Positions 1-64,000 of a stretch of DNA of 64,000 bases are shown in pieces (position 1 is the first letter of the stretch; every line of letters begins with the position of its first letter). The notes under the pieces were generated by a model, which was given only the letters and a program-made list of their open reading frames with translations, did not search any database and was not told the DNA's origin. A program made the translations under genes and the position numbers. This DNA is from Roseateles puraquae. GTDB lineage: Bacteria; Pseudomonadota; Gammaproteobacteria; Burkholderiales; Burkholderiaceae_C. The stretch is taken from the NCBI RefSeq assembly GCF_002205845.1, contig NZ_NISI01000006.1:1-64000 (forward strand), in the 5' to 3' direction.

Positions 1-95
1 CGAGCGCACCCGGTACAGCGTGCCGGCGTCGTACGCCAACAGGCCGGTGAGCCTGCGCGTCTACGCCGACCGGCTCGTCGTCGCGGCCGAGGGCA
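1..95 (+). mobile_element. 3' scrap of an IS21-family transposase (istA)
   Basis: Frame 2 reads a stretch with the motif SVPASYANRPVSLRVYADR followed by LVVAAEG, which resembles the C-terminal part of IstA transposases of the IS21 family. The match stops at about position 95, where the frame of a tyrosine integrase takes over. The start lies outside the window and no IS end is visible here. Family assignment is from remembered motif similarity. Confidence 0.5.
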
Positions 96-774
96 CCTGG
101 CCCTGCTCAGCGCCATCTTCCGCAGGGCTGTGGAGTGGGAGCGCGTCGACACCAACCCCTGCCAGGGAGTCGCCCAGCATAAGGAGACCAACGGCCGAGA
201 AACGTTCCTTAGCCCCGAGCAGTGCGCCGCGCTGTTCGCGGCCATGGCGGACGATCCCAACCAGACCGCGGTGGCCGCGCTGAAGTTGCTGCTGATGACC
301 GGCGCGCGGCGTGAGGAGGCCTTGAAGGCACGCTGGGAGCACGTCGACCTGCAGCGCGGCACCTGGCTCATTCCGACGACCAAGAGCGGGCGGGCCAGAA
401 CGGTGGTGCTCAGCAGGCAGGCGATCGAACTTCTGCAGGCTCAACCGAGCCGCGGGCCCGAGGGCTGGGTGTTCCCGGGCCGCGATCCCAGCAAGCCGCT
501 TCACGACCCGCGCAAGACGTTTCTTCGGTGCCTCTCGAAGGCCAACATCAAAGGGCCCGTCCAGGTGCGGATTCATGACCTCAGGCACACGGCTGCATCA
601 CTTATGGTTTCTCAAGGAATTTCTTTGTTCTTGGTCCAAAAAATGCTTGGCCACAGTGCCCCGACCATGACACAGCGGTACTCGCACCTCGCCGATGACC
701 CGCTGCGTGCGGCGGCGCAGAGCGTTGGCGACGCCATCGAGGCCGCCATCGCGCCGGCCGCGCAGGCAGCATGA
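94..774 (+). pseudogene. 5'-truncated tyrosine recombinase (phage-type integrase)
   Basis: This encodes the catalytic domain of a tyrosine recombinase that would cut and rejoin DNA at an attachment site. Visible catalytic landmarks are the Arg box (TGARREEALKARW), the HDLRH box, the LGHSAPTMTQ box and the tyrosine in QRYSHL. The N-terminal arm/core-binding part is missing: the reading frame upstream of about position 94 is IS21-like sequence in another frame. The first in-frame ATG is at 130, but similarity begins earlier (the segment reading LALLSAIFRRAVEW). All catalytic residues remain, yet without the N-terminal domain it is probably inactive. A strong terminator follows. Confidence 0.75.
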
Positions 775-780
775 GGACTT

Positions 781-822
781 GAACCGGGATGGCGTTCGGG
801 CCATCCCGGTTCTCCCTTTTTT
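781..822 (+). terminator. Intrinsic terminator after the integrase remnant
   Basis: A perfect 13-bp stem (781-793 with 800-812), a 6-nt loop and a T-run at 817-822. It lies 7 bp after the integrase stop. Part of the right arm recurs at 3102-3117. Confidence 0.85.
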
Positions 823-952
823 CCCTTGGCAGGCGCTTACACCGTCTAGTGTCCGCTGCATCTCTTCTACGATCGGCGCGGCGGAATGCCGTCCCGGCGC
901 AGCGGCGCGCCAAGTGATGTGCATGGACGGCAAGACATCGCCTAGGTGAACG

Positions 953-3061
953 ATGGACGCACACCAAAAGATCGAAACTCGCTGGTCATGGCTACATCGA
1001 AGGAGCCTGGGAACACAGCTCGCCGGCCTGCTCGCCTTCGTCGTGCTGGTGTTGGCGCTATCGCTGACCAGCTTGCTGACGTCCATGATGCAAGGTCAGA
1101 TCGAGCGTGACAAAGGCGCCGCCTTGGCATCGCTAGGTAGAAGCATCGCGACTGCGCTCGGCAAGAACTTCAGGGACCGCGTGCAGCAGGTTGAGCAGCT
1201 CGTCGAGTCGCCTGAAGTCTGGGAAGACGGACTCTCAAGCCCGAAGGTCACGCAAGCGCTGTCTCGCGTCAAGCGCTCTCGGCCGTTCCCTTCCTGGGTC
1301 GGCGTGGCCGACGCGCGCGGCATCGTGGTTGCCGCGACCGACAACGTGCTTGTAGGCCGAGACGTGCATGAGCGGCCATGGTTTCCCGCCGGCCTTCAAG
1401 GTCGGTACGTTGGCGACGTGCACGAAGCGAAGCTTCTCTCAAGCCTGCTGCCGGCCAGCGCCACGGGCGAACCGCTTCGCTTCATCGACGTGGCGGCACC
1501 ACTGAAGATCGCGGGGAAGACAGCTGGCGTCCTCGCGTTGCACGCTGACGTGCAGGGCGTTAGCGCCGTAGCCGAAGCCTTCATTCCGAAGAACGCTGAA
1601 GCGCGCCGCATCGAGGTCTACATCCTCACCCGAACGGGCCAGGTCATCTTCGGCGCCGACCGAAGCGCGCAGGTGGATGTGGCAGAGCTGGCCCGGCAGT
1701 TGGAGGCGTTGACGCCAGCCTCGCCCGGCGAGCAAGCAAGACCCGCTACCGTTGCACGTTGGGGGGATGGGCGCCGCTACCTCACCACGAGTTGGTCGCT
1801 AGACACCTACGCGCCAGAGCTGGCACTGGGTTGGCAGGTACTGGTGCGACAGCCAGCCGAAGTTGCCTTCGAGCCTGCGATCGCAGCAACCAAGCATGCG
1901 CTTGCGGTGGGGCTTGGCTGTGGGCTCGTAGCGGTCGCGTTCGGGCTGTTGCTGGGCCGCCAGCTCACTCAGCCGCTGAAGGAGATGGCACGTGCAGCCC
2001 ATGAGGTAGAGCAAGGTGTGGCGGGCACGTTCATCCCGCGGGCAGAACTGAATCGCGAGCTCTCCCAGCTCTCCAGCGCGCTTCAGGCCATGACGGCTCG
2101 ACTCGGCGGACTCGTCGATCAACGAACTGCTCAGCTGAACACAGCGAACCGCGAGCTACAGGTGCTCGGTGAACTGCAATCAGCCATGCTCGACGCCGAG
2201 CTGGTGGGGATCGTGCGGATCGAGGTGGCAACACGCGTTGCGATCTGGACCAACAGGGCCGTAGCCAGGATGTACGGCTACAGCTTGGAGGAACTGCAGC
2301 GCAAGCCAGCGCGCATGCTTTACGCCGACGATGAAACGTACGAGCGCGTGGGAGCGGAATCGCGCGCAGCGTTTGCCGACGGTCACGACTACCTGACCAA
2401 GGCCAAGATGCGGCGCAAGGACGGGAGCACGATCTGGATCCAGCTTCAGGGCACGCTGTTGAAGGAACACCCCGGCGAGTCGCTCTGGATGATGACGGAC
2501 GTGACCGCTCAGCATGCTTACCAAGAGCAAGTCGAGCACATCGCCTTCCATGACGCGCTGACCGGGCTGCCGAACCGGCTTCTGCTGGCAGACCGTGTTG
2601 ACCAAGCAGTCATCGCCGCAAAGCGCACGAGTCAACTGTGCGCGATCGCGTTCGTTGATCTAGACGGCTTCAAGTCCGTGAACGATGTGCACGGGCATGA
2701 TGCTGGCGACCAACTGCTCAAGGAAGTTGCCCACCGCGCGGTGTCAGTCGTCCGGGCAGGCGACACCGTAGCCCGTCTGGGCGGCGATGAGTTCGTGCTG
2801 GTGCTAGGTGGGCTCGACGACATCGCTCAGTGCGACGCGATCCTCAGCAGGTTGCTGGGCAAACTTGAGACGCCTGTGGACCTCGACGGAGGGATCACGG
2901 CGACCGTGTCCGGAAGCATCGGCGTGGCGCTCTGCCCCGAGCACGGCTCCAAGCCGGCGACGCTGCTCGCCGCAGCCGACGCGGCGATGTACGCGGCCAA
3001 GAAGGGTGGGAAGGGCTGCGTGAGGTACGCCGCGCCGCCGTCACCGTTCGATCCGGCCTAG
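953..3061 (+). CDS. Membrane-bound sensor diguanylate cyclase (Cache-HAMP-PAS-GGDEF)
   Basis: A predicted inner-membrane sensor that makes cyclic di-GMP from GTP. The order is a transmembrane helix at about residues 20-44, a periplasmic dCache-like sensor to about 305, a second membrane helix near 313-336, a HAMP segment, a PAS domain at about 405-520 (ending in an MMTDVTAQ-type PAC motif) and a GGDEF domain from about 530. The active-site motif is intact (GGDEF, residues 610-614). Five residues before it is RAGD (601-604), the RxxD inhibitory site of product-inhibited cyclases. No EAL domain is present. It stands alone between two accessory genes and is flanked by a 16-bp direct repeat. The sensed ligand cannot be told from sequence. 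Confidence 0.9.
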   Translation: MDAHQKIETRWSWLHRRSLGTQLAGLLAFVVLVLALSLTSLLTSMMQGQIERDKGAALASLGRSIATALGKNFRDRVQQVEQLVESPEVWEDGLSSPKVTQALSRVKRSRPFPSWVGVADARGIVVAATDNVLVGRDVHERPWFPAGLQGRYVGDVHEAKLLSSLLPASATGEPLRFIDVAAPLKIAGKTAGVLALHADVQGVSAVAEAFIPKNAEARRIEVYILTRTGQVIFGADRSAQVDVAELARQLEALTPASPGEQARPATVARWGDGRRYLTTSWSLDTYAPELALGWQVLVRQPAEVAFEPAIAATKHALAVGLGCGLVAVAFGLLLGRQLTQPLKEMARAAHEVEQGVAGTFIPRAELNRELSQLSSALQAMTARLGGLVDQRTAQLNTANRELQVLGELQSAMLDAELVGIVRIEVATRVAIWTNRAVARMYGYSLEELQRKPARMLYADDETYERVGAESRAAFADGHDYLTKAKMRRKDGSTIWIQLQGTLLKEHPGESLWMMTDVTAQHAYQEQVEHIAFHDALTGLPNRLLLADRVDQAVIAAKRTSQLCAIAFVDLDGFKSVNDVHGHDAGDQLLKEVAHRAVSVVRAGDTVARLGGDEFVLVLGGLDDIAQCDAILSRLLGKLETPVDLDGGITATVSGSIGVALCPEHGSKPATLLAAADAAMYAAKKGGKGCVRYAAPPSPFDPA

Positions 3062-3179
3062 CGAAGCAGAGGCCCCCTCAGTTCCGTTCTAGGACACGCG
3101 TGCCATCCCGGTTCTCCTCCTTCTCGTAACTGGCGGGCCGGGGGTGCGGTCGCCGCTGGACAAGGCGATGTACAGCCGT

Positions 3180-4016
3180 TCAACGATCGTCTTCCTCGTC
3201 GTCATCCTCTAGCACCATCTTCTGTGCATCAAGGATCCTGATCAGCTTGCCGATCGCCTTCGCGCTGATGTCGCCAGAGACGAGGATGCGGAAGGCACTC
3301 GAGCCATCTTTGCTCAGCATGCCGCGTAACCACTCGCGCTCGTTCGGCATTTCAGGACTAGTCAGTTGCTGCTTGGGTGACTGAGGTGGAAGAGACTTCG
3401 GACTGAAGTTAACCGCGGACGGCCGAACATCCTCCGCAGCATCTTCAACGGGCTGGGACTGAGATTCGCGCTCATCTTGGCTCAGGGGCTCGTCCGCGTC
3501 CGACATCGAGTACCGAGCGAAGGCTAGAGACGCCCGAAGATCGGCGATGAAAGCCTTGATGTTCTTCGGGTTGAAGTCGAACTCCTTCTGCAGGTAGAAG
3601 GCCAGCGTGTGATCAGATGGAAGCTGGTCGGGCCACTTCGCCATGATGTTGGCGTACAGCTTCGGCATCCGCACGGCCTCTCGGAGTGCTGCGTAGCGCG
3701 CAGGAGACTCGGGCTCCGCCAGAAGAATGTCTAGCGCGCGTTCAGTCAGCTTGACATGACGGTTCTCACTCCGACCCTCGTCTTCGAGCAACCCGAACTG
3801 AAGAAGGGTTGCGACGGTCTGACGGCCGCCACTACTGGTCTCGGAGTACCCGAAGTGACGCATCGCAGATGACACGGGAGCGGCTGACTTCCGCTCTTCG
3901 CGATGAAAGGCTCGCGCCTTTTCTACGGCCACTTCGAGGCTGATGAATGGGTACGACACGCCGCGACCAACAGGCTTCTTCCCAGCGGCTGAGGGTTGGC
4001 TTGACACGTCTGTCAT
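3180..4016 (-). CDS. Hypothetical protein with winged-helix-like N-terminal half
   Basis: 278 residues. A consensus ribosome-binding site (AAGGAGG, 4022-4028) fixes the ATG at 4016. The N-terminal 160 residues are compact and contain a segment reading YSETSSGGRQTVATLLQFGL, then a basic LTERAL segment, a pattern typical of a winged-helix fold. Similar proteins are familiar from plasmids and integrative elements but have no agreed name. The C-terminal part is acidic and low in complexity (a DDDEEDD-type end). It may be a regulator; the operator-like repeats at 4087-4139 lie just upstream and could be its target. Both points are inference. Confidence 0.65.
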   Translation of the reverse strand: MTDVSSQPSAAGKKPVGRGVSYPFISLEVAVEKARAFHREERKSAAPVSSAMRHFGYSETSSGGRQTVATLLQFGLLEDEGRSENRHVKLTERALDILLAEPESPARYAALREAVRMPKLYANIMAKWPDQLPSDHTLAFYLQKEFDFNPKNIKAFIADLRASLAFARYSMSDADEPLSQDERESQSQPVEDAAEDVRPSAVNFSPKSLPPQSPKQQLTSPEMPNEREWLRGMLSKDGSSAFRILVSGDISAKAIGKLIRILDAQKMVLEDDDEEDDR

Positions 4017-4086
4017 AAGTCCTCCTTGCAGATCTCGAACTCTACAAGAGCTTTAAGGATTGCTCAAGAGACGCAACGAGGCCTGG

Positions 4087-4149
4087 AAGACTTGAAATCG
4101 AGACTTCAGTTCTCCAAGTCTTGACGGACAAGAGAACTGGCGCAACAAT
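4087..4149 (+). promoter_or_regulatory. Promoter overlapped by two interleaved 8-bp inverted repeats
   Basis: Repeat 1 is AAGACTTG (4087-4094) with CAAGTCTT (4115-4122). Repeat 2 is CAGTTCTC (4107-4114) with GAGAACTG (4132-4139). The arms interleave, as in an H-type pseudoknot or a compound operator. A plausible promoter, TTGACG (4121-4126), 17-bp spacer, AACAAT (4144-4149), is covered by the right arms. That favours an operator controlling rightward transcription toward the small gene at 4361. Confidence 0.5.
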
Positions 4150-4189
4150 GCGCCCATGCTGAAGGAGAACACCGTGAGGAGATAGGTCG

Positions 4190-4342
4190 GCCCCGGCGAG
4201 ATGGCTGCTGTAGCCGGGGCGGAAAAGAGACGGGCCGTTGCTCGCTGCGTCCCTGAGAAAGATCGCGAGTCAACGGCCCAAGGCAGCCCCTACGGAGCTT
4301 GCTGGCACTTCCATCAACCCTCTAAGCCCGGTAACCCCGGCT
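4190..4342 (+). ncRNA. Possible structured leader RNA (three hairpins)
   Basis: Hairpin 1 pairs GCCCCGGC (4190-4197) with GCCGGGGC (4213-4220). Hairpin 2 pairs GGGCCGTTGCTCGC (4232-4245) with 4265-4279 through 14 bp and one bulged T. A smaller AGCC/GGCT hairpin near 4325-4342 sits just before the ribosome-binding site of the gene at 4361. I do not recognise a known RNA family. The longer + strand reading frame across this region has no protein-like character. Confidence 0.4.
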
Positions 4343-4360
4343 GGAAGGAGGTAGCGCCTA

Positions 4361-4510
4361 ATGCCGACAAAGCAACTGGACTTCGGTTTCCCGATTCCCG
4401 ACGGTCATCAACTCGTTTTCCGCGCGACGATAACCACCCGAAATGGTCGAGTCCTTCATGCCAAGTGGTTCGGAATCCGGGGTTTCCCGATTCTGATCCG
4501 CACAGCTTGA
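4361..4510 (+). CDS. 49-residue hypothetical protein
   Basis: The start is supported by a full Shine-Dalgarno sequence (GGAAGGAGGT, 4343-4352) about 9 nt before ATG 4361. The stop is TGA at 4508-4510. The product is hydrophobic and basic, with a pattern of strands (LVFRATITTRNGRVLHAKW, then FGIRGFPILI). Short proteins of this style are widespread in Burkholderiales, but I know no function. The long structured leader and operator-like repeats upstream suggest tight control, as for a toxin or stress peptide, which is inference only. Confidence 0.55.
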   Translation: MPTKQLDFGFPIPDGHQLVFRATITTRNGRVLHAKWFGIRGFPILIRTA

Positions 4511-4694
4511 AGACGTAGACCCAAGAAGCCAGCAGCTCCATCTTCACCATGCGCCCGGGCCAAAGCCCACGAACCGAGCGGAGGGCCGTTGGCCCCGCCG
4601 GTCACGCCAAGTGGCGCTAGCGCAACCCGAGATTCTAGTCGCCACCCGGGCAGGATGCGAGATCAACACGAGCGAGCCGACTGAGAAGGTACCG

Positions 4695-4970
4695 ATGACA
4701 CTACATCCCAAGATCACAGCAACGTACCGCTTCACTCGCGACGGCACGTCCCCCGCAGGTTTCGCTAGCCGAAACCGCCCCAGCACCGACGCGCTGTCGG
4801 TGGTAGCCACTTGGGCCTTGGGCGGCGCCGGCCGTTCGTACTCCGTACTGGAAGACGGTGACGAAGCTCTCCTCGTCAAGCTGACTCTGCGAGAGGACGA
4901 CATCGACCAAGCGCGCAACGACATGGAGGTGCTGTGCTCTAAGCACGGCGTGATGCGAGAGGCGGTGTAG
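4695..4970 (+). CDS. 91-residue hypothetical protein
   Basis: The start at ATG 4695 is chosen because GAGAAGGT lies just upstream (4683-4690); an earlier in-frame start at 4611 has no such site. The protein has a strand-rich first half (HPKITATYRFTRDG) and an acidic C-terminal helix (REDDIDQARNDMEVL). I do not recognise a family. It is the last gene before the tRNA-Phe terminator and reads toward it. Confidence 0.5.
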   Translation: MTLHPKITATYRFTRDGTSPAGFASRNRPSTDALSVVATWALGGAGRSYSVLEDGDEALLVKLTLREDDIDQARNDMEVLCSKHGVMREAV

Positions 4971-5083
4971 GGGCTCCGCTTCAACCTGGATGGAGAAGCG
5001 GGAGAGATCCGGCACGGCCTGGTCAAGCCGAAGCGCTCCGGCGATCGCCCGGCGACACACGGACCGCGGTCTTTCGCGGACGC

Positions 5084-5111
5084 AAAAAAGCCCGGCGTGC
5101 CGGGCTCTTTT
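5084..5111. terminator. Bidirectional terminator between tRNA-Phe and the accessory region
   Basis: Stem AGCCCGG (5089-5095) with CCGGGCT (5100-5106). The A-run at 5084-5089 is a U-tract for leftward transcripts, and TCTTTT at 5106-5111 serves rightward ones. It ends the tRNA-Phe transcript. Confidence 0.8.
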
Positions 5112-5149
5112 GGCCCCCAAACACTAAGCAGCGCTTGGGATTTCTGTTC

Positions 5150-5225
5150 TGGTGGCCTGGGGCGGAATCGAACCACCGACACGCGGATTTTCAATCCGCT
5201 GCTCTACCAACTGAGCTACCAGGCC
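5150..5225 (-). tRNA. tRNA-Phe (GAA)
   Basis: A 76-nt cloverleaf on the minus strand. The acceptor stem GGCCTGG pairs with CCAGGCC, the D-arm reads AGCTCAGTTGGTAGAGC, the anticodon loop TTGAAAA gives anticodon GAA, the T-arm has GGTTCGATTCC, and CCA is encoded. Its 3' end faces the accessory region at 1-5080, a common layout for islands inserted at tRNA genes. No duplicate of the tRNA end is seen in the window. Confidence 0.97.
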
Positions 5226-5322
5226 TTGGTTTTCAACTGGGCAGCCCGTCGGCCGCTCAGCGAAGTCCGCGACTATAGCACAGGGTTTGGCGCTGCCAAG
5301 CCTGCGCTGCGGTGCCGCAGGC

Positions 5323-6024
5323 TCAGCCGCCGTTGCCGCGCTTGTTGCGGCTCAGGTCCACGCCGAGCTGCTTGAGCTTGCGGTAGAGGTGGGTGCGCTC
5401 CAGCCCAGTCTTCTCGGCGACGCGGGTCATGGAGCCGTTTTCCTTGGCGAGGTGGAACTCGAAGTAGCTCTTCTCGAAGGCGTCGCGGGCTTCGCGCAGC
5501 GGGCGGTCGAGTTCAAAGCTTTGCTCGGAGGCCAGCGCGTTGTTGCTGGGCAGGTGGCTGGAGAGCGCCATCGTGTGCGTCGTGGGCGGCGGCAGGTTGC
5601 CGGGCTCAGGGCGCGCATAGCTCGGCAGGCCGACGACGGCCGGCGCCGGGCGCGGCGGGGCGGTCTTGACGAGGGCTTGCTCGACGGCGCGCAGCAGCTT
5701 TTGCAGCGTGATGGGCTTTTCGAGGAAGGCGATGGCGCCGAACTTGGTGGCCTCCACCGCGGTGTCGATGGTGCCGTGGCCGCTCATCATGATGACGGGC
5801 ATGGTGAGCAGGCCGGCGCTGCCCCACTCCTTGAGCAGGGTCACGCCGTCGACGTCGGGCATCCAGATGTCGAGCAGCACGAGGTCGGGGCGCATGCGCT
5901 CGCGCACGGAGCGCGCCTGGGTGGCGTTCTCGGCCAGCTCGATGGTGTGCCCCTCGTCGCTGAGAATTTCAGACAGCAGTGCGCGAATGCCCAGCTCGTC
6001 GTCGACAACAAGAATGGTGGCCAT
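5323..6024 (-). CDS. NtrX-like response regulator lacking the AAA+ domain
   Basis: 233 residues. The receiver domain (1-120) has the acidic pair D8/D9, phospho-acceptor D52 (in LVLLDIWMP) and K103 (LEKP). After a Pro-rich linker a Fis-type helix-turn-helix follows (about 195-228, with TRVAEKTGLERTHLYRKLKQLG). The sigma-54-interacting AAA+ ATPase of true NtrC/NtrX proteins is absent, so it probably binds DNA without activating sigma-54 polymerase. It starts 6 nt after the kinase stop and forms an operon with it. Redox or nitrogen signalling is the family expectation, not shown here. Confidence 0.85.
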   Translation of the reverse strand: MATILVVDDELGIRALLSEILSDEGHTIELAENATQARSVRERMRPDLVLLDIWMPDVDGVTLLKEWGSAGLLTMPVIMMSGHGTIDTAVEATKFGAIAFLEKPITLQKLLRAVEQALVKTAPPRPAPAVVGLPSYARPEPGNLPPPTTHTMALSSHLPSNNALASEQSFELDRPLREARDAFEKSYFEFHLAKENGSMTRVAEKTGLERTHLYRKLKQLGVDLSRNKRGNGG

Positions 6025-6030
6025 GAATCC

Positions 6031-8316
6031 TTAGGTCTTGGCGCCTGGCGCACCGGGCTCGGTGGCAGGTGTCAGGTTCGAAAATGATAGCGAAACTTGC
6101 GCGCCGATCACGACGGCGTCGGGCCCTTCACCAAGGGGAGAACCCGCATCGGAAGCGGGATGCAGGTTGCGCAGGGTGATGCGCGCCCCGTGTTCGTCCG
6201 CAATTTTCTTGACGACGGCCAGGCCCAGGCCGGTCCCTTTGGCCTTGGTGGTGACGTAGGGCTCGAAGGCGCGCTTGAGCACTTTCTCGGCAAAGCCGGG
6301 GCCGTTGTCCTTGATGATGAGCCGCACCGAGCGCGGCGTGCCGGTGTCGGTGAGCGTGAGCTGCGAGCGCACGGTGACGCGGCCGTCGGGCCGGTCGTGC
6401 ACCGCGTCGAGCGCGTTCTGCACGAGGTTGTGGATGACCTGGCGCAGCTGGCTTGCATCGCCCTTGATGTGGGGCAGGCTGGGTGCGAGGTCTGCCGCCA
6501 GGCGCCCCTTGTCCTGAGGCTCGGCGTAGAGGCTCAGCACCTCGTGGATGAGGGCGTTGAGGTCCAGCGGCTTGAGCTGGGCGGACGGCAGCCGGGCGTA
6601 GTCGCGGAACTCGTTGACCAGCTGCTTCATGGCCTGCACCTGGTTGACGATGGTGGCCACGGAGCGCACGAGCATGGCCTGGTCGGCGCCTTCGAGCTTG
6701 GCTTCGAGCTTGTGCTGCAGCCGCTCGGCCGAGAGCTGGATGGGCGTGAGCGGGTTCTTGATCTCGTGCGCCAGGCGCCGGGCGACTTCGCTCCAGGCGG
6801 CCGAGCGCTGGGCCGAGACGACCTCGGAGATGTCGTCAAAGACGACCAGCCGCGCGCTCTGCGGCAGCGGTGCGCCGCGCACGAGCAGCGTCAGCGGGTT
6901 CTGCTTGGGGTCGAGCTGCAGCTCGAAGGACTCCTGCCAGAGCTCGCGGTCCATGTCGCGCTCGCCGTCGTTGCTGGCGCTCTGCTCGAAGCGCTGCTCC
7001 AGCGACGCGGCGAATTCGGTGAGGCCGGGCACCTCGGCCAGCGGGCGGCCGATGTAGGCCGACAGCGGCAGGCGCAGGATGCGCGTGGCGCCGGGGTTGA
7101 CCGTCTCCAGCGCCCCGTCGGCGTCGAAGACGAGCACGCCGGCGGTGAGGTTGTCGAGGATGGTCTGCAGGTGGGTGCGGGCGGCGTCGAGCTCGGCCAC
7201 GGTGCGCGAGACCTGGGCGCGGGCGTCGGCGAGCTGGCCGGTCATGTCGGCAAAGGAGCGGGTGAGGCCGCCGAGCTCGTCGCGCGTGGCGAGTGCCGGC
7301 CGCACGGAGAGGTCGCCCTGCGCCACCTGGCGCACGCCGTCGGCCAGCATCAGCAGCGGCCGCGCGAGCTGATTGCCCAGGGTGACGGCCAGCAGCAGCG
7401 CCGCGAACACGGCCAGGATGAGCACCAGCGTGAGCGTGCCGAGGTACATCTGGCGCAGGCCGGTGCGCTCCAGCGAGCGCTGCTGGTACTCGTTGTTGGC
7501 GGCCTGCACGGCGAGCGCATTGCTGAGCATGGTCGGCGGGATGCGCTGGATGACCATCAGGTAGCGCTCGCCCAGGCCCAGGCGCAGCTCGGTGTTGGGC
7601 AGCAGGGCGAGGGTGCGGATCTGGGCGCCGCCCTGCAGGGCCGCGGCTTCGTCTTCCAGGCCTTCGAGCTGGCTGGCGGTGATGCCGCCGCGCGCCCGCG
7701 TGAGCATGCTGCCGCTGGGGCGGTCGGGTGTGAGCTGGCGGGTGTCGCCGCCGCTTTCCATCAGGATCTGGCCATTGCCGCCCACCAGCGCCACGGTGCG
7801 GGCGCCGAGCTTGTCGCGCACCCGCTCCAGCGCAAGCAGCTGGGGCGTGCTGGTCTCGGCGAGTTGGTCGGCGGCGTCGCGGGTCTTGTTGGCGAGGTCG
7901 GAGACCATGGCATCCAGCGTGCCGCGGCCCAGGTTCAGGCCGGCCTCCAGCGCGCTGGCGAGCTTCACGTCGAACCAGGTCTCGATGCTGCGGTTCACGA
8001 ACTGGTAGGACACCGCGTAGATGAGCAGCCCCGGCACCACGCCGACCAGCGCAAAGATGGCTGCGAGCTTGAACAGCAGCCGGCTGCCGAAGCGCCCCTG
8101 GCGCACCCGCACGAACAGGCGCACGGCGGCGGTCAGGATCACTAGCGTCAGCACCACCGCCACGCCGACGTTGACCCAGAACAGCCAGTGGTAGTGCCGC
8201 TCGAAGAAGCCGCGCTCGGAGGTGGTGCCCACCGACAGCAGGAAGCCGAGCACGCCGACCACACCCGTGAGGGTCACCAGCGTGATGACCCAGCCCCAGC
8301 GCGCCACTCGCGTCAT
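6031..8316 (-). CDS. NtrY-like membrane sensor histidine kinase
   Basis: 761 residues from ATG 8316; that ATG overlaps the upstream gene's TGA (ATGA), so the two are translationally coupled. The N-terminus has about four membrane helices in an NtrY-like arrangement, then HAMP (residues about 330-385), PAS (about 400-510), the phosphorylation box RRLAHEIKNPLTP with H517, and a HATPase domain with N, G1 (DNGPGF) and G2 (GTGLGLAVV) boxes. It would phosphorylate the regulator encoded immediately downstream. The signal is unknown. Confidence 0.9.
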   Translation of the reverse strand: MTRVARWGWVITLVTLTGVVGVLGFLLSVGTTSERGFFERHYHWLFWVNVGVAVVLTLVILTAAVRLFVRVRQGRFGSRLLFKLAAIFALVGVVPGLLIYAVSYQFVNRSIETWFDVKLASALEAGLNLGRGTLDAMVSDLANKTRDAADQLAETSTPQLLALERVRDKLGARTVALVGGNGQILMESGGDTRQLTPDRPSGSMLTRARGGITASQLEGLEDEAAALQGGAQIRTLALLPNTELRLGLGERYLMVIQRIPPTMLSNALAVQAANNEYQQRSLERTGLRQMYLGTLTLVLILAVFAALLLAVTLGNQLARPLLMLADGVRQVAQGDLSVRPALATRDELGGLTRSFADMTGQLADARAQVSRTVAELDAARTHLQTILDNLTAGVLVFDADGALETVNPGATRILRLPLSAYIGRPLAEVPGLTEFAASLEQRFEQSASNDGERDMDRELWQESFELQLDPKQNPLTLLVRGAPLPQSARLVVFDDISEVVSAQRSAAWSEVARRLAHEIKNPLTPIQLSAERLQHKLEAKLEGADQAMLVRSVATIVNQVQAMKQLVNEFRDYARLPSAQLKPLDLNALIHEVLSLYAEPQDKGRLAADLAPSLPHIKGDASQLRQVIHNLVQNALDAVHDRPDGRVTVRSQLTLTDTGTPRSVRLIIKDNGPGFAEKVLKRAFEPYVTTKAKGTGLGLAVVKKIADEHGARITLRNLHPASDAGSPLGEGPDAVVIGAQVSLSFSNLTPATEPGAPGAKT

Positions 8317-8873
8317 CGCAGGCTGAAGTCCGGCGCGAAATTGCGCTTTTGCTCGATGCTGAGCGCAAAGCCGCTCTGCAGGCCAATCTGCATCGGGCGG
8401 GGCAGCTGGCTGACGTCGAGCTTGTAGCTGAACTCCAGGTAGTAGCTGCCGCCGTCCTCGATGTCCTTGGGCTCGGCGATGCGCCAGGCACTCTGGCCAC
8501 GCAGCACAGTGAGGGCCTCCTCCAGCGTGCCGAAGCTCTGGTGCAGGCCCCCGTTGGAGACGCGGTACTGGCGCGTCAGCGGCTGCCAGCTCACCCGCCA
8601 CACCCGCTCAGCGCGGGCGACGCGGGCGTCACGCCAGTACCAACGGTTGCGCAGCACGGTGGCCTCAGCCACGAAGTACAGCGGCACGCCTTTGTGCAGC
8701 GCGTCTTCGGCGAAGGCGCCCAGCTCGAAGCGGGTGGTGAAGCTCAGTTCGAGCCCGTCGTCGGCCTTGCGGGTGGCCAGTTGCGCCAGCTCGATGCCTT
8801 CGGCCCGCGCCCCACCCGGAAGCAGGGCGAGCAGCGCGGCGAAGAAGGCGGCAATGGCGATCCGGGCGAACAA
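8313..8873 (-). CDS. DUF4390 family exported protein
   Basis: 186 residues with an N-terminal signal peptide (hydrophobic segment AIAAFFAALLALLPG, cleavage near ARAEG). The pattern of strand segments and the RxWYW motif fit the DUF4390 family that commonly precedes ntrY in Burkholderiales. The apparent start is TTG (8871-8873), one base from the rsmB stop, with no clear ribosome-binding site, so it may rely on coupling to rsmB. Its stop overlaps the kinase start by 4 bp. Biochemical role unknown. Confidence 0.8.
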   Translation of the reverse strand: MFARIAIAAFFAALLALLPGGARAEGIELAQLATRKADDGLELSFTTRFELGAFAEDALHKGVPLYFVAEATVLRNRWYWRDARVARAERVWRVSWQPLTRQYRVSNGGLHQSFGTLEEALTVLRGQSAWRIAEPKDIEDGGSYYLEFSYKLDVSQLPRPMQIGLQSGFALSIEQKRNFAPDFSLR

Positions 8874-8874
8874 A

Positions 8875-10203
8875 TCAGGGGTGGGTGATCAGGGCGTAGA
8901 AGAAGCCGTCCAGGGTCGGCTGCGGTACCGCGGCATTGTCAGCCAGGGGGAGCAGGTGCCCCGTGAACCCGGGCACGGCGTGGGACTTCGCGTCGGGCTG
9001 GCGTTGCAAAAATGCGTCGAGCTGGGCCTGACCTTCGGCACGGAAGATGGAGCAGGTGGCGTAGACGAGCCGCCCGCCCGGCGCCAGCAGCGGCCAGAGG
9101 GCATCCAGCAGTTCGGCCTGCACCCGGGCCAGGGCGGTGATGTCGTCGGGCCGGCGCAGCCAGCGCACGTCGGGGTGGCGGCGCACGATGCCCGAGGCAC
9201 TGCAGGGGGCGTCCAGCAGGATGGCGTCGAAGGGCTGGCCGTCCCACCAGGCAGCGGTCTGGCGGGCGTCGGCGGCCTTGAGTGTGGCTTGCTGGCCCAG
9301 GCGGGCGAGGTTGTCCTGCACCCGCAACAGCCGCTGCGCGTCGGCATCCAGCGCGGTCAGCTGCAGATCGGGCTGCAGCTCCAGCAGGTGCGCGGTCTTG
9401 CCCCCGGGGGCGGCGCAGGCATCCAGCACGCGGGCGCCGGGGCGCAGGCCGCTGCCGATGACCAAGGGGGCGGCGAGCTGCGCGGCGGCGTCCTGCACCG
9501 ACACCAGGCCTTCCGCAAAGCCGGGTAGGGCCGACACCGGGGCCGGCTTGTCCAGCACCACGGCCTGGGACGTGGAGGCGCCGAGCGCCCGCGCGCCCAG
9601 GCCGAGGGCCGCCAGGCGCTCGACGTACTCGGCCGCGGTGGCCCGGCCCGCGTGCACCCGCAGCGTCATCGGCGGCGGGCGGTTGTTGGCAGCCAGGATG
9701 GCCTGCCACTGGGCCGGCCAGTCCTGCTTGAGTTTCTCCACCCACCAGGCCGGGTGGTTGAAGGCGCCGAGCGGGCTGCGCTGGGCCGCCGCCACCAGGG
9801 CCTCGCGCTCACGCAGGAAGCGACGCAGCACCGCGTTGATGAAATTGGCGCTGGCCGGCGCGCGCTGCTTGGCGGCGTGCACGGCCTGGTCGACCAGGGT
9901 GTGGTCGGCGTACATGGGGGCGCCGCCGGCTTCGGCCTCAGGCCAGAGCAGGGCCAGGGCCACCAGCAGCAGGCTGTCCACGCGCGGCGGCGGTGCCTTG
10001 GGGGCCAGCTGCTGGCGCACGGCCTCGGCGCTGCCCAGGCGGCGCAGCGCGCTGAACGCCAGGGCCTGGGTGCCGGGTCGCAGGTCGGCCGGCACCTTGG
10101 CGAGCAGATCGGTCAGGGACCGGCCGTCGCGCACGCCCTGCACGGCGTCGGCCGCCTGGCTCAAGAGGCGGTGCAGGGGAGCAGACTGGGGGCTTTGGGA
10201 CAT
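8875..10203 (-). CDS. rsmB: 16S rRNA m5C967 methyltransferase
   Basis: Uses S-adenosylmethionine to methylate C967 of 16S rRNA. 442 residues, close to the usual length. The N-terminal NusB-like RNA-binding domain is followed by a methyltransferase domain with the SAM loop APGGKTAH. There are two cysteines at the family spacing: C334 in DAPCSASG and C384, the presumed nucleophile, in YATCSIF. ATG 10203 is chosen because the NusB-like domain begins there; the longer open frame upstream is antisense to folE. It heads a four-gene minus-strand cluster with DUF4390 and the NtrYX-like pair. Confidence 0.95.
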   Translation of the reverse strand: MSQSPQSAPLHRLLSQAADAVQGVRDGRSLTDLLAKVPADLRPGTQALAFSALRRLGSAEAVRQQLAPKAPPPRVDSLLLVALALLWPEAEAGGAPMYADHTLVDQAVHAAKQRAPASANFINAVLRRFLREREALVAAAQRSPLGAFNHPAWWVEKLKQDWPAQWQAILAANNRPPPMTLRVHAGRATAAEYVERLAALGLGARALGASTSQAVVLDKPAPVSALPGFAEGLVSVQDAAAQLAAPLVIGSGLRPGARVLDACAAPGGKTAHLLELQPDLQLTALDADAQRLLRVQDNLARLGQQATLKAADARQTAAWWDGQPFDAILLDAPCSASGIVRRHPDVRWLRRPDDITALARVQAELLDALWPLLAPGGRLVYATCSIFRAEGQAQLDAFLQRQPDAKSHAVPGFTGHLLPLADNAAVPQPTLDGFFYALITHP

Positions 10204-10245
10204 GGGGGCAGTGTAGAAGTGGCAATCGCAGCACAATCCGCCGCC

Positions 10246-10950
10246 ATGAATGCATCCGCCTCCCCCGCGACCGACGACCTGCCGGTGTCCGAGCGCATCC
10301 GCTACCGCCTGGTGTCTGCCGGCTGCCGCCACCATGCGAACGACAACATCGCCGCCTTCATCGAGCCGGGCGAGCTGGACGCGCTGCAGGTCGAGGTACA
10401 GGCCAAGATGCAGGAGGTGCTCAAGAGCCTCGTCATCGACACCGACAGCGACCACAACACGCAGGAAACGGCCAAGCGCGTGGCCAAGATGTTCCTGCGG
10501 GAGGTCTTCGCGGGTCGTTACGCCAAGGCACCCTCGGTCACCGAATTCCCCAACGTCAGCCGCCTGAACGAGCTGATGATCGTCGGACCGATCACGGTGC
10601 GCAGCGCCTGTTCGCACCACCTGTGTCCCATCATGGGCAAGGTCTGGATCGGCCTGCTGCCCAATGAACACTCCAACCTCATCGGCCTGTCCAAGTACGC
10701 GCGTCTGTGCGACTGGATCATGAGCCGCCCGCAGATCCAGGAAGAGGCGGTCACCATGCTGGCCAACGAGCTCCAGGAGCGGGTGCAGCCCGACGGCCTG
10801 GCGCTGGTGATGGAGGCCGACCACTTCTGCATGCACTGGCGCGGCGTGAAGGACAGCGAGTCCAAGATGACCAACAGCGTGATGCGGGGCGCCTTCCTGA
10901 AAGACGCCAATCTGCGCCGCGAATTCCTCTCACTGATTGCCAAAGGCTGA
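10246..10950 (+). CDS. folE: GTP cyclohydrolase I
   Basis: Converts GTP to 7,8-dihydroneopterin triphosphate, the first step of folate (and tetrahydropterin) synthesis. 234 residues. Family landmarks are present: DTDSDHNTQETAKRVAKMF, the zinc ligands in ACSHHLCP, the LIGLSKYAR segment and the second zinc cysteine in FCMHWRG. It is divergent from rsmB across 42 bp. The BLUF photoreceptor gene starts 5 bp after its stop, suggesting cotranscription. Confidence 0.95.
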   Translation: MNASASPATDDLPVSERIRYRLVSAGCRHHANDNIAAFIEPGELDALQVEVQAKMQEVLKSLVIDTDSDHNTQETAKRVAKMFLREVFAGRYAKAPSVTEFPNVSRLNELMIVGPITVRSACSHHLCPIMGKVWIGLLPNEHSNLIGLSKYARLCDWIMSRPQIQEEAVTMLANELQERVQPDGLALVMEADHFCMHWRGVKDSESKMTNSVMRGAFLKDANLRREFLSLIAKG

Positions 10951-10955
10951 ACACC

Positions 10956-11378
10956 ATGCTCGTCCGCCTGATGTATGCCAGCCGCGCCACCGCGACGCCC
11001 GCTGACGCCGACCTCGCCGCCATCCTGCGCATCTCGCGCGAACACAACCCGGCCGAAGGCATCACCGGCCTGCTGTGCTTCACGGACGGGGTTTTCGTGC
11101 AGGTGCTCGAAGGGGGCCGCAATGCCGTCAATGCGCGCTACAAGCACATCGTGCAGGACCGCCGCCACCACGACGTCATCCTGCTCGGCTACGAAGAGAT
11201 CACCGAGCGCGCCTTCCCCGGATGGACGATGGGGCAAGTCAATCTGCACCGCCTGAATCCGGCCCTGGTGCTGAAGTACTCCGAAAGCGGCAAGCTCGAC
11301 CCGTACGCGATGAGCGGCGACGCGATGGCGGCGCTGTTCAAGGAGATGTGCGCCTCGGGGGCGATCGCGGTCAGCTGA
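10956..11378 (+). CDS. BLUF-domain blue-light sensor (FAD)
   Basis: 140 residues, a stand-alone BLUF photoreceptor. The flavin-site residues are visible: Y7 (RLMYASRA), N31 (REHNPAEGITGLL), Q49 (FVQVLEGG) and W90/M92 (FPGWTMG). There is no fused output domain, so the signal is passed by protein contact, as in short BLUF proteins. Its start is 5 bp after folE, so the two probably share one transcript. Whether light regulates pterin synthesis here is unknown. Confidence 0.93.
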   Translation: MLVRLMYASRATATPADADLAAILRISREHNPAEGITGLLCFTDGVFVQVLEGGRNAVNARYKHIVQDRRHHDVILLGYEEITERAFPGWTMGQVNLHRLNPALVLKYSESGKLDPYAMSGDAMAALFKEMCASGAIAVS

Positions 11379-11394
11379 AGCGACCGCGGCGGGC

Positions 11395-11871
11395 TCAGGG
11401 CAGCAGCTCGGCCACGTCGTCCCAGGCTTCCGGGGCAATGCGGCCGACATGCCGGGCCACCACCTCCCCACGCGAGTCCAGCACCAGGGTCTGCGGCACG
11501 CTGGCCGGCACCGTGAGGCCGGCGCCCAGACGCTGCTCACCGGCCCACAGGAAGGGCGTATCGACCGCGGCCTTGTCGACCTGGCGAAGCGTGCGCACAT
11601 AGGCCAGCGCTGACTGGCGCTCCCGGTCGGTGCTGACCAGGACCAGCGTGAACGGCTTGCCCCGCCAGCCTGCCGCGTTGGCCCGCAGCTCCGGCATGCG
11701 CTGCACACAGGGCACGCAGTCGGTGTTCCAGAAGAACAGCATGACGACCCGGCCGCGCAGCGCCTGCAGGTTGAAGGTGCTGCCGTCCAGCGTCGGGCCG
11801 CTCAACTGCAGCGGCTGGGCATTGGCTGACCACGCAGCCACGGTGAGAAGCAAGGCGATGAAGGGGCGCAT
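11395..11871 (-). CDS. TlpA-like thiol-disulfide oxidoreductase
   Basis: 158 residues with a signal peptide (1-19, ending SANAQ), so it acts in the periplasm. The thioredoxin-like fold has the redox motif CVPC (C52, C55) after FFWNTD and the cis-proline segment VPQTLVLDS. The family reduces disulfides of exported proteins, often for cytochrome c maturation; no cytochrome genes are adjacent. It is 30 bp upstream of the end of the LemA-like gene on the same strand. Confidence 0.88.
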   Translation of the reverse strand: MRPFIALLLTVAAWSANAQPLQLSGPTLDGSTFNLQALRGRVVMLFFWNTDCVPCVQRMPELRANAAGWRGKPFTLVLVSTDRERQSALAYVRTLRQVDKAAVDTPFLWAGEQRLGAGLTVPASVPQTLVLDSRGEVVARHVGRIAPEAWDDVAELLP

Positions 11872-11901
11872 ACGACGCAGTCGCGCCGCCCCGCCCCGGC
11901 C

Positions 11902-12447
11902 TTACAGCGACCGCGCCTCCTTGAAGCCATACAGATTGGCCAGCACCCGCGTCGGGAACTGGTTCAGCGCCTCGTTGTACTGCGCCACCGCCTGGTTGAA
12001 GACCTGGCGGGCGAAGGCACGCTGGCGCTCGATGAGCTTCAGCTCGCTGACCAGGCCGTCGATCTCGGTCTCGCTGCGCAGCTCGGCCTGGTGGTCCAGC
12101 AGCGACATCAGCCGTGTCAGCGCCGCGGCATGCAGGGCGCTGGCCACCGCCAGGCTGCCGACCGGGTCAGGCGCCCAGGGCTTGGCGCGCGAGGCCTGCG
12201 TGGCAGCCTGCGACTCGGCCTGGGCGCTGGCCAAGGCGTCGAAGGTGGCCTGTTCGCTGGGCAGGCGCGGCGCGACGGCGGCCAGCAGCTTGTCGCAGGC
12301 CTCGGCGCGGGCCTTCAGGTGCGTGTCGAGTTGGGCGAACGCCTCGCCAATGGCATTGCGCAGCGCCATCAACCGGTTGTAGGCGCCCACGCCCCAGAAG
12401 AACAGCAGCGCCGCGGCACCGACGCCAACCCATTGCCAGGCGGTCAT
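11902..12447 (-). CDS. LemA-family membrane protein
   Basis: 181 residues. A single N-terminal membrane helix ([15 protein letters not shown]) precedes the LemA signature [23 protein letters not shown] and a long helical coiled region. The start at ATG 12447 overlaps the queC stop (ATGA), indicating translational coupling; a longer frame upstream would run inside queC. LemA proteins are widespread and poorly understood membrane-anchored helical bundles. Confidence 0.85.
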
Positions 12448-13157
12448 GCGCGTGCTCGGGCGGCCGCGTACCCCGCGTACCCCTTGGCCCGCAGCTCGCA
12501 GGCCGGGCAGTGGCCGCAACCATGCCCCCAGGCATGCAGCGCGCCGCGCTCACCCAGGTAGCAGGTGTGGGTGTCCTCGACGATGAGCTTGACCAGCGCC
12601 TCGCCGCCCAGTTGCTCGGCCAGTCGCCAGGTGGCGGCCTTGTCGATGAACATCAGCGGTGTCTCCAGCGTCATGGGCGCATCAAGCCCCAGGCTGAGTG
12701 CGACCTGCAGCGCCTTCATGGTGTTGTCGCGGCAGTCGGGGTAGCCGGAAAAATCGGTCTCGCACATGCCGCCCACCAGCACGCTGGCGCCGCGCCGGTA
12801 GGCCAGCGTGGCGGCAAAGGTCAGGAACAGCAGGTTGCGCCCGGGCACGAAGGTGTTGGGCAGGCCGTTGGCTTGCAGCTCGATCGCGCGCTCGCTGGTC
12901 AGCGCGGTGTCGCTGATCTGGCCGAGCAGGGACAGGTCCAGCAGATGGTCGGCGCCCAGCTTGCCGGCCCAGGCGGGAAACTGCGCGGCGATGCGCTCGC
13001 GCACGGTGGTGCGGCAGTCCAGCTCCACGCGGTGGCGCTGGCCGTAGTCGAACGCCAGGGTCTCGACCTCGGCGTAGCGGTCCAGCGCCCAGGCCAGGCA
13101 GGTGGTGGAGTCCTGGCCGCCGGAAAAAAGCACCAGGGCTTTGCGGGTGTCGGTCAT
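12444..13157 (-). CDS. queC: 7-cyano-7-deazaguanine synthase
   Basis: Makes preQ0 from 7-carboxy-7-deazaguanine, using ATP and ammonia, for queuosine synthesis. 237 residues. The PP-loop SGGQDSTT is at residues 12-19. The C-terminal zinc cluster is present (HTCYLGER, then HGCGHCPAC). The start ATG 13157 is where family similarity begins. Other que genes are not in the window. It overlaps the LemA-like gene by 4 bp. Confidence 0.95.
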
Positions 13158-13210
13158 GGCCGGGATGCTACCTTTGACCTCCCGTTCACGCGCGCCCCGG
13201 CGCCATCGCC

Positions 13211-14803
13211 ATGCCACGAACCGCCCTGCTCCCGGCTGCCTCGTCCGCACTCATCGCCCTGTTGCTGCCCGCCTTGGCCCAGGCGCAGTCGCGCATTGAC
13301 GAGGTGCTCGTCTACCCCGGCGGCGCCCAGGTCACCCGCCTGGCTTCGGTGGCCGCAGGCGCGCGCGAGTTGGTGCTGACGTGCCTGACCGCCCGGTTCG
13401 ACCCCGACACCCTGCAGATTGATGCGCCGGCCGGCGTCAACCTGGGGCCGGTGCAGATCGAGACCCTGCCGCGCGACCGTGCGCCCGACTGCGCCAACAG
13501 CGCGCTGGACGAGCAGCTGCGCAAGCTCGAAGCCCAGCGCGACAGCCTGAATGCCGAATCCGGCGCGCTGGAGACCGGCCTGGGCTACCTCAAGGCCCTG
13601 GGCAACGGCGATGCGCGCAACCCGCCCACGACCGCCGCGATCGGCGCCACGGCCGACACCATCCGCAAGGCGGCACTGGACGCGCTGCAGCGCCAGGCCC
13701 AGCTGCGCCGCCAGGTGGAAGAGCTGGAGCGGCAGATCGGCCCGCTCAAGTCCGAGCGCGACCGCCTCGCCGCGGCCAACCCGGAGTGGCGCAGCCTGCG
13801 CGTGCGGCTGTCCACCGCGCAAGCGGCCGAGCTGCGCCTGAGCTACCGCATCACCCAGGCCGGCTGGGCGCCAAGCTACCGCGCGCTGCTCGATACCACC
13901 AGCGGCGCGCTCCACCTGGAACGTCTGGCCCAGGTGTCTCAGCAAAGCGGGGAGGACTGGCGCAACGTGACGCTGCGGCTGTCCACCGCGCAGGTATCGA
14001 CCCGCGTGGGGTTGCCCTCACCCGCTCCGTGGTTGCTGAACATCCGGCCGCCGGTGGCTGCCGAGGCTCGGGCCTACGTGCCTGCGCCTGCACCACCACT
14101 GGCCATGTCGATGGCCGTCCAAGGCTCGCGGGCTCGCGAGCCCGAGCTGGACCGCTTCGACCTGACCGTGTTCCAGAACGACTACGCCACCGAGTTCGTG
14201 CTGCCCCTGCGCGTGAACATCGACAGCGGCATCCAGCGCGCCAGCCTCACGCTCGGCACCGAAAAGCTCCAGGCGCGGGTGCTGGCCCGCGTGCAGCCGC
14301 AGAGCGAGGCCGCCGCCTACCTCGTGGCCGACCTGGCGCGGCCGGCCGGCGCCTGGCCGCGCGGGCCGCTGCAGCTGGTGCGCGACGGTGCGCTGGTGGG
14401 CAACTCCAGCCTGCAGGTGGCGGGCAGCGACGAACGGCTGGAGCTGCCCTTCGGCCGCGACGATGCGGTGCGGGTACAGGTGGAGCCCGAGCAGCGCAAT
14501 GCCGGCGACCGCGGCTTCATCGGGGCGCGGGCCGAGCACCGCTACGGCCGCGCCTACGTAGTGGAGAACCGCCACACCCGCGGCGCGCTGACGCTGCAGG
14601 TGGTGGAGGTCGGCCCCGTCGCGCAGCATGAAGACATCAAGGTGCAGGCCCAGTTCAGCCCCACGCCCAGCACCCAGGCCTGGCGCAAGCAACCGGGCTG
14701 GGTGATGTGGGAGCAGAGCCTGCCCGCCGGCACCAGCCAGCGCTTCACGGCGGACTACGTCATCAGCGCGCCCAAGGATGCGCCGCTGACGGGCCTGCGC
14801 TGA
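13211..14803 (+). CDS. DUF4139/DUF4140 (MuiA-like) exported protein
   Basis: 530 residues with a signal peptide (about 1-26, ALAQAQ). A DUF4140-like N-terminal region ([23 protein letters not shown]) is followed by a coiled coil (about 95-200) and a DUF4139 strand-rich C-terminal half ([29 protein letters not shown]). Members are called mucoidy inhibitor A-like, but the mechanism is unknown. It is divergent from queC over 53 bp and reads toward the rhombosortase-like gene, 14 bp downstream. Confidence 0.85.
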
Positions 14804-14817
14804 CCACCGGCCCGGCC

Positions 14818-15408
14818 GTGAACCCTGCCCGACACTGGCTGCGTCTGTGCGCGACGCTCGCCGCGCTGTCGCTGCTGGCCGGCGCGCTGCCGACCGCCCG
14901 GCTCGACTGGCAGCCGGGCCTGGCCGCCATCCAGCCCTGGCGCGCCGTGACGGCGGCCTTCGTGCACTGGACGCCCCTGCACCTGGCCGCCAACCTGGCG
15001 GGCTGCGCGGTGCTGGGGCTGCTGGGCTGGCGGGCACAGCTCGGGGCACGGGAGAGCCTCGCCGGCCTGATCGCGCTGCCACTGACCCAGCTCGCCCTGC
15101 TGCTGCGGCCCGAACTGCTGCACTACGGCGGGCTGTCGGGCGTGCTGCACGGCCTGGCCGCAGTGGCGGCACTCAGCCTCATGCGGCGACGAGGCCGGGA
15201 GCGCTGGGTGGGCGCCGGCATGGCACTGGGCCTGTTTGCCAAGATTGCCCTGGAAGCGCCCCTGGGCCCGGTGCTCAAGGCCACGCCAGGTTTCGATTTC
15301 CCGGTGGCGCCCTTCGCCCACCTGTGCGGCGCGTGGGCCGGCATGCTGGCCTGGGGCCTGACAATGCCGGTGATGAATCGCCTGATGAGGAGTCCCCATG
15401 GGACGTGA
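14818..15408 (+). CDS. rrtA: Rhombosortase-like intramembrane serine protease
   Basis: About 196 residues from GTG 14818, chosen because it follows the upstream stop by 14 bp; a start further upstream would overlap that gene. Six hydrophobic segments are seen. Rhomboid-type motifs are HWTPLHLAANLAG, the nucleophile motif GLSGVLHG and the His-containing AHLCGAWAG near the end. The length and GLSG context fit rhombosortases, which process GlyGly-CTERM proteins. No GlyGly-CTERM substrate is recognised in this window. An ordinary small rhomboid is the alternative. Confidence 0.75.
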   Translation: MNPARHWLRLCATLAALSLLAGALPTARLDWQPGLAAIQPWRAVTAAFVHWTPLHLAANLAGCAVLGLLGWRAQLGARESLAGLIALPLTQLALLLRPELLHYGGLSGVLHGLAAVAALSLMRRRGRERWVGAGMALGLFAKIALEAPLGPVLKATPGFDFPVAPFAHLCGAWAGMLAWGLTMPVMNRLMRSPHGT

Positions 15409-16072
15409 AGCCCTTTGCACCGCCCGCGTCGGCAACGACAGCGCCCAAGTCACCGCCCTGCTGGAGTCGACCACCGTGGTCCTGCGCGGTGAGCTCAAGC
15501 GCAAATGGGCCATCGCCGCCCTGCAGAACCTGCGCGTGGACGGCGGTGAGCTGCGGTTCGAACACGGCGGCGAGCCCGTGGCCCTGTCCCTGGGCGAGAA
15601 GGAAGCCGAGCGCTGGCTCAAGAAGCTGCAGACGCCGCCCCCCACGCTGGCCGCCAAGCTCGGCGTCAGCGCCGCGAACCCGGCCCTGCTGATCGGCCCC
15701 ACCGAAGGCACGCTGGACCCGGCGCTGGCTGAAGCCCTCGCGGGCGGCATCACCACCAACATGCGCGAGGCCCGCATGCTGGTGGCCGTGCTGAGCAATG
15801 CGGCGGAGCTGCCGCGCATGGCCGAGTTCCATGCCGACATGCTGTGCAACACCGTCTGGGTGGTGCACGGCAAGGGCCCCGACGCCGACCCGTCTGACAC
15901 GCTGGTGCGCATTGCCATGCGCGGCTGGGGCTATGTCGACAACAAGACGAGCGCCGTCTCCGACAAGCTCACCGCCACCCGCTACGTGCGCAGCGCCGCG
16001 CCGGCCAAGGCTGGCGCCCGCAAGGCCGCGCCGAAGAAGACCACTACCAAGCCCGCGCCTCGCAAGCGCTGA
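15398..16072 (+). CDS. Hypothetical protein with Lys/Pro/Ala-rich tail
   Basis: 224 residues, overlapping the rhombosortase-like gene by 11 bp, so probably cotranscribed. The first 100 residues contain ALSLGEKEAERWLKKLQ and TLAAKLGV, and the middle contains REARMLVAVLSNAAEL. The last about 28 residues are a basic tail of Lys, Pro, Ala and Thr resembling nucleic-acid-binding tails. I do not recognise a named family with confidence. Confidence 0.7.
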   Translation: MGREALCTARVGNDSAQVTALLESTTVVLRGELKRKWAIAALQNLRVDGGELRFEHGGEPVALSLGEKEAERWLKKLQTPPPTLAAKLGVSAANPALLIGPTEGTLDPALAEALAGGITTNMREARMLVAVLSNAAELPRMAEFHADMLCNTVWVVHGKGPDADPSDTLVRIAMRGWGYVDNKTSAVSDKLTATRYVRSAAPAKAGARKAAPKKTTTKPAPRKR

Positions 16073-16073
16073 C

Positions 16074-17231
16074 TCAGATGACGTTGGCCTCGACGAGACG
16101 CCGGCCGTCGAGCAGGCGCTGCGGCGACAGGGCCTCGATCAGCGGTGCCGGCTGACCGGCCATCAGCCGCGCGAGTGACCAGCCCACCGCGGGCGACTGC
16201 TGCATGCCATGGCCCGAGAAGCCGCAGGCCGTGAAGGCATTCGCATAGCCGGGCAACGCGCCGGCCAGGCCGTTGTGGTCGACCTCGTTCATCTCGTAGT
16301 AGCCGGCCCAGGCTGAACGCACGCGCAAGGCCTCCAGTGCCGGCACGCGGGCGGCGAGCACGGGCCACAGCAGGTCCTCGAACAGGCCGTGGTCGATGTC
16401 GTGCAACGGCGCCCCGGGCGGGTCGTCTCCCCGTGGCGGGCCGCCGGCCAGGATCAGCCCACCTTCGGGCCGGAACCAGAAGCCGCTGGGGTCGATGACC
16501 AGCGGGCAATCCGGCAGCGCCGCGGGCGTCTCCAGCACGAAGACATCGCGCTTGCGGGCCGTGACCGGCAGCGTGAAACCCAAGGCCTCGCCCAGGGGCG
16601 CGCTCCAGGCCCCGGCCGTGATCCCGAAGGCCTCGGCTGCCAGCACGCGGCCGTCGGCACAGCGCACGGCGCTCAGCCGCGCGCCCTGCCCCTCGAAGCC
16701 CACCACCTCGCCCGCCACGAACTGCGCGCCGCAGGCCTGCGCCTTGCGCCGGAAGGCCCGGTGCAGGGCGGGACCGTCGAACCAGCCCTCGCCGCTCAAC
16801 CCGAGCGAACCCAGGGCCAGATCGCCCACGGCCAGCCACGGAAAGCGCGCCGCCAAGGCCGGCGGCGACAGCAGGGCCACGTCTACCCCTTCGGCCTGCT
16901 GCACGGCATGCACGGCGCGCAGCGTGGCCTCGCCCGCTGCGGTGGCGAGGTAGAGGTAGCCCGGCTCCACCAGGCCGAGGGCCGGCCGGTCGTCGGCCGT
17001 GGCGAGTTCATCGGCCGCGCGGCGCAGAAAGCCCAGGCTCCAGCGGGACAGCGCGATGTTGACCGGCTGCGAGAACTGCTGGCGGATGGAGCTGAGCGAC
17101 AGCGAGCTCGACGCCTGCGCGTACGACGGGTCGCGCTCGACCACCGTCACGCGCGCGCCATGGTCACGGGCCAGGAAGCAGGCGGTGGCCGCGCCCATCA
17201 CACCGCCACCCACGAGGATCACGTCAGACAT
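16074..17231 (-). CDS. FAD-dependent amine/amino-acid oxidoreductase (DAO family)
   Basis: 385 residues. The FAD-binding Rossmann motif is at the N-terminus (VILVGGGVMGAATACFLARD). The C-terminal part has the DAO-type motif GFSGHGMQQSPAVG. The family oxidises D-amino acids, sarcosine, glycine or related amines; the substrate cannot be told. The start is ATG 17231; the longer frame upstream would run through the divergent transporter gene. Only 18 bp separate the two divergent starts. Confidence 0.88.
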   Translation of the reverse strand: MSDVILVGGGVMGAATACFLARDHGARVTVVERDPSYAQASSSLSLSSIRQQFSQPVNIALSRWSLGFLRRAADELATADDRPALGLVEPGYLYLATAAGEATLRAVHAVQQAEGVDVALLSPPALAARFPWLAVGDLALGSLGLSGEGWFDGPALHRAFRRKAQACGAQFVAGEVVGFEGQGARLSAVRCADGRVLAAEAFGITAGAWSAPLGEALGFTLPVTARKRDVFVLETPAALPDCPLVIDPSGFWFRPEGGLILAGGPPRGDDPPGAPLHDIDHGLFEDLLWPVLAARVPALEALRVRSAWAGYYEMNEVDHNGLAGALPGYANAFTACGFSGHGMQQSPAVGWSLARLMAGQPAPLIEALSPQRLLDGRRLVEANVI

Positions 17232-17249
17232 GCTGGCAGCATAGAGGCC

Positions 17250-18188
17250 ATGACCGCCTCTGCCGCCCCGCCCGTCGCCGCTCCCGCCACCCCACCCGCG
17301 CCGGCCCAGCGCCGCGCCCACCTGGACCCGCGGGCCGTGGCCCTGCTGCTGGGCTGCTGCCTGCTGTGGGGCATCAACCAGGTCGCGGCCAAGGCGGCAC
17401 TGACCGAGATCGGGCCGCTGTGGCAGGCGGGGCTGCGCTCGGCCGTGGCCGGGCTGCTGGTGTGGGGCTGGGCGATGTCGCGCGGCATTCGGCTGTTCGA
17501 GCGCGACGGCAGCGCCGCGGGCGGGGTGCTCGCGGGGCTGCTGTTCGCCGGCGAGTTCGCCTGCATCTTCGTGGGCCTGCAGTACACGAGCGCGTCGCGC
17601 ATGGTGGTGTTCATCTACCTCGCGCCGTTCGTCGTGGCGCTGGGCATGCCGTGGATCGCCCGCGGCGAAGCGTTGTCGCTGCGGCAGTGGGCCGGATTGC
17701 TGCTCGCGTTCGGCGCCATGGCCTTTGCGTTCGCCGAGGGCTTCACCGCGCCCGGCTCACCGCAGCAGTGGAAGGGCGATGCACTCGGTGTGGCGGCCGC
17801 CGTGCTGTGGGGCGGCACGACCCTGGCCATCCGCGGCACGCGGCTCGGCGCCGCACCGGCCGAGAAGACCTTGCTCTACCAGCTCGCCCTCTCGGCCCTG
17901 GCCCTGTGCGCCGCGGCGGTGGCCACGGGCGAGGCGCTGCCCGTGCAATGGTCGGTGCGGCTGCTGGGGCTTTTCAGCTTCCAGGCCGTGGTGGTGACGT
18001 TCGCGAGCTACCTGGTGTGGTTCTGGCTGGTGCGCCACTACGCGGCCACCAAGCTGTCGGTGTTCACGCTCAGCACGCCGCTGTTCGGCCTGCTGGCCGG
18101 TGCGTTGCTGCTGGGCGAGGGCATCAGCACGCGGCTGGTGGCGGCGCTCGCCGCGCTGGCCGTGGGCATCGTGCTCGTGAACCGCTGA
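17250..18188 (+). CDS. EamA/DMT-family inner-membrane transporter
   Basis: 312 residues, with about ten membrane helices in two EamA repeats (first about 30-160, second about 175-310). An Ala/Pro-rich cytoplasmic N-terminus precedes the first helix (LLLGCCLLWGINQVAAK). The family exports small metabolites, often amino acids. The pairing with the divergent DAO-family enzyme suggests a shared substrate class, which is inference. Start ATG 17250 is near AGAGG. Confidence 0.88.
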   Translation: MTASAAPPVAAPATPPAPAQRRAHLDPRAVALLLGCCLLWGINQVAAKAALTEIGPLWQAGLRSAVAGLLVWGWAMSRGIRLFERDGSAAGGVLAGLLFAGEFACIFVGLQYTSASRMVVFIYLAPFVVALGMPWIARGEALSLRQWAGLLLAFGAMAFAFAEGFTAPGSPQQWKGDALGVAAAVLWGGTTLAIRGTRLGAAPAEKTLLYQLALSALALCAAAVATGEALPVQWSVRLLGLFSFQAVVVTFASYLVWFWLVRHYAATKLSVFTLSTPLFGLLAGALLLGEGISTRLVAALAALAVGIVLVNR

Positions 18189-18255
18189 TGTCACGCCTGC
18201 GCCAGCCAACGGCCTGGCGCCTGCCTAGACTGCGCCTTCTTCAAGGAGACTCCCG

Positions 18256-18912
18256 ATGATCACGCTTTGCGGCATTCCGCTCTCGAACTACTACAACAAG
18301 GTCAAGCTCGCGCTGCTGGAGAAGGGCATCCCCTTCACCGAGGACTACGTCAAGACCCATTCCGACGACGAGGCCGTGCTGGCCTGCACGCCGCTGGGCA
18401 AGGTGCCTTTCATCAAGACGGCACAAGGCGCGCTGTGCGAGAGCCAGGTCATCATGGACTTCCTGGAAGCGGCCTACCCCGACACGCCGCGCCTCGTGCC
18501 TGCCGACCCCTATGCCGCCGCCAAGGTGCGCGAGCTGATCACGTATGTGGAGCTGCACCTGGAGCTGGTGGCCCGCGAGCTCTATGCCGAGGCCTTCTTC
18601 GGCGGGAAGGTCAGCGACGGCACCAAGCAGCGCGTGGCCCGCGTGCTGCCGGCCAACATCGCAGCGTTCAAGCGCCTGGCGAAGTTTGGCCCCTACGTCG
18701 CGGGCGACCAGTTCACGATGGCCGACTGCGCGGCCTGGGTCAGCCTGCCGCTGGTGGCCCAGGCGACCAAGATCGTGCTCGGCGAAGACTTGCTCGCCGC
18801 AGGTGGCGTCGACTGGAAGTCCTACGCCAAGATGATCGGCGAACGACCGCATGCCCAGAAGGTGGCGGCCGACCGGAAGGCCGACCAGGAGCGCGTGTTC
18901 GGCCGCAGCTGA
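18256..18912 (+). CDS. Glutathione S-transferase family protein
   Basis: 218 residues. An N-terminal thioredoxin-like glutathione-binding domain (ITLCGIPLSNYYNKVKLALLEKGI; cis-Pro region GKVPFIKT; ESQVIMDFLE) is followed by an all-helical C-terminal domain with the N-capping motif FTMADCAAW. A good ribosome-binding site (AAGGAGA, 18243-18249) supports ATG 18256. A TAGACT -10-like element lies near 18225. The substrate is unknown. Confidence 0.9.
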   Translation: MITLCGIPLSNYYNKVKLALLEKGIPFTEDYVKTHSDDEAVLACTPLGKVPFIKTAQGALCESQVIMDFLEAAYPDTPRLVPADPYAAAKVRELITYVELHLELVARELYAEAFFGGKVSDGTKQRVARVLPANIAAFKRLAKFGPYVAGDQFTMADCAAWVSLPLVAQATKIVLGEDLLAAGGVDWKSYAKMIGERPHAQKVAADRKADQERVFGRS

Positions 18913-18946
18913 CGGCTGCGCCGCGCGACCCGCAGCCACCAGCACG

Positions 18947-19561
18947 TCACTCCACCGGCACCCACCATTCGTTGCGGCGGTTCCAGGGCAGGGTGAACGG
19001 GTCGTTGTAGAAGGCGCTGACGAACTCTCCTGAGGGCTTCAGGCCCTGCTGTTGCACCCAGGCTTCGAGCAGCGCACGGTGGCGGCCCAGGTTGCTGTCG
19101 GTAGAGAAGCCGTCGAACCGCACCGCGGCCCGCTTCTCGCCGGGCAGCACCTCGAACTTCACCCGCGCATCGTTGGGCACCGGCAGCGTGTCCAGCGTGA
19201 ACGCGCTCGGCATCATGAAGCTGACCCGCCAGCGGCCCGCGGCCGTGGCGCTCTGCGTGACGGGCGCGGTCATCGCGATCTTCTCGCCCGCGGGCGCGGC
19301 CGCCTGGGTGACGGGGGCGGTCATCTCGATCTTGCGCTGCCCCTGGTTGCCGCCAAAGATGTAGCCGGCCAGCAGCCGAAAGCCCGCGTTGCGGGCCCCG
19401 CTGGCATCCCCCTCGACCTCGACATGGGCCACGAGCATGGGCTCGTACTGCCGCAGCTCGAAGGCGCCGTCGGACTGAAGCACCTGGTAGCGGGGTTGTT
19501 CGATCGCGTGGGCGGCAGTGGCCATGGTCAACAGCAGCAGGGACAAGAGTCGGCTCAGCAT
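18947..19561 (-). CDS. SOUL-family heme-binding protein (exported)
   Basis: 204 residues from ATG 19561. A signal peptide (about 1-20, SLLLLTMATAAHA) precedes the SOUL signature (YQVLQSDGAFELRQYEPMLV). Later parts include FRLLAGYIFGGN and two copies of an MTAPVTQ motif typical of the family. SOUL proteins bind heme or other porphyrins. It is convergent with the GST gene. Confidence 0.88.
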   Translation of the reverse strand: MLSRLLSLLLLTMATAAHAIEQPRYQVLQSDGAFELRQYEPMLVAHVEVEGDASGARNAGFRLLAGYIFGGNQGQRKIEMTAPVTQAAAPAGEKIAMTAPVTQSATAAGRWRVSFMMPSAFTLDTLPVPNDARVKFEVLPGEKRAAVRFDGFSTDSNLGRHRALLEAWVQQQGLKPSGEFVSAFYNDPFTLPWNRRNEWWVPVE

Positions 19562-19634
19562 GGGGCAAGCCTCCAAGACGGCAGCAGCCGCCAACGCGTT
19601 GGCGTGGCGGCTGCCTGGTGGGTTGATGGCGTGA

Positions 19635-20087
19635 TTACTTCGGGATCACGACGGTGTCGATGACGTGGATGACGCCGTTGTCGGCGGCGATGTCGGTCGC
19701 CGTGACCTTGGCGTTGTCCACCATCACGCCGCCCGAGGTTGACACGGTCAGCTCGCTGCCCTGCACGGTCTTGACCTTGCCGGCCTTCACGTCCTTGGCC
19801 ATGACCTTGCCCGGCACGACGTGGTAGGTCAGCACGGCGGTGAGCTTGGCCTTGTCCTTCAGCAGCGCGTCCAGGTCAGCCTTGGGGATCTTGGCGAAGG
19901 CCGCATCGGTCGGCGCGAACACCGTGAACGGGCCCGGGCCCTTGAGCGTGTCCACCAAGCCGGCGGCCTGCAGCGCGGTAGCGAGGGTCTTGAAGTTGCC
20001 GGCAGCGACGGCGGTGTCGACGATGTCCTTGGCCTGGGCACCGGCAGCGGCCAGAGCGAAGGCGGCGAGAGCGATGAACTTCTTCAT
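19635..20087 (-). CDS. Exported single-domain fasciclin (FAS1) protein
   Basis: 150 residues. A signal peptide ([19 protein letters not shown]) is followed by one FAS1 domain with the two conserved boxes ([14 protein letters not shown] and the ending [10 protein letters not shown], with TYHVVPGKV between). FAS1 proteins act as secreted adhesion or matrix proteins. The start is ATG 20087. It lies downstream of the multi-domain fasciclin gene on the same strand, 67 bp apart. Confidence 0.93.
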
Positions 20088-20154
20088 GGATTGAGCTTTC
20101 AAGGGAGGGAGGGAAGGAAACGGGACGACCGTGACCGGCCGTCCCGGGCGGAGA

Positions 20155-21951
20155 TCAGGGACGCGGCAGGATCACCTTGTCGATGACGTGGATGACGCCG
20201 TTGCTGGTCAGCACGTCGGTGGTGGTGATGTTGGCGCGGCGGGCGCGCTGGTCGGTGATGGCCAGGCTCGCGTTGATGCTGAAGCTGTCACCCTGCAGCG
20301 TGGTGATGGGTGTGTTCAGCGGCACATCGGCCTTGAGCACCAGGCCGGGCACCACGTGGTAGGTCAGCACCTGGGTGAGCAGCGTCTTGTTGGCCAGCAG
20401 GTCAGCCTTGCTGACGCCCAGCTCGGTCAGCAGCGCGGCGAAGGCGTCGTTGGTCGGCGCAAAGACGGTGAGCGGGCCGGGCGCGGCAAGGGCGTCCTGC
20501 AGGCCGGCGGCCACGACGGCCTCCACCAGGATGCTGAACTGCGGCAGCGACTGGGCCGTCTGCACGATGTTCTGGTTGGCCGGCAGCAGCACCTTGTCCA
20601 GCGAGTGGATGACGCCGTTCTTCACGCGCAGGTCGGTGAAGCCAATCGTGGCGCGGCGGTTGCGACCGTCAGTCACGACCAGGCTGCTGCCCGAGGTGTC
20701 GATCTTGAAGATGCCACCCGCCAGCGGCGTGATGGCCTTGCCCACCGGCACCTGGGTGCTCAGCACCTGGTTGCCCAGCACGTGGTACTGCAGCACGGCG
20801 GTCAGCAGCGGCTTGTTGGCCAGCAACTGGTCCTTGGTGACGCCGAGCTCGGTCAGCAGGGCCGCGAAGGCGGTGTTGGTCGGAGCGAACACCGTCAGCG
20901 GGCCGGCGCCAGACAGTGCATCCTGCAGGTTGGCCGCCACGACGGCCTCGACCAGGATGCTGAACTGCGGCATGGCCTGCATCTGCTGCACCAGGGTGCG
21001 CTGGCTCGGCAGGGTGATGTCGCTCGGCAGGATGACCTTGTCGATGGTGTGGACGACGCCATTGCTCGTCAGCACGTCGGTGCCGGTGATGGCGGCCTTG
21101 CGCCCGAGGCGGTCGGTGATGGCCAGGCTGGCATCGACCGTGAAGCTCTGGCCTTCCACCGTCGTGACGGCAGAGCCCACCGGCACGTCAGCCTTGAGCA
21201 CGCGGCCCGGCACGACGTGGTAGGTGAGGATCTTGGTCAGCAGCGCGGTGTCGGCGAACAGCGCGGCCTTGCTGACGCCCAGCTCGGTCAGCGCGGCGCT
21301 GAAGGCGGCATTCGTCGGCGCGAACACCGTGAACGGGCCTGTGCCCGACAGCGTGCCCTGCAGGTTGGCGGCCACCACGGCTTCCACCAGCGTGCTGAAC
21401 GCCGGCACGGCCTGCGCGGTCTGCACGATGTTCAGGTTGGCCGGCAGCAGCACCTTGTCGATGGCGTGCAGCACACCGTTGCTGGCCATCACGTCGGTCT
21501 GCGTGATGGTGGCCGTGCGGTTGCGGCCGTCGGTGACGACCAGGGCGCTGCCCTGGAGGTCGACCTTGAAAAAGCCGCCCCCCACGGGCGTGATCGCCTT
21601 GCCCAGCGGCACCGCCGCCTTGGGCACGGCGCCGGCCACGACGTGGTACTGCAGCACCGTGCGCAGCAGCGTCTTGTCGGCCAGCAGCTGGGCCTTGGTG
21701 ATGTTCAGCTCGGTCAGCAGGGCCGCGAAGGCGGCATCGGTCGGCGCGAACACGGTGTAGGGCCCCGGGCCGGTCAGGGTGCCGGTGAGGTCGCCCGCCT
21801 CGATGGCCTCGGCCAGGATGCTGAAGCGGGCGTCACCTCGCGCCAGGTCCACGAAGTTGGGCGTGGTGTTGTCACTGCCGCCGCCGCAGGCCGCGAGGCC
21901 GGACAGCAGGCTGGCCATGAACAGGCCTTTGAACCAGTTGAACAGTCGCAT
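20155..21951 (-). CDS. Four-domain fasciclin lipoprotein
   Basis: 598 residues from ATG 21951, supported by AGGAGA about 8 nt upstream. The lipoprotein signal ([11 protein letters not shown]) predicts lipid attachment at the cysteine. Four FAS1 domains follow at about residues 33-165, 168-300, 310-443 and 447-590. Domains 1 and 3 share LVVTDGRNR and GKAITP motifs. Domains 2 and 4 share DVLTSNGV and ASLAITD motifs, indicating duplication of a two-domain unit. Likely a surface or periplasmic adhesion protein. Confidence 0.93.
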
Positions 21952-22054
21952 CGGAGTCTCCTGATGTGATGCAGGGGTGAGTGAAGCCGCGGCGCCACTA
22001 ATGGCACCGTGCGTGGGTTGAATTTCGATCAACGGGGCCGCGGGCCCGCCGGGG

Positions 22055-22915
22055 TCAGGCGTCGACGCAGGGCGGCAGCAGCGCCTCCGTCAAGCGGTGC
22101 AGCACGCCATTGCTGCAGGGCTGATCGCTGCCACGCGAGAGCGGCAGGCTCAGGTCACCGCTGCGCAGCAGACCCAGGGCTTCCAGGCTCAAGGCGCCGT
22201 CGCCCAAGGTGCGCAGCTGGCCCGACCAGGGCAGCTCACTGCTGGCCCAGCGGCCGGGCACGATGTGATGGAGCAGCAACGCGCGCAGCCGCTCGGTGTC
22301 CTGCCAGAACGCGGCCGGGCTGAGGCCCAGGCGCGCGGCCGCCCGGTCCAGGCCGGCGTCGCTGGGCGCGATCAGCGTGAATGGCCCGCCCGAAGCGAGC
22401 AGGTGATGCAGGCCGCAGCGCTCCAGGGCACCCGCGAGGCGCGCGAGGCCGGGGTCGCAGGACACGCGCTGCCACAGGGTCTGGGTCGACGCGCTCAACG
22501 GCCGGTCGATCGCCTGCACGCGCAGCTGGCGCCGCATTTGCGCACGCCCCAGCAGCCGCACGGCCTGGCCTTCGGCATCCACCCAGCCCGGGCCCTGTTC
22601 GGCGCGGCGCAGCAGGCTGCCGTTGAGCAGCGGCAGCAGGCCGTCTTCCTGGGGCGAGGCCAGCGTGAGGTGCCCGAGCATCCAGCGCTGCAGGGCTTCG
22701 GGCGACATCTCGGCGGGCTGCAAGCCGGCGGCGCTCAGCGCCTCATCGGTCGGCGCGAGCAGCGTGGTGCCGAAAGGCGCCTGCAGCAGCGCTCCCAGGT
22801 CAGCCTGGCGCATGGCGGCATCCAGCCAGCTGCAGCTGGGCGGCGGCGCCGAGGGCGATGGCGGCATCAGCGACAGCTGCCAGGTCGGCAGCCACGACTT
22901 CCAGGCGTTCAGCAT
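22055..22915 (-). CDS. Divergent two-domain fasciclin-like protein without signal peptide
   Basis: 286 residues. Two degenerate FAS1 domains are visible: TTLLAPTDEALSAAGL in the first, and FTLIAPSDAGLDRAA, LLHHIVPGRW and NGVLHRLTEALLPP in the second. No export signal is seen at the N-terminus (MLNAWKSWLPTWQL), so it may be cytoplasmic or use an unusual start. It is divergent from the TetR gene, with the palindrome at 22949-22970 between them, which probably controls it. Confidence 0.75.
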   Translation of the reverse strand: MLNAWKSWLPTWQLSLMPPSPSAPPPSCSWLDAAMRQADLGALLQAPFGTTLLAPTDEALSAAGLQPAEMSPEALQRWMLGHLTLASPQEDGLLPLLNGSLLRRAEQGPGWVDAEGQAVRLLGRAQMRRQLRVQAIDRPLSASTQTLWQRVSCDPGLARLAGALERCGLHHLLASGGPFTLIAPSDAGLDRAAARLGLSPAAFWQDTERLRALLLHHIVPGRWASSELPWSGQLRTLGDGALSLEALGLLRSGDLSLPLSRGSDQPCSNGVLHRLTEALLPPCVDA

Positions 22916-22948
22916 GAGGCACCCCGTCTAAAAACTCGAATGCCTGCA

Positions 22949-22970
22949 ATGTGAACTGATCAGTTCACAT
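22949..22970. promoter_or_regulatory. Perfect 22-bp palindrome, probable TetR operator
   Basis: The half-site ATGTGAACTGA is followed directly by its exact reverse complement. It lies 34 bp upstream of the fasciclin-like start and 90 bp upstream of the divergent TetR start. A perfect palindrome in such an intergenic region is the usual form of a TetR-family operator. Confidence 0.75.
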
Positions 22971-23059
22971 AGTCAACCGTGTGGTCTATTTACTGAAACA
23001 CCTGTTTTCAAAAGGGACCATTGAGTACAGGAGATGACCGGTCCCCCTAGAATTGGCCC

Positions 23060-23668
23060 ATGTCTGCCGCCCGCCCCCGTTTCCGAGAGCAATTCCTGCA
23101 AGCCCGCGAGGACGCCATCGTTGAGTCGGTAAACCGGCTGCTGGCTGAAAAGGGCTTCGAGGCCATGACGGTGGACGAGGTGGTTGCCGACGTCGGCATT
23201 GCCAAGGCCAGCCTGTACAAGCACTTCACCTCCAAGGAAGAGCTGGCTGCAGCGGCCATGGTCAAGGTGCTGGACCGGGCGCTGGATGAACTGGCGCGCC
23301 TGCGCGGCCTTGAGCTGAATGCGCTGGGCCGGCTGCAGGCGGTGGCCCGCTGGGCCTACGAGCAGCAGATTGCCGGCCAGATGCCCGCCCTGCCCTCGCA
23401 GAACTCCACGCTGCGGGCGGCGCTCGTGGGCGACAAGGCCTACATGGACCGGCTGGTGCAGCTGTCCGACGAACTGGGCGGCTGGATCCTGGAGGCGCAG
23501 GGCCAGGGTCATCTGAATGCGGCCCTGCCGCCGGAGCTGGTGCTCTACACCCTCTTCGCCCGCGCCTGCGACCCGGTGCTGGGCGTGCTGCGCGCCAGCG
23601 GCGCCCACAGCGATGCACAGATCGTGGACTGGCTGGTCACCACCTGCTTCAAGGGTCTGGCGGGCTGA
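23060..23668 (+). CDS. TetR/AcrR-family transcriptional regulator
   Basis: 202 residues. The N-terminal helix-turn-helix is canonical ([41 protein letters not shown], read in parts). The C-terminal ligand-binding domain is helical. TAGAAT at 23048-23053 lies only 6 bp before ATG 23060, so a leaderless transcript is likely. It probably binds the nearby palindrome and represses itself and the divergent fasciclin-like gene; this is inference from layout. Confidence 0.9.
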
Positions 23669-23702
23669 GAGCCCTGCCGACACCCCTCCTAGAATTCGGG
23701 GC

Positions 23703-24392
23703 ATGGCCGCCCCTGATTACCGCATCGCCCCCAGCCTCCTGTCCGCCGATTTCGCCCGCCTGGGCGAGGAGGTCCGCAACGTTCTCGCGGCCGGCGCCGA
23801 CTGGATCCACTTCGACGTGATGGACAACCATTACGTGCCCAACCTGACCTTCGGACCGATGGTCTGCGAGGCGCTGCGCAAGCATGCCGTCAAGCCCGAC
23901 GGCAGCCCTGCCGTCATCGACGTGCACCTGATGGTGCAGCCGGTCGACTCGCTGGCGCAGGCGTTCTGCCGCGCGGGCGCCGATGTGGTGACCTTCCACC
24001 CCGAAGCCAGTGCACACGTGGATCGCACGCTGCAACTGATCAAGGCCGAAGGCAAGCAGGCTGGCCTGGTGTTCAACCCGGCCACGCCGTTGGACGTGCT
24101 GGAGTGGGTGATCGACAAGGTCGACGTCGTGCTGCTGATGAGCGTGAACCCCGGCTTCGGCGGCCAGAGCTTCATTCCCAGCGCCCTGGCCAAGCTGAAG
24201 AAGGCGCGCGAGATCATCAGCGCCAGTGGCCGCGACATCCGCCTGGAGATCGACGGCGGCGTGAAGGTGGACAACATCCGCGAGATCGCCGCTGCGGGCG
24301 CCGACACCTTCGTGGCCGGCTCCGCCATCTTCGGCAAGCCCGACTACCGCGCCGTCATTGACGCCATGCGTGCCGAATTGGCGACACTGTGA
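23703..24392 (+). CDS. rpe: Ribulose-phosphate 3-epimerase
   Basis: Interconverts ribulose 5-phosphate and xylulose 5-phosphate in the pentose phosphate or Calvin pathway. 229 residues. Motifs are complete: [27 protein letters not shown], the VHLMV loop, [10 protein letters not shown] and EIDGGV with [15 protein letters not shown] at 23690-23695 sits 7 bp before ATG 23703, pointing to a leaderless mRNA. In related bacteria rpe directly precedes gph and trpE; here gph is about 10 kb away. Confidence 0.96.
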
Positions 24393-24395
24393 GCC

Positions 24396-24520
24396 CCTCG
24401 TCCAAGGAGTACCTTGGCCGGCCCCCCGAGGGGGCAGCGATGCTCGCCGGATTGACCAGCAAGCACATCGCCATGACGGGCCGGCTTGGGAGCGGCCCGG
24501 CGCTCGTCCCGCGAAACTGA
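24396..24520. repeat. Intergenic hairpin-rich element
   Basis: The gap after rpe holds CCAAGG/CCTTGG and GCCCCC/GGGGGC hairpins and the segment CTTGGGAGCGGCCCGGCGC. It has the look of the dispersed intergenic repeats of Comamonadaceae and relatives, and probably ends rpe transcription. It occurs only once in this window in full form. Confidence 0.35.
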
Positions 24521-24530
24521 ACCTCTATCT

Positions 24531-25004
24531 ATGGCCGCCGTCCTGCTCGTCTGCACCGCCAACATCTGCCGCTCGCCGATGGCCGAGGCCATCTTCAAGG
24601 CCAGGCTCGGCGAGGTGTTCAAGACCGTCGCGTCGGCGGGTGTGCACGCCGACCCGCGGGGTGGCCCGGTCGACGCACGAGCCGCCGCGGCCCTGGAGCG
24701 CCACAAGTACGGCCTGGAGCGCCGCTGGCGCTCCCGCCGCGTGGACCCCGAGCAGCTCGGCCAGTACGACCTCGTGCTGGCGATGGAAGCCGAGCACGTG
24801 CAGGCCTTGCGCAAGCAGGCCGCGCCTGAGCACCAGGCCCGCATCCTGATGCTGACCGACTTCCTGCCGGAGATGGCCGGCCAGGACATCCCCGACCCCT
24901 ACTTCGGCCCGGTGGCAGGTTTTGATGCCGTCATCGGCATGATCGAGCGCGCCGCGACGCGCCTGCTGGCCGAAAGCCGCGAGGGCCGCCTGCGCCTGCG
25001 CTGA
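24531..25004 (+). CDS. Low-molecular-weight protein tyrosine phosphatase
   Basis: 157 residues. The phosphate-binding loop is at the N-terminus (VCTANICRS; catalytic C8 and R14 in the Cx5R motif). The general acid aspartate is in IPDPYFG. Such enzymes dephosphorylate tyrosine, often of exopolysaccharide kinases; no such kinase is nearby. Start ATG 24531 is where the family begins; an upstream in-frame start lies in repeat-like sequence. Confidence 0.92.
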   Translation: MAAVLLVCTANICRSPMAEAIFKARLGEVFKTVASAGVHADPRGGPVDARAAAALERHKYGLERRWRSRRVDPEQLGQYDLVLAMEAEHVQALRKQAAPEHQARILMLTDFLPEMAGQDIPDPYFGPVAGFDAVIGMIERAATRLLAESREGRLRLR

Positions 25005-25021
25005 ACCCCCGTCGCGTCGAA

Positions 25022-25125
25022 CAGGTGAACCAGCAGCCGTCGCGGAACCGGCTCCGCCGTTCCGCCAACGGCGCCCCCTTCATCTCGACAGGGGGCCGGC
25101 GCAGCCGGCAGGGGGCGGACCTGTC
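25022..25125. terminator. Long bidirectional hairpin between convergent genes
   Basis: Nested arms: ACAGGT/ACCTGT (outermost), 25049-25060 with 25098-25109 (one mismatch), and GCCCCCT (25074-25080) with AGGGGGC (25091-25097). It fills the gap between the phosphatase and the RND gene, which read toward each other. Confidence 0.55.
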
Positions 25126-28100
25126 TAGACCGCCTTGCTTTCGAAGTCTGCCACCTCGCGCATGTCCGGCCCGCTGCCGCTGAAGCGGTCCAGCGCCAGG
25201 TAGATGACCGGCGTGATGTAGAGCGTCACGGCCTGCGACAGGATGAGGCCGCCCACCACCGCCAGGCCCAGCGGCTGGCGCAACTCGGCCCCTGCCCCGA
25301 GACCGAGCGCGATCGGCAGCGCGCCCATCAAGGCCGCCAGCGTCGTCATCATGATGGGCCGGAAGCGCAGGATGCAAGCCTGCCGGATGGCCTCGGCCGG
25401 TGCCAGGCCCTGGCTGCGCTGCACGTCCAGCGCGAAGTCGATCATCATGATCGCGTTCTTCTTCACGATGCCGATCAGCATCACGATGCCGATGGTCGCG
25501 ATGATGGTCAGCTCCATGCCGAAGAGCTGCAGCGTGATCAACGCCCCCACCGCGGCCGAGGGCAGGCCGGCCAGGATGGTGATGGGGTGGATATAGCTCT
25601 CGTAGAGCACGCCCAGCAGCACATAGATGACCGCCACCGCCAGGCCGATGAGCAGCAGCTGGCCACCCTGGGAGTCCTGGAACACCGCCGCATCGCCGCC
25701 ATAGCTCGTGATGATGCTGGAGGGCAGCTTGATCTCCTGCGTGAACGCGGTGATCTGCTTGGTGGCGTCGCCCAGCGGCACGTTCGGCGCCAGGTTGAAG
25801 CTGATGGTCACCGCCTGCAGCTGCCCCTGGTGGTTGACCGCCGTGGGGCCCAGCGTGCGCTGCACGGTGGCGAAGGCGCTCAGCGGCACCTGCGCGCCGT
25901 TCTTGCCGCGCAGGTAGATCTTGTCGAAGGCCGCCTCGCTGCTGCGGTCGTCGTCACCCGCCTCCATGATGACCTGGTAGGTGTTGCTCTCGGCATAGAT
26001 GCTGGACACCTGCCGCTCACCAAAGGCGCCGTACAGCGCATTGCGCAGGTCCTGCATCTGCACGCCGAGCAGCGACGCGCGCTCGCGGTCGATGACGAGG
26101 CTGGCCTGCAGGCCGCGCATCTGGGAGTCGCTGGTCACGTCGCGGAAGCGCTCGTCGCTGCGCAGCTTCTCCTGCAGCTTCACGGCCCAGGTGTTGAGCT
26201 CGCCCGCCGACACCGATTGCAGCGTGTACTGGTAGCGGCTCTTGCTCTGCCGGCCACCCAGCTGCAGGTTCTGCACCGGCCGCAGGTAGACCTGGATGCC
26301 CGGCACCGCACGCAGCTTCTTGCGCAGGCCTTCCAGCACCTTGGGCATGGCTTCGCGGTCAGCGCGAGGCTTGAGGTTGATGAACATACGGCCCGTGTTG
26401 GTGGCGCTGCCCGAGGGCCCGCCGCCCACGGCCGAGCTCAACGCCAGCACGTTGGGGTCGTTGCGCACGATGGCCGCCACCCGGTCCTGCAGCTGCACCA
26501 TGGCCGCGAACGAGGTGTCTTCGGCCGCTTCGGTGCTGGCCTGGATCTGCCCGATGTCCTCTTCAGGGAAGAAGCCCTTGGGAATGGTGGTGTAGAACCA
26601 CACGGTGGCAACGAAGCTCAGGATGGCCACGCCCAGCACCCAGGCGCGAAAGCGCAGGGCCAGGTCCAGCGTGCGGGTGTAGGCATTCAGCGTGGCCGTG
26701 AAGCCGCGCTCGAACAGCCGGCCCAGCAGCCCGTCTTCGTGGTGTTCATCGGCCTTGAGCAGCCGGCTGCAGAGCATCGGCACGAGCGTCAGCGACACGA
26801 CGGCCGACACCAGGATGGACAGCCCCACCACCACCGCGAACTCGTGGAACAGCAGGCCGATGACGCCGGGCATGAAGAAGATGGGAATCAGCACCGCCAC
26901 CAGCGAGATCGAGATGGACAGGATGGTGAAGGCCATCTCGCGCGCGCCGCGTACCGCGGCGTCGAAGGGCTTCATGCCGTCTTCCACGTGGCGGACGATG
27001 TTCTCCAGCATCACGATGGCGTCGTCCACCACCAGGCCCACGGCCAGCGTAATGCCCAGCAGCGAGATGTTGTCCAGCGAATAGCCGAGCGCATACAGCA
27101 GCGTCAGCGCGCCGATCAGCGAGATCGGCAGCGAGGCGGTCGGGATCAGCGTGGCCACCGCACGGCGCAGGAAGATGAAGATCACCAGCACCACCAGGCC
27201 CACCGTCAGCGCCAGCGTGAAGTACACGTCGTGCAGCGACTCGCGGATGGACACCGAGCGGTCGTTGAGCGTGCGCATCTGGATGGACGCCGGCATCTGC
27301 TCGGCATACCGCGGCAGCAGGGCCTTGACCTTGTCCACCACCTGCACGGTGTTGGCATCGGGCTGGCGCTGGATGGCCAGCACGATGGAGCGCTCGCCCT
27401 GGTAGGTGGAGTAGGTCTTGCTCGTCTCGACGCTGTCCTGCACCTCGGCCACCTCGCGCAGCAGCACCGGCGCGCCATTGCGCGAGGCCACCACGATGCG
27501 GCCGAACTCGGCGGCGTTCTTCAGCTGGCGGTTGGCCTGGATGGTGAGCGTCTGGCGCGAGCCGTCGAGCACGCCCACCGGCGTGTTGGCATTTGCCGCC
27601 TTCACCGCGGCCTGCAGCTCGTCCAGCGTGATGTTGCGCTGGTTGAGCAGGTCGTTGCGCACCTTGATGCGCACGGCGTAACGCTTCTGGCCATAGATGG
27701 AGACCTGCGCCACGCCGTCGATGGTCGACAGGCCCGGTGACAGCAGGTTCTCCGCGTAGTCGTTGAGTTCGGTCAGGTCGATGGAGGGCGAGGTCAGCGC
27801 CACCAGCAGCACGGGCGCATCCGCCGGATTGACCTTGCGGTAGTTGGGCGGCGAGGTCATCTCCGCCGGCAACGAGCGCAGGCTGCGGAAGAGCGCGGCC
27901 TGCACGTCCACCGCGGCGGCGTCGATGTCGCGCGACGGGTCGAACTCCAGCGTGATGGAGGTGTTGCCCAGAGTGTTGGTCGACGAAATCGTCTGCAGGC
28001 CGGCGATGGTGGAGAACTGCTTCTCCAGCGGCAGCGCCACCGACGACGCCATCGTCTCGGGCGACGCGCCCGGCAGCGAGGCGCCGACGTTGATGATGGG

Positions 28101-28226
28101 CGTGTTGTAGGACGGCAGGGCCGCCACCGGGATGCGGCTCCAGGCGGCGAGACCAGCGATGACCAGCGACAGGTTCAGCAGCACGGTCATGACCGGCCGC
28201 CGGATGAAGAGTTCCGTCAACCTCAT
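25125..28226 (-). CDS. RND-family efflux pump inner-membrane transporter
   Basis: 1,033 residues, the usual length for hydrophobe/amphiphile exporters of the MdtC/MexF/AcrB group. The first helix begins FIRRPVMTVLLNLSLV. The proton-relay aspartates are in GLVVDDAIVMLENIVRH. Two large periplasmic loops and the second helix bundle (VIYVLLGVLYESYIHP; GIVKKNAIMMIDFAL) are complete. It works with the adaptor encoded immediately upstream (ATGA overlap) and an outer-membrane channel that is not in the window. The substrate is unknown. Confidence 0.95.
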   Translation of the reverse strand: MRLTELFIRRPVMTVLLNLSLVIAGLAAWSRIPVAALPSYNTPIINVGASLPGASPETMASSVALPLEKQFSTIAGLQTISSTNTLGNTSITLEFDPSRDIDAAAVDVQAALFRSLRSLPAEMTSPPNYRKVNPADAPVLLVALTSPSIDLTELNDYAENLLSPGLSTIDGVAQVSIYGQKRYAVRIKVRNDLLNQRNITLDELQAAVKAANANTPVGVLDGSRQTLTIQANRQLKNAAEFGRIVVASRNGAPVLLREVAEVQDSVETSKTYSTYQGERSIVLAIQRQPDANTVQVVDKVKALLPRYAEQMPASIQMRTLNDRSVSIRESLHDVYFTLALTVGLVVLVIFIFLRRAVATLIPTASLPISLIGALTLLYALGYSLDNISLLGITLAVGLVVDDAIVMLENIVRHVEDGMKPFDAAVRGAREMAFTILSISISLVAVLIPIFFMPGVIGLLFHEFAVVVGLSILVSAVVSLTLVPMLCSRLLKADEHHEDGLLGRLFERGFTATLNAYTRTLDLALRFRAWVLGVAILSFVATVWFYTTIPKGFFPEEDIGQIQASTEAAEDTSFAAMVQLQDRVAAIVRNDPNVLALSSAVGGGPSGSATNTGRMFINLKPRADREAMPKVLEGLRKKLRAVPGIQVYLRPVQNLQLGGRQSKSRYQYTLQSVSAGELNTWAVKLQEKLRSDERFRDVTSDSQMRGLQASLVIDRERASLLGVQMQDLRNALYGAFGERQVSSIYAESNTYQVIMEAGDDDRSSEAAFDKIYLRGKNGAQVPLSAFATVQRTLGPTAVNHQGQLQAVTISFNLAPNVPLGDATKQITAFTQEIKLPSSIITSYGGDAAVFQDSQGGQLLLIGLAVAVIYVLLGVLYESYIHPITILAGLPSAAVGALITLQLFGMELTIIATIGIVMLIGIVKKNAIMMIDFALDVQRSQGLAPAEAIRQACILRFRPIMMTTLAALMGALPIALGLGAGAELRQPLGLAVVGGLILSQAVTLYITPVIYLALDRFSGSGPDMREVADFESKAV

Positions 28227-29422
28227 TTGCTGGCGCCCGTCGCGGCCGAGGCTGCCGATGCTGCCGAGGCGCCCGCTGCGGCCGCGCCGCCGCTGGGCTG
28301 GATGCGCAGCGGTGTGCCCGGACGCAGGTTCTGCTTGCCCTCCATCACCACCTGGGCCGTGGCCTCCAGGCCCTCGACCACCACCTGCTCGCCCATGGCC
28401 TGGCGCAGCTGCACCGGCACCAGCTTGGCGGTGTTGTCCGGGCCCACCACATAGACCGAACGCTCATTGCCTCGCATGATGATCGCGGCCTGCGGCACCA
28501 CCGTCACGCCCTGCAGCGTGCGCAGCGTGACCCGCACCCGCAGGTACTGGCCTGGCCACAGCGTGCGGGCCTCGTTCGAGAACTCGGCCTTGACCTTGAT
28601 GGTGCCGGTGGACGAGTCCACGAGGTTGTCCACCGCCGTCACGCGGCCCTTGATGGACGGCGCGCCTTTGGCCGAGCCGGGCGGCGGCAGCGCCTCCACG
28701 CTCAACTCACCGGCGCGCGTGGCGGCCAGCAGCGAACCGAGCTGGGTCTCAGGCACGGTGAAGGCAATGCCGATGGGATCGATCTGCGCAATGTTGACCA
28801 GCGGCGCGGCCGTGGCGTTGGCCTGCACCAGGCTGCCGGGGAACACGCTGACGATGCCGGCGCGGCCGCTGATGGGCGCCCGCAGCTCGTTGTAGCTCAG
28901 GCTGACCTGCGCGGCCTGCACCGCGGCCTCGTCGCTGCGCACCAGGGCCTGGCCGGCCTCGAAGTTGGCCTGCGCCGTGTCGACCGCGTTCTGCGCGATG
29001 AAGTTCTGGGCCTTCAGCTCCTTGGCGCGCGTGAATTGACGCTCCAGGTCGGCGAGGCTCGCGCGATCGCGAGCGAGCTGCGCGCGGGCCTTGTCGAGCG
29101 CGGCGCGGTCGGCGCGATCATCGAAGCGAAACAGCAGCTCGCCCTTCTTGACGTTCTGCCCGTCCTTGACGAACACCTGGGCGACCGTGCTGGTGGTCTG
29201 CGCACGCAGGTCCACGCTCTGCAACGCGGTGACCGTGCCGCTGGCCTCCACCGTGATGGGCACATCCGCCTGCCGGACCTTGACCACGCCGACGTTCTGC
29301 GGCGGTGCACTGGCTGCACCCGCGGGAGCGGCGGCGGCGTTGTCTTTGCCACCGCAACCGGCCAACAGGGCCAGGAGCACCAGCATCGAGCCGCCATGGG
29401 CCCAGGGAGAGGTCACGCGCAT
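28223..29422 (-). CDS. RND efflux periplasmic adaptor (membrane fusion lipoprotein)
   Basis: 399 residues. The lipoprotein signal (LVLLALLAGCGG) gives a lipid anchor. The order is a barrel-sandwich/lipoyl half-motif (VTALQSVDLRAQTTSTVAQVFVKDG), a coiled-coil hairpin (about 100-170), a second lipoyl half (LRAPISGRAG) and a beta-barrel. The C-terminus is Ala/Ser-rich. Its stop overlaps the transporter start by 4 bp, so the two are translated together. Confidence 0.93.
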   Translation of the reverse strand: MRVTSPWAHGGSMLVLLALLAGCGGKDNAAAAPAGAASAPPQNVGVVKVRQADVPITVEASGTVTALQSVDLRAQTTSTVAQVFVKDGQNVKKGELLFRFDDRADRAALDKARAQLARDRASLADLERQFTRAKELKAQNFIAQNAVDTAQANFEAGQALVRSDEAAVQAAQVSLSYNELRAPISGRAGIVSVFPGSLVQANATAAPLVNIAQIDPIGIAFTVPETQLGSLLAATRAGELSVEALPPPGSAKGAPSIKGRVTAVDNLVDSSTGTIKVKAEFSNEARTLWPGQYLRVRVTLRTLQGVTVVPQAAIIMRGNERSVYVVGPDNTAKLVPVQLRQAMGEQVVVEGLEATAQVVMEGKQNLRPGTPLRIQPSGGAAAAGASAASAASAATGASK

Positions 29423-29529
29423 GCAAGCCTGCCGAAAGTAATGGGGGTTGACTGAAAAAACATATCAGCTTAACCGCGCCATTTTTCTCTCAGGTTGCTG
29501 GGGTCTCCTCTGATGTGCGGTTTTCGAGC

Positions 29530-30434
<905 letters not shown>

Positions 30435-30438
<4 letters not shown>

Positions 30439-31343
30439 CGGTTCAGCAGGAAATCGGGGGTGAGTTCAGCATGGACGCTGTCGGTGGTCTGCAACGTGAG
30501 TGCGGCCAGGGCCAGGCCCAGCCGGGCGGCGGCATCGAAGTCGTCGGGCGCGCGCAGCAGCGACGCGCAGACGCCGGCCGACAACGCATCGCCCGCACCC
30601 GTCACGTCCACCACGTCCACCTGCGGCGCGGGCCAGTGGCGGGGCGCGTGGCCCGGCGTGCTCAGCAGCAGCCCCTCAGAGCCTTTGGAGACCAGCACGC
30701 AGCCCACGCCGCGGGCATGCAGCCGATCGAAGGCCTCGACAGGATCGGGCGCGATGGTGGCGAGCTCACCGGCATTCATGACCAGCAGGTGCAGCCCGTC
30801 CAGTCGCTCCGGCAGGCGTTCCATCTTGGCCTCGGACACCGCCACGCCCACCAGCGGGATGCCGCTGCTGCGCGCCTCGGCCAGCAGCAGCGGCCAGGCG
30901 TCGGTGGGCAGGTTGCCGTCGGCCACGACGAGGGCGGCGCCTGAGCGCAAGGCCTTGCTGGCCTCAAGCGCCCAGGGATTGAGGCTCTCCACCAGCGGCA
31001 TGGCGGCCAGGCCGAGCTGCAGGCTGCCGTCGGGGGCCAGCACCGCGGTGTAGCTGTCGCTGGCGTGCCGGCGCAGGCGGATCACGGCCCGCGTGTCGAT
31101 GCCCACGGTGGCGGCCTGCTCCAGCAGCATGCGCCCGCCGGCGTCATCGCCCACGGCCGCGACCAGCGCCACCGGCAGCCCGAGGCGCGCCAGGTTCTCC
31201 GCGACATTGCGCACCACGCCGCCGGGCGTCTCGTGCGACTCGCAGGGGTTGGACGAGCCGCCCAGCGCATGCGCCAGCAGCTTGAGCTTGCGATCGATGT
31301 TGAGGCCGCCAATGCAGACGATGGGGGCGGCAGACGTGTTCAT
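30435..31343 (-). CDS. psuK: PfkB-family pseudouridine kinase
   Basis: About 302 residues from ATG 31343 (a GTG one codon earlier is possible). PfkB features are the N-terminal GGLNIDRK and [17 protein letters not shown], and the C-terminal signature [14 protein letters not shown] with its catalytic aspartate. It phosphorylates pseudouridine for the glycosidase encoded 4 bp into its own stop. The pairing with psuG makes the substrate assignment firm. Confidence 0.93.
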
Positions 31344-31448
31344 CACGTGATTCTAGGAAGGCCGTGCCGGCTGCTAGAGTCGGCCCCGGTGCGGCGCCAC
31401 GCCGCCCACGTCGCTCGGACGGTTCCGGGCGCTCACGTGACACTGCCA

Positions 31449-32669
31449 ATGACCTCTGCCTCTTCCGCCACCGGCGGCAAGCGCCGCTTCGCGCGCATCG
31501 ACCGCCTCCCGCCCTACGTCTTCAACATCACCGCCGAGCTCAAGCTCGCCGCCCGCCGCCGCGGGGAAGACATCATCGACATGAGCATGGGCAACCCCGA
31601 CGGGGCCACGCCGCCGCACATCGTCGCCAAGCTCGCCGAGGTCGCCCAGCGACCCGACACCCACGGCTACTCGGCCAGCAAGGGCATCCCGCGACTGCGC
31701 CGCGCCATCTCGCACTGGTACCAGCGCCGCTATGGCGTGGACATCAACCCGGACACCGAGGCCATCGTCACCATCGGCTCCAAGGAAGGCCTGGCCCACC
31801 TGATGCTCGCCACACTCGACCGCGGCGACACGGTGCTGGTGCCCGACCCGAGCTACCCCATCCACATCTACGGCGCGGTCATTGCCGGTGCCGACATCCG
31901 CGCCATCCCGGTCAGCAGCGAAGTCGACTTCTTCGCCGAGCTGGAGAAGACCATCCGCGGCAGCTACCCCAAGCCCAAGATGATGGTGTTTGGCTTCCCG
32001 TCCAACCCGACGGCGCAGTGCGTGGAGCTGAGCTTCTTCGAGCGCGTCGTGGCCCTGGCCAAGAAGCACGACATCCTCATCGTGCACGACCTCGCCTATG
32101 CCGACATCGTGTTCGACGGCTACGAGGCCCCGTCCATCATGCAGGTGCCCGGCGCCAAGGACGTGGCGGTGGAGTTCTTCACCCTCAGCAAGAGCTACAA
32201 CATGGCCGGCTGGCGGGTGGGCTTCATGGTGGGCAACCCCGACCTCGTCGCGGCCCTGGCGCGCATCAAGAGCTACCACGACTACGGCACCTTCACGCCG
32301 CTGCAGGTGGCCGCCATTGCCGCCCTGGAAGGCGACCAGCAATGCGTGAAAGACATCGCCGCCAGCTACCAGCGCCGCCGCGACGTGCTCTACAAGGGTC
32401 TCACCGAAGCCGGCTGGGCCGTGGACTGCCCCAAGGCCAGCATGTACATCTGGGCCCGCATCCCCGAGCCCTACCGCGAGCTCGGCTCGCTGGAATTCGC
32501 CCGGCAGTTGCTGGAGAAGGCCAAGGTCTGCGTGTCCCCCGGCATCGGCTTCGGCGACCACGGCGACGGGCATGTGCGCTTCGCGCTCATCGAGAACGAG
32601 TCACGCATCCGCCAGGCCGTGCGAGGCATCAAGGCGATGTTCAAGGCGGATGGGGTGCTGAAGGCATGA
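31449..32669 (+). CDS. alaC: Alanine-type class I aminotransferase
   Basis: 406 residues. A PLP-dependent fold-type I aminotransferase, most like AlaC, which makes alanine from pyruvate and glutamate. The PLP lysine is K248 in [16 protein letters not shown]. Other motifs are [30 protein letters not shown] and SNPTAQ. ATG 31449 is chosen because similarity begins there; the longer upstream frame is antisense to psuK. In related genomes alaC is usually followed by hom and thrC; here a Schlafen-type gene follows after 26 bp. Confidence 0.9.
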
Positions 32670-32695
32670 TCGCGTAAACAAGCTCCGGTCCGGCA

Positions 32696-34633
32696 ATGAC
32701 TGCACTAGAACTCCTGCAAAACCTGAACCTGCTCGACGAAACCGAGCGGATCGAAGCCAAGCGCGCCAGCGAGGCGGGCAAGTCGCTGCTGGAGACTGTG
32801 TGCGCCTTCGCCAACGAACCTGGGCTCGGTGGCGGCTGGCTGCTGCTAGGCGTGGTGCGCGAAGAGATGGCCTTGTTCCCCAGCTATCAGGTGGAAGGCG
32901 TGCCCCAGCCGGACAAGCTTTGCGCCGACCTGGCCACCCAATGTCGCGAGGCGTTCAACGCACCCGTGCGCATCGATCTCAGCACCGAGCAGGTCGACGG
33001 GCAAGCCGTGGTGGTGGCCTACGTGCCCGAAGCCCAGCCGCAGGACAAGCCCGTCTTCTTCAAGTCGCAAGGTCTGCCCAAAGGCGCGCTGCGTCGCGTG
33101 GGCAGCGTGGACCAGCGCTGCACCGACGACGACCTGGCCGTGTTCTACCAAAGCCGTCAGCGCGAGACCTTTGACGCCAGCCTGGTGCCTGACGCCACGC
33201 TGGACGACCTGGCCCCTGAGGCCCTGGCCGACTACCGCCAGGCCCGCGCCGAGGCCAACCCTGACGCCGAGGAGCTGCGCTGGAGCGACGAAGAACTGCT
33301 GCGCTCCCTGGGCTGCATCCAGACGGATGCCAACAGCCCTGCAACTACCTGGCGCCCCACCGTGGCCGGCCTGATGCTGTTCGGCAAGCCTCAGGCCCTG
33401 CGCCGCTGCTTCCCGATGACGAGGGTGGACTACATCCGCGTACCCGGCCGCGAATGGGTGCCTGACCCTGAACGCCGCTTCGACACTCTTGAACTGCGCG
33501 ACCCACTGTTCCGACTGATCCGCCGAGCCCAGGCCGCCGTGCTGGATGACCTGCCCAAAGGCTTTGCGCTGAAAGAGGGTGACCTGCAGCGCCAGGACAA
33601 ACCCGTCATCCCCCAGCGCGTGATCCGCGAGGCGCTGGTCAACGCACTGATGCACCGCAGCTACCGCAGCCACAGCCCGGTGCAGATCATTCGCTACGCC
33701 AACCGGCTGGAGATCCGCAACCCCGGCTTCTCGCTCAAGTCGCCCGAGCACCTGGGCGAGCCCGGCAGCGAGCCCCGCAACCCGCGCATTGCCGCCGTAT
33801 TGCATGAAACCCGCTTTGCTGAGACCAAAGGCAGCGGCATTCGCGTGATGCGAGAGACGATGGAGCAAGCCGGCCTGACCCCGCCGCTGTTCGAGTCGGA
33901 CCGGGGCAATGACCAGTTCGTAGCTCGCTACTTCTTCCACCATTTCCTGGGCACCGACGACGTGGCCTGGCTGGCGCAGTTCAAGGACGCCCAACTCAGC
34001 CCGGACGAAGCCAAGGCCCTGATCGTGGTGCGCGAGGCCGGCGCCATCGACAACGCCGCCTACCGCGCGCTGAACAAGGTGGACACCCTGGCCGCCAGCG
34101 CCGCCCTGCGCCGCCTGCGCGACGCCGGCCTGCTGCAGCAAAAGGGCCGAGGCTCGGCCACTTACTACGTACCGGCTGAGCGGCTGGGCCCTGCAGACAA
34201 GGCGCTGGAAGCCGGTGCCGATGCTGGCTTATCTGGTAAGCCCCCGGGCTTGTTTACCAACCCCGGCGGCCTATCTAGCAACCCCCGGGGCTTATCTAGC
34301 AACCCCAGCCCCTTATCTAGCAACCCTCAAACGGCCGAGCAAGACGCTGCCCGCGCCGCGCTGCTGGACGACCTTCCGGGCTCACTCGCAGCCCGCCTGG
34401 GCGCCATCGGCCAGCGACACCCGCCCCACGAGGTCCAGGACCTGGTGGTGGCCTTATGCGCACTGCGGGACTGGCCCGTCAACGAACTGGCCCTGGTGCT
34501 GCGCCGCAACCCCGAGGTAGTCCGCCAGAACTACCTGCGCCCGCTGATGCGCGACGGGCGGCTGGTCATGACACGCCCGGACGAGCCCAATGCCCCCACG
34601 CAGGCGTATCGCGCGGTAGGGGACTCGGCATGA
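32696..34633 (+). CDS. Schlafen AlbA_2-domain protein with GHKL-type ATPase domain
   Basis: 645 residues. The N-terminal AlbA_2 domain (about 10-140; ERIEAKRASEAGKSLLETVCAFAN, GGGWLLLGV) is followed by an HATPase_c_4-like domain (about 310-410; REALVNALMHRSY, GSGIRVMRETM), a winged-helix region (about 440-495), five heptapeptide repeats (511-545) and a helical C-terminal domain. Such proteins are often named RecG-related helicase or transcriptional regulator, but they lack helicase motifs. The gene is wedged with 26 bp to alaC and a 4-bp ATGA overlap with gph. Possible defence role, unproven. Confidence 0.8.
   Translation: MTALELLQNLNLLDETERIEAKRASEAGKSLLETVCAFANEPGLGGGWLLLGVVREEMALFPSYQVEGVPQPDKLCADLATQCREAFNAPVRIDLSTEQVDGQAVVVAYVPEAQPQDKPVFFKSQGLPKGALRRVGSVDQRCTDDDLAVFYQSRQRETFDASLVPDATLDDLAPEALADYRQARAEANPDAEELRWSDEELLRSLGCIQTDANSPATTWRPTVAGLMLFGKPQALRRCFPMTRVDYIRVPGREWVPDPERRFDTLELRDPLFRLIRRAQAAVLDDLPKGFALKEGDLQRQDKPVIPQRVIREALVNALMHRSYRSHSPVQIIRYANRLEIRNPGFSLKSPEHLGEPGSEPRNPRIAAVLHETRFAETKGSGIRVMRETMEQAGLTPPLFESDRGNDQFVARYFFHHFLGTDDVAWLAQFKDAQLSPDEAKALIVVREAGAIDNAAYRALNKVDTLAASAALRRLRDAGLLQQKGRGSATYYVPAERLGPADKALEAGADAGLSGKPPGLFTNPGGLSSNPRGLSSNPSPLSSNPQTAEQDAARAALLDDLPGSLAARLGAIGQRHPPHEVQDLVVALCALRDWPVNELALVLRRNPEVVRQNYLRPLMRDGRLVMTRPDEPNAPTQAYRAVGDSA
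34226..34330 (+). repeat. Five tandem 21-bp repeats coding for (G/P)LSSNPx
   Basis: Five in-frame 21-nt units inside the AlbA_2 gene. The core TTATCTAGCAACCCC is nearly identical in units 3-5, with diverged copies first. They encode a flexible linker whose unit number could vary by slippage without shifting frame. Confidence 0.85.
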
Positions 34634-35325
34634 GCTCAACCGAAGAGGCGCTTCGTCTGGCCGTTCACAGGACTCAAGCCCTCATCCTCGACCTCGACGG
34701 CACCCTCGTCGACACCCTTGGCGACTTCGTCGCGGTGCTGGGTCTCACGCTCGCCGACCTGGGCCTGCCCGCGGTGGACCGGGCGTTCGTGGAGCGCACC
34801 ATCGGCCGCGGCGGCGAGAACCTCGTGCGCCAGACGCTGGCGCAGGTGGGCGCCAAGCCCGGCCTCTTCGACCATGCGTGGTCGCTCTACCAGGCTCACT
34901 ACGCCACGGTGAACGGCCAGCATGCCGCGGTCTACCCGGGGGTCGTGGAGGGTCTGGAGGCCCTGCGCGCGCACGGGCTGCCGCTCGCGGTACTGACCAA
35001 CAAGCCCGCCGCCCCCGCGCGCGAACTGCTGCGGCGCAAGGGGCTGGACGGCTTCTTCACGCAGGTGTTCGGCGGTGACAGCTTCGCGCGCAAGAAGCCT
35101 GACCCGCTGCCGCTGCTCGGCACCTGCGAGGCGCTGGGCACCCGGCCTTCAGCGACCTGGATGGTGGGCGACTCGCGCAACGATGCCGAGGCCGCCCGCG
35201 GCGCGGGTTGCCCCGTGGTGCTGGTGACCTACGGCTACAACCACGGCGAGGACATCCGCGCCGTGCCGGCCCTGCAGCACGTGGACCGGCTGGACGCGAT
35301 CAGGATCGCCGCGACGACTTCTTGA
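34630..35325 (+). CDS. gph: Phosphoglycolate phosphatase
   Basis: 231 residues. A HAD-superfamily hydrolase that removes phosphate from 2-phosphoglycolate. HAD motif I is ILDLDGTLVDT (D21, D23), motif II is LTNKP, motif III is KKPDPLPLL and motif IV is MVGDSRNDAEAA. The start ATG 34630 overlaps the upstream stop. Its position upstream of trpE is typical of Burkholderiales. The 3' end overlaps the convergent chalcone isomerase-like gene by 26 bp. Confidence 0.92.
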   Translation: MSSTEEALRLAVHRTQALILDLDGTLVDTLGDFVAVLGLTLADLGLPAVDRAFVERTIGRGGENLVRQTLAQVGAKPGLFDHAWSLYQAHYATVNGQHAAVYPGVVEGLEALRAHGLPLAVLTNKPAAPARELLRRKGLDGFFTQVFGGDSFARKKPDPLPLLGTCEALGTRPSATWMVGDSRNDAEAARGAGCPVVLVTYGYNHGEDIRAVPALQHVDRLDAIRIAATTS

Positions 35326-35914
35326 TGCCGAGCAGCGCGTCCTTCAACGCATCGTCGGCCGGCTTGTCGCCCAACCAGATGCGCAGCAGGGCGGAGAAGA
35401 ACTCGGGTTCCTTGATCGGCTCGGGCATCACGCTCTTGCCGTTGAGCAGCAGCGTGGCGCCGATGCCGGGCACGTAATCGACCGAGAAGCTGTCGCCCGA
35501 ATTGAGCTGCTTGCGGCTCGCGAAGACCTCGCTGAGCTTGAGCACGCCGTTGATGCACTTGGCAAACTCGTCGCGCGGGGCATTGGCCTCCATGCCCTTG
35601 GTGAAGAGCTTGCCGAGTTCGTTGCCGTCGATGTCGCGCAGCATCTGGATGTGGATGCGCTTGGGGCCGGGCGCACTCAGCACCTCTTGCGTGGTGCCGG
35701 CCTTGTGGGTGAGGTACAGGCCCGCGGTGTAGACCTTGACGACGAACTTGTAGCGGATGCCAGCGCCGTTGAGCAGCAGCTTCTGGCCGGCCAGATCCAC
35801 CGACGGTTCGTACTTCACATTGGCCACTTCAATGGCCTGGGGCGCCTGGGCCCAGACGCTCCCCCCACTCAGACTGGCTGCGGCCAGCAGGGCCGCGGCA
35901 ACCAAAGCACGCAT
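35300..35914 (-). CDS. Exported chalcone isomerase-like protein
   Basis: 204 residues from ATG 35914, with a signal peptide (LVAAALLAAASLSGGSVWAQA). Motifs typical of the bacterial chalcone isomerase-like family are LLLNGAGIRYKFVVKVYTAGLYL, MLRDIDGNELGKLFTKGM and FFSALLRIWLGDKP. Bacterial members are mostly fatty-acid-binding-like and not proven enzymes. It converges with gph and is divergent from the trp leader region. Confidence 0.85.
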   Translation of the reverse strand: MRALVAAALLAAASLSGGSVWAQAPQAIEVANVKYEPSVDLAGQKLLLNGAGIRYKFVVKVYTAGLYLTHKAGTTQEVLSAPGPKRIHIQMLRDIDGNELGKLFTKGMEANAPRDEFAKCINGVLKLSEVFASRKQLNSGDSFSVDYVPGIGATLLLNGKSVMPEPIKEPEFFSALLRIWLGDKPADDALKDALLGIKKSSRRS

Positions 35915-35990
35915 GTCTCGCTCCGTTGTCGTGCCGCGATGGCGGCATCTCCGTGGCCCGAAGTATGGCGTCATCCGCGAAAAACCCCGC

Positions 35991-35999
35991 TGATACACT
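35991..35999 (+). promoter_or_regulatory. Extended -10 element of the trp promoter
   Basis: TGATACACT: an extended TG motif followed by the hexamer TACACT (35994-35999). Transcription would begin about 36006, only a few bases before the leader-peptide ATG at 36009. No good -35 is seen, as is common with extended -10 promoters. Confidence 0.5.
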
Positions 36000-36008
36000 C
36001 CGCCCAAC

Positions 36009-36089
36009 ATGTTCATCACGCGCAAGTACATCACGGGGTCGAGCGACCGGGGAGCCTGGCCCTGGCGTCGCTGGTCAGCCCTGCTCTGA
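36009..36089 (+). CDS. trpL: trp leader peptide (Trp-rich, nearly leaderless)
   Basis: 26 codons and a TGA, ending 98 bp before trpE. Three Trp codons occur within six (Trp-Pro-Trp-Arg-Arg-Trp), followed by Ser-Ala-Leu-Leu and stop. This is the hallmark of a ribosome-mediated attenuation leader for tryptophan genes. The predicted promoter places the mRNA start almost at the ATG, as known for rhizobial trpL. No ribosome-binding site is seen, consistent with that. Confidence 0.75.
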   Translation: MFITRKYITGSSDRGAWPWRRWSALL

Positions 36090-36158
36090 TGCCGCTTGGC
36101 GCGCCTTGACGCGCTCTCCCTCGCGTTGCCCGATCTCCCCGGGCTGCACGCCAAGCCC
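36045..36158 (+). promoter_or_regulatory. Putative trp attenuator pairings
   Basis: Mutually exclusive pairings are possible: GCTTGGCG (36094-36101) with CGCCAAGC (36149-36156); CCGGGGAG (36047-36054, inside the leader peptide) with CTCCCCGG (36135-36142); and GGGCT with AGCCC near 36141-36158. The last stem overlaps both others. No run of U follows, so any termination would be atypical or Rho-assisted. Confidence 0.4.
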
Positions 36159-36187
36159 TGAAACATTGCTTGTTCAAGGTTTGAGTC

Positions 36188-37675
<1,488 letters not shown>

Positions 37676-37676
37676 C

Positions 37677-37706
37677 ATGCTGCTCATGATCGATAAGCAG
37701 CATTGA
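37677..37706 (+). pseudogene. trpG: trpG start codons cut by the island
   Basis: ATG 37677 begins MLLMID, the exact start expected of TrpG (normally continuing NYDSFTYN), then diverges to KQH and a stop at 37704-37706. The glutamine amidotransferase body is absent. The junction is at about 37,695, where the integrase-bearing island begins. The rest of trpG is expected at the other end of the island. Confidence 0.8.
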
Positions 37707-37812
37707 CGTTCCGAGCGGTGCTTTTGTGGTGCTGACGGAAGTTTTTTCCATTTGGCGCCAACGACTTACAGACCTACTGAACGCTGTGGAACGTGCCAGC
37801 ATCCGGCAAAGC

Positions 37813-37839
37813 TGCGGGTAAAGTTGCGGGTAACGCAAC
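37813..37839. promoter_or_regulatory. Direct and inverted repeats upstream of the integrase
   Basis: TGCGGGTAA occurs at 37813-37821 and 37825-37833 (12-bp period). The second copy is embedded in GTTGCG-GGTAA-CGCAAC (37823-37839). These are candidate integrase arm sites or an operator for the integrase gene 15 bp downstream. Confidence 0.4.
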
Positions 37840-37854
37840 GACCGGAGCCAAAAA

Positions 37855-39183
37855 ATGCCGCTCAATGACACGCAGATTCGCAACGCGAAGCCTCGTGATC
37901 GCGCGTACAGAATGACCGATGGCGGCGGACTCCAGCTCGAAGTGCGGCCGACAGGTAACAAGTTCTGGCGCTTCCGCTACCGACTTGATGGTCGCGAAAA
38001 CATGTTTGCGGCCGGCCAGTACGTTCAAGCGCCCAACGGTGAGTCAGCGGCCATGGCGGCGGCGCGAGTGGCGAGTGGTCAATTGACTCTGGCCGAGGCT
38101 CGGCGGCAGCTACTCGACTGGCGCGCAGCTGTAAAGCTTGGCAAGCACCCTGCTGCACAGCGGCACGAGCGGCGCGAGGAGGAAATTCGGCAACAGACCG
38201 AAATCGTCCGGGCTCGGACCAACACGTTCGAGGCAGTGGCGCGGGCTTGGATTGAGGCGAACAAGAAGGGATGGACCGGCAGCTACACCCGTCAGATCGA
38301 GAGGGCGTTCGAGCACCATCTCTATCCAGTCCTGGGCAAAAGACCGATCAAGGACATCACATCGCCTGACCTGACGGGTGCACTAACCAACATGAAGCGG
38401 CTCCGTCCGGCGAAAGCCGGAGCCGATCCCGCCAAGAAGGACTCTTTCAAAGCGCTGCCCGTCCTTCTCAAGCAGTGGACGTCAGCCGTATTCAGACACG
38501 CCATCGCCGAAGGCCTGGCCGAGCAGGATCCCACCTACGCGCTGAAAGGTCGGGTGAAACGCGAGAAGGCGACCAACCACTCGGATCTAGACCCGAAACA
38601 GATTCCAGCGCTGCTTACCGCTTTGGCGCACTACGGAGGCAATCCGAAGACGGTGCATGCGATGCGTCTTCTACTTTTGACCTTTGTACGGCCTGGCGAG
38701 CTGCGCCAAGCATCGTGGAACGAATTTGACTTCGACAAGGCCACCTGGGTGATCCCCGAGGAGCGCATGAAAATGCGGAAAACTCATATGGTCCCCTTGT
38801 CGAAGCAAGCGCTTGCAGAACTCAAGGGCCTACGCCAACTGACGGGCCCAGAAGGACTGCTTTTTCCGAACGAACGGGACCCAAGCCGCGCAATGAGCGC
38901 GACAACTCTAAATCGATGCCTAGAACGCCTTGGCTTCAATGGCGCCGATTCGATGGATTTTTCATCTCACGGTTTCCGGGCCACAGCATCAACGATGCTG
39001 AACGAGTCCGGGAAATTTCGCGAGGACGCTATCGAGCGCCAGCTGGCGCACGTGCCCAAGAACGAAGTTCGCAGCGCCTACAACAGGGCGAAATATTGGG
39101 ACGAACGAGTCCTGATGATGCAAGCATGGGCAGACACGATTGACGCGTTCGTTGGAGCTGCCGACCGTAGAAAGGGAGCCTGA
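37855..39183 (+). CDS. int: Tyrosine-type site-specific integrase (P4/IntS-like)
   Basis: 442 residues, full length. The N-terminal arm-binding DUF4102-like domain (LNDTQIRNAKPRDRAYRMTDGGGLQLEV) is followed by a core-binding domain and a catalytic domain. Catalytic residues seen: R279 (TFVRPGELR), H372 and R375 (SSHGFRATAS), H399 (RQLAHVP) and Y409 (SAYNRA). It sits 150 bp inside the trpG junction and is the obvious agent of the insertion. Most relatives use tRNA genes; use of trpG would be unusual. Confidence 0.93.
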   Translation: MPLNDTQIRNAKPRDRAYRMTDGGGLQLEVRPTGNKFWRFRYRLDGRENMFAAGQYVQAPNGESAAMAAARVASGQLTLAEARRQLLDWRAAVKLGKHPAAQRHERREEEIRQQTEIVRARTNTFEAVARAWIEANKKGWTGSYTRQIERAFEHHLYPVLGKRPIKDITSPDLTGALTNMKRLRPAKAGADPAKKDSFKALPVLLKQWTSAVFRHAIAEGLAEQDPTYALKGRVKREKATNHSDLDPKQIPALLTALAHYGGNPKTVHAMRLLLLTFVRPGELRQASWNEFDFDKATWVIPEERMKMRKTHMVPLSKQALAELKGLRQLTGPEGLLFPNERDPSRAMSATTLNRCLERLGFNGADSMDFSSHGFRATASTMLNESGKFREDAIERQLAHVPKNEVRSAYNRAKYWDERVLMMQAWADTIDAFVGAADRRKGA

Positions 39184-39188
39184 GCATC

Positions 39189-39995
39189 ATGGGCAAAACG
39201 AAGCTGCTGAAATCCGCTAAGCCGGCACAGACCAGCACTCGCATCGATGAATCCGAGCTTCGGCGGTGGGTTGTTGACTTCGATGCTGCCGGATGCATTC
39301 CCCTTGGCGCCGGCGTTTGCTTGGCACTCGGCCTGAACCCGGAGCACCCCTCCAACGCCCGCGGTGCGCAGAAGAACGCCCAACTGGAGCGCGCATATCG
39401 AGTTGCTGGCTTGAAGTATTGCAGCGCCGAAGACCAAGGGCGCGTGCAATCCGTGGATGTAGCCACAGCTGGCACTCAGGAAGTACTGGTCAAACCTCAG
39501 CAGCTTTTCGCCTGGCTGAAGAGCTACCTGCTCTCTCTACCCGAAGTTCTCGATGATTGGCTAAATGATGCAGCAGCTACCGTCCGGAAGTGCCATGAGC
39601 TTGAGCGGACTGAATACGACGATGACGGCGAGCCCTTTCTGATCGAGCCGCTTCCATCGCGCGACCTCGCCCCCATTGACAAGGCAGCCGGCGGCCACAA
39701 CGCAAACAAACTAAAAACCGCCTGGAAAACACTGGGCGCACTGGTTCTTCACGAGCACGCAGCAAAACTGCAGGGTACGAACGTGGACTGGACCTTTCTT
39801 CCGGATTTCCGAGGAGGAAAGGTCAAGGCATTGCCAGGCATGAACCCGGCGAGCATTCCACACATCACAACCATGAAGTCCCATGTCGTTGCGGCCATCG
39901 TTGCCGCCCTCGGCGACGAGTCGCATGCCGCGAGCCAATACCCCGGACTTAGCGCTCTTCTGGCGCAAGAGACCAAACGGCTGAAGCTTGCATAG
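39189..39995 (+). CDS. Hypothetical protein next to the integrase
   Basis: 268 residues, beginning 5 bp after the integrase stop and thus probably cotranscribed. The N-terminus is basic (MGKTKLLKSAKPAQ). There is an acidic middle (ERTEYDDDGEPF) and a C-terminus with NANKLKTAWKTLGALVLHEHAAKL. I recognise no catalytic motif or family. Confidence 0.65.
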   Translation: MGKTKLLKSAKPAQTSTRIDESELRRWVVDFDAAGCIPLGAGVCLALGLNPEHPSNARGAQKNAQLERAYRVAGLKYCSAEDQGRVQSVDVATAGTQEVLVKPQQLFAWLKSYLLSLPEVLDDWLNDAAATVRKCHELERTEYDDDGEPFLIEPLPSRDLAPIDKAAGGHNANKLKTAWKTLGALVLHEHAAKLQGTNVDWTFLPDFRGGKVKALPGMNPASIPHITTMKSHVVAAIVAALGDESHAASQYPGLSALLAQETKRLKLA

Positions 39996-40137
39996 AGTCG
40001 TCACGACGGCGCAGCCGCGCCAGGGGAATTCAACAACTCGCGGGGAATTGTTTTCCCCCAGATCGCCTAGCGTCACAGTCATCACACCCTACAGCACCCG
40101 GTCCAAACGGTGCAGAACCTACCGTAGAGAGTGTGAA

Positions 40138-40356
40138 ATGACTGAGTTCGTCCGCCTGCTTCGCAGGGCCATGGTCCGCGACCGAACAGCCCTGAGCAAC
40201 ACCCAACTTCACGTTTTGATCAAGTCGGGTCAGTTCCCCGCCCCAAGCTATTTGACCGACACAAACCGCATCCCGGTTTGGGACGAGCGGGTCGTCACCG
40301 AATGGATTAAGGCGCGACTGTCTGGCGGTACTGCCGAAAAGAGCAAGACGGCCTGA
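40138..40356 (+). CDS. AlpA-like small DNA-binding protein (excisionase/regulator type)
   Basis: 72 residues from ATG 40138, preceded by GAGAG. The pattern VRDRTALSNTQLHVLIKSGQFPAP, then RIPVWDERVVTEWIKARLSG, matches the AlpA/MerR-like winged-helix layout, in which the final segment is a W-x-ExExxxWI variant. Such proteins act as excisionases or activators of integrase genes in satellite phages and islands. It follows the integrase module, as in P4-like elements. Confidence 0.75.
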   Translation: MTEFVRLLRRAMVRDRTALSNTQLHVLIKSGQFPAPSYLTDTNRIPVWDERVVTEWIKARLSGGTAEKSKTA

Positions 40357-40532
40357 CTGACGTTGGCGCCAGGCGCGCAACCACCTCTCCGCGCCGCTCG
40401 GTCTCACGAGTACTGCAGCGTTCTAGGTTGCCCAGTTGGCAGCCTCTCTGACGCTTTAACTCCCACCCACTTCACGCCCATCACCGCCTCGGGTGAGCCC
40501 CTGGCGTGCGCACCTCCGAAGGGAACGTTCAA

Positions 40533-40841
40533 GTGCACAAACCCAATTCTCCCGCCTTCGACACGGGAACCGTACTGGTCACGTCTCAAGCTTTCGGCCT
40601 GTTGCAGCGCGCTGGCGTCGCGCCTGCGGAACTGCTTACGGAGCACCAACGACTGATCCCCGCCAAGGCGATACCTACTGACCTCGCGTTGCGCCTCAAC
40701 GCCATCCAACTGCGTCATCGAGTCACGACGCGATTTCCCGTGCTGACCTTGACGCCACAAATCCAAATCACCGAAGTCTGCGTTGTCACTGAACCCGGCC
40801 ATCACCAAACGCTCATCCGGCTGGCGAACGAATTCCGCTGA
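40533..40841 (+). CDS. Diverged member of the island small-protein family (paralog of 52407-52730)
   Basis: 102 residues from GTG 40533, chosen because GAAGGGA lies about 8 nt upstream; another GTG exists at 40506. The start FDTGTVLVTSQAFGLLQRAGVAPAELL aligns by eye with FKLGALAATPGALAALQQLGVEPMELI of the protein at 52407, and both end in a VVTEPG/VITEAD segment. The family is common on plasmids and integrative elements; function unknown. This copy has lost the acidic GDFGELD part. Confidence 0.55.
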   Translation: MHKPNSPAFDTGTVLVTSQAFGLLQRAGVAPAELLTEHQRLIPAKAIPTDLALRLNAIQLRHRVTTRFPVLTLTPQIQITEVCVVTEPGHHQTLIRLANEFR

Positions 40842-40862
40842 GCTCTTACCTCCTCCAAGATC

Positions 40863-42590
40863 ATGCCCAAACCACAACATCGCAAAGTCCACGCGGCAAA
40901 AGGCTATGCCCCGCAGCCGGAACTGGTGAGCGAACCGGGGGCCTCCCTGCCCCTGAAACTCATCGGTTTGTTGGAGCGCCCGGGCCAGCCGCCCGCTGTG
41001 GCCCTGACATTGCCTGACGCCGATCCATGCAAGGCGATTTCGGTACCACTGTCGTTGTGCGTTTCCTCCAGGCACGCCGCGTTGGACGAGTTCTTCATGC
41101 GACCCGGCTTCATGTCGGCGCGCAAAGGCATCTCTGCAAAAACCTTGGCGGCGGAACTTCGGTCCTTCGCCGAGACCACAACGATCCATGCTCTCGACAC
41201 CGAGGGGATTCAGTCATTCGAGCACAACGGTGTGACCTGCAAGGTATGGATCAAGTCAGGCAACGTCTACTGGTTGACCAAGAAGCCCGACGGCGCTGAA
41301 GTGGTGCTGGTCGGCAAGATCGCCCGATCTGCACGCAAGGCCGTCTCAGCCAAGAAGTTCCGCAAGGCCTTTGGGGAAGTCTTGCAGAAGTGCCCGCGGC
41401 TGCTGATCGTCTTGCTCTTTGCGCTGGCTGCCATGCTGCTGGGGGAGTTTGACATCGCTTCGGTCGCTCTGGCATTGGTTGGCATGTCCACGAGCGGCAA
41501 GACACTGACCCAACGAGCTACGTCGATGTTGGTCTACGGCGAGGATCGTGTGGAGCATTTCGACGGCACGCCACAAGGAATCATCGACGCCATTCGCGCG
41601 GCCGGAGCCAGCGCCTTGTTTTTTGAAGACGTACATGGCGCCAACGCTGGCGAGGCGCTGGTCGCCGCTCTGATGGCGGTCGGCAACGGCGCGAATGGGC
41701 GGAAGCGGAGTGGCTACAGCCGCCCTCTGACTGCCGATACGCCAATTCGCGGCACTCTCATCATGTCGGCCGAGGCAGGTCTAGCTGACACCATACGTGC
41801 CGCCGGACAGGTCATGCTCACTGGGCAGTTCGCTCGCGGTATCGAACTGCACTTAGGACAGTACGGCATGTTCGACGTCCTGTGTGGCCATGACAGCTCC
41901 GCCGAACTGGCGGAGTACGTCAAAGATCAATCTAAGGAGTACGCAGGTTTTGTGGGCGATGCCTTTGTCGAGACTGTCGCGACGAACTGGGAGAGCGTCA
42001 ACAAGATGTGGCTGTCGCGCCGGGACGAGGTCCGAGACGGCATTCTGCAAGCAGCCGATATCGGCAAGCCCACCGGCGTAACAAATCGCCAACTGGAAAC
42101 GCTGACCTTTATCGGCTTCGTGGGTGCCATCGCAGCCCGGTACGACGTGCTTCCCGTAAAGCGCGGTCATGTCTACGAGGCCTTGGGGCTGCTGTTGCGT
42201 GAGCAAGAACGCCGTCTGCAGGGATCACGCACGCCGGCGGGTCAGAAGGTCGTCGAGGCCGTGCGCCACTTCATCCTCACCTACCCGGCGCGCTTCTTGC
42301 CAATTGAGCGCGCGGGCGATCCGACGCAAGTGAACGGGTTGGCGGGCTACCTCAAGCTCATCAATGGCCGGCCGACGTATCTGTTCTTCGCGGAGGCGTT
42401 CGATGCGGAGTTCGTCAGCAAGTTTGGCCGCGAGGCCTCAACCCACTTGCGTGACGCGGGCCACTTGGTTTGCCAGGGCAAGCGAGGCAACCGCTATCAG
42501 GCTCAAGTTCGTTTGTCGGGGCCGGAAGACCGCCGCACACCAATGAACTTCGTTGCGGTCTCGCAATCGATTTTGGCTGCTGACGCCTGA
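40863..42590 (+). CDS. DUF927-type ATPase (replication-associated)
   Basis: 575 residues. A Walker A-like motif GMSTSGKT is at residues 207-214 and a Walker B-like segment ALFFEDVHG follows about 55 residues later. The hydrophobic stretch before Walker A (LLIVLLFALAAMLLG) and the TPIRGTLIMSAEAGL segment fit DUF927 proteins of phages, satellites and islands, thought to be helicase-like replication ATPases. It precedes a gpII/X-like replication initiator, forming a likely replication module. ATPase activity is expected but not shown. Confidence 0.7.
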   Translation: MPKPQHRKVHAAKGYAPQPELVSEPGASLPLKLIGLLERPGQPPAVALTLPDADPCKAISVPLSLCVSSRHAALDEFFMRPGFMSARKGISAKTLAAELRSFAETTTIHALDTEGIQSFEHNGVTCKVWIKSGNVYWLTKKPDGAEVVLVGKIARSARKAVSAKKFRKAFGEVLQKCPRLLIVLLFALAAMLLGEFDIASVALALVGMSTSGKTLTQRATSMLVYGEDRVEHFDGTPQGIIDAIRAAGASALFFEDVHGANAGEALVAALMAVGNGANGRKRSGYSRPLTADTPIRGTLIMSAEAGLADTIRAAGQVMLTGQFARGIELHLGQYGMFDVLCGHDSSAELAEYVKDQSKEYAGFVGDAFVETVATNWESVNKMWLSRRDEVRDGILQAADIGKPTGVTNRQLETLTFIGFVGAIAARYDVLPVKRGHVYEALGLLLREQERRLQGSRTPAGQKVVEAVRHFILTYPARFLPIERAGDPTQVNGLAGYLKLINGRPTYLFFAEAFDAEFVSKFGREASTHLRDAGHLVCQGKRGNRYQAQVRLSGPEDRRTPMNFVAVSQSILAADA

Positions 42591-42603
42591 GGGCATTTGT
42601 CCT

Positions 42604-42625
42604 TGTCACGGCCGTCACCGTGACA
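42604..42625. promoter_or_regulatory. Perfect hairpin upstream of the replication gene
   Basis: TGTCACGG (42604-42611) and CCGTGACA (42618-42625) with a 6-nt loop. It lies 14 bp after the DUF927 stop and 165 bp before the gpII/X-like start. There is no U-tract, so an origin or operator hairpin is at least as likely as a terminator. Confidence 0.5.
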
Positions 42626-42790
42626 GCGGCCAGTGCCAATGCCACGGCATTAACGGGCCTCCGCTCTGCGGACCGCACCAGTAATACCCAGCATCAGCAC
42701 CAACCTCTGTCACTCCAGCTGCAGCAGTAAACGCTGGACAGCAACTGGCCATGAGGCCGCGACGCTGCTGCATGTTCAAAAGGATTTCCC

Positions 42791-43876
42791 ATGACCACCC
42801 CTCTGATCGACACGGCGAAAGTTCGCGTCGCCGTGAACCACCAGCCATGGCTCGAACGGCAGATCGAGGCCTATCGCGCCGGACAACGCAGCAGCGTGAA
42901 CCGCGCGCTCGCATCCAACTACCGCCGCTTCAGCGTTCCGGGTGCATACGGCGCCAGTGCCTCCGTGCAGTCCATCCTCGGCGGGACTGCCCTGGTCATC
43001 GAATGCAGCCTGCCGCGTTTTCTGACCGGCCAAAACGTGTTCGGATCAATCCAGATCCTGCCCCAAGTTGTGCAAGTCGTAGACGCGGTTCTCAGCTACC
43101 TGAACATCGTGCCCACCGACGACGAATCGACCGCCATCGCTGAGGGCCGCATCGGCTTAAACCGTGTAGACATTACCGCGCACGCCCGGCTTGGCAACGA
43201 GACCCGCGTCCGCCGGATGATCAAAGCCCTAAAGGCGACTCTGGCCTTCACCAAGGCCAACTTCAGCTGCTACGGTGACGAGACGCTCTACATCGGCCAG
43301 AACAGCGACTACAAGACCCTGAAGCTTTACGACAAGGCAGGCGAAATAGCAGCCCACCCGCTGCCAGCCAACCACCCGCAACGTGAGCTTGTTTCAGAGG
43401 CAGTTCGTGGATTGCTCCGTGTCGAGCTGTGCCTCCGCCGGCGCTTCTTGCTGGAGCGCGGATGGACCGAAGTACGACTTTTCGATGCGAAGGCAGCGCG
43501 GCGCTTGTTGGTCTCTGAGCTGAAAGCCCTGACCATCAAGCACACGGGAGCCCCATCCACGCAGATTTTCGAGCCCAGCGCCACCCTCAGCAGCCTGGAC
43601 AACTCGCTGGTCGCGGCTCATCTGGCCGGAGTTGATGTGCAAGACCTGCTGCCTTCACGGCGTCAGTTGAATGCGCACCGCCAGACGATTGCGGCAGCGA
43701 CAGCCATAGACATCCTGGTTCCCGTCGCTGCGAGCAGGCGCATCTCCAGCGTCGATCCGACGATGATTCGGAACAACTTGGTCCGTCGCTTCGACGAACG
43801 CGCTGTCGGGTTGCGAGAGGCACTTGGAGTCCAACCCGCTGAGGCCCGCGCAAACGGTGTCGCCGCCGCGGACTAG
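42791..43876 (+). CDS. Phage/plasmid replication protein, gene II/X-like
   Basis: 361 residues. The layout resembles filamentous-phage gpII/X rolling-circle initiators: an early strand region, NRVDITAHARLGNETRVRRMIKALK, SDYKTLKLYDKAGEI (candidate catalytic Tyr and Lys), then LLRVELCLRRRFL. These enzymes nick one origin strand through a tyrosine. AAAAGGA before ATG 42791 supports the start. With the DUF927 gene and the upstream hairpin it suggests the element can replicate as an episome. Identification is from motif memory. Confidence 0.65.
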   Translation: MTTPLIDTAKVRVAVNHQPWLERQIEAYRAGQRSSVNRALASNYRRFSVPGAYGASASVQSILGGTALVIECSLPRFLTGQNVFGSIQILPQVVQVVDAVLSYLNIVPTDDESTAIAEGRIGLNRVDITAHARLGNETRVRRMIKALKATLAFTKANFSCYGDETLYIGQNSDYKTLKLYDKAGEIAAHPLPANHPQRELVSEAVRGLLRVELCLRRRFLLERGWTEVRLFDAKAARRLLVSELKALTIKHTGAPSTQIFEPSATLSSLDNSLVAAHLAGVDVQDLLPSRRQLNAHRQTIAAATAIDILVPVAASRRISSVDPTMIRNNLVRRFDERAVGLREALGVQPAEARANGVAAAD

Positions 43877-43967
43877 GGGATCGACACTCGACCGATCTTC
43901 CTGCACCTGCTGTAACGCGTTTAGGCCCCTGCAGCCTCCGCCCTCATGAAGCTAGACCGTGGCATCA

Positions 43968-44861
43968 CTACATGGCCCAGCCGATCTCGCGCAGGATGAA
44001 GCCAATGGCATGGACTGCAGCCTCACCATCCTCCTCTTGCGCGAGTCGCCAGCCCTTGCTTTCTTGCTCGTTCGCCTTGCCCCTAGGGTGCAGCCTGTTG
44101 ATCATTTCAGCGACGCCGGCCACTGCCGCAAGGCCGAACGGCACTTCACGGATTTTTCGCACCAGTGCCCCGAGATCCAGCTCCATCAGCTTGGCGTCAT
44201 TGCCGGTAGCTGCCATCCAGCGGCCGAGCAGCACTACTGCGGCGTTCCTGCACTGATCGACTACCGAAGTCGGCCCTTCCCGAAAAGCAGAGTCCAGCAC
44301 ACGATCCAGAGCACGACGCACTGATTCCAGGTGCTCAGCAGGTACTGCGCCGATCTTGAGGTCCGGCAGGACACCAAAGGCCGACAGCACCTTCAGCGTC
44401 ACCAACACGTCGTCGCCGACAACCCGTTCGACTTGAACGATGCGCCAGGAGGACCGCGACTCATCCTTCCCTAGTGCCAATGTGAGTCCCTCGCCACCCC
44501 GAGGTTGACGGAGGAGAGATTGGCAAGGCCAGAACCAGAAGAGGGTCTTGGTAAGCGACTCTCCCTGGCGCGGGTTGTAAAGCGTCTGAGATGGATGCCC
44601 GCGAGTCAAGCAGGCCCGAGGCTGTCCGCCCGGAAAGGGCTCGTAGAGCAAGCCCCGCCGCACTCGAGTGACCGAGTCGAAGCTTTGCTCTCGAAAGACC
44701 CAGCCCATCGGCCAGGTCGCCGTGTGAAGTGGCATGCCATCGGAAACAGGCGGGTCGACAAGGCGGGCGACGGTCAACAACGGTGGCGGCAAGACGGCGT
44801 ACTCAGGCATGCCGCCACCTTCATACACGTGACCCGTATCGCTTTCGTATCCGACATGCAT
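43968..44861 (-). CDS. Hypothetical protein
   Basis: About 297 residues from ATG 44861; a TTG seven codons earlier (44882) is possible and neither has a clear ribosome-binding site. No signal peptide is seen. The C-terminal half is helical (RRALDRVLDSAFREG, VDQCRNAAVVLLGRWM, LGALVRKIREVPFG, INRLHPRGKANEQ) and slightly resembles HEPN/abortive-infection C-terminal domains, but no firm RNase motif is seen. It is the last minus-strand gene after the restriction operon, 185 bp downstream of the nuclease gene. Confidence 0.6.
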   Translation of the reverse strand: MHVGYESDTGHVYEGGGMPEYAVLPPPLLTVARLVDPPVSDGMPLHTATWPMGWVFREQSFDSVTRVRRGLLYEPFPGGQPRACLTRGHPSQTLYNPRQGESLTKTLFWFWPCQSLLRQPRGGEGLTLALGKDESRSSWRIVQVERVVGDDVLVTLKVLSAFGVLPDLKIGAVPAEHLESVRRALDRVLDSAFREGPTSVVDQCRNAAVVLLGRWMAATGNDAKLMELDLGALVRKIREVPFGLAAVAGVAEMINRLHPRGKANEQESKGWRLAQEEDGEAAVHAIGFILREIGWAM

Positions 44862-45046
44862 TGGGTGCTCGCTTTCGCTCAAAAATAGTTCCGCCGCCGC
44901 TTCACGGCTCGGAAGCTCTCATCGAGGTCCAACGGCATGCCGTTGTACAGAGACCAAACGCCCTCATGAAACGCGAACGAATGCGGGCTGCCTGATCGTG
45001 CTTCCGAAATGCCGTGCCAGCATTGCTATTCCTGCGGGGCGGATGA

Positions 45047-46135
45047 TCATCCAACCTGGCCGAATACGGACTTCAATCGCTCCACCGTATGCCGCCATTT
45101 CGGCGTGGTGGGTTGGCAGACCGTGTTCTGGTTGCCGAACAGGCCCAGCTCGTTGAAGGCCTTGGCGGCGGGTACGGTGTGGAGCCACTTCACGCGCACG
45201 AAGTACTCGCTCAGCTCTGGGTCATCGGCCGTCGCCTTGTACTGGTCGCCGTGCTTCAGCACGTCCATGGCCGGTTGCTCACCGGTCTCGGTGTGCACGC
45301 GGAAATCGCTGGCTGGCTGCACCGCCTCTTGCACCACGCCCACGCCCACATAGCCACGCCCGGGGATGTTCACCCAAACACGGTCACCGGGGCTGAGCTG
45401 CCGGAGCGTCTTGCTGTACCAGGAGCCGCCGCCGCCGCTGATGAAGCCGTAGCGCACGGCGTCGTCCCAACTGCGGCTGCGCTCATCGCCGAAGGACACG
45501 TAGAACTCGCCGTTCCAGGGCTCCTTGTCGCCCTTGCTCGCCGCCGTCACGGCCACGTTTGCCTGGGTCTCGCTGGGGTCGATCAGCCAGGCGCGGCTGA
45601 GCAGTTGCTGGCCGCCGTGCTCGAAGACCTGGAAGAACAGCACATTGATGGCGACGTCGCGGTCGTTCAGGTACTGCACGATGCGCTCGGTGGACGGGTC
45701 CAGCTCGGCGGCGACGATGACGATCTGGTGCGCGTGGTTCAGGCTGTCTTCGTCCAGCACCGTGCCGAAGCGTTGCTGGAAGTCCTGCTCCAGGCTGTGG
45801 CCGGGCTTGAAGCGGGCGTAGATCTGCGTGATGCGGTCGGCACCCAGCTCGGCCACCCAGGAGGCGTAGTCCAGCGCCTGCGCCACGATCTCGCGTGGCG
45901 TGCGGTCGCGCTTGAGCTCCACCAGCACCAGCGAGCCATCGGGCGCAATGGCCAGCAGGTCGATGCGCCCGCCATGCGCGGTGGTTTCCTGCTGGCCGAT
46001 CAGCATCCAGGCCGGCGACAGGATGGCCGGGTCCTGCACGATCATCTGTTCCAGCAGGGCCTCGCTGCTGAGCCTGCTGGGCTTCAGTTGCACGGCGGGC
46101 TGGCCGACTTGCCAGATGGCGTGGTGGACGGGCAT
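45047..46135 (-). CDS. DUF91/NucS-type PD-(D/E)XK nuclease linked to type I restriction
   Basis: 362 residues from ATG 46135; the frame extends to a TTG at 46201 inside hsdS, but the family starts at MPVHHAIWQVG. The N-terminal nuclease core is clear: D59 in HGGRIDLLA, E73 and K75 in LVLVELKRD, and the QALDYASWV helix. The C-terminal half (EFYVSFGDE, SWDDAVRYGFISGGGGSWYSK, PGDRVWVNIPGRGYVGVG) looks like a PUA/ASCH-type domain that could read modified DNA. It lies 46 bp after hsdS in the same operon. Confidence 0.78.
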   Translation of the reverse strand: MPVHHAIWQVGQPAVQLKPSRLSSEALLEQMIVQDPAILSPAWMLIGQQETTAHGGRIDLLAIAPDGSLVLVELKRDRTPREIVAQALDYASWVAELGADRITQIYARFKPGHSLEQDFQQRFGTVLDEDSLNHAHQIVIVAAELDPSTERIVQYLNDRDVAINVLFFQVFEHGGQQLLSRAWLIDPSETQANVAVTAASKGDKEPWNGEFYVSFGDERSRSWDDAVRYGFISGGGGSWYSKTLRQLSPGDRVWVNIPGRGYVGVGVVQEAVQPASDFRVHTETGEQPAMDVLKHGDQYKATADDPELSEYFVRVKWLHTVPAAKAFNELGLFGNQNTVCQPTTPKWRHTVERLKSVFGQVG

Positions 46136-46181
46136 GGTGATTAGGCTCAGGCGTTCTTGGCGTTGCAGCGGTCTGAATCGC

Positions 46182-47663
46182 TCAGGCAACAGCTCGATCA
46201 ACTAGCACCGAGGCTAGCTGCTCGTGATGCGTGCAGGCCTGGACGAGGCTGGCTTTGAGTTGGTCGCACAGAGAAAACAACTGAGTGACCCTGGCGACGA
46301 TTCGATGTTGCTCATTCAACGATGGCACACGAAGTTCAACGGTCTTCAGGTTGGTAGCGCTGATCCCGATGTTGCCAACAGTCGTAGCGCAGAACGCCTC
46401 TATCTGCTTCCGCGCAGGTGCCGCGTTCATCACGAAGCGCACGTAGTCAGCCAAAACGCGACTGGGATCAACGCGGAATCGAATCAGCTTGTCCGGGAAG
46501 ATTTGCTCAGCACCGCTGGTGCCACGGTACAGAGAAAACGAGCCAACGTATTTCAGATTGCCGTTGAATCGGCAGGCAAGAAGGTCGTTTGGCAATAGCC
46601 TGAACTTGTCGCGTTCTACGCTGCTTGCATCAACCCATTTGTGATCCGCCTCGTCCACGTAGAAATCATCACTTCCGGTGCCTGCGCTGATGCGCAGGAT
46701 CGGAGTTCCTCCCGGATCGTCTGAAGGCTTTCGCGAGCAACCATTGAGACTATCGCCGAGTAGCAGTTGCCCAATCGGCAATTGCTGTACGTTCACATCC
46801 TCACGAACCAGCTTGCCTTCGGCTGCCAGACACAGGATCGCAGCGCGAAGCGCATCAACACTGGCCTCGGTGGTGAACACCGTATGGAAATGCTCGGCCA
46901 GTTGTTGCCAACTGGCGCGGAACTCGGCGGCGTCGCGGGCTTGGGTGAGGCTGGCGAGCAGTGCCTCCACCAACTTAGCGTGGGCGGCCTCGGCGTCGGC
47001 CTGCTCAGCCTCCAGCCGGTCGCACAGGGCCATCAGTTCATCGACCTTGGCGACGATGCGGTGCTGCTCTTCGAGGCTAGGCACAGGTACGACTAGCTCC
47101 GCCAAGCTCGACGAGTTGAGCGTCGCCCCCATCAACGCGTCTTTCGTTCGGCCAGCCTGAGCAATAGCTGGCAAGACGCGCATTAAGTAGTCCCGTGAAA
47201 GCCCGTCCTTAGGCTGCATCGAGATGATGGCTTCGTTGTGGTACCCCGCAACGCCCAGGATTGCAACCTTGCCAACGGTCAGCTTGAAACTCATCAGCAA
47301 CGAACCTGCTGGAACCGGTTCGTACTTAAACGTCTCGCCAGCAAAATCCTTCGACACCTTTCGCGCCGTATCCGTCACTGTCTCGAAGTGGGTCATGTCA
47401 GAAATACTGACCCAGGGAATGCCAGCCGCATCCCAGTGACGCGCCTCCTTACTTGGCGGAGTTTTTCCGATTCGGTAAGTTGCCGCATCTGGCAGCTTGA
47501 GAAAGCGCCAGCCTGATTGAAGATGCCCAGCCGAATTCGCTCGGGACTCCGGTCCGGTGAGGCGCCCCTGGACTGCGAGCTTGAGGATCAACTCGCGAAG
47601 CATTGAAATCTCATTGGGCGCCGCGGCAATGTGCCCGAACTTTTTCGTCAGCAGCGCCGTCAT
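46182..47663 (-). CDS. hsdS: Type I restriction-modification specificity subunit
   Basis: 493 residues. Two target-recognition domains are separated by a long conserved helix. Each ends with the S-subunit motif: VPVPSLEEQHRIVAKVDELMALCDRLE in the middle and VPSLNEQHRIVARVTQLFSLCDQL at the end (read in parts). It sets the sequence recognised by the methylase-restriction complex. Its start overlaps the hsdM stop (ATGA). The target cannot be deduced. Confidence 0.93.
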   Translation of the reverse strand: MTALLTKKFGHIAAAPNEISMLRELILKLAVQGRLTGPESRANSAGHLQSGWRFLKLPDAATYRIGKTPPSKEARHWDAAGIPWVSISDMTHFETVTDTARKVSKDFAGETFKYEPVPAGSLLMSFKLTVGKVAILGVAGYHNEAIISMQPKDGLSRDYLMRVLPAIAQAGRTKDALMGATLNSSSLAELVVPVPSLEEQHRIVAKVDELMALCDRLEAEQADAEAAHAKLVEALLASLTQARDAAEFRASWQQLAEHFHTVFTTEASVDALRAAILCLAAEGKLVREDVNVQQLPIGQLLLGDSLNGCSRKPSDDPGGTPILRISAGTGSDDFYVDEADHKWVDASSVERDKFRLLPNDLLACRFNGNLKYVGSFSLYRGTSGAEQIFPDKLIRFRVDPSRVLADYVRFVMNAAPARKQIEAFCATTVGNIGISATNLKTVELRVPSLNEQHRIVARVTQLFSLCDQLKASLVQACTHHEQLASVLVDRAVA

Positions 47664-49129
47664 GCGTCTCGCTCCAGCGCCTCAGCCAGCGCCGCCTTCA
47701 ACTGCTCCCGCAGCCCGTGGATGCCTTCTTGCATCCGCGCGTACTCAGCCAGCAACTGCGCCGGGTCATGGCTCACCTGCTCGCCCACATGCGGGTTCTT
47801 GCAGTCGAAGTTGTAGTTGCGCGCCTTGATGTCTTCGGCGCTGACCTTCCAGGCGAACTCGTTTTCGACGCGGGCCGCAAAGCCATCGGCCTCGCTGCCC
47901 CACCAGGCCTGCTCCACCGCGAACTCCTCGATGCGCATCGGTCGCGTCTTGGAATAGTTCTTCACCCCGGCCGGGTATTGGTGCTCGTAGAACCAGATGT
48001 CCTTGGTTGGCGTGCCCTTGGTGAAGAACAGCAGGTTGGTCTTGATGCCGGTGTAGGGGTTGAACACCCCGTTGGGCAGTCGAACGATGGTGTGCAGGTT
48101 GCAGTCGGTGAGCAGCTTCTCCTTGATGCGGCTCTTGATGCCCTCGCCGAACAGGAAGCCATCGGGCAGCACGACGGCGGCGCGGCCGCCGTCCTTCAGC
48201 AAGTGCATGATGAGCACGAGGAAGAGGTCGGCCGTTTCCCGCGTGCGGAAGGCGGCGGGGAAGTTGGTCTCGATGCCGTCCTCTTCCATGCCGCCGAACG
48301 GCGGGTTGGCGACGATGCAGTCCACGCGGTCCTTGGGCCCCCAGGCGATCAGGGGCTTGGCCAGCGTGTTGTCGTGGCGGATCTGGTTGGGCACCTCGAT
48401 GCCGTGCAGGATCATGTTGGTGGTGGCCAGCAGGTGGGGCAGCGGCTTCTTTTCCACGCCATGGATGCTGGCCTGCAGCGCGCGCTCGTCCTCGGGCGTC
48501 TTCACGTAATGCTTGCGCTTGTGCTCGATGGTGCAGGTCAGGAAGCCGCCGGTGCCGCAGGCCGGGTCCATGACCTTCTCGTGCAGCTTCGGGTCCACCA
48601 TGCGGACCATGAACTCGGTGACCGGGCGCGGGGTGTAGAACTCACCGGCATTGCCTGCGCTTTGCAGGTCGCGCAGCAGTTGCTCGTACATGTCGCCGAA
48701 GGCGTGGCGCTCCTGGGCCTTGTTGAAATCGACGCCTTCCTGGATCTTGTTGATGACCTGCCGGATGAGCTGGCCCGACTTCATGTAGTTGTAGGCGTCC
48801 TCGAAAACGCCGCGCACCACGAAAGCCGCGGGCGTGGTGCTGTAGCTCTCCAGCTTCTGCAGCGCGGGGAACAGCTCGTTGTCGATGAAGCTCTTCAGCT
48901 CGTCACCGGTGATGCCCTCGGGGTCGGCCGCCCAGTTGCGCCAGCGGTATTGCTCGGGCAGGGGCGAGCGGTAGGCGTCATCCAGCAGCTCCCATTCCTG
49001 CTCGCGGTCGTCAAAGATCTTCAGGAAAAGCAGCCAGACGAGCTGGCCGATGCGCTGGGCGTCGCCGTCGACGCCGACATCCTTGCGCATGATGTCTTGG
49101 ATGGATTTGATGGAACTGCTGATGGACAT
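47660..49129 (-). CDS. hsdM: Type I restriction-modification DNA methyltransferase subunit
   Basis: 489 residues. It transfers methyl from S-adenosylmethionine to adenine N6. The helical N-terminal HsdM_N domain precedes motif I DPACGTGGF (residues 188-196) and the catalytic motif IV NPPFGG (275-280). C-terminal helices contact HsdS. It works with the 4-bp-overlapping hsdS and is preceded by hsdR 103 bp upstream. Confidence 0.95.
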   Translation of the reverse strand: MSISSSIKSIQDIMRKDVGVDGDAQRIGQLVWLLFLKIFDDREQEWELLDDAYRSPLPEQYRWRNWAADPEGITGDELKSFIDNELFPALQKLESYSTTPAAFVVRGVFEDAYNYMKSGQLIRQVINKIQEGVDFNKAQERHAFGDMYEQLLRDLQSAGNAGEFYTPRPVTEFMVRMVDPKLHEKVMDPACGTGGFLTCTIEHKRKHYVKTPEDERALQASIHGVEKKPLPHLLATTNMILHGIEVPNQIRHDNTLAKPLIAWGPKDRVDCIVANPPFGGMEEDGIETNFPAAFRTRETADLFLVLIMHLLKDGGRAAVVLPDGFLFGEGIKSRIKEKLLTDCNLHTIVRLPNGVFNPYTGIKTNLLFFTKGTPTKDIWFYEHQYPAGVKNYSKTRPMRIEEFAVEQAWWGSEADGFAARVENEFAWKVSAEDIKARNYNFDCKNPHVGEQVSHDPAQLLAEYARMQEGIHGLREQLKAALAEALERDA

Positions 49130-49232
49130 GGAGTGACCGCGATGAATCGTGAGCGGCCGCGAGACGGTGCCGCGGCCTGAAAGCTTGAAGGCGTCCGCGT
49201 TCGGTCGCTAGACGCCTGAACCGGGACGAGCG

Positions 49233-51611
49233 TCAGGCATAGAGCTGCGTCTCCAGCTCGGCAACAGCCTTGGCATAGGCCACCTTCCCGCCGAAGGCTT
49301 TGACCAGCTCCATCGGCGCGCCGATGCGGCTGAAAGGGTCGAGCTGAAGAATCTTGATGTCCTCGATGGGCTCCAGGCCGGTGTCGGCGTACTTGTCCAG
49401 CAAGGCCTCCAGCACCTGGCGCGCAGCGCCCTGGTACTTGGCGAAGTAGTTGCGCTTTTTGACCTGGTCCGCGCGCTCCTTGCGGGACAGCGGCGGCTGA
49501 TCGAAGGCGACGTGGCAGATGAGGTCGAAGGGGTCGAGGGGCTTGCCCTGCTTGGCTTCCACTTCCTCGGCCAAGGCTTCCCAGAGCACGCCTTGGTTGG
49601 CGAGCTCTTCGATGATGACCTTCTTCTGCTCGGCGTCGGACCAGCGGCGCAGGAAGGCGTCCAGCGAGCCGAACTGCTTGGCGACGCAACTGCGGGTGTA
49701 GTCGCGCAGGGACTCGGTGATGAGCTTGCCGTCGGCGCCGTAGTACTGCACGCGCTCGGCCACGACGAAGACAGACACATTGCCGACCACGTACTTGACC
49801 CGACCCGTGCCTCCGCCGCCGCCCGTATCTCCGCCGTCGTCGGGTGGCATGCCGTCGCCACCGCTGCCAGGCTGACCGCCTTCGCCTTCGGGTTGATCGG
49901 GCACCTCGTCAGGCGGCACCGGGGGCTCATCACCCTTGGGCTCGTAGACCTGCACCGGGTCCCCATCGAAAGCCGGGTCAGCGAACAACTCGGTGGCCTT
50001 CTTGAAGTCCATGATGGTGAACCAGAACTTGCCGTAGTCCTCGTTGATGCGGGTGCCGCGGCCGATGATCTGCTTGAACTCGGTCATGGACTTGATGTGC
50101 TGATCCAGCACGACGAGCTTGCAGGTTTGGGCATCAACGCCCGTCGTCATCAGCTTGCTGGTGGTGGCGATGACGGGGTAGCGCTCTTCCGGGTTGATGA
50201 AGTTGTCGAGCTCGGCCTTGCCTTCCTGCTCGTCCCCGGTGATGCGCATCACGTACTTGCGGTTCTCCTGGATGCGCTGCGGGTTCAGGTTGACCAGGGC
50301 CTGGCGCATGCGCTCGGCGTGGTCAATGTCGTCGCAGAAGACGATGGTCTTCTGGAAGGGGTCGGTGGCCTTGAGGAAGGCGGTGATCTTCTCGGCCACT
50401 AACTGGGTGCGAGCCTCCAGCACCAGTTGCCGATCCATGTCCTTGAGGTTGTAGATGCGGTCCTCGATGGGCTGCCCGTTCTTGTCCAGCATGCCGGCCG
50501 GCGGGCGCCAGCCTTGCAGATCCTTGTCGAAGTCGATGCGGACGACCTTGTACGGCGCCAGGAAGCCATCGGCGATGCCCTGCTTGAGGCTGTAACTGTA
50601 GACCGGCTCGCCGAAGTAATGGATGCTGGAAACCTCCTTGGTTTCCTTGGGCGTGGCCGTCAAGCCAATGTGGGTGGCGCTGGAGAAGTAGGCCAGGATT
50701 TCGCGCCAAGCGGAATCCTCGGCGGCGCTGCCCCGGTGGCATTCGTCGATGACGACCAGGTCGAAGAAGTCCGGCGAGAACTGCTTGTAGATGTTCTTCT
50801 CTTCCTCGGCGCCAGAGACGGCCTGGTAGAGCGAGAGGTAGATCTCGTAGGACGTGTCGATCTGCCGCTTGGCGATCTTGGTCATCGCCGCGCCGAAAGG
50901 CTTGAAGTCGTTGTTCTTGGTCTGGTCCACCAGGATGTTGCGGTCGGCCAGGAACAGGATGCGCTTCTTCTGACGGCTCTTCCACAGCCGCCAGATGATC
51001 TGGAACGCGGTGTAGGTCTTGCCAGTGCCGGTGGCCATCACCAGCAGTACGCGGTTCTGACCGCGGGCAACTGCCTCCACCGTGCGGTTGATGGCGTTCA
51101 TCTGGTAGTAGCGCGGCATGCGGCCGGTGCCGTCGTCGAAGTACGGCGCTTCGACCTTCTGGCTGGCTTCAGCGTCGAAGCCCTTCCAGGCGCAGTAGCG
51201 CTGCCAGAGTTCAGCGGGGCTCGGGAACTGGTCGAGCGTCAGCTCGGTCTCGGTGAGGGCTGCGTTGCCGGTGCGGTCATGGAACAGAAAGCCGTCGCCG
51301 TTGCTGGAGAACACAAACGGAACGTCCAGCGCCTCGGCGTAGTCGAGCGCCTGCTGCATGCCGTCGCCCACGGTGTGGGTGTTGTCCTTGGCCTCGATGA
51401 CGGCCAAGGGCAGGTTGGGCTGGTGGTACAGGATGAAGTCGGCACGGCGCGACTTGCCCCGGCTGTGCAGCTTCCCGCGGACGATGATCCGACCCTTGGT
51501 GAAGCTGACTTCCTCGCGCACCTGCCGCTGGATGTCCCAGCCGGCGGCCGTGATGGCTGGTGCGATGAACTTGGTACAGATGTCGCGCTCGGACAGCGAT
51601 TTTTTGTTCAT
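49233..51611 (-). CDS. hsdR: Type I restriction enzyme motor/nuclease subunit
   Basis: 792 residues. The N-terminal nuclease domain has D58 (RRADFILYH) and E73-A-K75 (VIEAKD). The SF2 translocase has Walker A GTGKT (195-199), box II DECH (289-292), LTATP, and motif [15 protein letters not shown] Pro/Glu/Gly-rich linker near 560-600 precedes the C-terminal domain. It heads the minus-strand operon hsdR-hsdM-hsdS-nuclease. All functional motifs are intact, so the system is probably active. Confidence 0.94.
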
Positions 51612-52406
51612 GCCGACGTGATCCCCCTGGGCGCATTTTGCATAGGCCGCGCGCTCGCGACGAACCCAACACCGACAACGCCTTACGTTCGTTAGCGACT
51701 AGGTCCCGTCGGTCGGCGAGGACTGCGTGCGCAGAGCGCCGTCCGGTACGGACCTGCGATGCCCGCCAGATGCTTGGACTGGTTGGAAACAGCCACGCGT
51801 CGTAGCCGACTCCCCAGCTGAAGTGCCGAAACACGTTGTGAGCAGACTTTGTTTCCGTGAGCTCCGGCACCTGCGCGATGCGCTTGTCCGCTCCCAGCAA
51901 CCTTGGCGAAGAACCACCCGGCGGCTATTTCCGTTGGTGGCAATGCATCAGCCAGTATCTGAGTACAGACTGGCGCACGAAATGCGCTTGGCAGCAATCC
52001 TGGCATGCGAAACAGTTGGTTTTCCACGATCCAACGGCCAGCACGGCCGCGGTTTTTCGCAATACAGCCGACCGCGTCGCTTGTTTCCGTGGCTCAACCC
52101 GCAAATGTACGGAAAAACATATATAATTCAACAACTTACGGAAATTAGGCTGTCCAATGTTTCCGCGAGTGCCGACCGGATTTTGCTGGACCGCCGCTTG
52201 AGGCGCTGACCATCAGCAGAGCAAGCTCTGTAGTCTGAGTCGGGCAGTGCGCCGGTCATCCGATCCGCGCATCTCACCTCACCCACCTCCCCGAATCACC
52301 GCTCGCTTGACCTCAAGCGAGCTGCCGCATGGGCCAAGCACTTCGCAATGAAGGCGCTGCCTCGTCAGGCCATCCGGGGCACAACAGTACCAATACCGAG
52401 GACCAC
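51612..52406. other. Long intergenic region with AT-rich repeat-bearing segment
   Basis: About 800 bp with no convincing gene; the open frames here lack protein-like features. The segment 52,080-52,150 is unusually AT-rich and contains TACGGAAA at 52108-52115 and 52137-52144, the reverse motif GTTTCCGT at 52083-52090 and again at 51851-51858. A TATAAT at 52122-52127 lies between the direct copies. It is a likely promoter/operator for the rightward cassette starting at 52407 and also the hsdR promoter region. Confidence 0.55.
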
Positions 52407-52730
52407 ATGACCGATTCCACGAAGGCGGTTGAGCCGCCGCATGCACGATTCAAATTGGGCGCCCTGGCCGCAACCCCCGGCGCCCTCGCAGCACTTCAGC
52501 AACTTGGCGTCGAGCCGATGGAGCTGATCGTTCGCCACGTCACCGGTGACTTTGGCGAGCTGGATGCCGAAGACCGAACCAGCAACGAAACAGCTATCGC
52601 TCACGGTCTGCGGGTTTTCTCGGCCTACACGGTGCGCGACCCAAACGACGTGGGAAAGATGCACCGCTTCTGGGTCATCACGGAAGCCGATCGTTCCGTG
52701 ACCACTGTGCTGACGCCTTCGGAGTACTGA
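52407..52730 (+). CDS. Island/plasmid-type small conserved protein
   Basis: 107 residues from ATG 52407, with GAGGA about 5 nt upstream. The pattern is characteristic: FKLGALAATPGALAALQQLGV, then RHVTGDFGELDAEDRTSNETAI, then FWVITEADRSVTTVLTPSEY. Proteins with this pattern are very common on integrative elements and plasmids of Proteobacteria; their role is unknown. It is 2 bp before the recombinase-like gene and likely starts that operon. A diverged paralog is at 40533-40841. Confidence 0.8.
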   Translation: MTDSTKAVEPPHARFKLGALAATPGALAALQQLGVEPMELIVRHVTGDFGELDAEDRTSNETAIAHGLRVFSAYTVRDPNDVGKMHRFWVITEADRSVTTVLTPSEY

Positions 52731-52732
52731 GC

Positions 52733-53626
52733 ATGGATCGCACCAAGTCCCCGCTCGCGGCGCTACCTCGCACGTCCCCCGAAGTTCCCCAGCGAAGGTC
52801 TCATCGCATCACAACGAGAGCGGCCTACAGCCGAGACCTTCACCGTTTCGTTGAGACCTACGGGTTCAAGGTCCCTTGCTCTCCGGAAGACATGCTTACC
52901 TTCATCCGGCTCGTGATCAAGAAGGTCGCCCCTGCAACCGCCTACCGTCGATGCATGGCGATTCAGTCGGCACACGTTGAGTGCGGTGCGCCAAGCCCGA
53001 CGAGCGACCCACGGGTGCGGGAGGCATTGCGCCAGCTCGCAGCGAGGCAGGTGCCCGCGTACCTGCTGGACTCAAAGCCGGCGTCCAAGCGGATGAAAGT
53101 TGCCAAGGTCCAGCCCAAGCAAGCAAGGCCAATCACGCGTGGCATGCTGGAGCGCGTTTTTGATGCGATGGGTACTGGCAGGCGGTCCATCGACCTGCGT
53201 GACAAGGCTCTCATGCTGCTCGGCTTTGCTGGCATGAAGCGTGGCGTGATGTTGGCGCTGGACATTGCAGACTGCCGCTTCACGGCAGACGCACTGTTGA
53301 TCTCCGTCACGGATGTCACTGGTGACGAAACACCGAATGGGCGGCCTGCCAAGGCCCGAACCATCGCGATCCCGCGCACTCGCGGGCCGCTCTGCCCCGT
53401 GACTGCGGTTGAAGCATGGCTTGATCACCTCGACCGCCGTCAGGCTGCCGGTCCTCTGTTCTGCCGATTCGACAGGGGATGTGATCCGATGCCAGACGTG
53501 CGGCTCGATGCCGCGTGGGCCTCTCAGATCGTGAAGCGCCGCATGAAGGACGCCGGCTACGTCGATGTGGACCAGTTCTCCACGGAGTCGCTGCGCCGGG
53601 GCGGCGCGATGGAGAAGGTGCGATGA
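52733..53626 (+). CDS. Shortened tyrosine-recombinase-fold protein, probably inactive
   Basis: 297 residues. The N-terminal SAM-like core-binding domain (YSRDLHRFVETYGFKVPCSPEDMLTFI) and the start of the catalytic domain (RDKALMLLGFAGMKRGVMLALDIAD) are recognisable. Box I keeps an Arg. At the HxxR box it reads TESLRRGG, so the His is replaced, and the protein ends 8 residues later. The second His/Trp and the nucleophilic Tyr are missing. The stop is shared with the next gene start (ATGA), suggesting this short form is maintained, perhaps as a DNA-binding partner. Confidence 0.7.
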   Translation: MDRTKSPLAALPRTSPEVPQRRSHRITTRAAYSRDLHRFVETYGFKVPCSPEDMLTFIRLVIKKVAPATAYRRCMAIQSAHVECGAPSPTSDPRVREALRQLAARQVPAYLLDSKPASKRMKVAKVQPKQARPITRGMLERVFDAMGTGRRSIDLRDKALMLLGFAGMKRGVMLALDIADCRFTADALLISVTDVTGDETPNGRPAKARTIAIPRTRGPLCPVTAVEAWLDHLDRRQAAGPLFCRFDRGCDPMPDVRLDAAWASQIVKRRMKDAGYVDVDQFSTESLRRGGAMEKVR

Positions 53627-54312
53627 CGATCAACCAGGTCTACGTCGCCAGCCTCCGGGCGGAGGGACAGCTGCAGTACGAATCCCTATCCGGCAGTCGC
53701 CGGCATTGGAGCCCTCTGCACCTGCAGCAATCCGTGTTGGATCGCGCGTGCGGTACCCACGCTCTCCTCGTGGCAATCGCTCTTGTGAGCCGCACGCCAC
53801 GTAGCGCCTTCGAGAAGATAAGCGATGCCACTCGCGGACCTTGGCGCAGGTTTTGGGCCATGGCGGTGGAGCACTACTTCGAGGGCACCTCGCCCAAGGA
53901 TCTGGAGACCTTGGCCGCGTGTATCAACGGCGTGACCACTCGCCGGATTCGCATCGGAGGACCGGACCAGCTGCACCGCGTCTGCTTGGCGACCATCGAA
54001 TCCGGCGGCGTGCCGCTACTGGACATCCACGGACCGAACATCGCTCACTGGACGGTGGCGCTTGGTGTTGAAACGCGGATGACCGAGCCCAGTGCCGTGC
54101 TGTGTCTCGACCCTTCCTGTGGCGAGCCGTGGGCCAGCTTCACCAACGCTCGGCTCGACATCAGCAGGCCAGTGCAACCCGCTCGTGGCAAGCCGCTCTT
54201 CAACTATCGCGATACCGACGGCCGCCTGAAGCTTGCTCGCGCGCGGTCGGTGTTGGCGGTACATCCGGCATCCGTGATGCCATCGACTGACTCAGCTCGG
54301 AGGTCTCTATGA
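53623..54312 (+). CDS. C39-like (papain-fold) cysteine peptidase
   Basis: 229 residues from ATG 53623, coupled to the recombinase-like gene by a 4-bp overlap. The catalytic layout of C39-type peptidases is visible: Q35/Q36 in HLQQSVLDRACGTHAL with Cys43, His142 in NIAHWTVALGVE, and Asp163 in CLDPSCGEPW. There is no membrane or ABC domain as in bacteriocin transporters, and no signal peptide. The substrate is unknown; neighbouring small proteins are candidates. Assignment is by motif order only. Confidence 0.6.
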   Translation: MTINQVYVASLRAEGQLQYESLSGSRRHWSPLHLQQSVLDRACGTHALLVAIALVSRTPRSAFEKISDATRGPWRRFWAMAVEHYFEGTSPKDLETLAACINGVTTRRIRIGGPDQLHRVCLATIESGGVPLLDIHGPNIAHWTVALGVETRMTEPSAVLCLDPSCGEPWASFTNARLDISRPVQPARGKPLFNYRDTDGRLKLARARSVLAVHPASVMPSTDSARRSL

Positions 54313-54379
54313 ACCAAAGCGCACCTGACAGATACAGATGTGTTTGGTACCCTTTATGTCTTCGTCATCAGGGAGGCAT

Positions 54380-54607
54380 ATGGCAGAGCACAGCGTCAAG
54401 GTCATGGCGCCTGAGCTGGAGGTCGGCAAGGCCGATTTCGAGTTCAAGGTGTTCCAAAACTCAAAGCTGCTCGGCACGCTGTGCGTGTCGCACGGTGCGC
54501 CGAGCTGGCGCAAGCGCGGCTGCAAGAAGAAGTCGATCACCTGGGAGCAGTTGGCCGCTGCGTTCACCAAGGAGCCGCGCAAGCAGCGCAAGAACGCTGA
54601 CGAGTAG
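54380..54607 (+). CDS. 75-residue hypothetical protein
   Basis: Start ATG 54380 is supported by AGGGAGG just upstream (54370-54376). Basic and charged, with a strand pair (KADFEFKVFQNSKLLGTLCVSHGA) and a basic helix (KRGCKKKSITWEQLAAAF). It resembles a widespread class of small proteins with the pattern VGxADxxFxVxxxGxxLGTLxVSxGxxxW, of unknown role. It ends 9 bp before the next gene. Confidence 0.65.
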   Translation: MAEHSVKVMAPELEVGKADFEFKVFQNSKLLGTLCVSHGAPSWRKRGCKKKSITWEQLAAAFTKEPRKQRKNADE

Positions 54608-54616
54608 GGGGCCGCC

Positions 54617-55213
54617 ATGATGCCGGTCGTCTTCTTCGAGCTGTATATACCCGGCTCGATGGTGCCCTGTCAGGATCCTGGGTTCGTCGCCGTCAAGGTG
54701 ACGCAGAAGTTGCTGACGAGGCTCAGGGCCGTCAACGCGCTTATCAAGCGGCACAAGCTGAGCCAGGTCAGCATCGAATCACACGGCCTGCCCGTGGAGG
54801 TCTTTGTGATTGGGGTTGCAGAGCCTCGGGTCGAAATCGACCTCATCGCTGACATGGTGGTGCTCCGGGTCTCGGGTAGGCGCTTCGACGAAAACCAAGA
54901 GGCTGGCCGGATCGAGCCATTGGCTGAGTCGTGGGTGATCGGTCTCGACCAGTTGGAGCACTTCCGACAGCAAGGGCTACCAGTCACGCTGCACCAGTGG
55001 GAAGATTCCACCGAACTGGAAGAAAGCTGGACCCTGGAGCCCTTCGGTCATCGAGTCTTCGATTGGCTGAAGCGACAGGGGGCGTACGAGCGGTACCTAA
55101 AGCTCGAATGGTTTGACCATGAGCACGCTGCGCTGCTTGAAGAGTTCGACAAGCCGGCAGCGAGCCGCGAGGAGCGCCGTCGACGTCGAGCTGAAGCGGG
55201 GTCTACCAGCTAG
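54617..55213 (+). CDS. Hypothetical protein
   Basis: 198 residues, probably cotranscribed with the 75-residue gene. A strand-rich first half (VVFFELYIPG, VEVFVIGVAEPRVEIDLIADMVVLRVSG) is followed by a helical second half and a basic Arg-rich tail (REERRRRRAEAG). I recognise no family. Its end overlaps the end of the convergent XRE gene by 4 bp. Confidence 0.6.
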   Translation: MMPVVFFELYIPGSMVPCQDPGFVAVKVTQKLLTRLRAVNALIKRHKLSQVSIESHGLPVEVFVIGVAEPRVEIDLIADMVVLRVSGRRFDENQEAGRIEPLAESWVIGLDQLEHFRQQGLPVTLHQWEDSTELEESWTLEPFGHRVFDWLKRQGAYERYLKLEWFDHEHAALLEEFDKPAASREERRRRRAEAGSTS

Positions 55214-55563
55214 CGGCGGCGTTTCTCGTTGGCCTTGTCTTTCGGTCGGCGGGTCGTCGCGGCGTACGGGCGAGCCGTCCGCGGTGCGCGCGTGAGCGTG
55301 GGGTCATAGCCGCGCTCTTCGGCAAGGCGGGGATTGAGCAACTCGTGTGCCGGCAAACCGATGGCTTCGGCCAGCCGTTCGACGTTGTCGATGCTGATGT
55401 TCCTCGTGCCGCGCTCCAGCGTGCCGAGGAAGGCCCTGTCCACGCCGGCTGCATGCGCCAAGGCCTCCTGAGAGAGGCCGCAGTCGATCCTCGCCATCCG
55501 AACGTTCTTGGCAAATATCAGTCGCAGAGGCTGACCCGTCAGGTCACTCGGTGCCTTTCTCAT
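55210..55563 (-). CDS. XRE/Cro-type helix-turn-helix regulator
   Basis: 117 residues. The HTH spans about residues 14-75, with SQEALAHAAGVDRAFLGTLERGTRNIS and a following helix NVERLAEAIGLPAHELL. The C-terminal tail is basic and low in complexity. It converges on the 198-residue gene and probably controls neighbouring island genes. No operator could be assigned. Confidence 0.88.
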   Translation of the reverse strand: MRKAPSDLTGQPLRLIFAKNVRMARIDCGLSQEALAHAAGVDRAFLGTLERGTRNISIDNVERLAEAIGLPAHELLNPRLAEERGYDPTLTRAPRTARPYAATTRRPKDKANEKRRR

Positions 55564-55685
55564 CTACCGCCATCGTCAAGTGACGAGGCGTTTGAATCCA
55601 CGGTGTTTGAAGCCCTTTAGCGCGGCTGGCCTGACCCCATAAGGCCGCTGCCCATCTTTGCAGTACCAACGTTCTAGGAGTTCAC

Positions 55686-56258
55686 ATGTTCAAGTCAGAA
55701 ATCAAGAGTCTCTTCTTTGTCATGCTGCTGGCCACCGCCTCCATGGCCTCTGCTGCCCCTGCCAACTGCACAGAGTTCGGCGGCCGAAAGTTCTGCACCC
55801 AAGGTGGGAACGCGCCGCTGAAGGTATTCGGCATGTGTTGGAAGGAGCGCAGCGCGGCCGCTCAGCGCGGCGATGGCGCCAAGCTGGTGCCCAACTGGCT
55901 CGAACCGGCGACAGAGGCGACGGCATGCATGGCTGCCAAGGGCACAGAGGAATCACCTGTGAAGCAAAGCGCCGGAAAGGATTTCTGCACCGAGCAAGGC
56001 GACACATACATGCAAGGCATGCTGCGCCTTTGCAAAGCGGGCGCCACCCGAGACTTGTATGTCGTGCAAGAGGACTACTGCAGGATGGTCGCAACAACCT
56101 TCGTCGAGGTCGGCATGCTCAAGCCAGGCGGCGGGTCTGACCCCATCAACCTGCCGCTCATCGCTCCGTGTCTCAGGGCCCAAGGCTGGTCGATTTCTGC
56201 TGTCGAACCGAAAGGGCCGAAGCCGAACCAGCGCGTTGGAGCGACCGGAAGCCTTTAA
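55686..56258 (+). CDS. Exported cysteine-containing hypothetical protein
   Basis: 190 residues with a clear signal peptide (SLFFVMLLATASMASAA). Start ATG 55686 follows AGGAG (55676-55680). The mature part has at least eight cysteines (for example NCTEF, KFCTQ, GMCWK, DFCTEQ, RLCKAG, DYCRM, APCLR), suggesting disulfide bonding in the periplasm. No family is recognised. Divergent from the XRE gene. Confidence 0.7.
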   Translation: MFKSEIKSLFFVMLLATASMASAAPANCTEFGGRKFCTQGGNAPLKVFGMCWKERSAAAQRGDGAKLVPNWLEPATEATACMAAKGTEESPVKQSAGKDFCTEQGDTYMQGMLRLCKAGATRDLYVVQEDYCRMVATTFVEVGMLKPGGGSDPINLPLIAPCLRAQGWSISAVEPKGPKPNQRVGATGSL

Positions 56259-56310
56259 GTGCGTGTGGCCGGCACATGCCGGCCGCCGCGATGACGACAT
56301 TGGAGACGCG

Positions 56311-57171
56311 ATGCGAGGCGCAGTGCCCCTGATCACGGCCGCACCCCTGATGGACCTGAGGTGCGGAGTTGAGTTGTTCGTTGTGGAGACTCGACTTGCG
56401 TTCCCCGGCGCCGATGGCGGAGATACACATCAGGAGCACAGCCTGACCGTGCTCGTGCTGTCGAATCCCGACGAGACTTCACGCCGGCGGTTGCGCGCAG
56501 AGGTGCCGAGGTATGTCGGCGCGCGGACCTGGATCGCCGAGTTCCCTGCCGATGACTGGGCTGGGCGCGTGGTCGAGCATTTGCACGCACTAGAACCGGC
56601 CTTCTTGGACCTTGTCATAGGACTGCAGGAGCCGAGGGATCAGGCAGTGCTACAGGTTTGCCATTTGCTGGAGCAACTGCGCGTAGAGGGTAGACACCAT
56701 CTTGGTACGTTGGTCGCTGTCGCATCGCCGGAGGTCGCGCGGCCCGCGACGGCTGAACAATTGGGTTGGGTGTTGGCGCCACAGATGCCGGCCGCGGAGG
56801 GCGCCATGCTGTTGCACGCAGGGTTAGCCCAGCTGTCTGCGCCGGACCTCATTGAAGAAGTGTCTGCAGAGGATTTGGCGGGGGTCTGGGGTTCAGCGGC
56901 TCAGCCGGCATGTCTGATCTCTGCAGATGCTGGACAACTTTGCCATCTGCCGGTGTGGAGTGCACGCGGCCGTGTCGCTGCCTTTTGCCTGGTCAGCGCA
57001 CAGTTCGGGCTGTACCAGGCCATGGTGCGTGATTTGAGCGCGTTGGGTGCCGAGAACCCCTTGATCGTGGTAGCAGCGAGGCTCACCCTGCCAGGCCGTG
57101 CCATTGAAGGATGGCCCTGCGTCATCGTGACCGCCGCAGGGCGAGTTGGCGATGTCACAAAACCTAGCTGA
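56311..57171 (+). CDS. Hypothetical protein
   Basis: 286 residues from ATG 56311, chosen for the GGAG about 6 nt upstream; the same frame runs back inside the previous gene without a good start. The pattern alternates strands and helices (LTVLVLSNPD, LVIGLQEPRDQAVLQVCHLLEQLR, TLVAVASPE, PLIVVAARLTLPG), like an alpha/beta domain with a nucleotide-binding feel, but no motif is diagnostic. Probably cotranscribed with the exported protein gene (52-bp gap). Confidence 0.6.
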   Translation: MRGAVPLITAAPLMDLRCGVELFVVETRLAFPGADGGDTHQEHSLTVLVLSNPDETSRRRLRAEVPRYVGARTWIAEFPADDWAGRVVEHLHALEPAFLDLVIGLQEPRDQAVLQVCHLLEQLRVEGRHHLGTLVAVASPEVARPATAEQLGWVLAPQMPAAEGAMLLHAGLAQLSAPDLIEEVSAEDLAGVWGSAAQPACLISADAGQLCHLPVWSARGRVAAFCLVSAQFGLYQAMVRDLSALGAENPLIVVAARLTLPGRAIEGWPCVIVTAAGRVGDVTKPS

Positions 57172-57175
57172 ACGG

Positions 57176-57547
57176 TCAGACCTTGCGATGGACAAAGCGG
57201 GCACGCGAGACGCGCAATCGCCTCAAAAGAGCTTGCAGCTTCTCCGGCGGGTTGTTCTCGCGGGCGCCAATTGGTGACATGTGCGTCTTCGTGCTTCCTG
57301 CGTTCTCAAGCTTGAGTGTGATTTCCTTCTCCGCTCGGGGCGTGCACGGACGAACCAGTCCGCCCGGCACCCCGGAAAACTCGTCAAAACTGGAGTTGGT
57401 GCTGTTGTACAGACGGGGCCTTGGGGCGCCGCCGCGCTCCGCGCTTGCGTGGTTAACGTTCCGTAGATCACCGCTTTCGAGGAGATCGGTTGGCCGGCGC
57501 TGGCCACTCCCCTGCTGCACGAAGCAAGCGTGCCGTGTCATAGCCAT
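57176..57547 (-). CDS. Doubtful small reading frame
   Basis: Up to 123 residues, overlapping the 3' end of the next minus-strand gene by 80 bp. The C-terminal 78 residues (SSFDEFSGVPGGLVRP, EKEITLKLENAGSTK, PPEKLQALLRRLRV) read like real protein, but the N-terminal part and both ATG candidates lack a ribosome-binding site. It could be the last gene of the minus-strand operon with an unrecognised start. Confidence 0.3.
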   Translation of the reverse strand: MAMTRHACFVQQGSGQRRPTDLLESGDLRNVNHASAERGGAPRPRLYNSTNSSFDEFSGVPGGLVRPCTPRAEKEITLKLENAGSTKTHMSPIGARENNPPEKLQALLRRLRVSRARFVHRKV

Positions 57548-58529
57548 CGATGAACATAAAACGGCATGGCGCTACGAGTGAGCGTTGAAGCGCGAAAGCT
57601 TCGACCGTCTTGCGGACGGCTGGCCCGATGGTGTGGCAGTGCTGCACCACATAGATGTCGGCTGGCGGGTTGAAGAGGCGGTAGACCTGGTCTCCGTTTT
57701 TGCCAAGATCTTTCATCGTCATCGGATGAAATTTCGCTGGTCCCTTCAGTAGGAATGCGCCGGTCCTACGTTGACCGTCCACAAGCAGCGTTCCCGAAAA
57801 GAGGTCACTTTCCTCGCCTCCCCAGTCTGCCGGCACGTGAAGCTCGCCGAGCATGCCAGCGATGGTCTCCTTGACCTTCTGCTCCGGAACTTCGCGCATG
57901 CGCTCGAACTCTGTCTTGGAGGGCATCCAGTGTGGGTCCATCCTTGAGAACTGATCGATGCTGGTGGGCAATAGCTGCAGCGATGACGCGAAAGGCAGCG
58001 ACATGCCGGGTGTGTGGGTGACCAAGTCGCCGATGGCGAACGGTATCCCACGCACAGTGTCATCGGTGATCTCGGCGACGTAGGCATAGACGAACAACCG
58101 CGTTGATCCGGACATCCGCGAGTAGGCCGTGTCGTTGAGGAGCCCGTTCTTCGAGAACTCGATGACAAGCTTCTTGCCTTCGAGCGGATCGTCGAGCTTC
58201 TCAGTCAGCGTCAGTCCGCGGGACTTGTTGTTGGCACCAAAGCCCTTCCCGTAAAAGTGGCCGTTGTAGATGAACGGCTTGCCTGCAGCCAGCGATCCAT
58301 CCAATGCCAACTGTTGCAGTGCCCGAACTTCACCGGTGGCAATCGCGTCTAGCAAGTAGTTGCCAACACTGTTGCTCAGGAGCGCCGAGGCCATTGGCAC
58401 TTCGAAGCCCTGCAAGGCCTGTATGTGAGAGAGTGGGAGCTCTGTCGATTCGAGTAGGCCCAGCACGCGATCGCGACTCAGGTAAAACGACATCAGCCTC
58501 GCGGCCATGGGAGCACGGTCCGTCGTCAT
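57468..58529 (-). CDS. Hypothetical protein, last main gene of a four-gene operon
   Basis: 353 residues from ATG 58529. Segments include FLSHIQALQGF-like helices at the start, KPFIYNGHFYGKGFG, KKLVIEFSKNGLLND, and DIYVVQHCHTIGPAVRKTVEAFAL near the end. I do not recognise the family and see no membrane helix or signal peptide. It begins 29 bp after the cyclotransferase-like gene, so it is probably translated from the same message. Confidence 0.65.
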   Translation of the reverse strand: MTTDRAPMAARLMSFYLSRDRVLGLLESTELPLSHIQALQGFEVPMASALLSNSVGNYLLDAIATGEVRALQQLALDGSLAAGKPFIYNGHFYGKGFGANNKSRGLTLTEKLDDPLEGKKLVIEFSKNGLLNDTAYSRMSGSTRLFVYAYVAEITDDTVRGIPFAIGDLVTHTPGMSLPFASSLQLLPTSIDQFSRMDPHWMPSKTEFERMREVPEQKVKETIAGMLGELHVPADWGGEESDLFSGTLLVDGQRRTGAFLLKGPAKFHPMTMKDLGKNGDQVYRLFNPPADIYVVQHCHTIGPAVRKTVEAFALQRSLVAPCRFMFIDGYDTARLLRAAGEWPAPANRSPRKR

Positions 58530-58558
58530 TTACTCGGCCTTCCTATCGCGAACCTTGG

Positions 58559-59074
58559 TTATGTCTGGGGGACCAACTTCATCTGCGCGGTATGTCGGCT
58601 CGCGTCTGGGTCCTGAGTTGCCTCTATCGCTTCAATCGCCGCACGGTACGTCGCTGGCAGATCATGCTCGCGCGCACCGGCCAGGACGTGGGCCTTGTAC
58701 CAGCTGTACGGCTTTAGCGTCGAATCGGTGCGCGTCGCGTAGTACAGGGTCGCGACGAGTGGCTCGCCATTGACCTCAAGGTCAACCCGTCGTTCTGAGT
58801 AGCCATTGCCGAGGCCTTCCGCGCGATCGAGTGCAGCCTTTTGACATTGATCTATGGCGTACACCACGCCGTGTACCACCGCGCGGGGGGCATCAGTCGC
58901 GACGACATCACATTTCCCAGATCCATCCTTGCTGACCTTGTGCCAGACAAGCTGATGTCCTGTGAGAACCGCCCGGCCGATGACTCGGGCGGAGGGAACC
59001 CGCTCGCGCAGCCGCGCCGAACTCATATTTGATCCATAGGCGAAGTTGAAGAAGGTCAACGGATTGGCAGGCAT
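58559..59074 (-). CDS. Gamma-glutamylcyclotransferase-like (AIG2-fold) protein
   Basis: 171 residues from ATG 59074, supported by GAGGA upstream. The substrate loop YGSNM is at the N-terminus (FFNFAYGSNMSSARLRERV) and the candidate catalytic glutamate is in LDRAEGLGNGYSERRV. These enzymes release 5-oxoproline from gamma-glutamyl amines. In a cluster of unknown island genes a role on a different amide substrate is possible. Spacing is 10 bp to the upstream gene. Confidence 0.85.
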   Translation of the reverse strand: MPANPLTFFNFAYGSNMSSARLRERVPSARVIGRAVLTGHQLVWHKVSKDGSGKCDVVATDAPRAVVHGVVYAIDQCQKAALDRAEGLGNGYSERRVDLEVNGEPLVATLYYATRTDSTLKPYSWYKAHVLAGAREHDLPATYRAAIEAIEATQDPDASRHTAQMKLVPQT

Positions 59075-59084
59075 GCCATCCTCT

Positions 59085-59819
59085 TCAAGGTGAAGTCCGG
59101 GACCACTTCCGGTAGACGCGGCTGGTTCGGCAGTCGAAGACATAGATGTGTGCGAACTGGCAGTTGCGGCCGAGCGTAGCGAGGTATGTATCCAGCCTCG
59201 GCAGCCAAACTTCGTCGGGGAACATGGGGTTGCCGTCGATATAGGCCAGCAAGGACAGCTCGCCTTGTGGTTCATAGTACTTCGCCATCTTCCCGCTGAT
59301 TGCGTCAACGGTCGGGTCTCCTACCCAGGTCACGCCAGGTACATCAAACAGCGGTCCTCTCAAGCGGCCGCGGTCCACGCTGATGCGATCCACGAGGTCC
59401 TGGAGTGGTCCGCCATCGTCAAAGGCATCGCCGGTGAACCCTGGGGGTAGGCCCGTGAGCGCCGCGAAGATCTCGGGCAGGGCTTTTTTGCGTCGTTGGA
59501 TGGTCAGGCGATCGTGGAACCCGAGGAAGATGTGGGCGTTGCCGTACTGCGCCCGGAAGGCATTTGACTCGGCAGTAGGTAGCCCCTCAAGGTAGGCAAG
59601 GCATGCGTCCTTCGTGCCGAGCTGCTGGCCTACCGTGGCTGAAAAGTCCTGATCGAGGATTTCGACAAGTTCGAACGCTCGCGGAGCGCCGCTCTCGGGC
59701 GAGTAGAGGATGTCTGGCTCGGGTGTGGGGCGACTCTCGAACGCGCCACCAGGTAAGAGGCCCACCGTGGTTCCAAAGCGCTCGAATACGAGTCGTTCCC
59801 GCTCTTCCTTTGTATGCAT
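59085..59819 (-). CDS. Hypothetical protein, possible PD-(D/E)XK-like fold
   Basis: 244 residues from ATG 59819. An N-terminal helix (HTKEERERLVFERFG) is followed by ESRPTPEPDILYS and AFELVEILD, spaced like the acidic residues of restriction-like nucleases, though the usual lysine is missing. A DYWxx-type end reads FAHIYVFDCRTSRVYRKW. It is the second gene of the operon. The nuclease idea is weak; no family is recognised. Confidence 0.6.
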   Translation of the reverse strand: MHTKEERERLVFERFGTTVGLLPGGAFESRPTPEPDILYSPESGAPRAFELVEILDQDFSATVGQQLGTKDACLAYLEGLPTAESNAFRAQYGNAHIFLGFHDRLTIQRRKKALPEIFAALTGLPPGFTGDAFDDGGPLQDLVDRISVDRGRLRGPLFDVPGVTWVGDPTVDAISGKMAKYYEPQGELSLLAYIDGNPMFPDEVWLPRLDTYLATLGRNCQFAHIYVFDCRTSRVYRKWSRTSP

Positions 59820-59847
59820 GGTCTGCGCGGCAAGCGGCTGGATCACT

Positions 59848-60240
59848 TCAACACCGTGGCTCGAAATAGTCGCCGGTCGCCACCGCCACATGAACTGCCG
59901 AAGGCGCGCCGTGCCTGCTGATCTCTGCGATCAGCAGGTTGACGTGATGATGGAGCACTTCATCGTTAATCAGTTCCAGCAGTCGGTACAGATCCTTCAC
60001 GAAGGCCGACATCTCGACCTGGCCGATGATGATCTTGACGTCGGATTCCAGATAGCGAAGCTGTCGGATGCCGTAGGCCTGCCCGATACGGTACATCCGG
60101 AACAAGACCGAAGTTGGAAAGTGCAACGTGGTCGTCCCCTGGGCACCTCCGACCTTGAAATACGAATCGCCGACAGCGTCGGCCTCTTCGTCAAAGACCG
60201 ACCGGACTGTGCTGTAGTTCAAGGCGTTGCGCTTTCTCAT
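59848..60240 (-). CDS. 130-residue hypothetical protein, first gene of the operon
   Basis: Start ATG 60240. Segments: TSVLFRMYRIGQAYGIRQLRYLESDVKIIIGQVEMSAF (read in parts) and FVKDLYRLLELINDEVLHHHVNLL. The helical, His-containing second half is not diagnostic. It ends 28 bp before the next gene. The 465 bp upstream hold the presumed operon promoter. Confidence 0.6.
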   Translation of the reverse strand: MRKRNALNYSTVRSVFDEEADAVGDSYFKVGGAQGTTTLHFPTSVLFRMYRIGQAYGIRQLRYLESDVKIIIGQVEMSAFVKDLYRLLELINDEVLHHHVNLLIAEISRHGAPSAVHVAVATGDYFEPRC

Positions 60241-60705
60241 AAGCTAACGTTACATCTGAAGCAGCGCGAGTTGGTACCTGGCTCGGTCATGGCAAGTTCC
60301 TAGTGACGACGGCTGAGACTGCGGGCGAGCCGAGGACTACAAAACTTGTACGCGACGTTCTTGTGCCGGCGGCCACAGGTCGCTACTGGTCGACGAGCGG
60401 ACGTTGCTACCAGTGCTTATGCCGCTGTCGCCGGCCAGAACACTGCTCCAGCGCGTTCCGTGAGCTGTGGCCGAGGTGCTGGCAGCGCACCGTGCCGCAC
60501 GGATTTAAGTGTCTCGTGGTCGCGGAAATGGTGTCGTACTCGCCAGCCAACGGCGCGGGGAGCGCCCAGCTTCTCCGCAGAGCAGTTGTCCGCAAGATTT
60601 CAACATCGGCACGCTGGTCGATTGCAGCCAGCGTGGCGGGCCAGGTCAACCCAGCGCCCAAGCATGGCCTATGCGGTTGCGAGCCGCAAGACCAGGGGGC
60701 ACCAT
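60241..60705. other. Intergenic region without a convincing gene
   Basis: Open frames on both strands here have no ordered protein pattern, no good ribosome-binding site and odd residue composition. The segment lies between two minus-strand operons and likely carries the terminator of the methylase-nuclease pair and the promoter of the four-gene operon. No clear hairpin was found. Confidence 0.5.
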
Positions 60706-61371
60706 TCAGGATGCACTGTCATCCGTTAAATTCAAGAACGCATGATGCAACTCAACGGGTTCGGAAGCCGGCGTACGGCCGTGCTCGCTATACCAAGTTG
60801 CGTCGCTAATGATGTCCGCCACCAGAAGCTTTTCCGCCGTGCGCGAAACCCGTCCGAGATAACCATTAACTCCGGCGGCGGCCTGAACTGAGGTGCCTGA
60901 GAGAACGTAGCCAACCATAAAGCCGACCGCGTGGTTCTCTCCATACTTGCCACTGGCGAAGCGGTCCACTCCCTCCACGACGTATTCGCGGCACAGGTGC
61001 GCATCGGAGCCAGAGATCCTCTTGCATTCGATGATCGCGTGAGGGTCGTGCTCCTGCGTCCGCAAGAAGACTTCGATCATCATCAGCGGGATATCGGTCC
61101 TCCCGTCAGGCAGCAACACGCTGGCTTTGGAGCGGGACTCTGTACCTGGCAAAACGATCAACTTCCAGGCTCCGCCCCTCAACGCACTACGCATGCCATC
61201 GCGCAGGCGTTCGGTCATCAGGACCTCGCCGGCGCCCGCGTTAACGTCCGATGATGCAGACGCCTGCTTCCACCCCGCGATAACAGTCAGCAGAATCGCT
61301 GCCACTACTTCGGGTCCCAGTTGGATGAATTCCCGTCCAATCGGTGGCGATGGCTCGTAGGGGATCCTCAA
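60706..61371 (-). CDS. Restriction-endonuclease-like protein (PD-(D/E)XK)
   Basis: 221 residues from TTG 61371, whose TTGA overlaps the methylase stop, so translation is coupled. The nuclease core is D93 (LLPDGRTDIPLMMIEVF) with E115 and K117 (HAIIECKRIS), followed by a helix (CREYVVEGVDRFASGKYG). It is probably the cutting partner of the adjacent N6-methyltransferase. An acceptable ATG is lacking near the start, hence the TTG choice. Confidence 0.65.
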   Translation of the reverse strand: MRIPYEPSPPIGREFIQLGPEVVAAILLTVIAGWKQASASSDVNAGAGEVLMTERLRDGMRSALRGGAWKLIVLPGTESRSKASVLLPDGRTDIPLMMIEVFLRTQEHDPHAIIECKRISGSDAHLCREYVVEGVDRFASGKYGENHAVGFMVGYVLSGTSVQAAAGVNGYLGRVSRTAEKLLVADIISDATWYSEHGRTPASEPVELHHAFLNLTDDSAS

Positions 61372-64000
61372 GCACCACCTCGTGAGAAGCTCTCCGCAAC
61401 AACTGCGTCCGCATCTTCAAGTGCCGCTACGCCCATCCAATGCCGGCGTGCTGCTGGCTTGATGATCACGACCTCGTCACGGCCGTGTATGCGAAGCTCT
61501 CGTTCAGCGTTCAGCGCGGTCGCGATCTGAACCTTCAAACGCCTGCTTATTCGCGCAAGAACGTCGGCTAGTGGCCCCAGCGGTGTGACGGTTGCCACGT
61601 CGGATTCGCCCCATCCCTCCTCGACAACGAATCGGACCACGCGTAACGCTGCACCCCTGGGAAGGTCTATCACCTCGGCGCGCATGTGACGTTTCCTGCG
61701 AGCGGAAAACCAACCGTTCATTACCGATAGGAACGTCTTAGCGTATTCGGTGACTTCCGCGCTGCTGTCGCACGGCAGCGCTGAGTAAGCTCGCCCATCC
61801 TCCCACTGCCAGCCGGCTCGCAAATGACCGTCACGAACAACGACACGGTCGCTATCCGTCAGCTCGTAAAGATCGAAAACAGCCTCGTCTAGGGCGATCC
61901 AGTCAAGTTCTTCTCCAGGACGCTTCCGCATTGCCTGCTCGATTGCCAGCAAGCGTTTTCCTGCGTCCGAATTGATTGCAGTCTTGAAGTCCGGGACAGG
62001 GAGAAATCCGACATCGCGCATCAACAGCTTTCGCTTGTAGATGCCGAACTCAGACGCCGTCAGGCCGAAGAACCAAGACGCCAAGGACGAACTCAGGATC
62101 GTCGCCAGCAGATGTGCTGATTGCTTGTGTTTGCTTGGCAGCGATACGCCAAAGTACGAGTCAGTGAAGACTAGATCACGATCCGCGACGGCTACCGTGG
62201 CGCGCGGATGGCCCACGACCATCTCCTTGACGATCAGCAGCGGAGCGCGATAAGTGTCTCGAGAACGCGGCCACTGGGCCTTGGCCCTATTGAATGTCTG
62301 CAGGTCTCCTGGGATGTGAAAGTGCTGCATGTCGTTGGACTGCAGCAGCGCCAAGCCTCTCATCTCGTGCGCGTCGCGAGTCTGATTCGCAGGGCTACCC
62401 TGTGTCAGTCCATCGCGGAACTTGGTATCAAGGCCCGAGAGCCGCTCCGCCAAGCTCTCATGCGCCACCGTCAATTCTTGCAGCAACATGAGATCGCGAC
62501 GGCGCCCAACCGCAGCAGCCTTCAACTTGAGCGGTTGTTTCTCAATCTCGCCCAGCGTCAGTTGAATCACGTCGCTAGGGGCAACCTCAAATGCGTGCGT
62601 TCTGGCGCCGCTGGGAGTCCAGGGGATCTGAACAACAGTCACCTGATCCTGTCGCTGCTTGGGCCTATGGCGCGCGAATAGCACCACGGCCGGCATCGCC
62701 GCAGTAGCAAACAGCCAACTGCACAAGTTTGAGAGATTGACCAGCGTGACTGGAGCAAGCGCACGCATGACGTGCTGAGCCGCAGCCATCCCTGTTCCGC
62801 TTCGACTGAAAAATGGCGTTGCACTGAGAATGACGCCAAAGCGGGTCTTTTCATGAGCGAACTCTGACGCCCTCAGAACAAAGTCCAGTCCCTCCCCGCG
62901 CGGCTGCGCGGGCACACCGACGGCTCTGGCTTGTCGCCGGACCGCAGTTCCAGCTTGCCCCTTGAAGCTCCAGGGAGGGTTTCCAACGATCAAATCGAAG
63001 GTCTTCAGCCCGGCTGGTGTCGTCAGCACCGCCTGGCCTTCGGCTTGACTTTCTACGCTTCGCGCGTCGCCTACCAGCAAAGTCTTGCCGATTAGCGGCT
63101 GGAACTTCAACGAATGCGGTGGCTGCGGGTCTGGATCCAGTTCAAGCGCAGCCAGGTAGAGGCTGAACGCGGCAACGCGAATGGCTGCATCACTGATATC
63201 AACCCCGTAAACCTGCTTGTACAGGGTTGAGCGAATCAGATCCCTTGTTAGCGGCTGACCATTCGCTCGCAAATGCACCAAGCGTCGGAGTGCTTCGACG
63301 AGAAACACCCCCGAACCGCAGGTCAAATCGAGCACGGATTCATTGCCGGTCAGACCGTCCATGACCTCGTCAAGGACCAACGAGACAACTGACAAGCGCG
63401 TGTAGTGGACCCCGTTGCGCAATGCCTCGTTTCGCTGCCCATCGACATGGGGCTCGGCGTGCGCGAACTGTTCGTAGATCGAGCTGATCAACTCGACTGG
63501 GATCACGTCAAATTGATAGGGGAAGAAGCTGAGTTGTCCGCTTTGAGGATCGACTGCTTCGAGGAAGTCCGCAACGCGCTTCAGATGATGGCCTGCGGGT
63601 GTCGTCCTTACCGAAGACGGTGGGAACATGTCGCCGTTGAAAGTCTCAGCCAGCCAAGCAAATAGCTTGGCCGTCGCATGGCGATCTCGTAACGCTGACG
63701 GAAGTGCTAGGTGGCCGCACACGCGCTTCAAGCGCGCGGCGCTCACGATCTCGCGGTCGATCAGATACTGGGTAAAGATGACTCGGCCGATCAGTGCCTG
63801 TGCAGCGGCGCGCGCCAAGTTGCCTGCGACCAGGTCGTGTTCGAGAAACGCCAGGTCTGCAAGCAGCTTCTGATCAACACTCGTTCTGCGATCAACTGTA
63901 GGCACCTTGGCCCAGAACTGACCAGTCTCAATCGCCAGCCGCCCGGCGAGTTCGTCCAACTCGATCAGCGACGCCTCGATGTTCTCGAATCGCCTGATCA
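61368..64000 (-). CDS. N6-adenine DNA methyltransferase, 5' end outside window
   Basis: At least 876 residues; the frame stays open to the window edge (reading RRFENIEASLIELDEL upstream of the first possible start), so the true start is beyond 64,000. Motif I is LDLTCGSGVFLVEALRRL and motif IV is VGNPPWSFKG, the order of type I/IIG-like methylases. A target-recognition-like C-terminal half follows (KRKLLMRDVGFLPVPDFK). It forms a two-gene unit with the nuclease-like gene. Confidence 0.85.
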   Translation of the reverse strand, partial: IRRFENIEASLIELDELAGRLAIETGQFWAKVPTVDRRTSVDQKLLADLAFLEHDLVAGNLARAAAQALIGRVIFTQYLIDREIVSAARLKRVCGHLALPSALRDRHATAKLFAWLAETFNGDMFPPSSVRTTPAGHHLKRVADFLEAVDPQSGQLSFFPYQFDVIPVELISSIYEQFAHAEPHVDGQRNEALRNGVHYTRLSVVSLVLDEVMDGLTGNESVLDLTCGSGVFLVEALRRLVHLRANGQPLTRDLIRSTLYKQVYGVDISDAAIRVAAFSLYLAALELDPDPQPPHSLKFQPLIGKTLLVGDARSVESQAEGQAVLTTPAGLKTFDLIVGNPPWSFKGQAGTAVRRQARAVGVPAQPRGEGLDFVLRASEFAHEKTRFGVILSATPFFSRSGTGMAAAQHVMRALAPVTLVNLSNLCSWLFATAAMPAVVLFARHRPKQRQDQVTVVQIPWTPSGARTHAFEVAPSDVIQLTLGEIEKQPLKLKAAAVGRRRDLMLLQELTVAHESLAERLSGLDTKFRDGLTQGSPANQTRDAHEMRGLALLQSNDMQHFHIPGDLQTFNRAKAQWPRSRDTYRAPLLIVKEMVVGHPRATVAVADRDLVFTDSYFGVSLPSKHKQSAHLLATILSSSLASWFFGLTASEFGIYKRKLLMRDVGFLPVPDFKTAINSDAGKRLLAIEQAMRKRPGEELDWIALDEAVFDLYELTDSDRVVVRDGHLRAGWQWEDGRAYSALPCDSSAEVTEYAKTFLSVMNGWFSARRKRHMRAEVIDLPRGAALRVVRFVVEEGWGESDVATVTPLGPLADVLARISRRLKVQIATALNAERELRIHGRDEVVIIKPAARRHWMGVAALEDADAVVAESFSRGGA

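Follow-up and report, generated by a model that had tools for sequence, protein, structure and literature searches.

A truncated tyrosine recombinase lacking most of its catalytic residues is conserved in an operon with a C39-like cysteine peptidase homologue

Regulation by a peptidase that acts on a DNA-binding protein is known from the mobile element ICEBs1, on which ImmA cleaves ImmR (according to the available part of PMC8960796), and regulation by a tyrosine recombinase is known from Pseudomonas aeruginosa, where deletion of xerC, but not a catalytic mutation, raises pyocins without RecA (available part of PMC9431673). The C39-like cysteine peptidases form a further point of reference, and the available part of a review of papain-like peptidases treats PF11814, PF03412 and PF13529 together (PMC10318531). 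Here we describe a locus in a 64,000-nucleotide stretch of Roseateles puraquae DNA (henceforth the window) in which a catalytically dead, C-terminally truncated tyrosine recombinase (P0001, 297 aa, 52733..53626, plus strand) and a C39/HcuA-like cysteine peptidase homologue (P0005, 229 aa, 53623..54312, plus strand) are encoded by overlapping genes, the stop codon of the first and the start codon of the second sharing the letters ATGA at 53623-53626. These are the two ORFs, the span (52733-54312) and the shared stop and start that an earlier note on this DNA had given. Both proteins belong to known superfamilies. The note knew of no described system with this pairing, and we likewise found no description, in open-access full texts, of the pairing or of inactive tyrosine recombinases as regulators within such a module.

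The assignment of P0001 rests on ORF analysis, alignment, a tree and dN/dS. In an alignment of 45 recombinase ORFs, taken from retrieved loci only (several genome-profile matches have no locus in it), all 39 full-length relatives retain R-I, K, His-II, Arg-II, His or Trp at box III, and Tyr; the 39, like the tree below, leave out L021 (whose ORF runs off the locus), L084_2 (incomplete, at the edge of its locus) and L103_7116 (frameshifted, genome G1014). The window recombinase has Lys at R-I, no Lys at K-beta and Glu at His-II (TESLRR), and its ORF stops just past box II, nine residues beyond the retained Arg-II, so that box III and the Tyr are missing. In the truncated recombinase of genome G982, Ser replaces R-I and Gln replaces His-II, and the protein ends 12 residues past Arg-II. 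Of the residue set of active enzymes (R-I, K, H-II, R-II, H/W-III, Y), Arg-II is the only one left in the window protein, in that of G982 and in a close copy from genome G503. The earlier note, which had the protein ending at an HxxR box with its His replaced and no Tyr, thus understated a loss that also takes in R-I, K-beta and box III. Compared with full-length relatives, the three truncated members have a linker that is about 10 to 18 residues longer.

Homology of P0001 to recombinases is apparent from its alignment with full-length relatives over the core-binding domain and the beginning of the catalytic domain; relatives found in 200 family genomes are up to 39% identical, apart from the G503 copy. 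PHROGs 'integrase' is matched by P0001 at 7.7e-5 and by the G982 member at 4.8e-13. P0001 matched no family in Pfam or NCBIfam, and the G982 member matches Pfam Phage_integrase at 9e-5, under the cut-off. A search of the PDB with a recombinase profile returned XerD at 0.006, adjacent to an RNA polymerase subunit at 0.007, and no recombinase was among the matches of P0001 alone.

The copy in G503 (Pelomonas sp. V22) is also 297 aa long, is 81% identical, ends at the same residue and has the same ATGA overlap with a peptidase gene. Between the two, dN/dS (Nei-Gojobori) is 0.09 at a dS of 1.18, with 0.047 in the core-binding domain, 0.074 in residues 132-297 and 0.46 in the N-terminal tail; the lowest value, 0.008, is that of residues 51-106. 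The same comparison gives 0.24 for a small protein encoded upstream (ATPGAL, see below), 0.20 for the peptidase and 0.11 for an Xre-type regulator. We rejected freezing at the DNA level as the cause of the strong conservation, since the synonymous rate in residues 51-106 is high (dS 0.96). The third truncated recombinase, that of G982, is 36% identical and likewise breaks off after box II; each of the three shares an operon with a peptidase-family gene. Against a profile built from the three truncated members themselves, these score 482-587 bits in 399 family genomes, followed by the next match at 120 bits. In the 42-row recombinase tree they group together (support 100/99), with a sister group that is unsure because their stem is long. 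Scans of IMG/VR with a few short peptide patterns returned no relatives of the recombinase, and a genome-contig scan with two short patterns only, which gives no measure of rarity, returned the Pelomonas locus alone. Judged by these comparisons, the recombinase lacks the residues needed for catalysis yet appears to be held under strong selection, tightest in the core-binding, DNA-gripping domain.

Alternatively, the gene might be an integrase pseudogene left next to an unrelated gene, or the product of a sequencing frameshift. The absence of every catalytic residue except Arg-II could be read in this way, and a genuinely frameshifted recombinase does exist in the family: the second recombinase of G1014 (7116-8104) is frameshifted before box II and has its C-terminus in the next frame. 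We nevertheless reject this reading as exceedingly improbable. The same 297-aa protein with an identical end recurs in a second genome at the dN/dS and dS given above, a diverged truncated member exists in G982 and, unlike in G1014, the missing C-terminus is in no other frame, be it in all frames of 53501-55300 in the window (best E 0.04, 4 bits) or near any of the three truncated recombinases. The frameshift that the earlier note had named as its own refutation is contradicted by the second genome. The G1014 locus (L103) carries two related recombinase genes close by, at 4492-5286 and 7116-8104, and neither the peptidase nor the ATPGAL profile matched in it.

The peptidase assignment rests on alignment and profile comparison. 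By tblastn, members of the peptidase family reach HcuA, encoded on a P. aeruginosa plasmid, and a Prevotella 'C39 family peptidase' (E 3e-3 to 1e-9), and the G982 peptidase also reaches a P. luteola protein (9e-12). When seven members were compared by hhalign with HcuA, the Prevotella C39 protein and the P. luteola protein, the probability was 99.8% (E 1.1e-28) over 178 columns, and the catalytic residues lined up; five members from the other main peptidase branch gave 95.5% and an unrelated control 0.35%. Q36, C43, H142 and D163, the Gln/Cys43/His142/Asp163 order already read by the earlier note, are invariant in all 18 members of the peptidase alignment (A3). That alignment and the peptidase tree exclude the G562 relative, which is without the catalytic His; this ORF (L023, 9410-10093) adjoins a convergent Xre gene. 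P0005 is a stand-alone ORF of 229 aa with no transporter domain, and the note, too, had seen no secretion domain in it; no match to PF03412 was found in it, and it is thus distinct from C39 proper fused to an ABC exporter.

The tie to the named C39 families is real but thin, because the Pfam matches are below cut-off and some are to unrelated families. P0005 itself matched no family in Pfam or NCBIfam, and the Prevotella protein and HcuA match PF13529 at 1.6e-3 and PF11814 at 0.018, respectively, both below cut-off. Taken as single sequences, the 18 members give weak and mixed Pfam matches: C39_2 (1.6e-3, Prevotella only), DUF1198 (9e-3), DUF6001 (0.04), ACTMAP-like (0.06), Complex1_30kDa (0.07), DUF3335 (0.12) and phytochelatin synthase (0.22). 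Among PDB sequences, P0005 alone finds O-methyltransferases at 0.02, and the profile finds ribosomal bL20 at 0.2 and phytochelatin synthase at 0.24. An AlphaFold model from two sequences has a mean pLDDT of 35. These mixed matches, together with the annotation of HcuA as a hydrophobic compound transporter, would suit a different papain-fold enzyme (an acyltransferase, a phytochelatin-synthase-like enzyme or an HcuA-like protein with a different reaction) or a protein more distant than C39. We hold this to be unlikely, given that the Gln/Cys/His/Asp set is invariant and aligns with that of the annotated Prevotella C39 peptidase. A literature search returned no relevant paper on HcuA. By profile comparison, then, the protein is a C39-like homologue that keeps the residue set, and peptidase activity is predicted for it.

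Matches to the peptidase occur in 16 of 399 genomes of the family, two of them weak and with internal stops, which leaves 14, of which three have the dead recombinase. In the order there are matches in five of 399 genomes (one match dropped), in the class in one of 369 (the source's own, with a five-row profile) and in the genus in one of 20 (again the source's own); the family, order, class and genus draws overlap. Dropped from all counts were the matches in G308, G466 and G583 and the second in G428 (E 5e-4 to 9e-4; short, chance-like or with internal stops). The 19 peptidase loci counted include that of Prevotella and exclude those of HcuA and P. luteola.

Only three of the 19 loci contain the dead recombinase, and an exclusive pair is therefore rejected. 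By contrast, 16 of the 19 have ATPGAL on the same strand no more than 1.6 kb upstream of the peptidase gene (13 directly, with a gap of at most 125 bp, two with the recombinase between and one with other genes between), the remainder being G562, Prevotella and G1059, whose contig leaves only about 200 bp of upstream sequence. In 13 of 19, a convergent Xre gene is present at a distance of at most 1.2 kb; the six loci without one in that range include G1051, G995 and G004, in which the ATPGAL and peptidase genes are side by side. Some of the loci scored by these neighbourhood profiles also supplied the profiles' sequences, and the G985 row of the ATPGAL seed is mistranslated. Negative ATPGAL gaps stem partly from longest-ORF starts, and the gap between recombinase and peptidase in the window is -112 if counted from an upstream in-frame GTG and -4 from the ATG. 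A further upstream family (UPAAA, a label coined here) occurs in nine peptidase loci and a different downstream family (GLYC, also coined here) in three. Among ORFs near individual peptidase genes, that at 2100-2636 of L062, after the peptidase, begins with RRQ and weakly matches an FtsZ C-terminal domain (E 4.5e-4, under the cut-off); an ORF at 923-1525 of L012 resembles it by eye; and in G982 a protein-kinase-like ORF (L058, 695-1438; Pkinase E 1.7e-3, under the cut-off) overlaps the end of the peptidase gene.

These neighbourhoods indicate that the peptidase belongs to a wider module to which the recombinase was added in one branch. In the peptidase tree, the three recombinase-linked peptidases group at only 74/90. 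Since 16 of 19 loci are without the recombinase, it is not the peptidase's general target. The two genes do share an operon elsewhere, in G503 and G982, and the ATGA overlap holds in the window and G503. In G982, however, the recombinase stop overlaps the start of ATPGAL instead, and overlaps run through that whole operon; coupling therefore does not mark recombinase and peptidase as one product, and this part of the earlier proposal finds no support in that form. Searches for the peptidase found none in phage records and none in IMG/VR for three peptidase queries, with a few short peptide patterns each.

In the window, ATPGAL (107 aa, 52407..52730, plus strand; identified by profile and model, and labelled here after its motif) lies 2 bp upstream of the recombinase gene. 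It is the first gene of the operon in the window and G503, and the recombinase is first in G982. Downstream of the peptidase follow a 75-aa protein (54380..54607, plus strand) and a 198-aa protein (54617..55213, plus strand), each in the same place in G503 at 37% identity (dN/dS 0.70 and 0.43, respectively), and the convergent Xre-type HTH regulator (55210..55563, minus strand; 79% identical in G503). Rfam gave no match over 51500-55700. ATPGAL proteins share a conserved C-terminal Pro-x-x-Tyr end, are annotated in some records as 'type I restriction endonuclease subunit M', and occur in 167 plasmid records and 277 stretches of viral contigs. The same island encodes, at 40506-40841 of the window, another ATPGAL-like protein (111 aa, profile E 2.5e-7), which is diverged. 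We inspected 88 viral ATPGAL loci (L107-L115 and L118-L196; a few share one contig, and the flanks reach 3 to 4 kb unless the contig is shorter) and found the peptidase profile in none, which weakens ATPGAL as a peptidase-specific partner; a recombinase-profile ORF is present in two (L150 and L152).

The ATPGAL structure predicted from 63 of the 88 viral loci has a pLDDT of 92. In the list of VIA fold matches, RelE, HigB, YoeB and ParE fill most of the top rows at Z of at most 5.2, the top row being another protein; Foldseek found nothing in the PDB at E of at most 0.001 and two matches at that threshold in a viral structure library. The model is thus weakly RelE/HigB-like, which we treat as a lead. 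Such a fold would suit a defence or addiction module in which the peptidase would be an intracellular effector that harms cell or phage when triggered, the Xre protein and the dead recombinase would silence it, and ATPGAL would be its cofactor or partner. Restriction-modification genes near the module in the window (and, by eye and without a family scan, in G503, G982 and G1078) point the same way, as do the patchy distribution of the peptidase and its varying partners. The low Z values of the fold matches count against this, as does the fact that PADLOC models gave no match for P0001, P0002 or P0005 and that a literature search for a C39-like effector in phage defence returned none; we regard a defence role as rather unlikely, if worth keeping in sight.

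Upstream of the operon, an element around TATAATTCAA is common to all three recombinase operons despite their different first genes. In the window, the promoter-like element TATAATTCAAN3CTTACG (52122..52140, plus strand), a pattern picked after seeing the three loci, lies inside a block (52083-52152) that matches the G982 operon at 45 of 70 bases, with a maximum of 38 among 60 shuffled pairs. The window and G503 agree less well (42 of 70 bases, against a shuffled maximum of 40), and for G503 and G982 the best-matching block (41, shuffled maximum 38) is located elsewhere than the window-G982 block. Of 196 loci, 10 contain the short promoter pattern, and each of these is an overlapping copy of one of the three recombinase loci. 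Five TTTCCGYGA-like sites (at most one mismatch) at 51852..52168, with no strand assigned, form a candidate operator, the motif having been chosen post hoc. Per 410-bp upstream region there are five in the window, three in G503 and one in G982, with about 0.1 to 0.3 expected by chance in each; the single G982 site is no more than chance could give. The motif is absent from 11 of 12 control operons, which are mostly of lower GC, and present once in the other, and over the whole window it occurs 22 times against 24.5 expected. These sites could be those of the Xre regulator, because its constraint is close to that of the recombinase (dN/dS 0.11 versus 0.09). A perfect 10-bp inverted repeat (52301-52322) in the leader before ATPGAL is the only one in the promoter scan of the window, and none was reported upstream in G503 or G982.

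The operon lies on a low-GC integrative island of about 27 kb (37855 to about 65000 in window coordinates), GC being about 0.59-0.65 from 38 to about 66 kb and mostly 0.66-0.74 on both sides. The island encodes a full-length integrase with an arm-binding domain (37855-39180), which we take to be P4-type, a DUF927 protein, a G2P-type replication protein, a type I restriction system and a PglX/type IIG-like methyltransferase. That the island has its own integrase argues against the dead recombinase being needed to move it. The latter could instead be an accessory that, bound to att-like or arm sites, directs or inhibits a recombinase of the island, the peptidase being merely co-transcribed. In keeping with this, the protein is a tyrosine recombinase homologue, the island has an integrase, and in G480 and G1078 there are related full-length recombinases in the same region, at about 7 kb from the peptidase. 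We find the accessory role improbable, however: searched against its own genome, the dead recombinase does not match the island integrase at E 0.001, the conserved DNA block sits upstream of the recombinase operon, and no repeat of at least 14 bases of 37601-37900 was found beyond 45 kb that could mark the island ends.

We tentatively propose, as a possibility still well short of probable, that the locus is a control module of the integrative island, combining a non-cutting DNA-binding recombinase with a cytosolic cysteine peptidase, perhaps as an ImmR/ImmA-like switch. A regulatory module is favoured because of the selection on the DNA-binding half of the recombinase and because of the XerC and ImmA precedents. 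The truncated recombinase would most likely occupy sites in the conserved promoter region that precedes the operon it belongs to, and the peptidase would be made from the recombinase's transcript via the overlapping stop and start codons. The peptidase, if active, would most likely cut or inactivate a DNA-bound regulator of the island, either the neighbouring Xre protein or the dead recombinase, in the manner of the metallopeptidase ImmA acting on ImmR; we infer the single transcript, the DNA binding, the peptidase activity and its target, along with any role of ATPGAL in the module. A more specific version, in which the recombinase has turned into a dedicated non-cutting repressor on a conserved operator and the co-translated papain-like peptidase serves as its anti-repressor in a mobile-element switch, is distinctly unlikely.

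The locus would be an instance of a tyrosine recombinase that evolution has deprived of catalysis and nevertheless preserved, most of all in its DNA-binding domain, within an operon that also encodes a cysteine peptidase. Should the peptidase act on a DNA-bound regulator, a cysteine-peptidase counterpart of the ICEBs1 metallopeptidase switch would exist on integrative islands. Either way, proteobacterial genomes contain a C39-like family that has no Pfam label and is associated with ATPGAL and Xre genes.

How, then, does the module compare with known systems? With tyrosine recombinases (XerD/Cre-type, Phage_integrase), the truncated proteins share the core-binding and early catalytic domains and Arg-II, but differ by lacking R-I, K-beta, His-II, box III and Tyr, by ending 9 to 12 residues past Arg-II and by their longer linker. 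P0005 has the Gln, Cys, His, Asp-Pro, Asn order of C39-like peptidases (PF13529, PF11814/DUF3335) and Pseudomonas HcuA, and differs in matching no Pfam family, in standing alone without a transporter domain and in lying beside ATPGAL and Xre genes. Like the role proposed for the dead recombinase, that of the tyrosine recombinase XerC in pyocin control is regulatory and independent of recombination, but XerC is a full, active recombinase, and the available part of PMC9431673 mentions no peptidase partner. With ImmR/ImmA of ICEBs1, the module shares its place on a mobile element and an HTH regulator gene near a peptidase gene, and the two may work alike; ImmA is a metallopeptidase, whereas the peptidase here is C39-like, its gene is convergent with that of the Xre regulator, and a dead recombinase is added.
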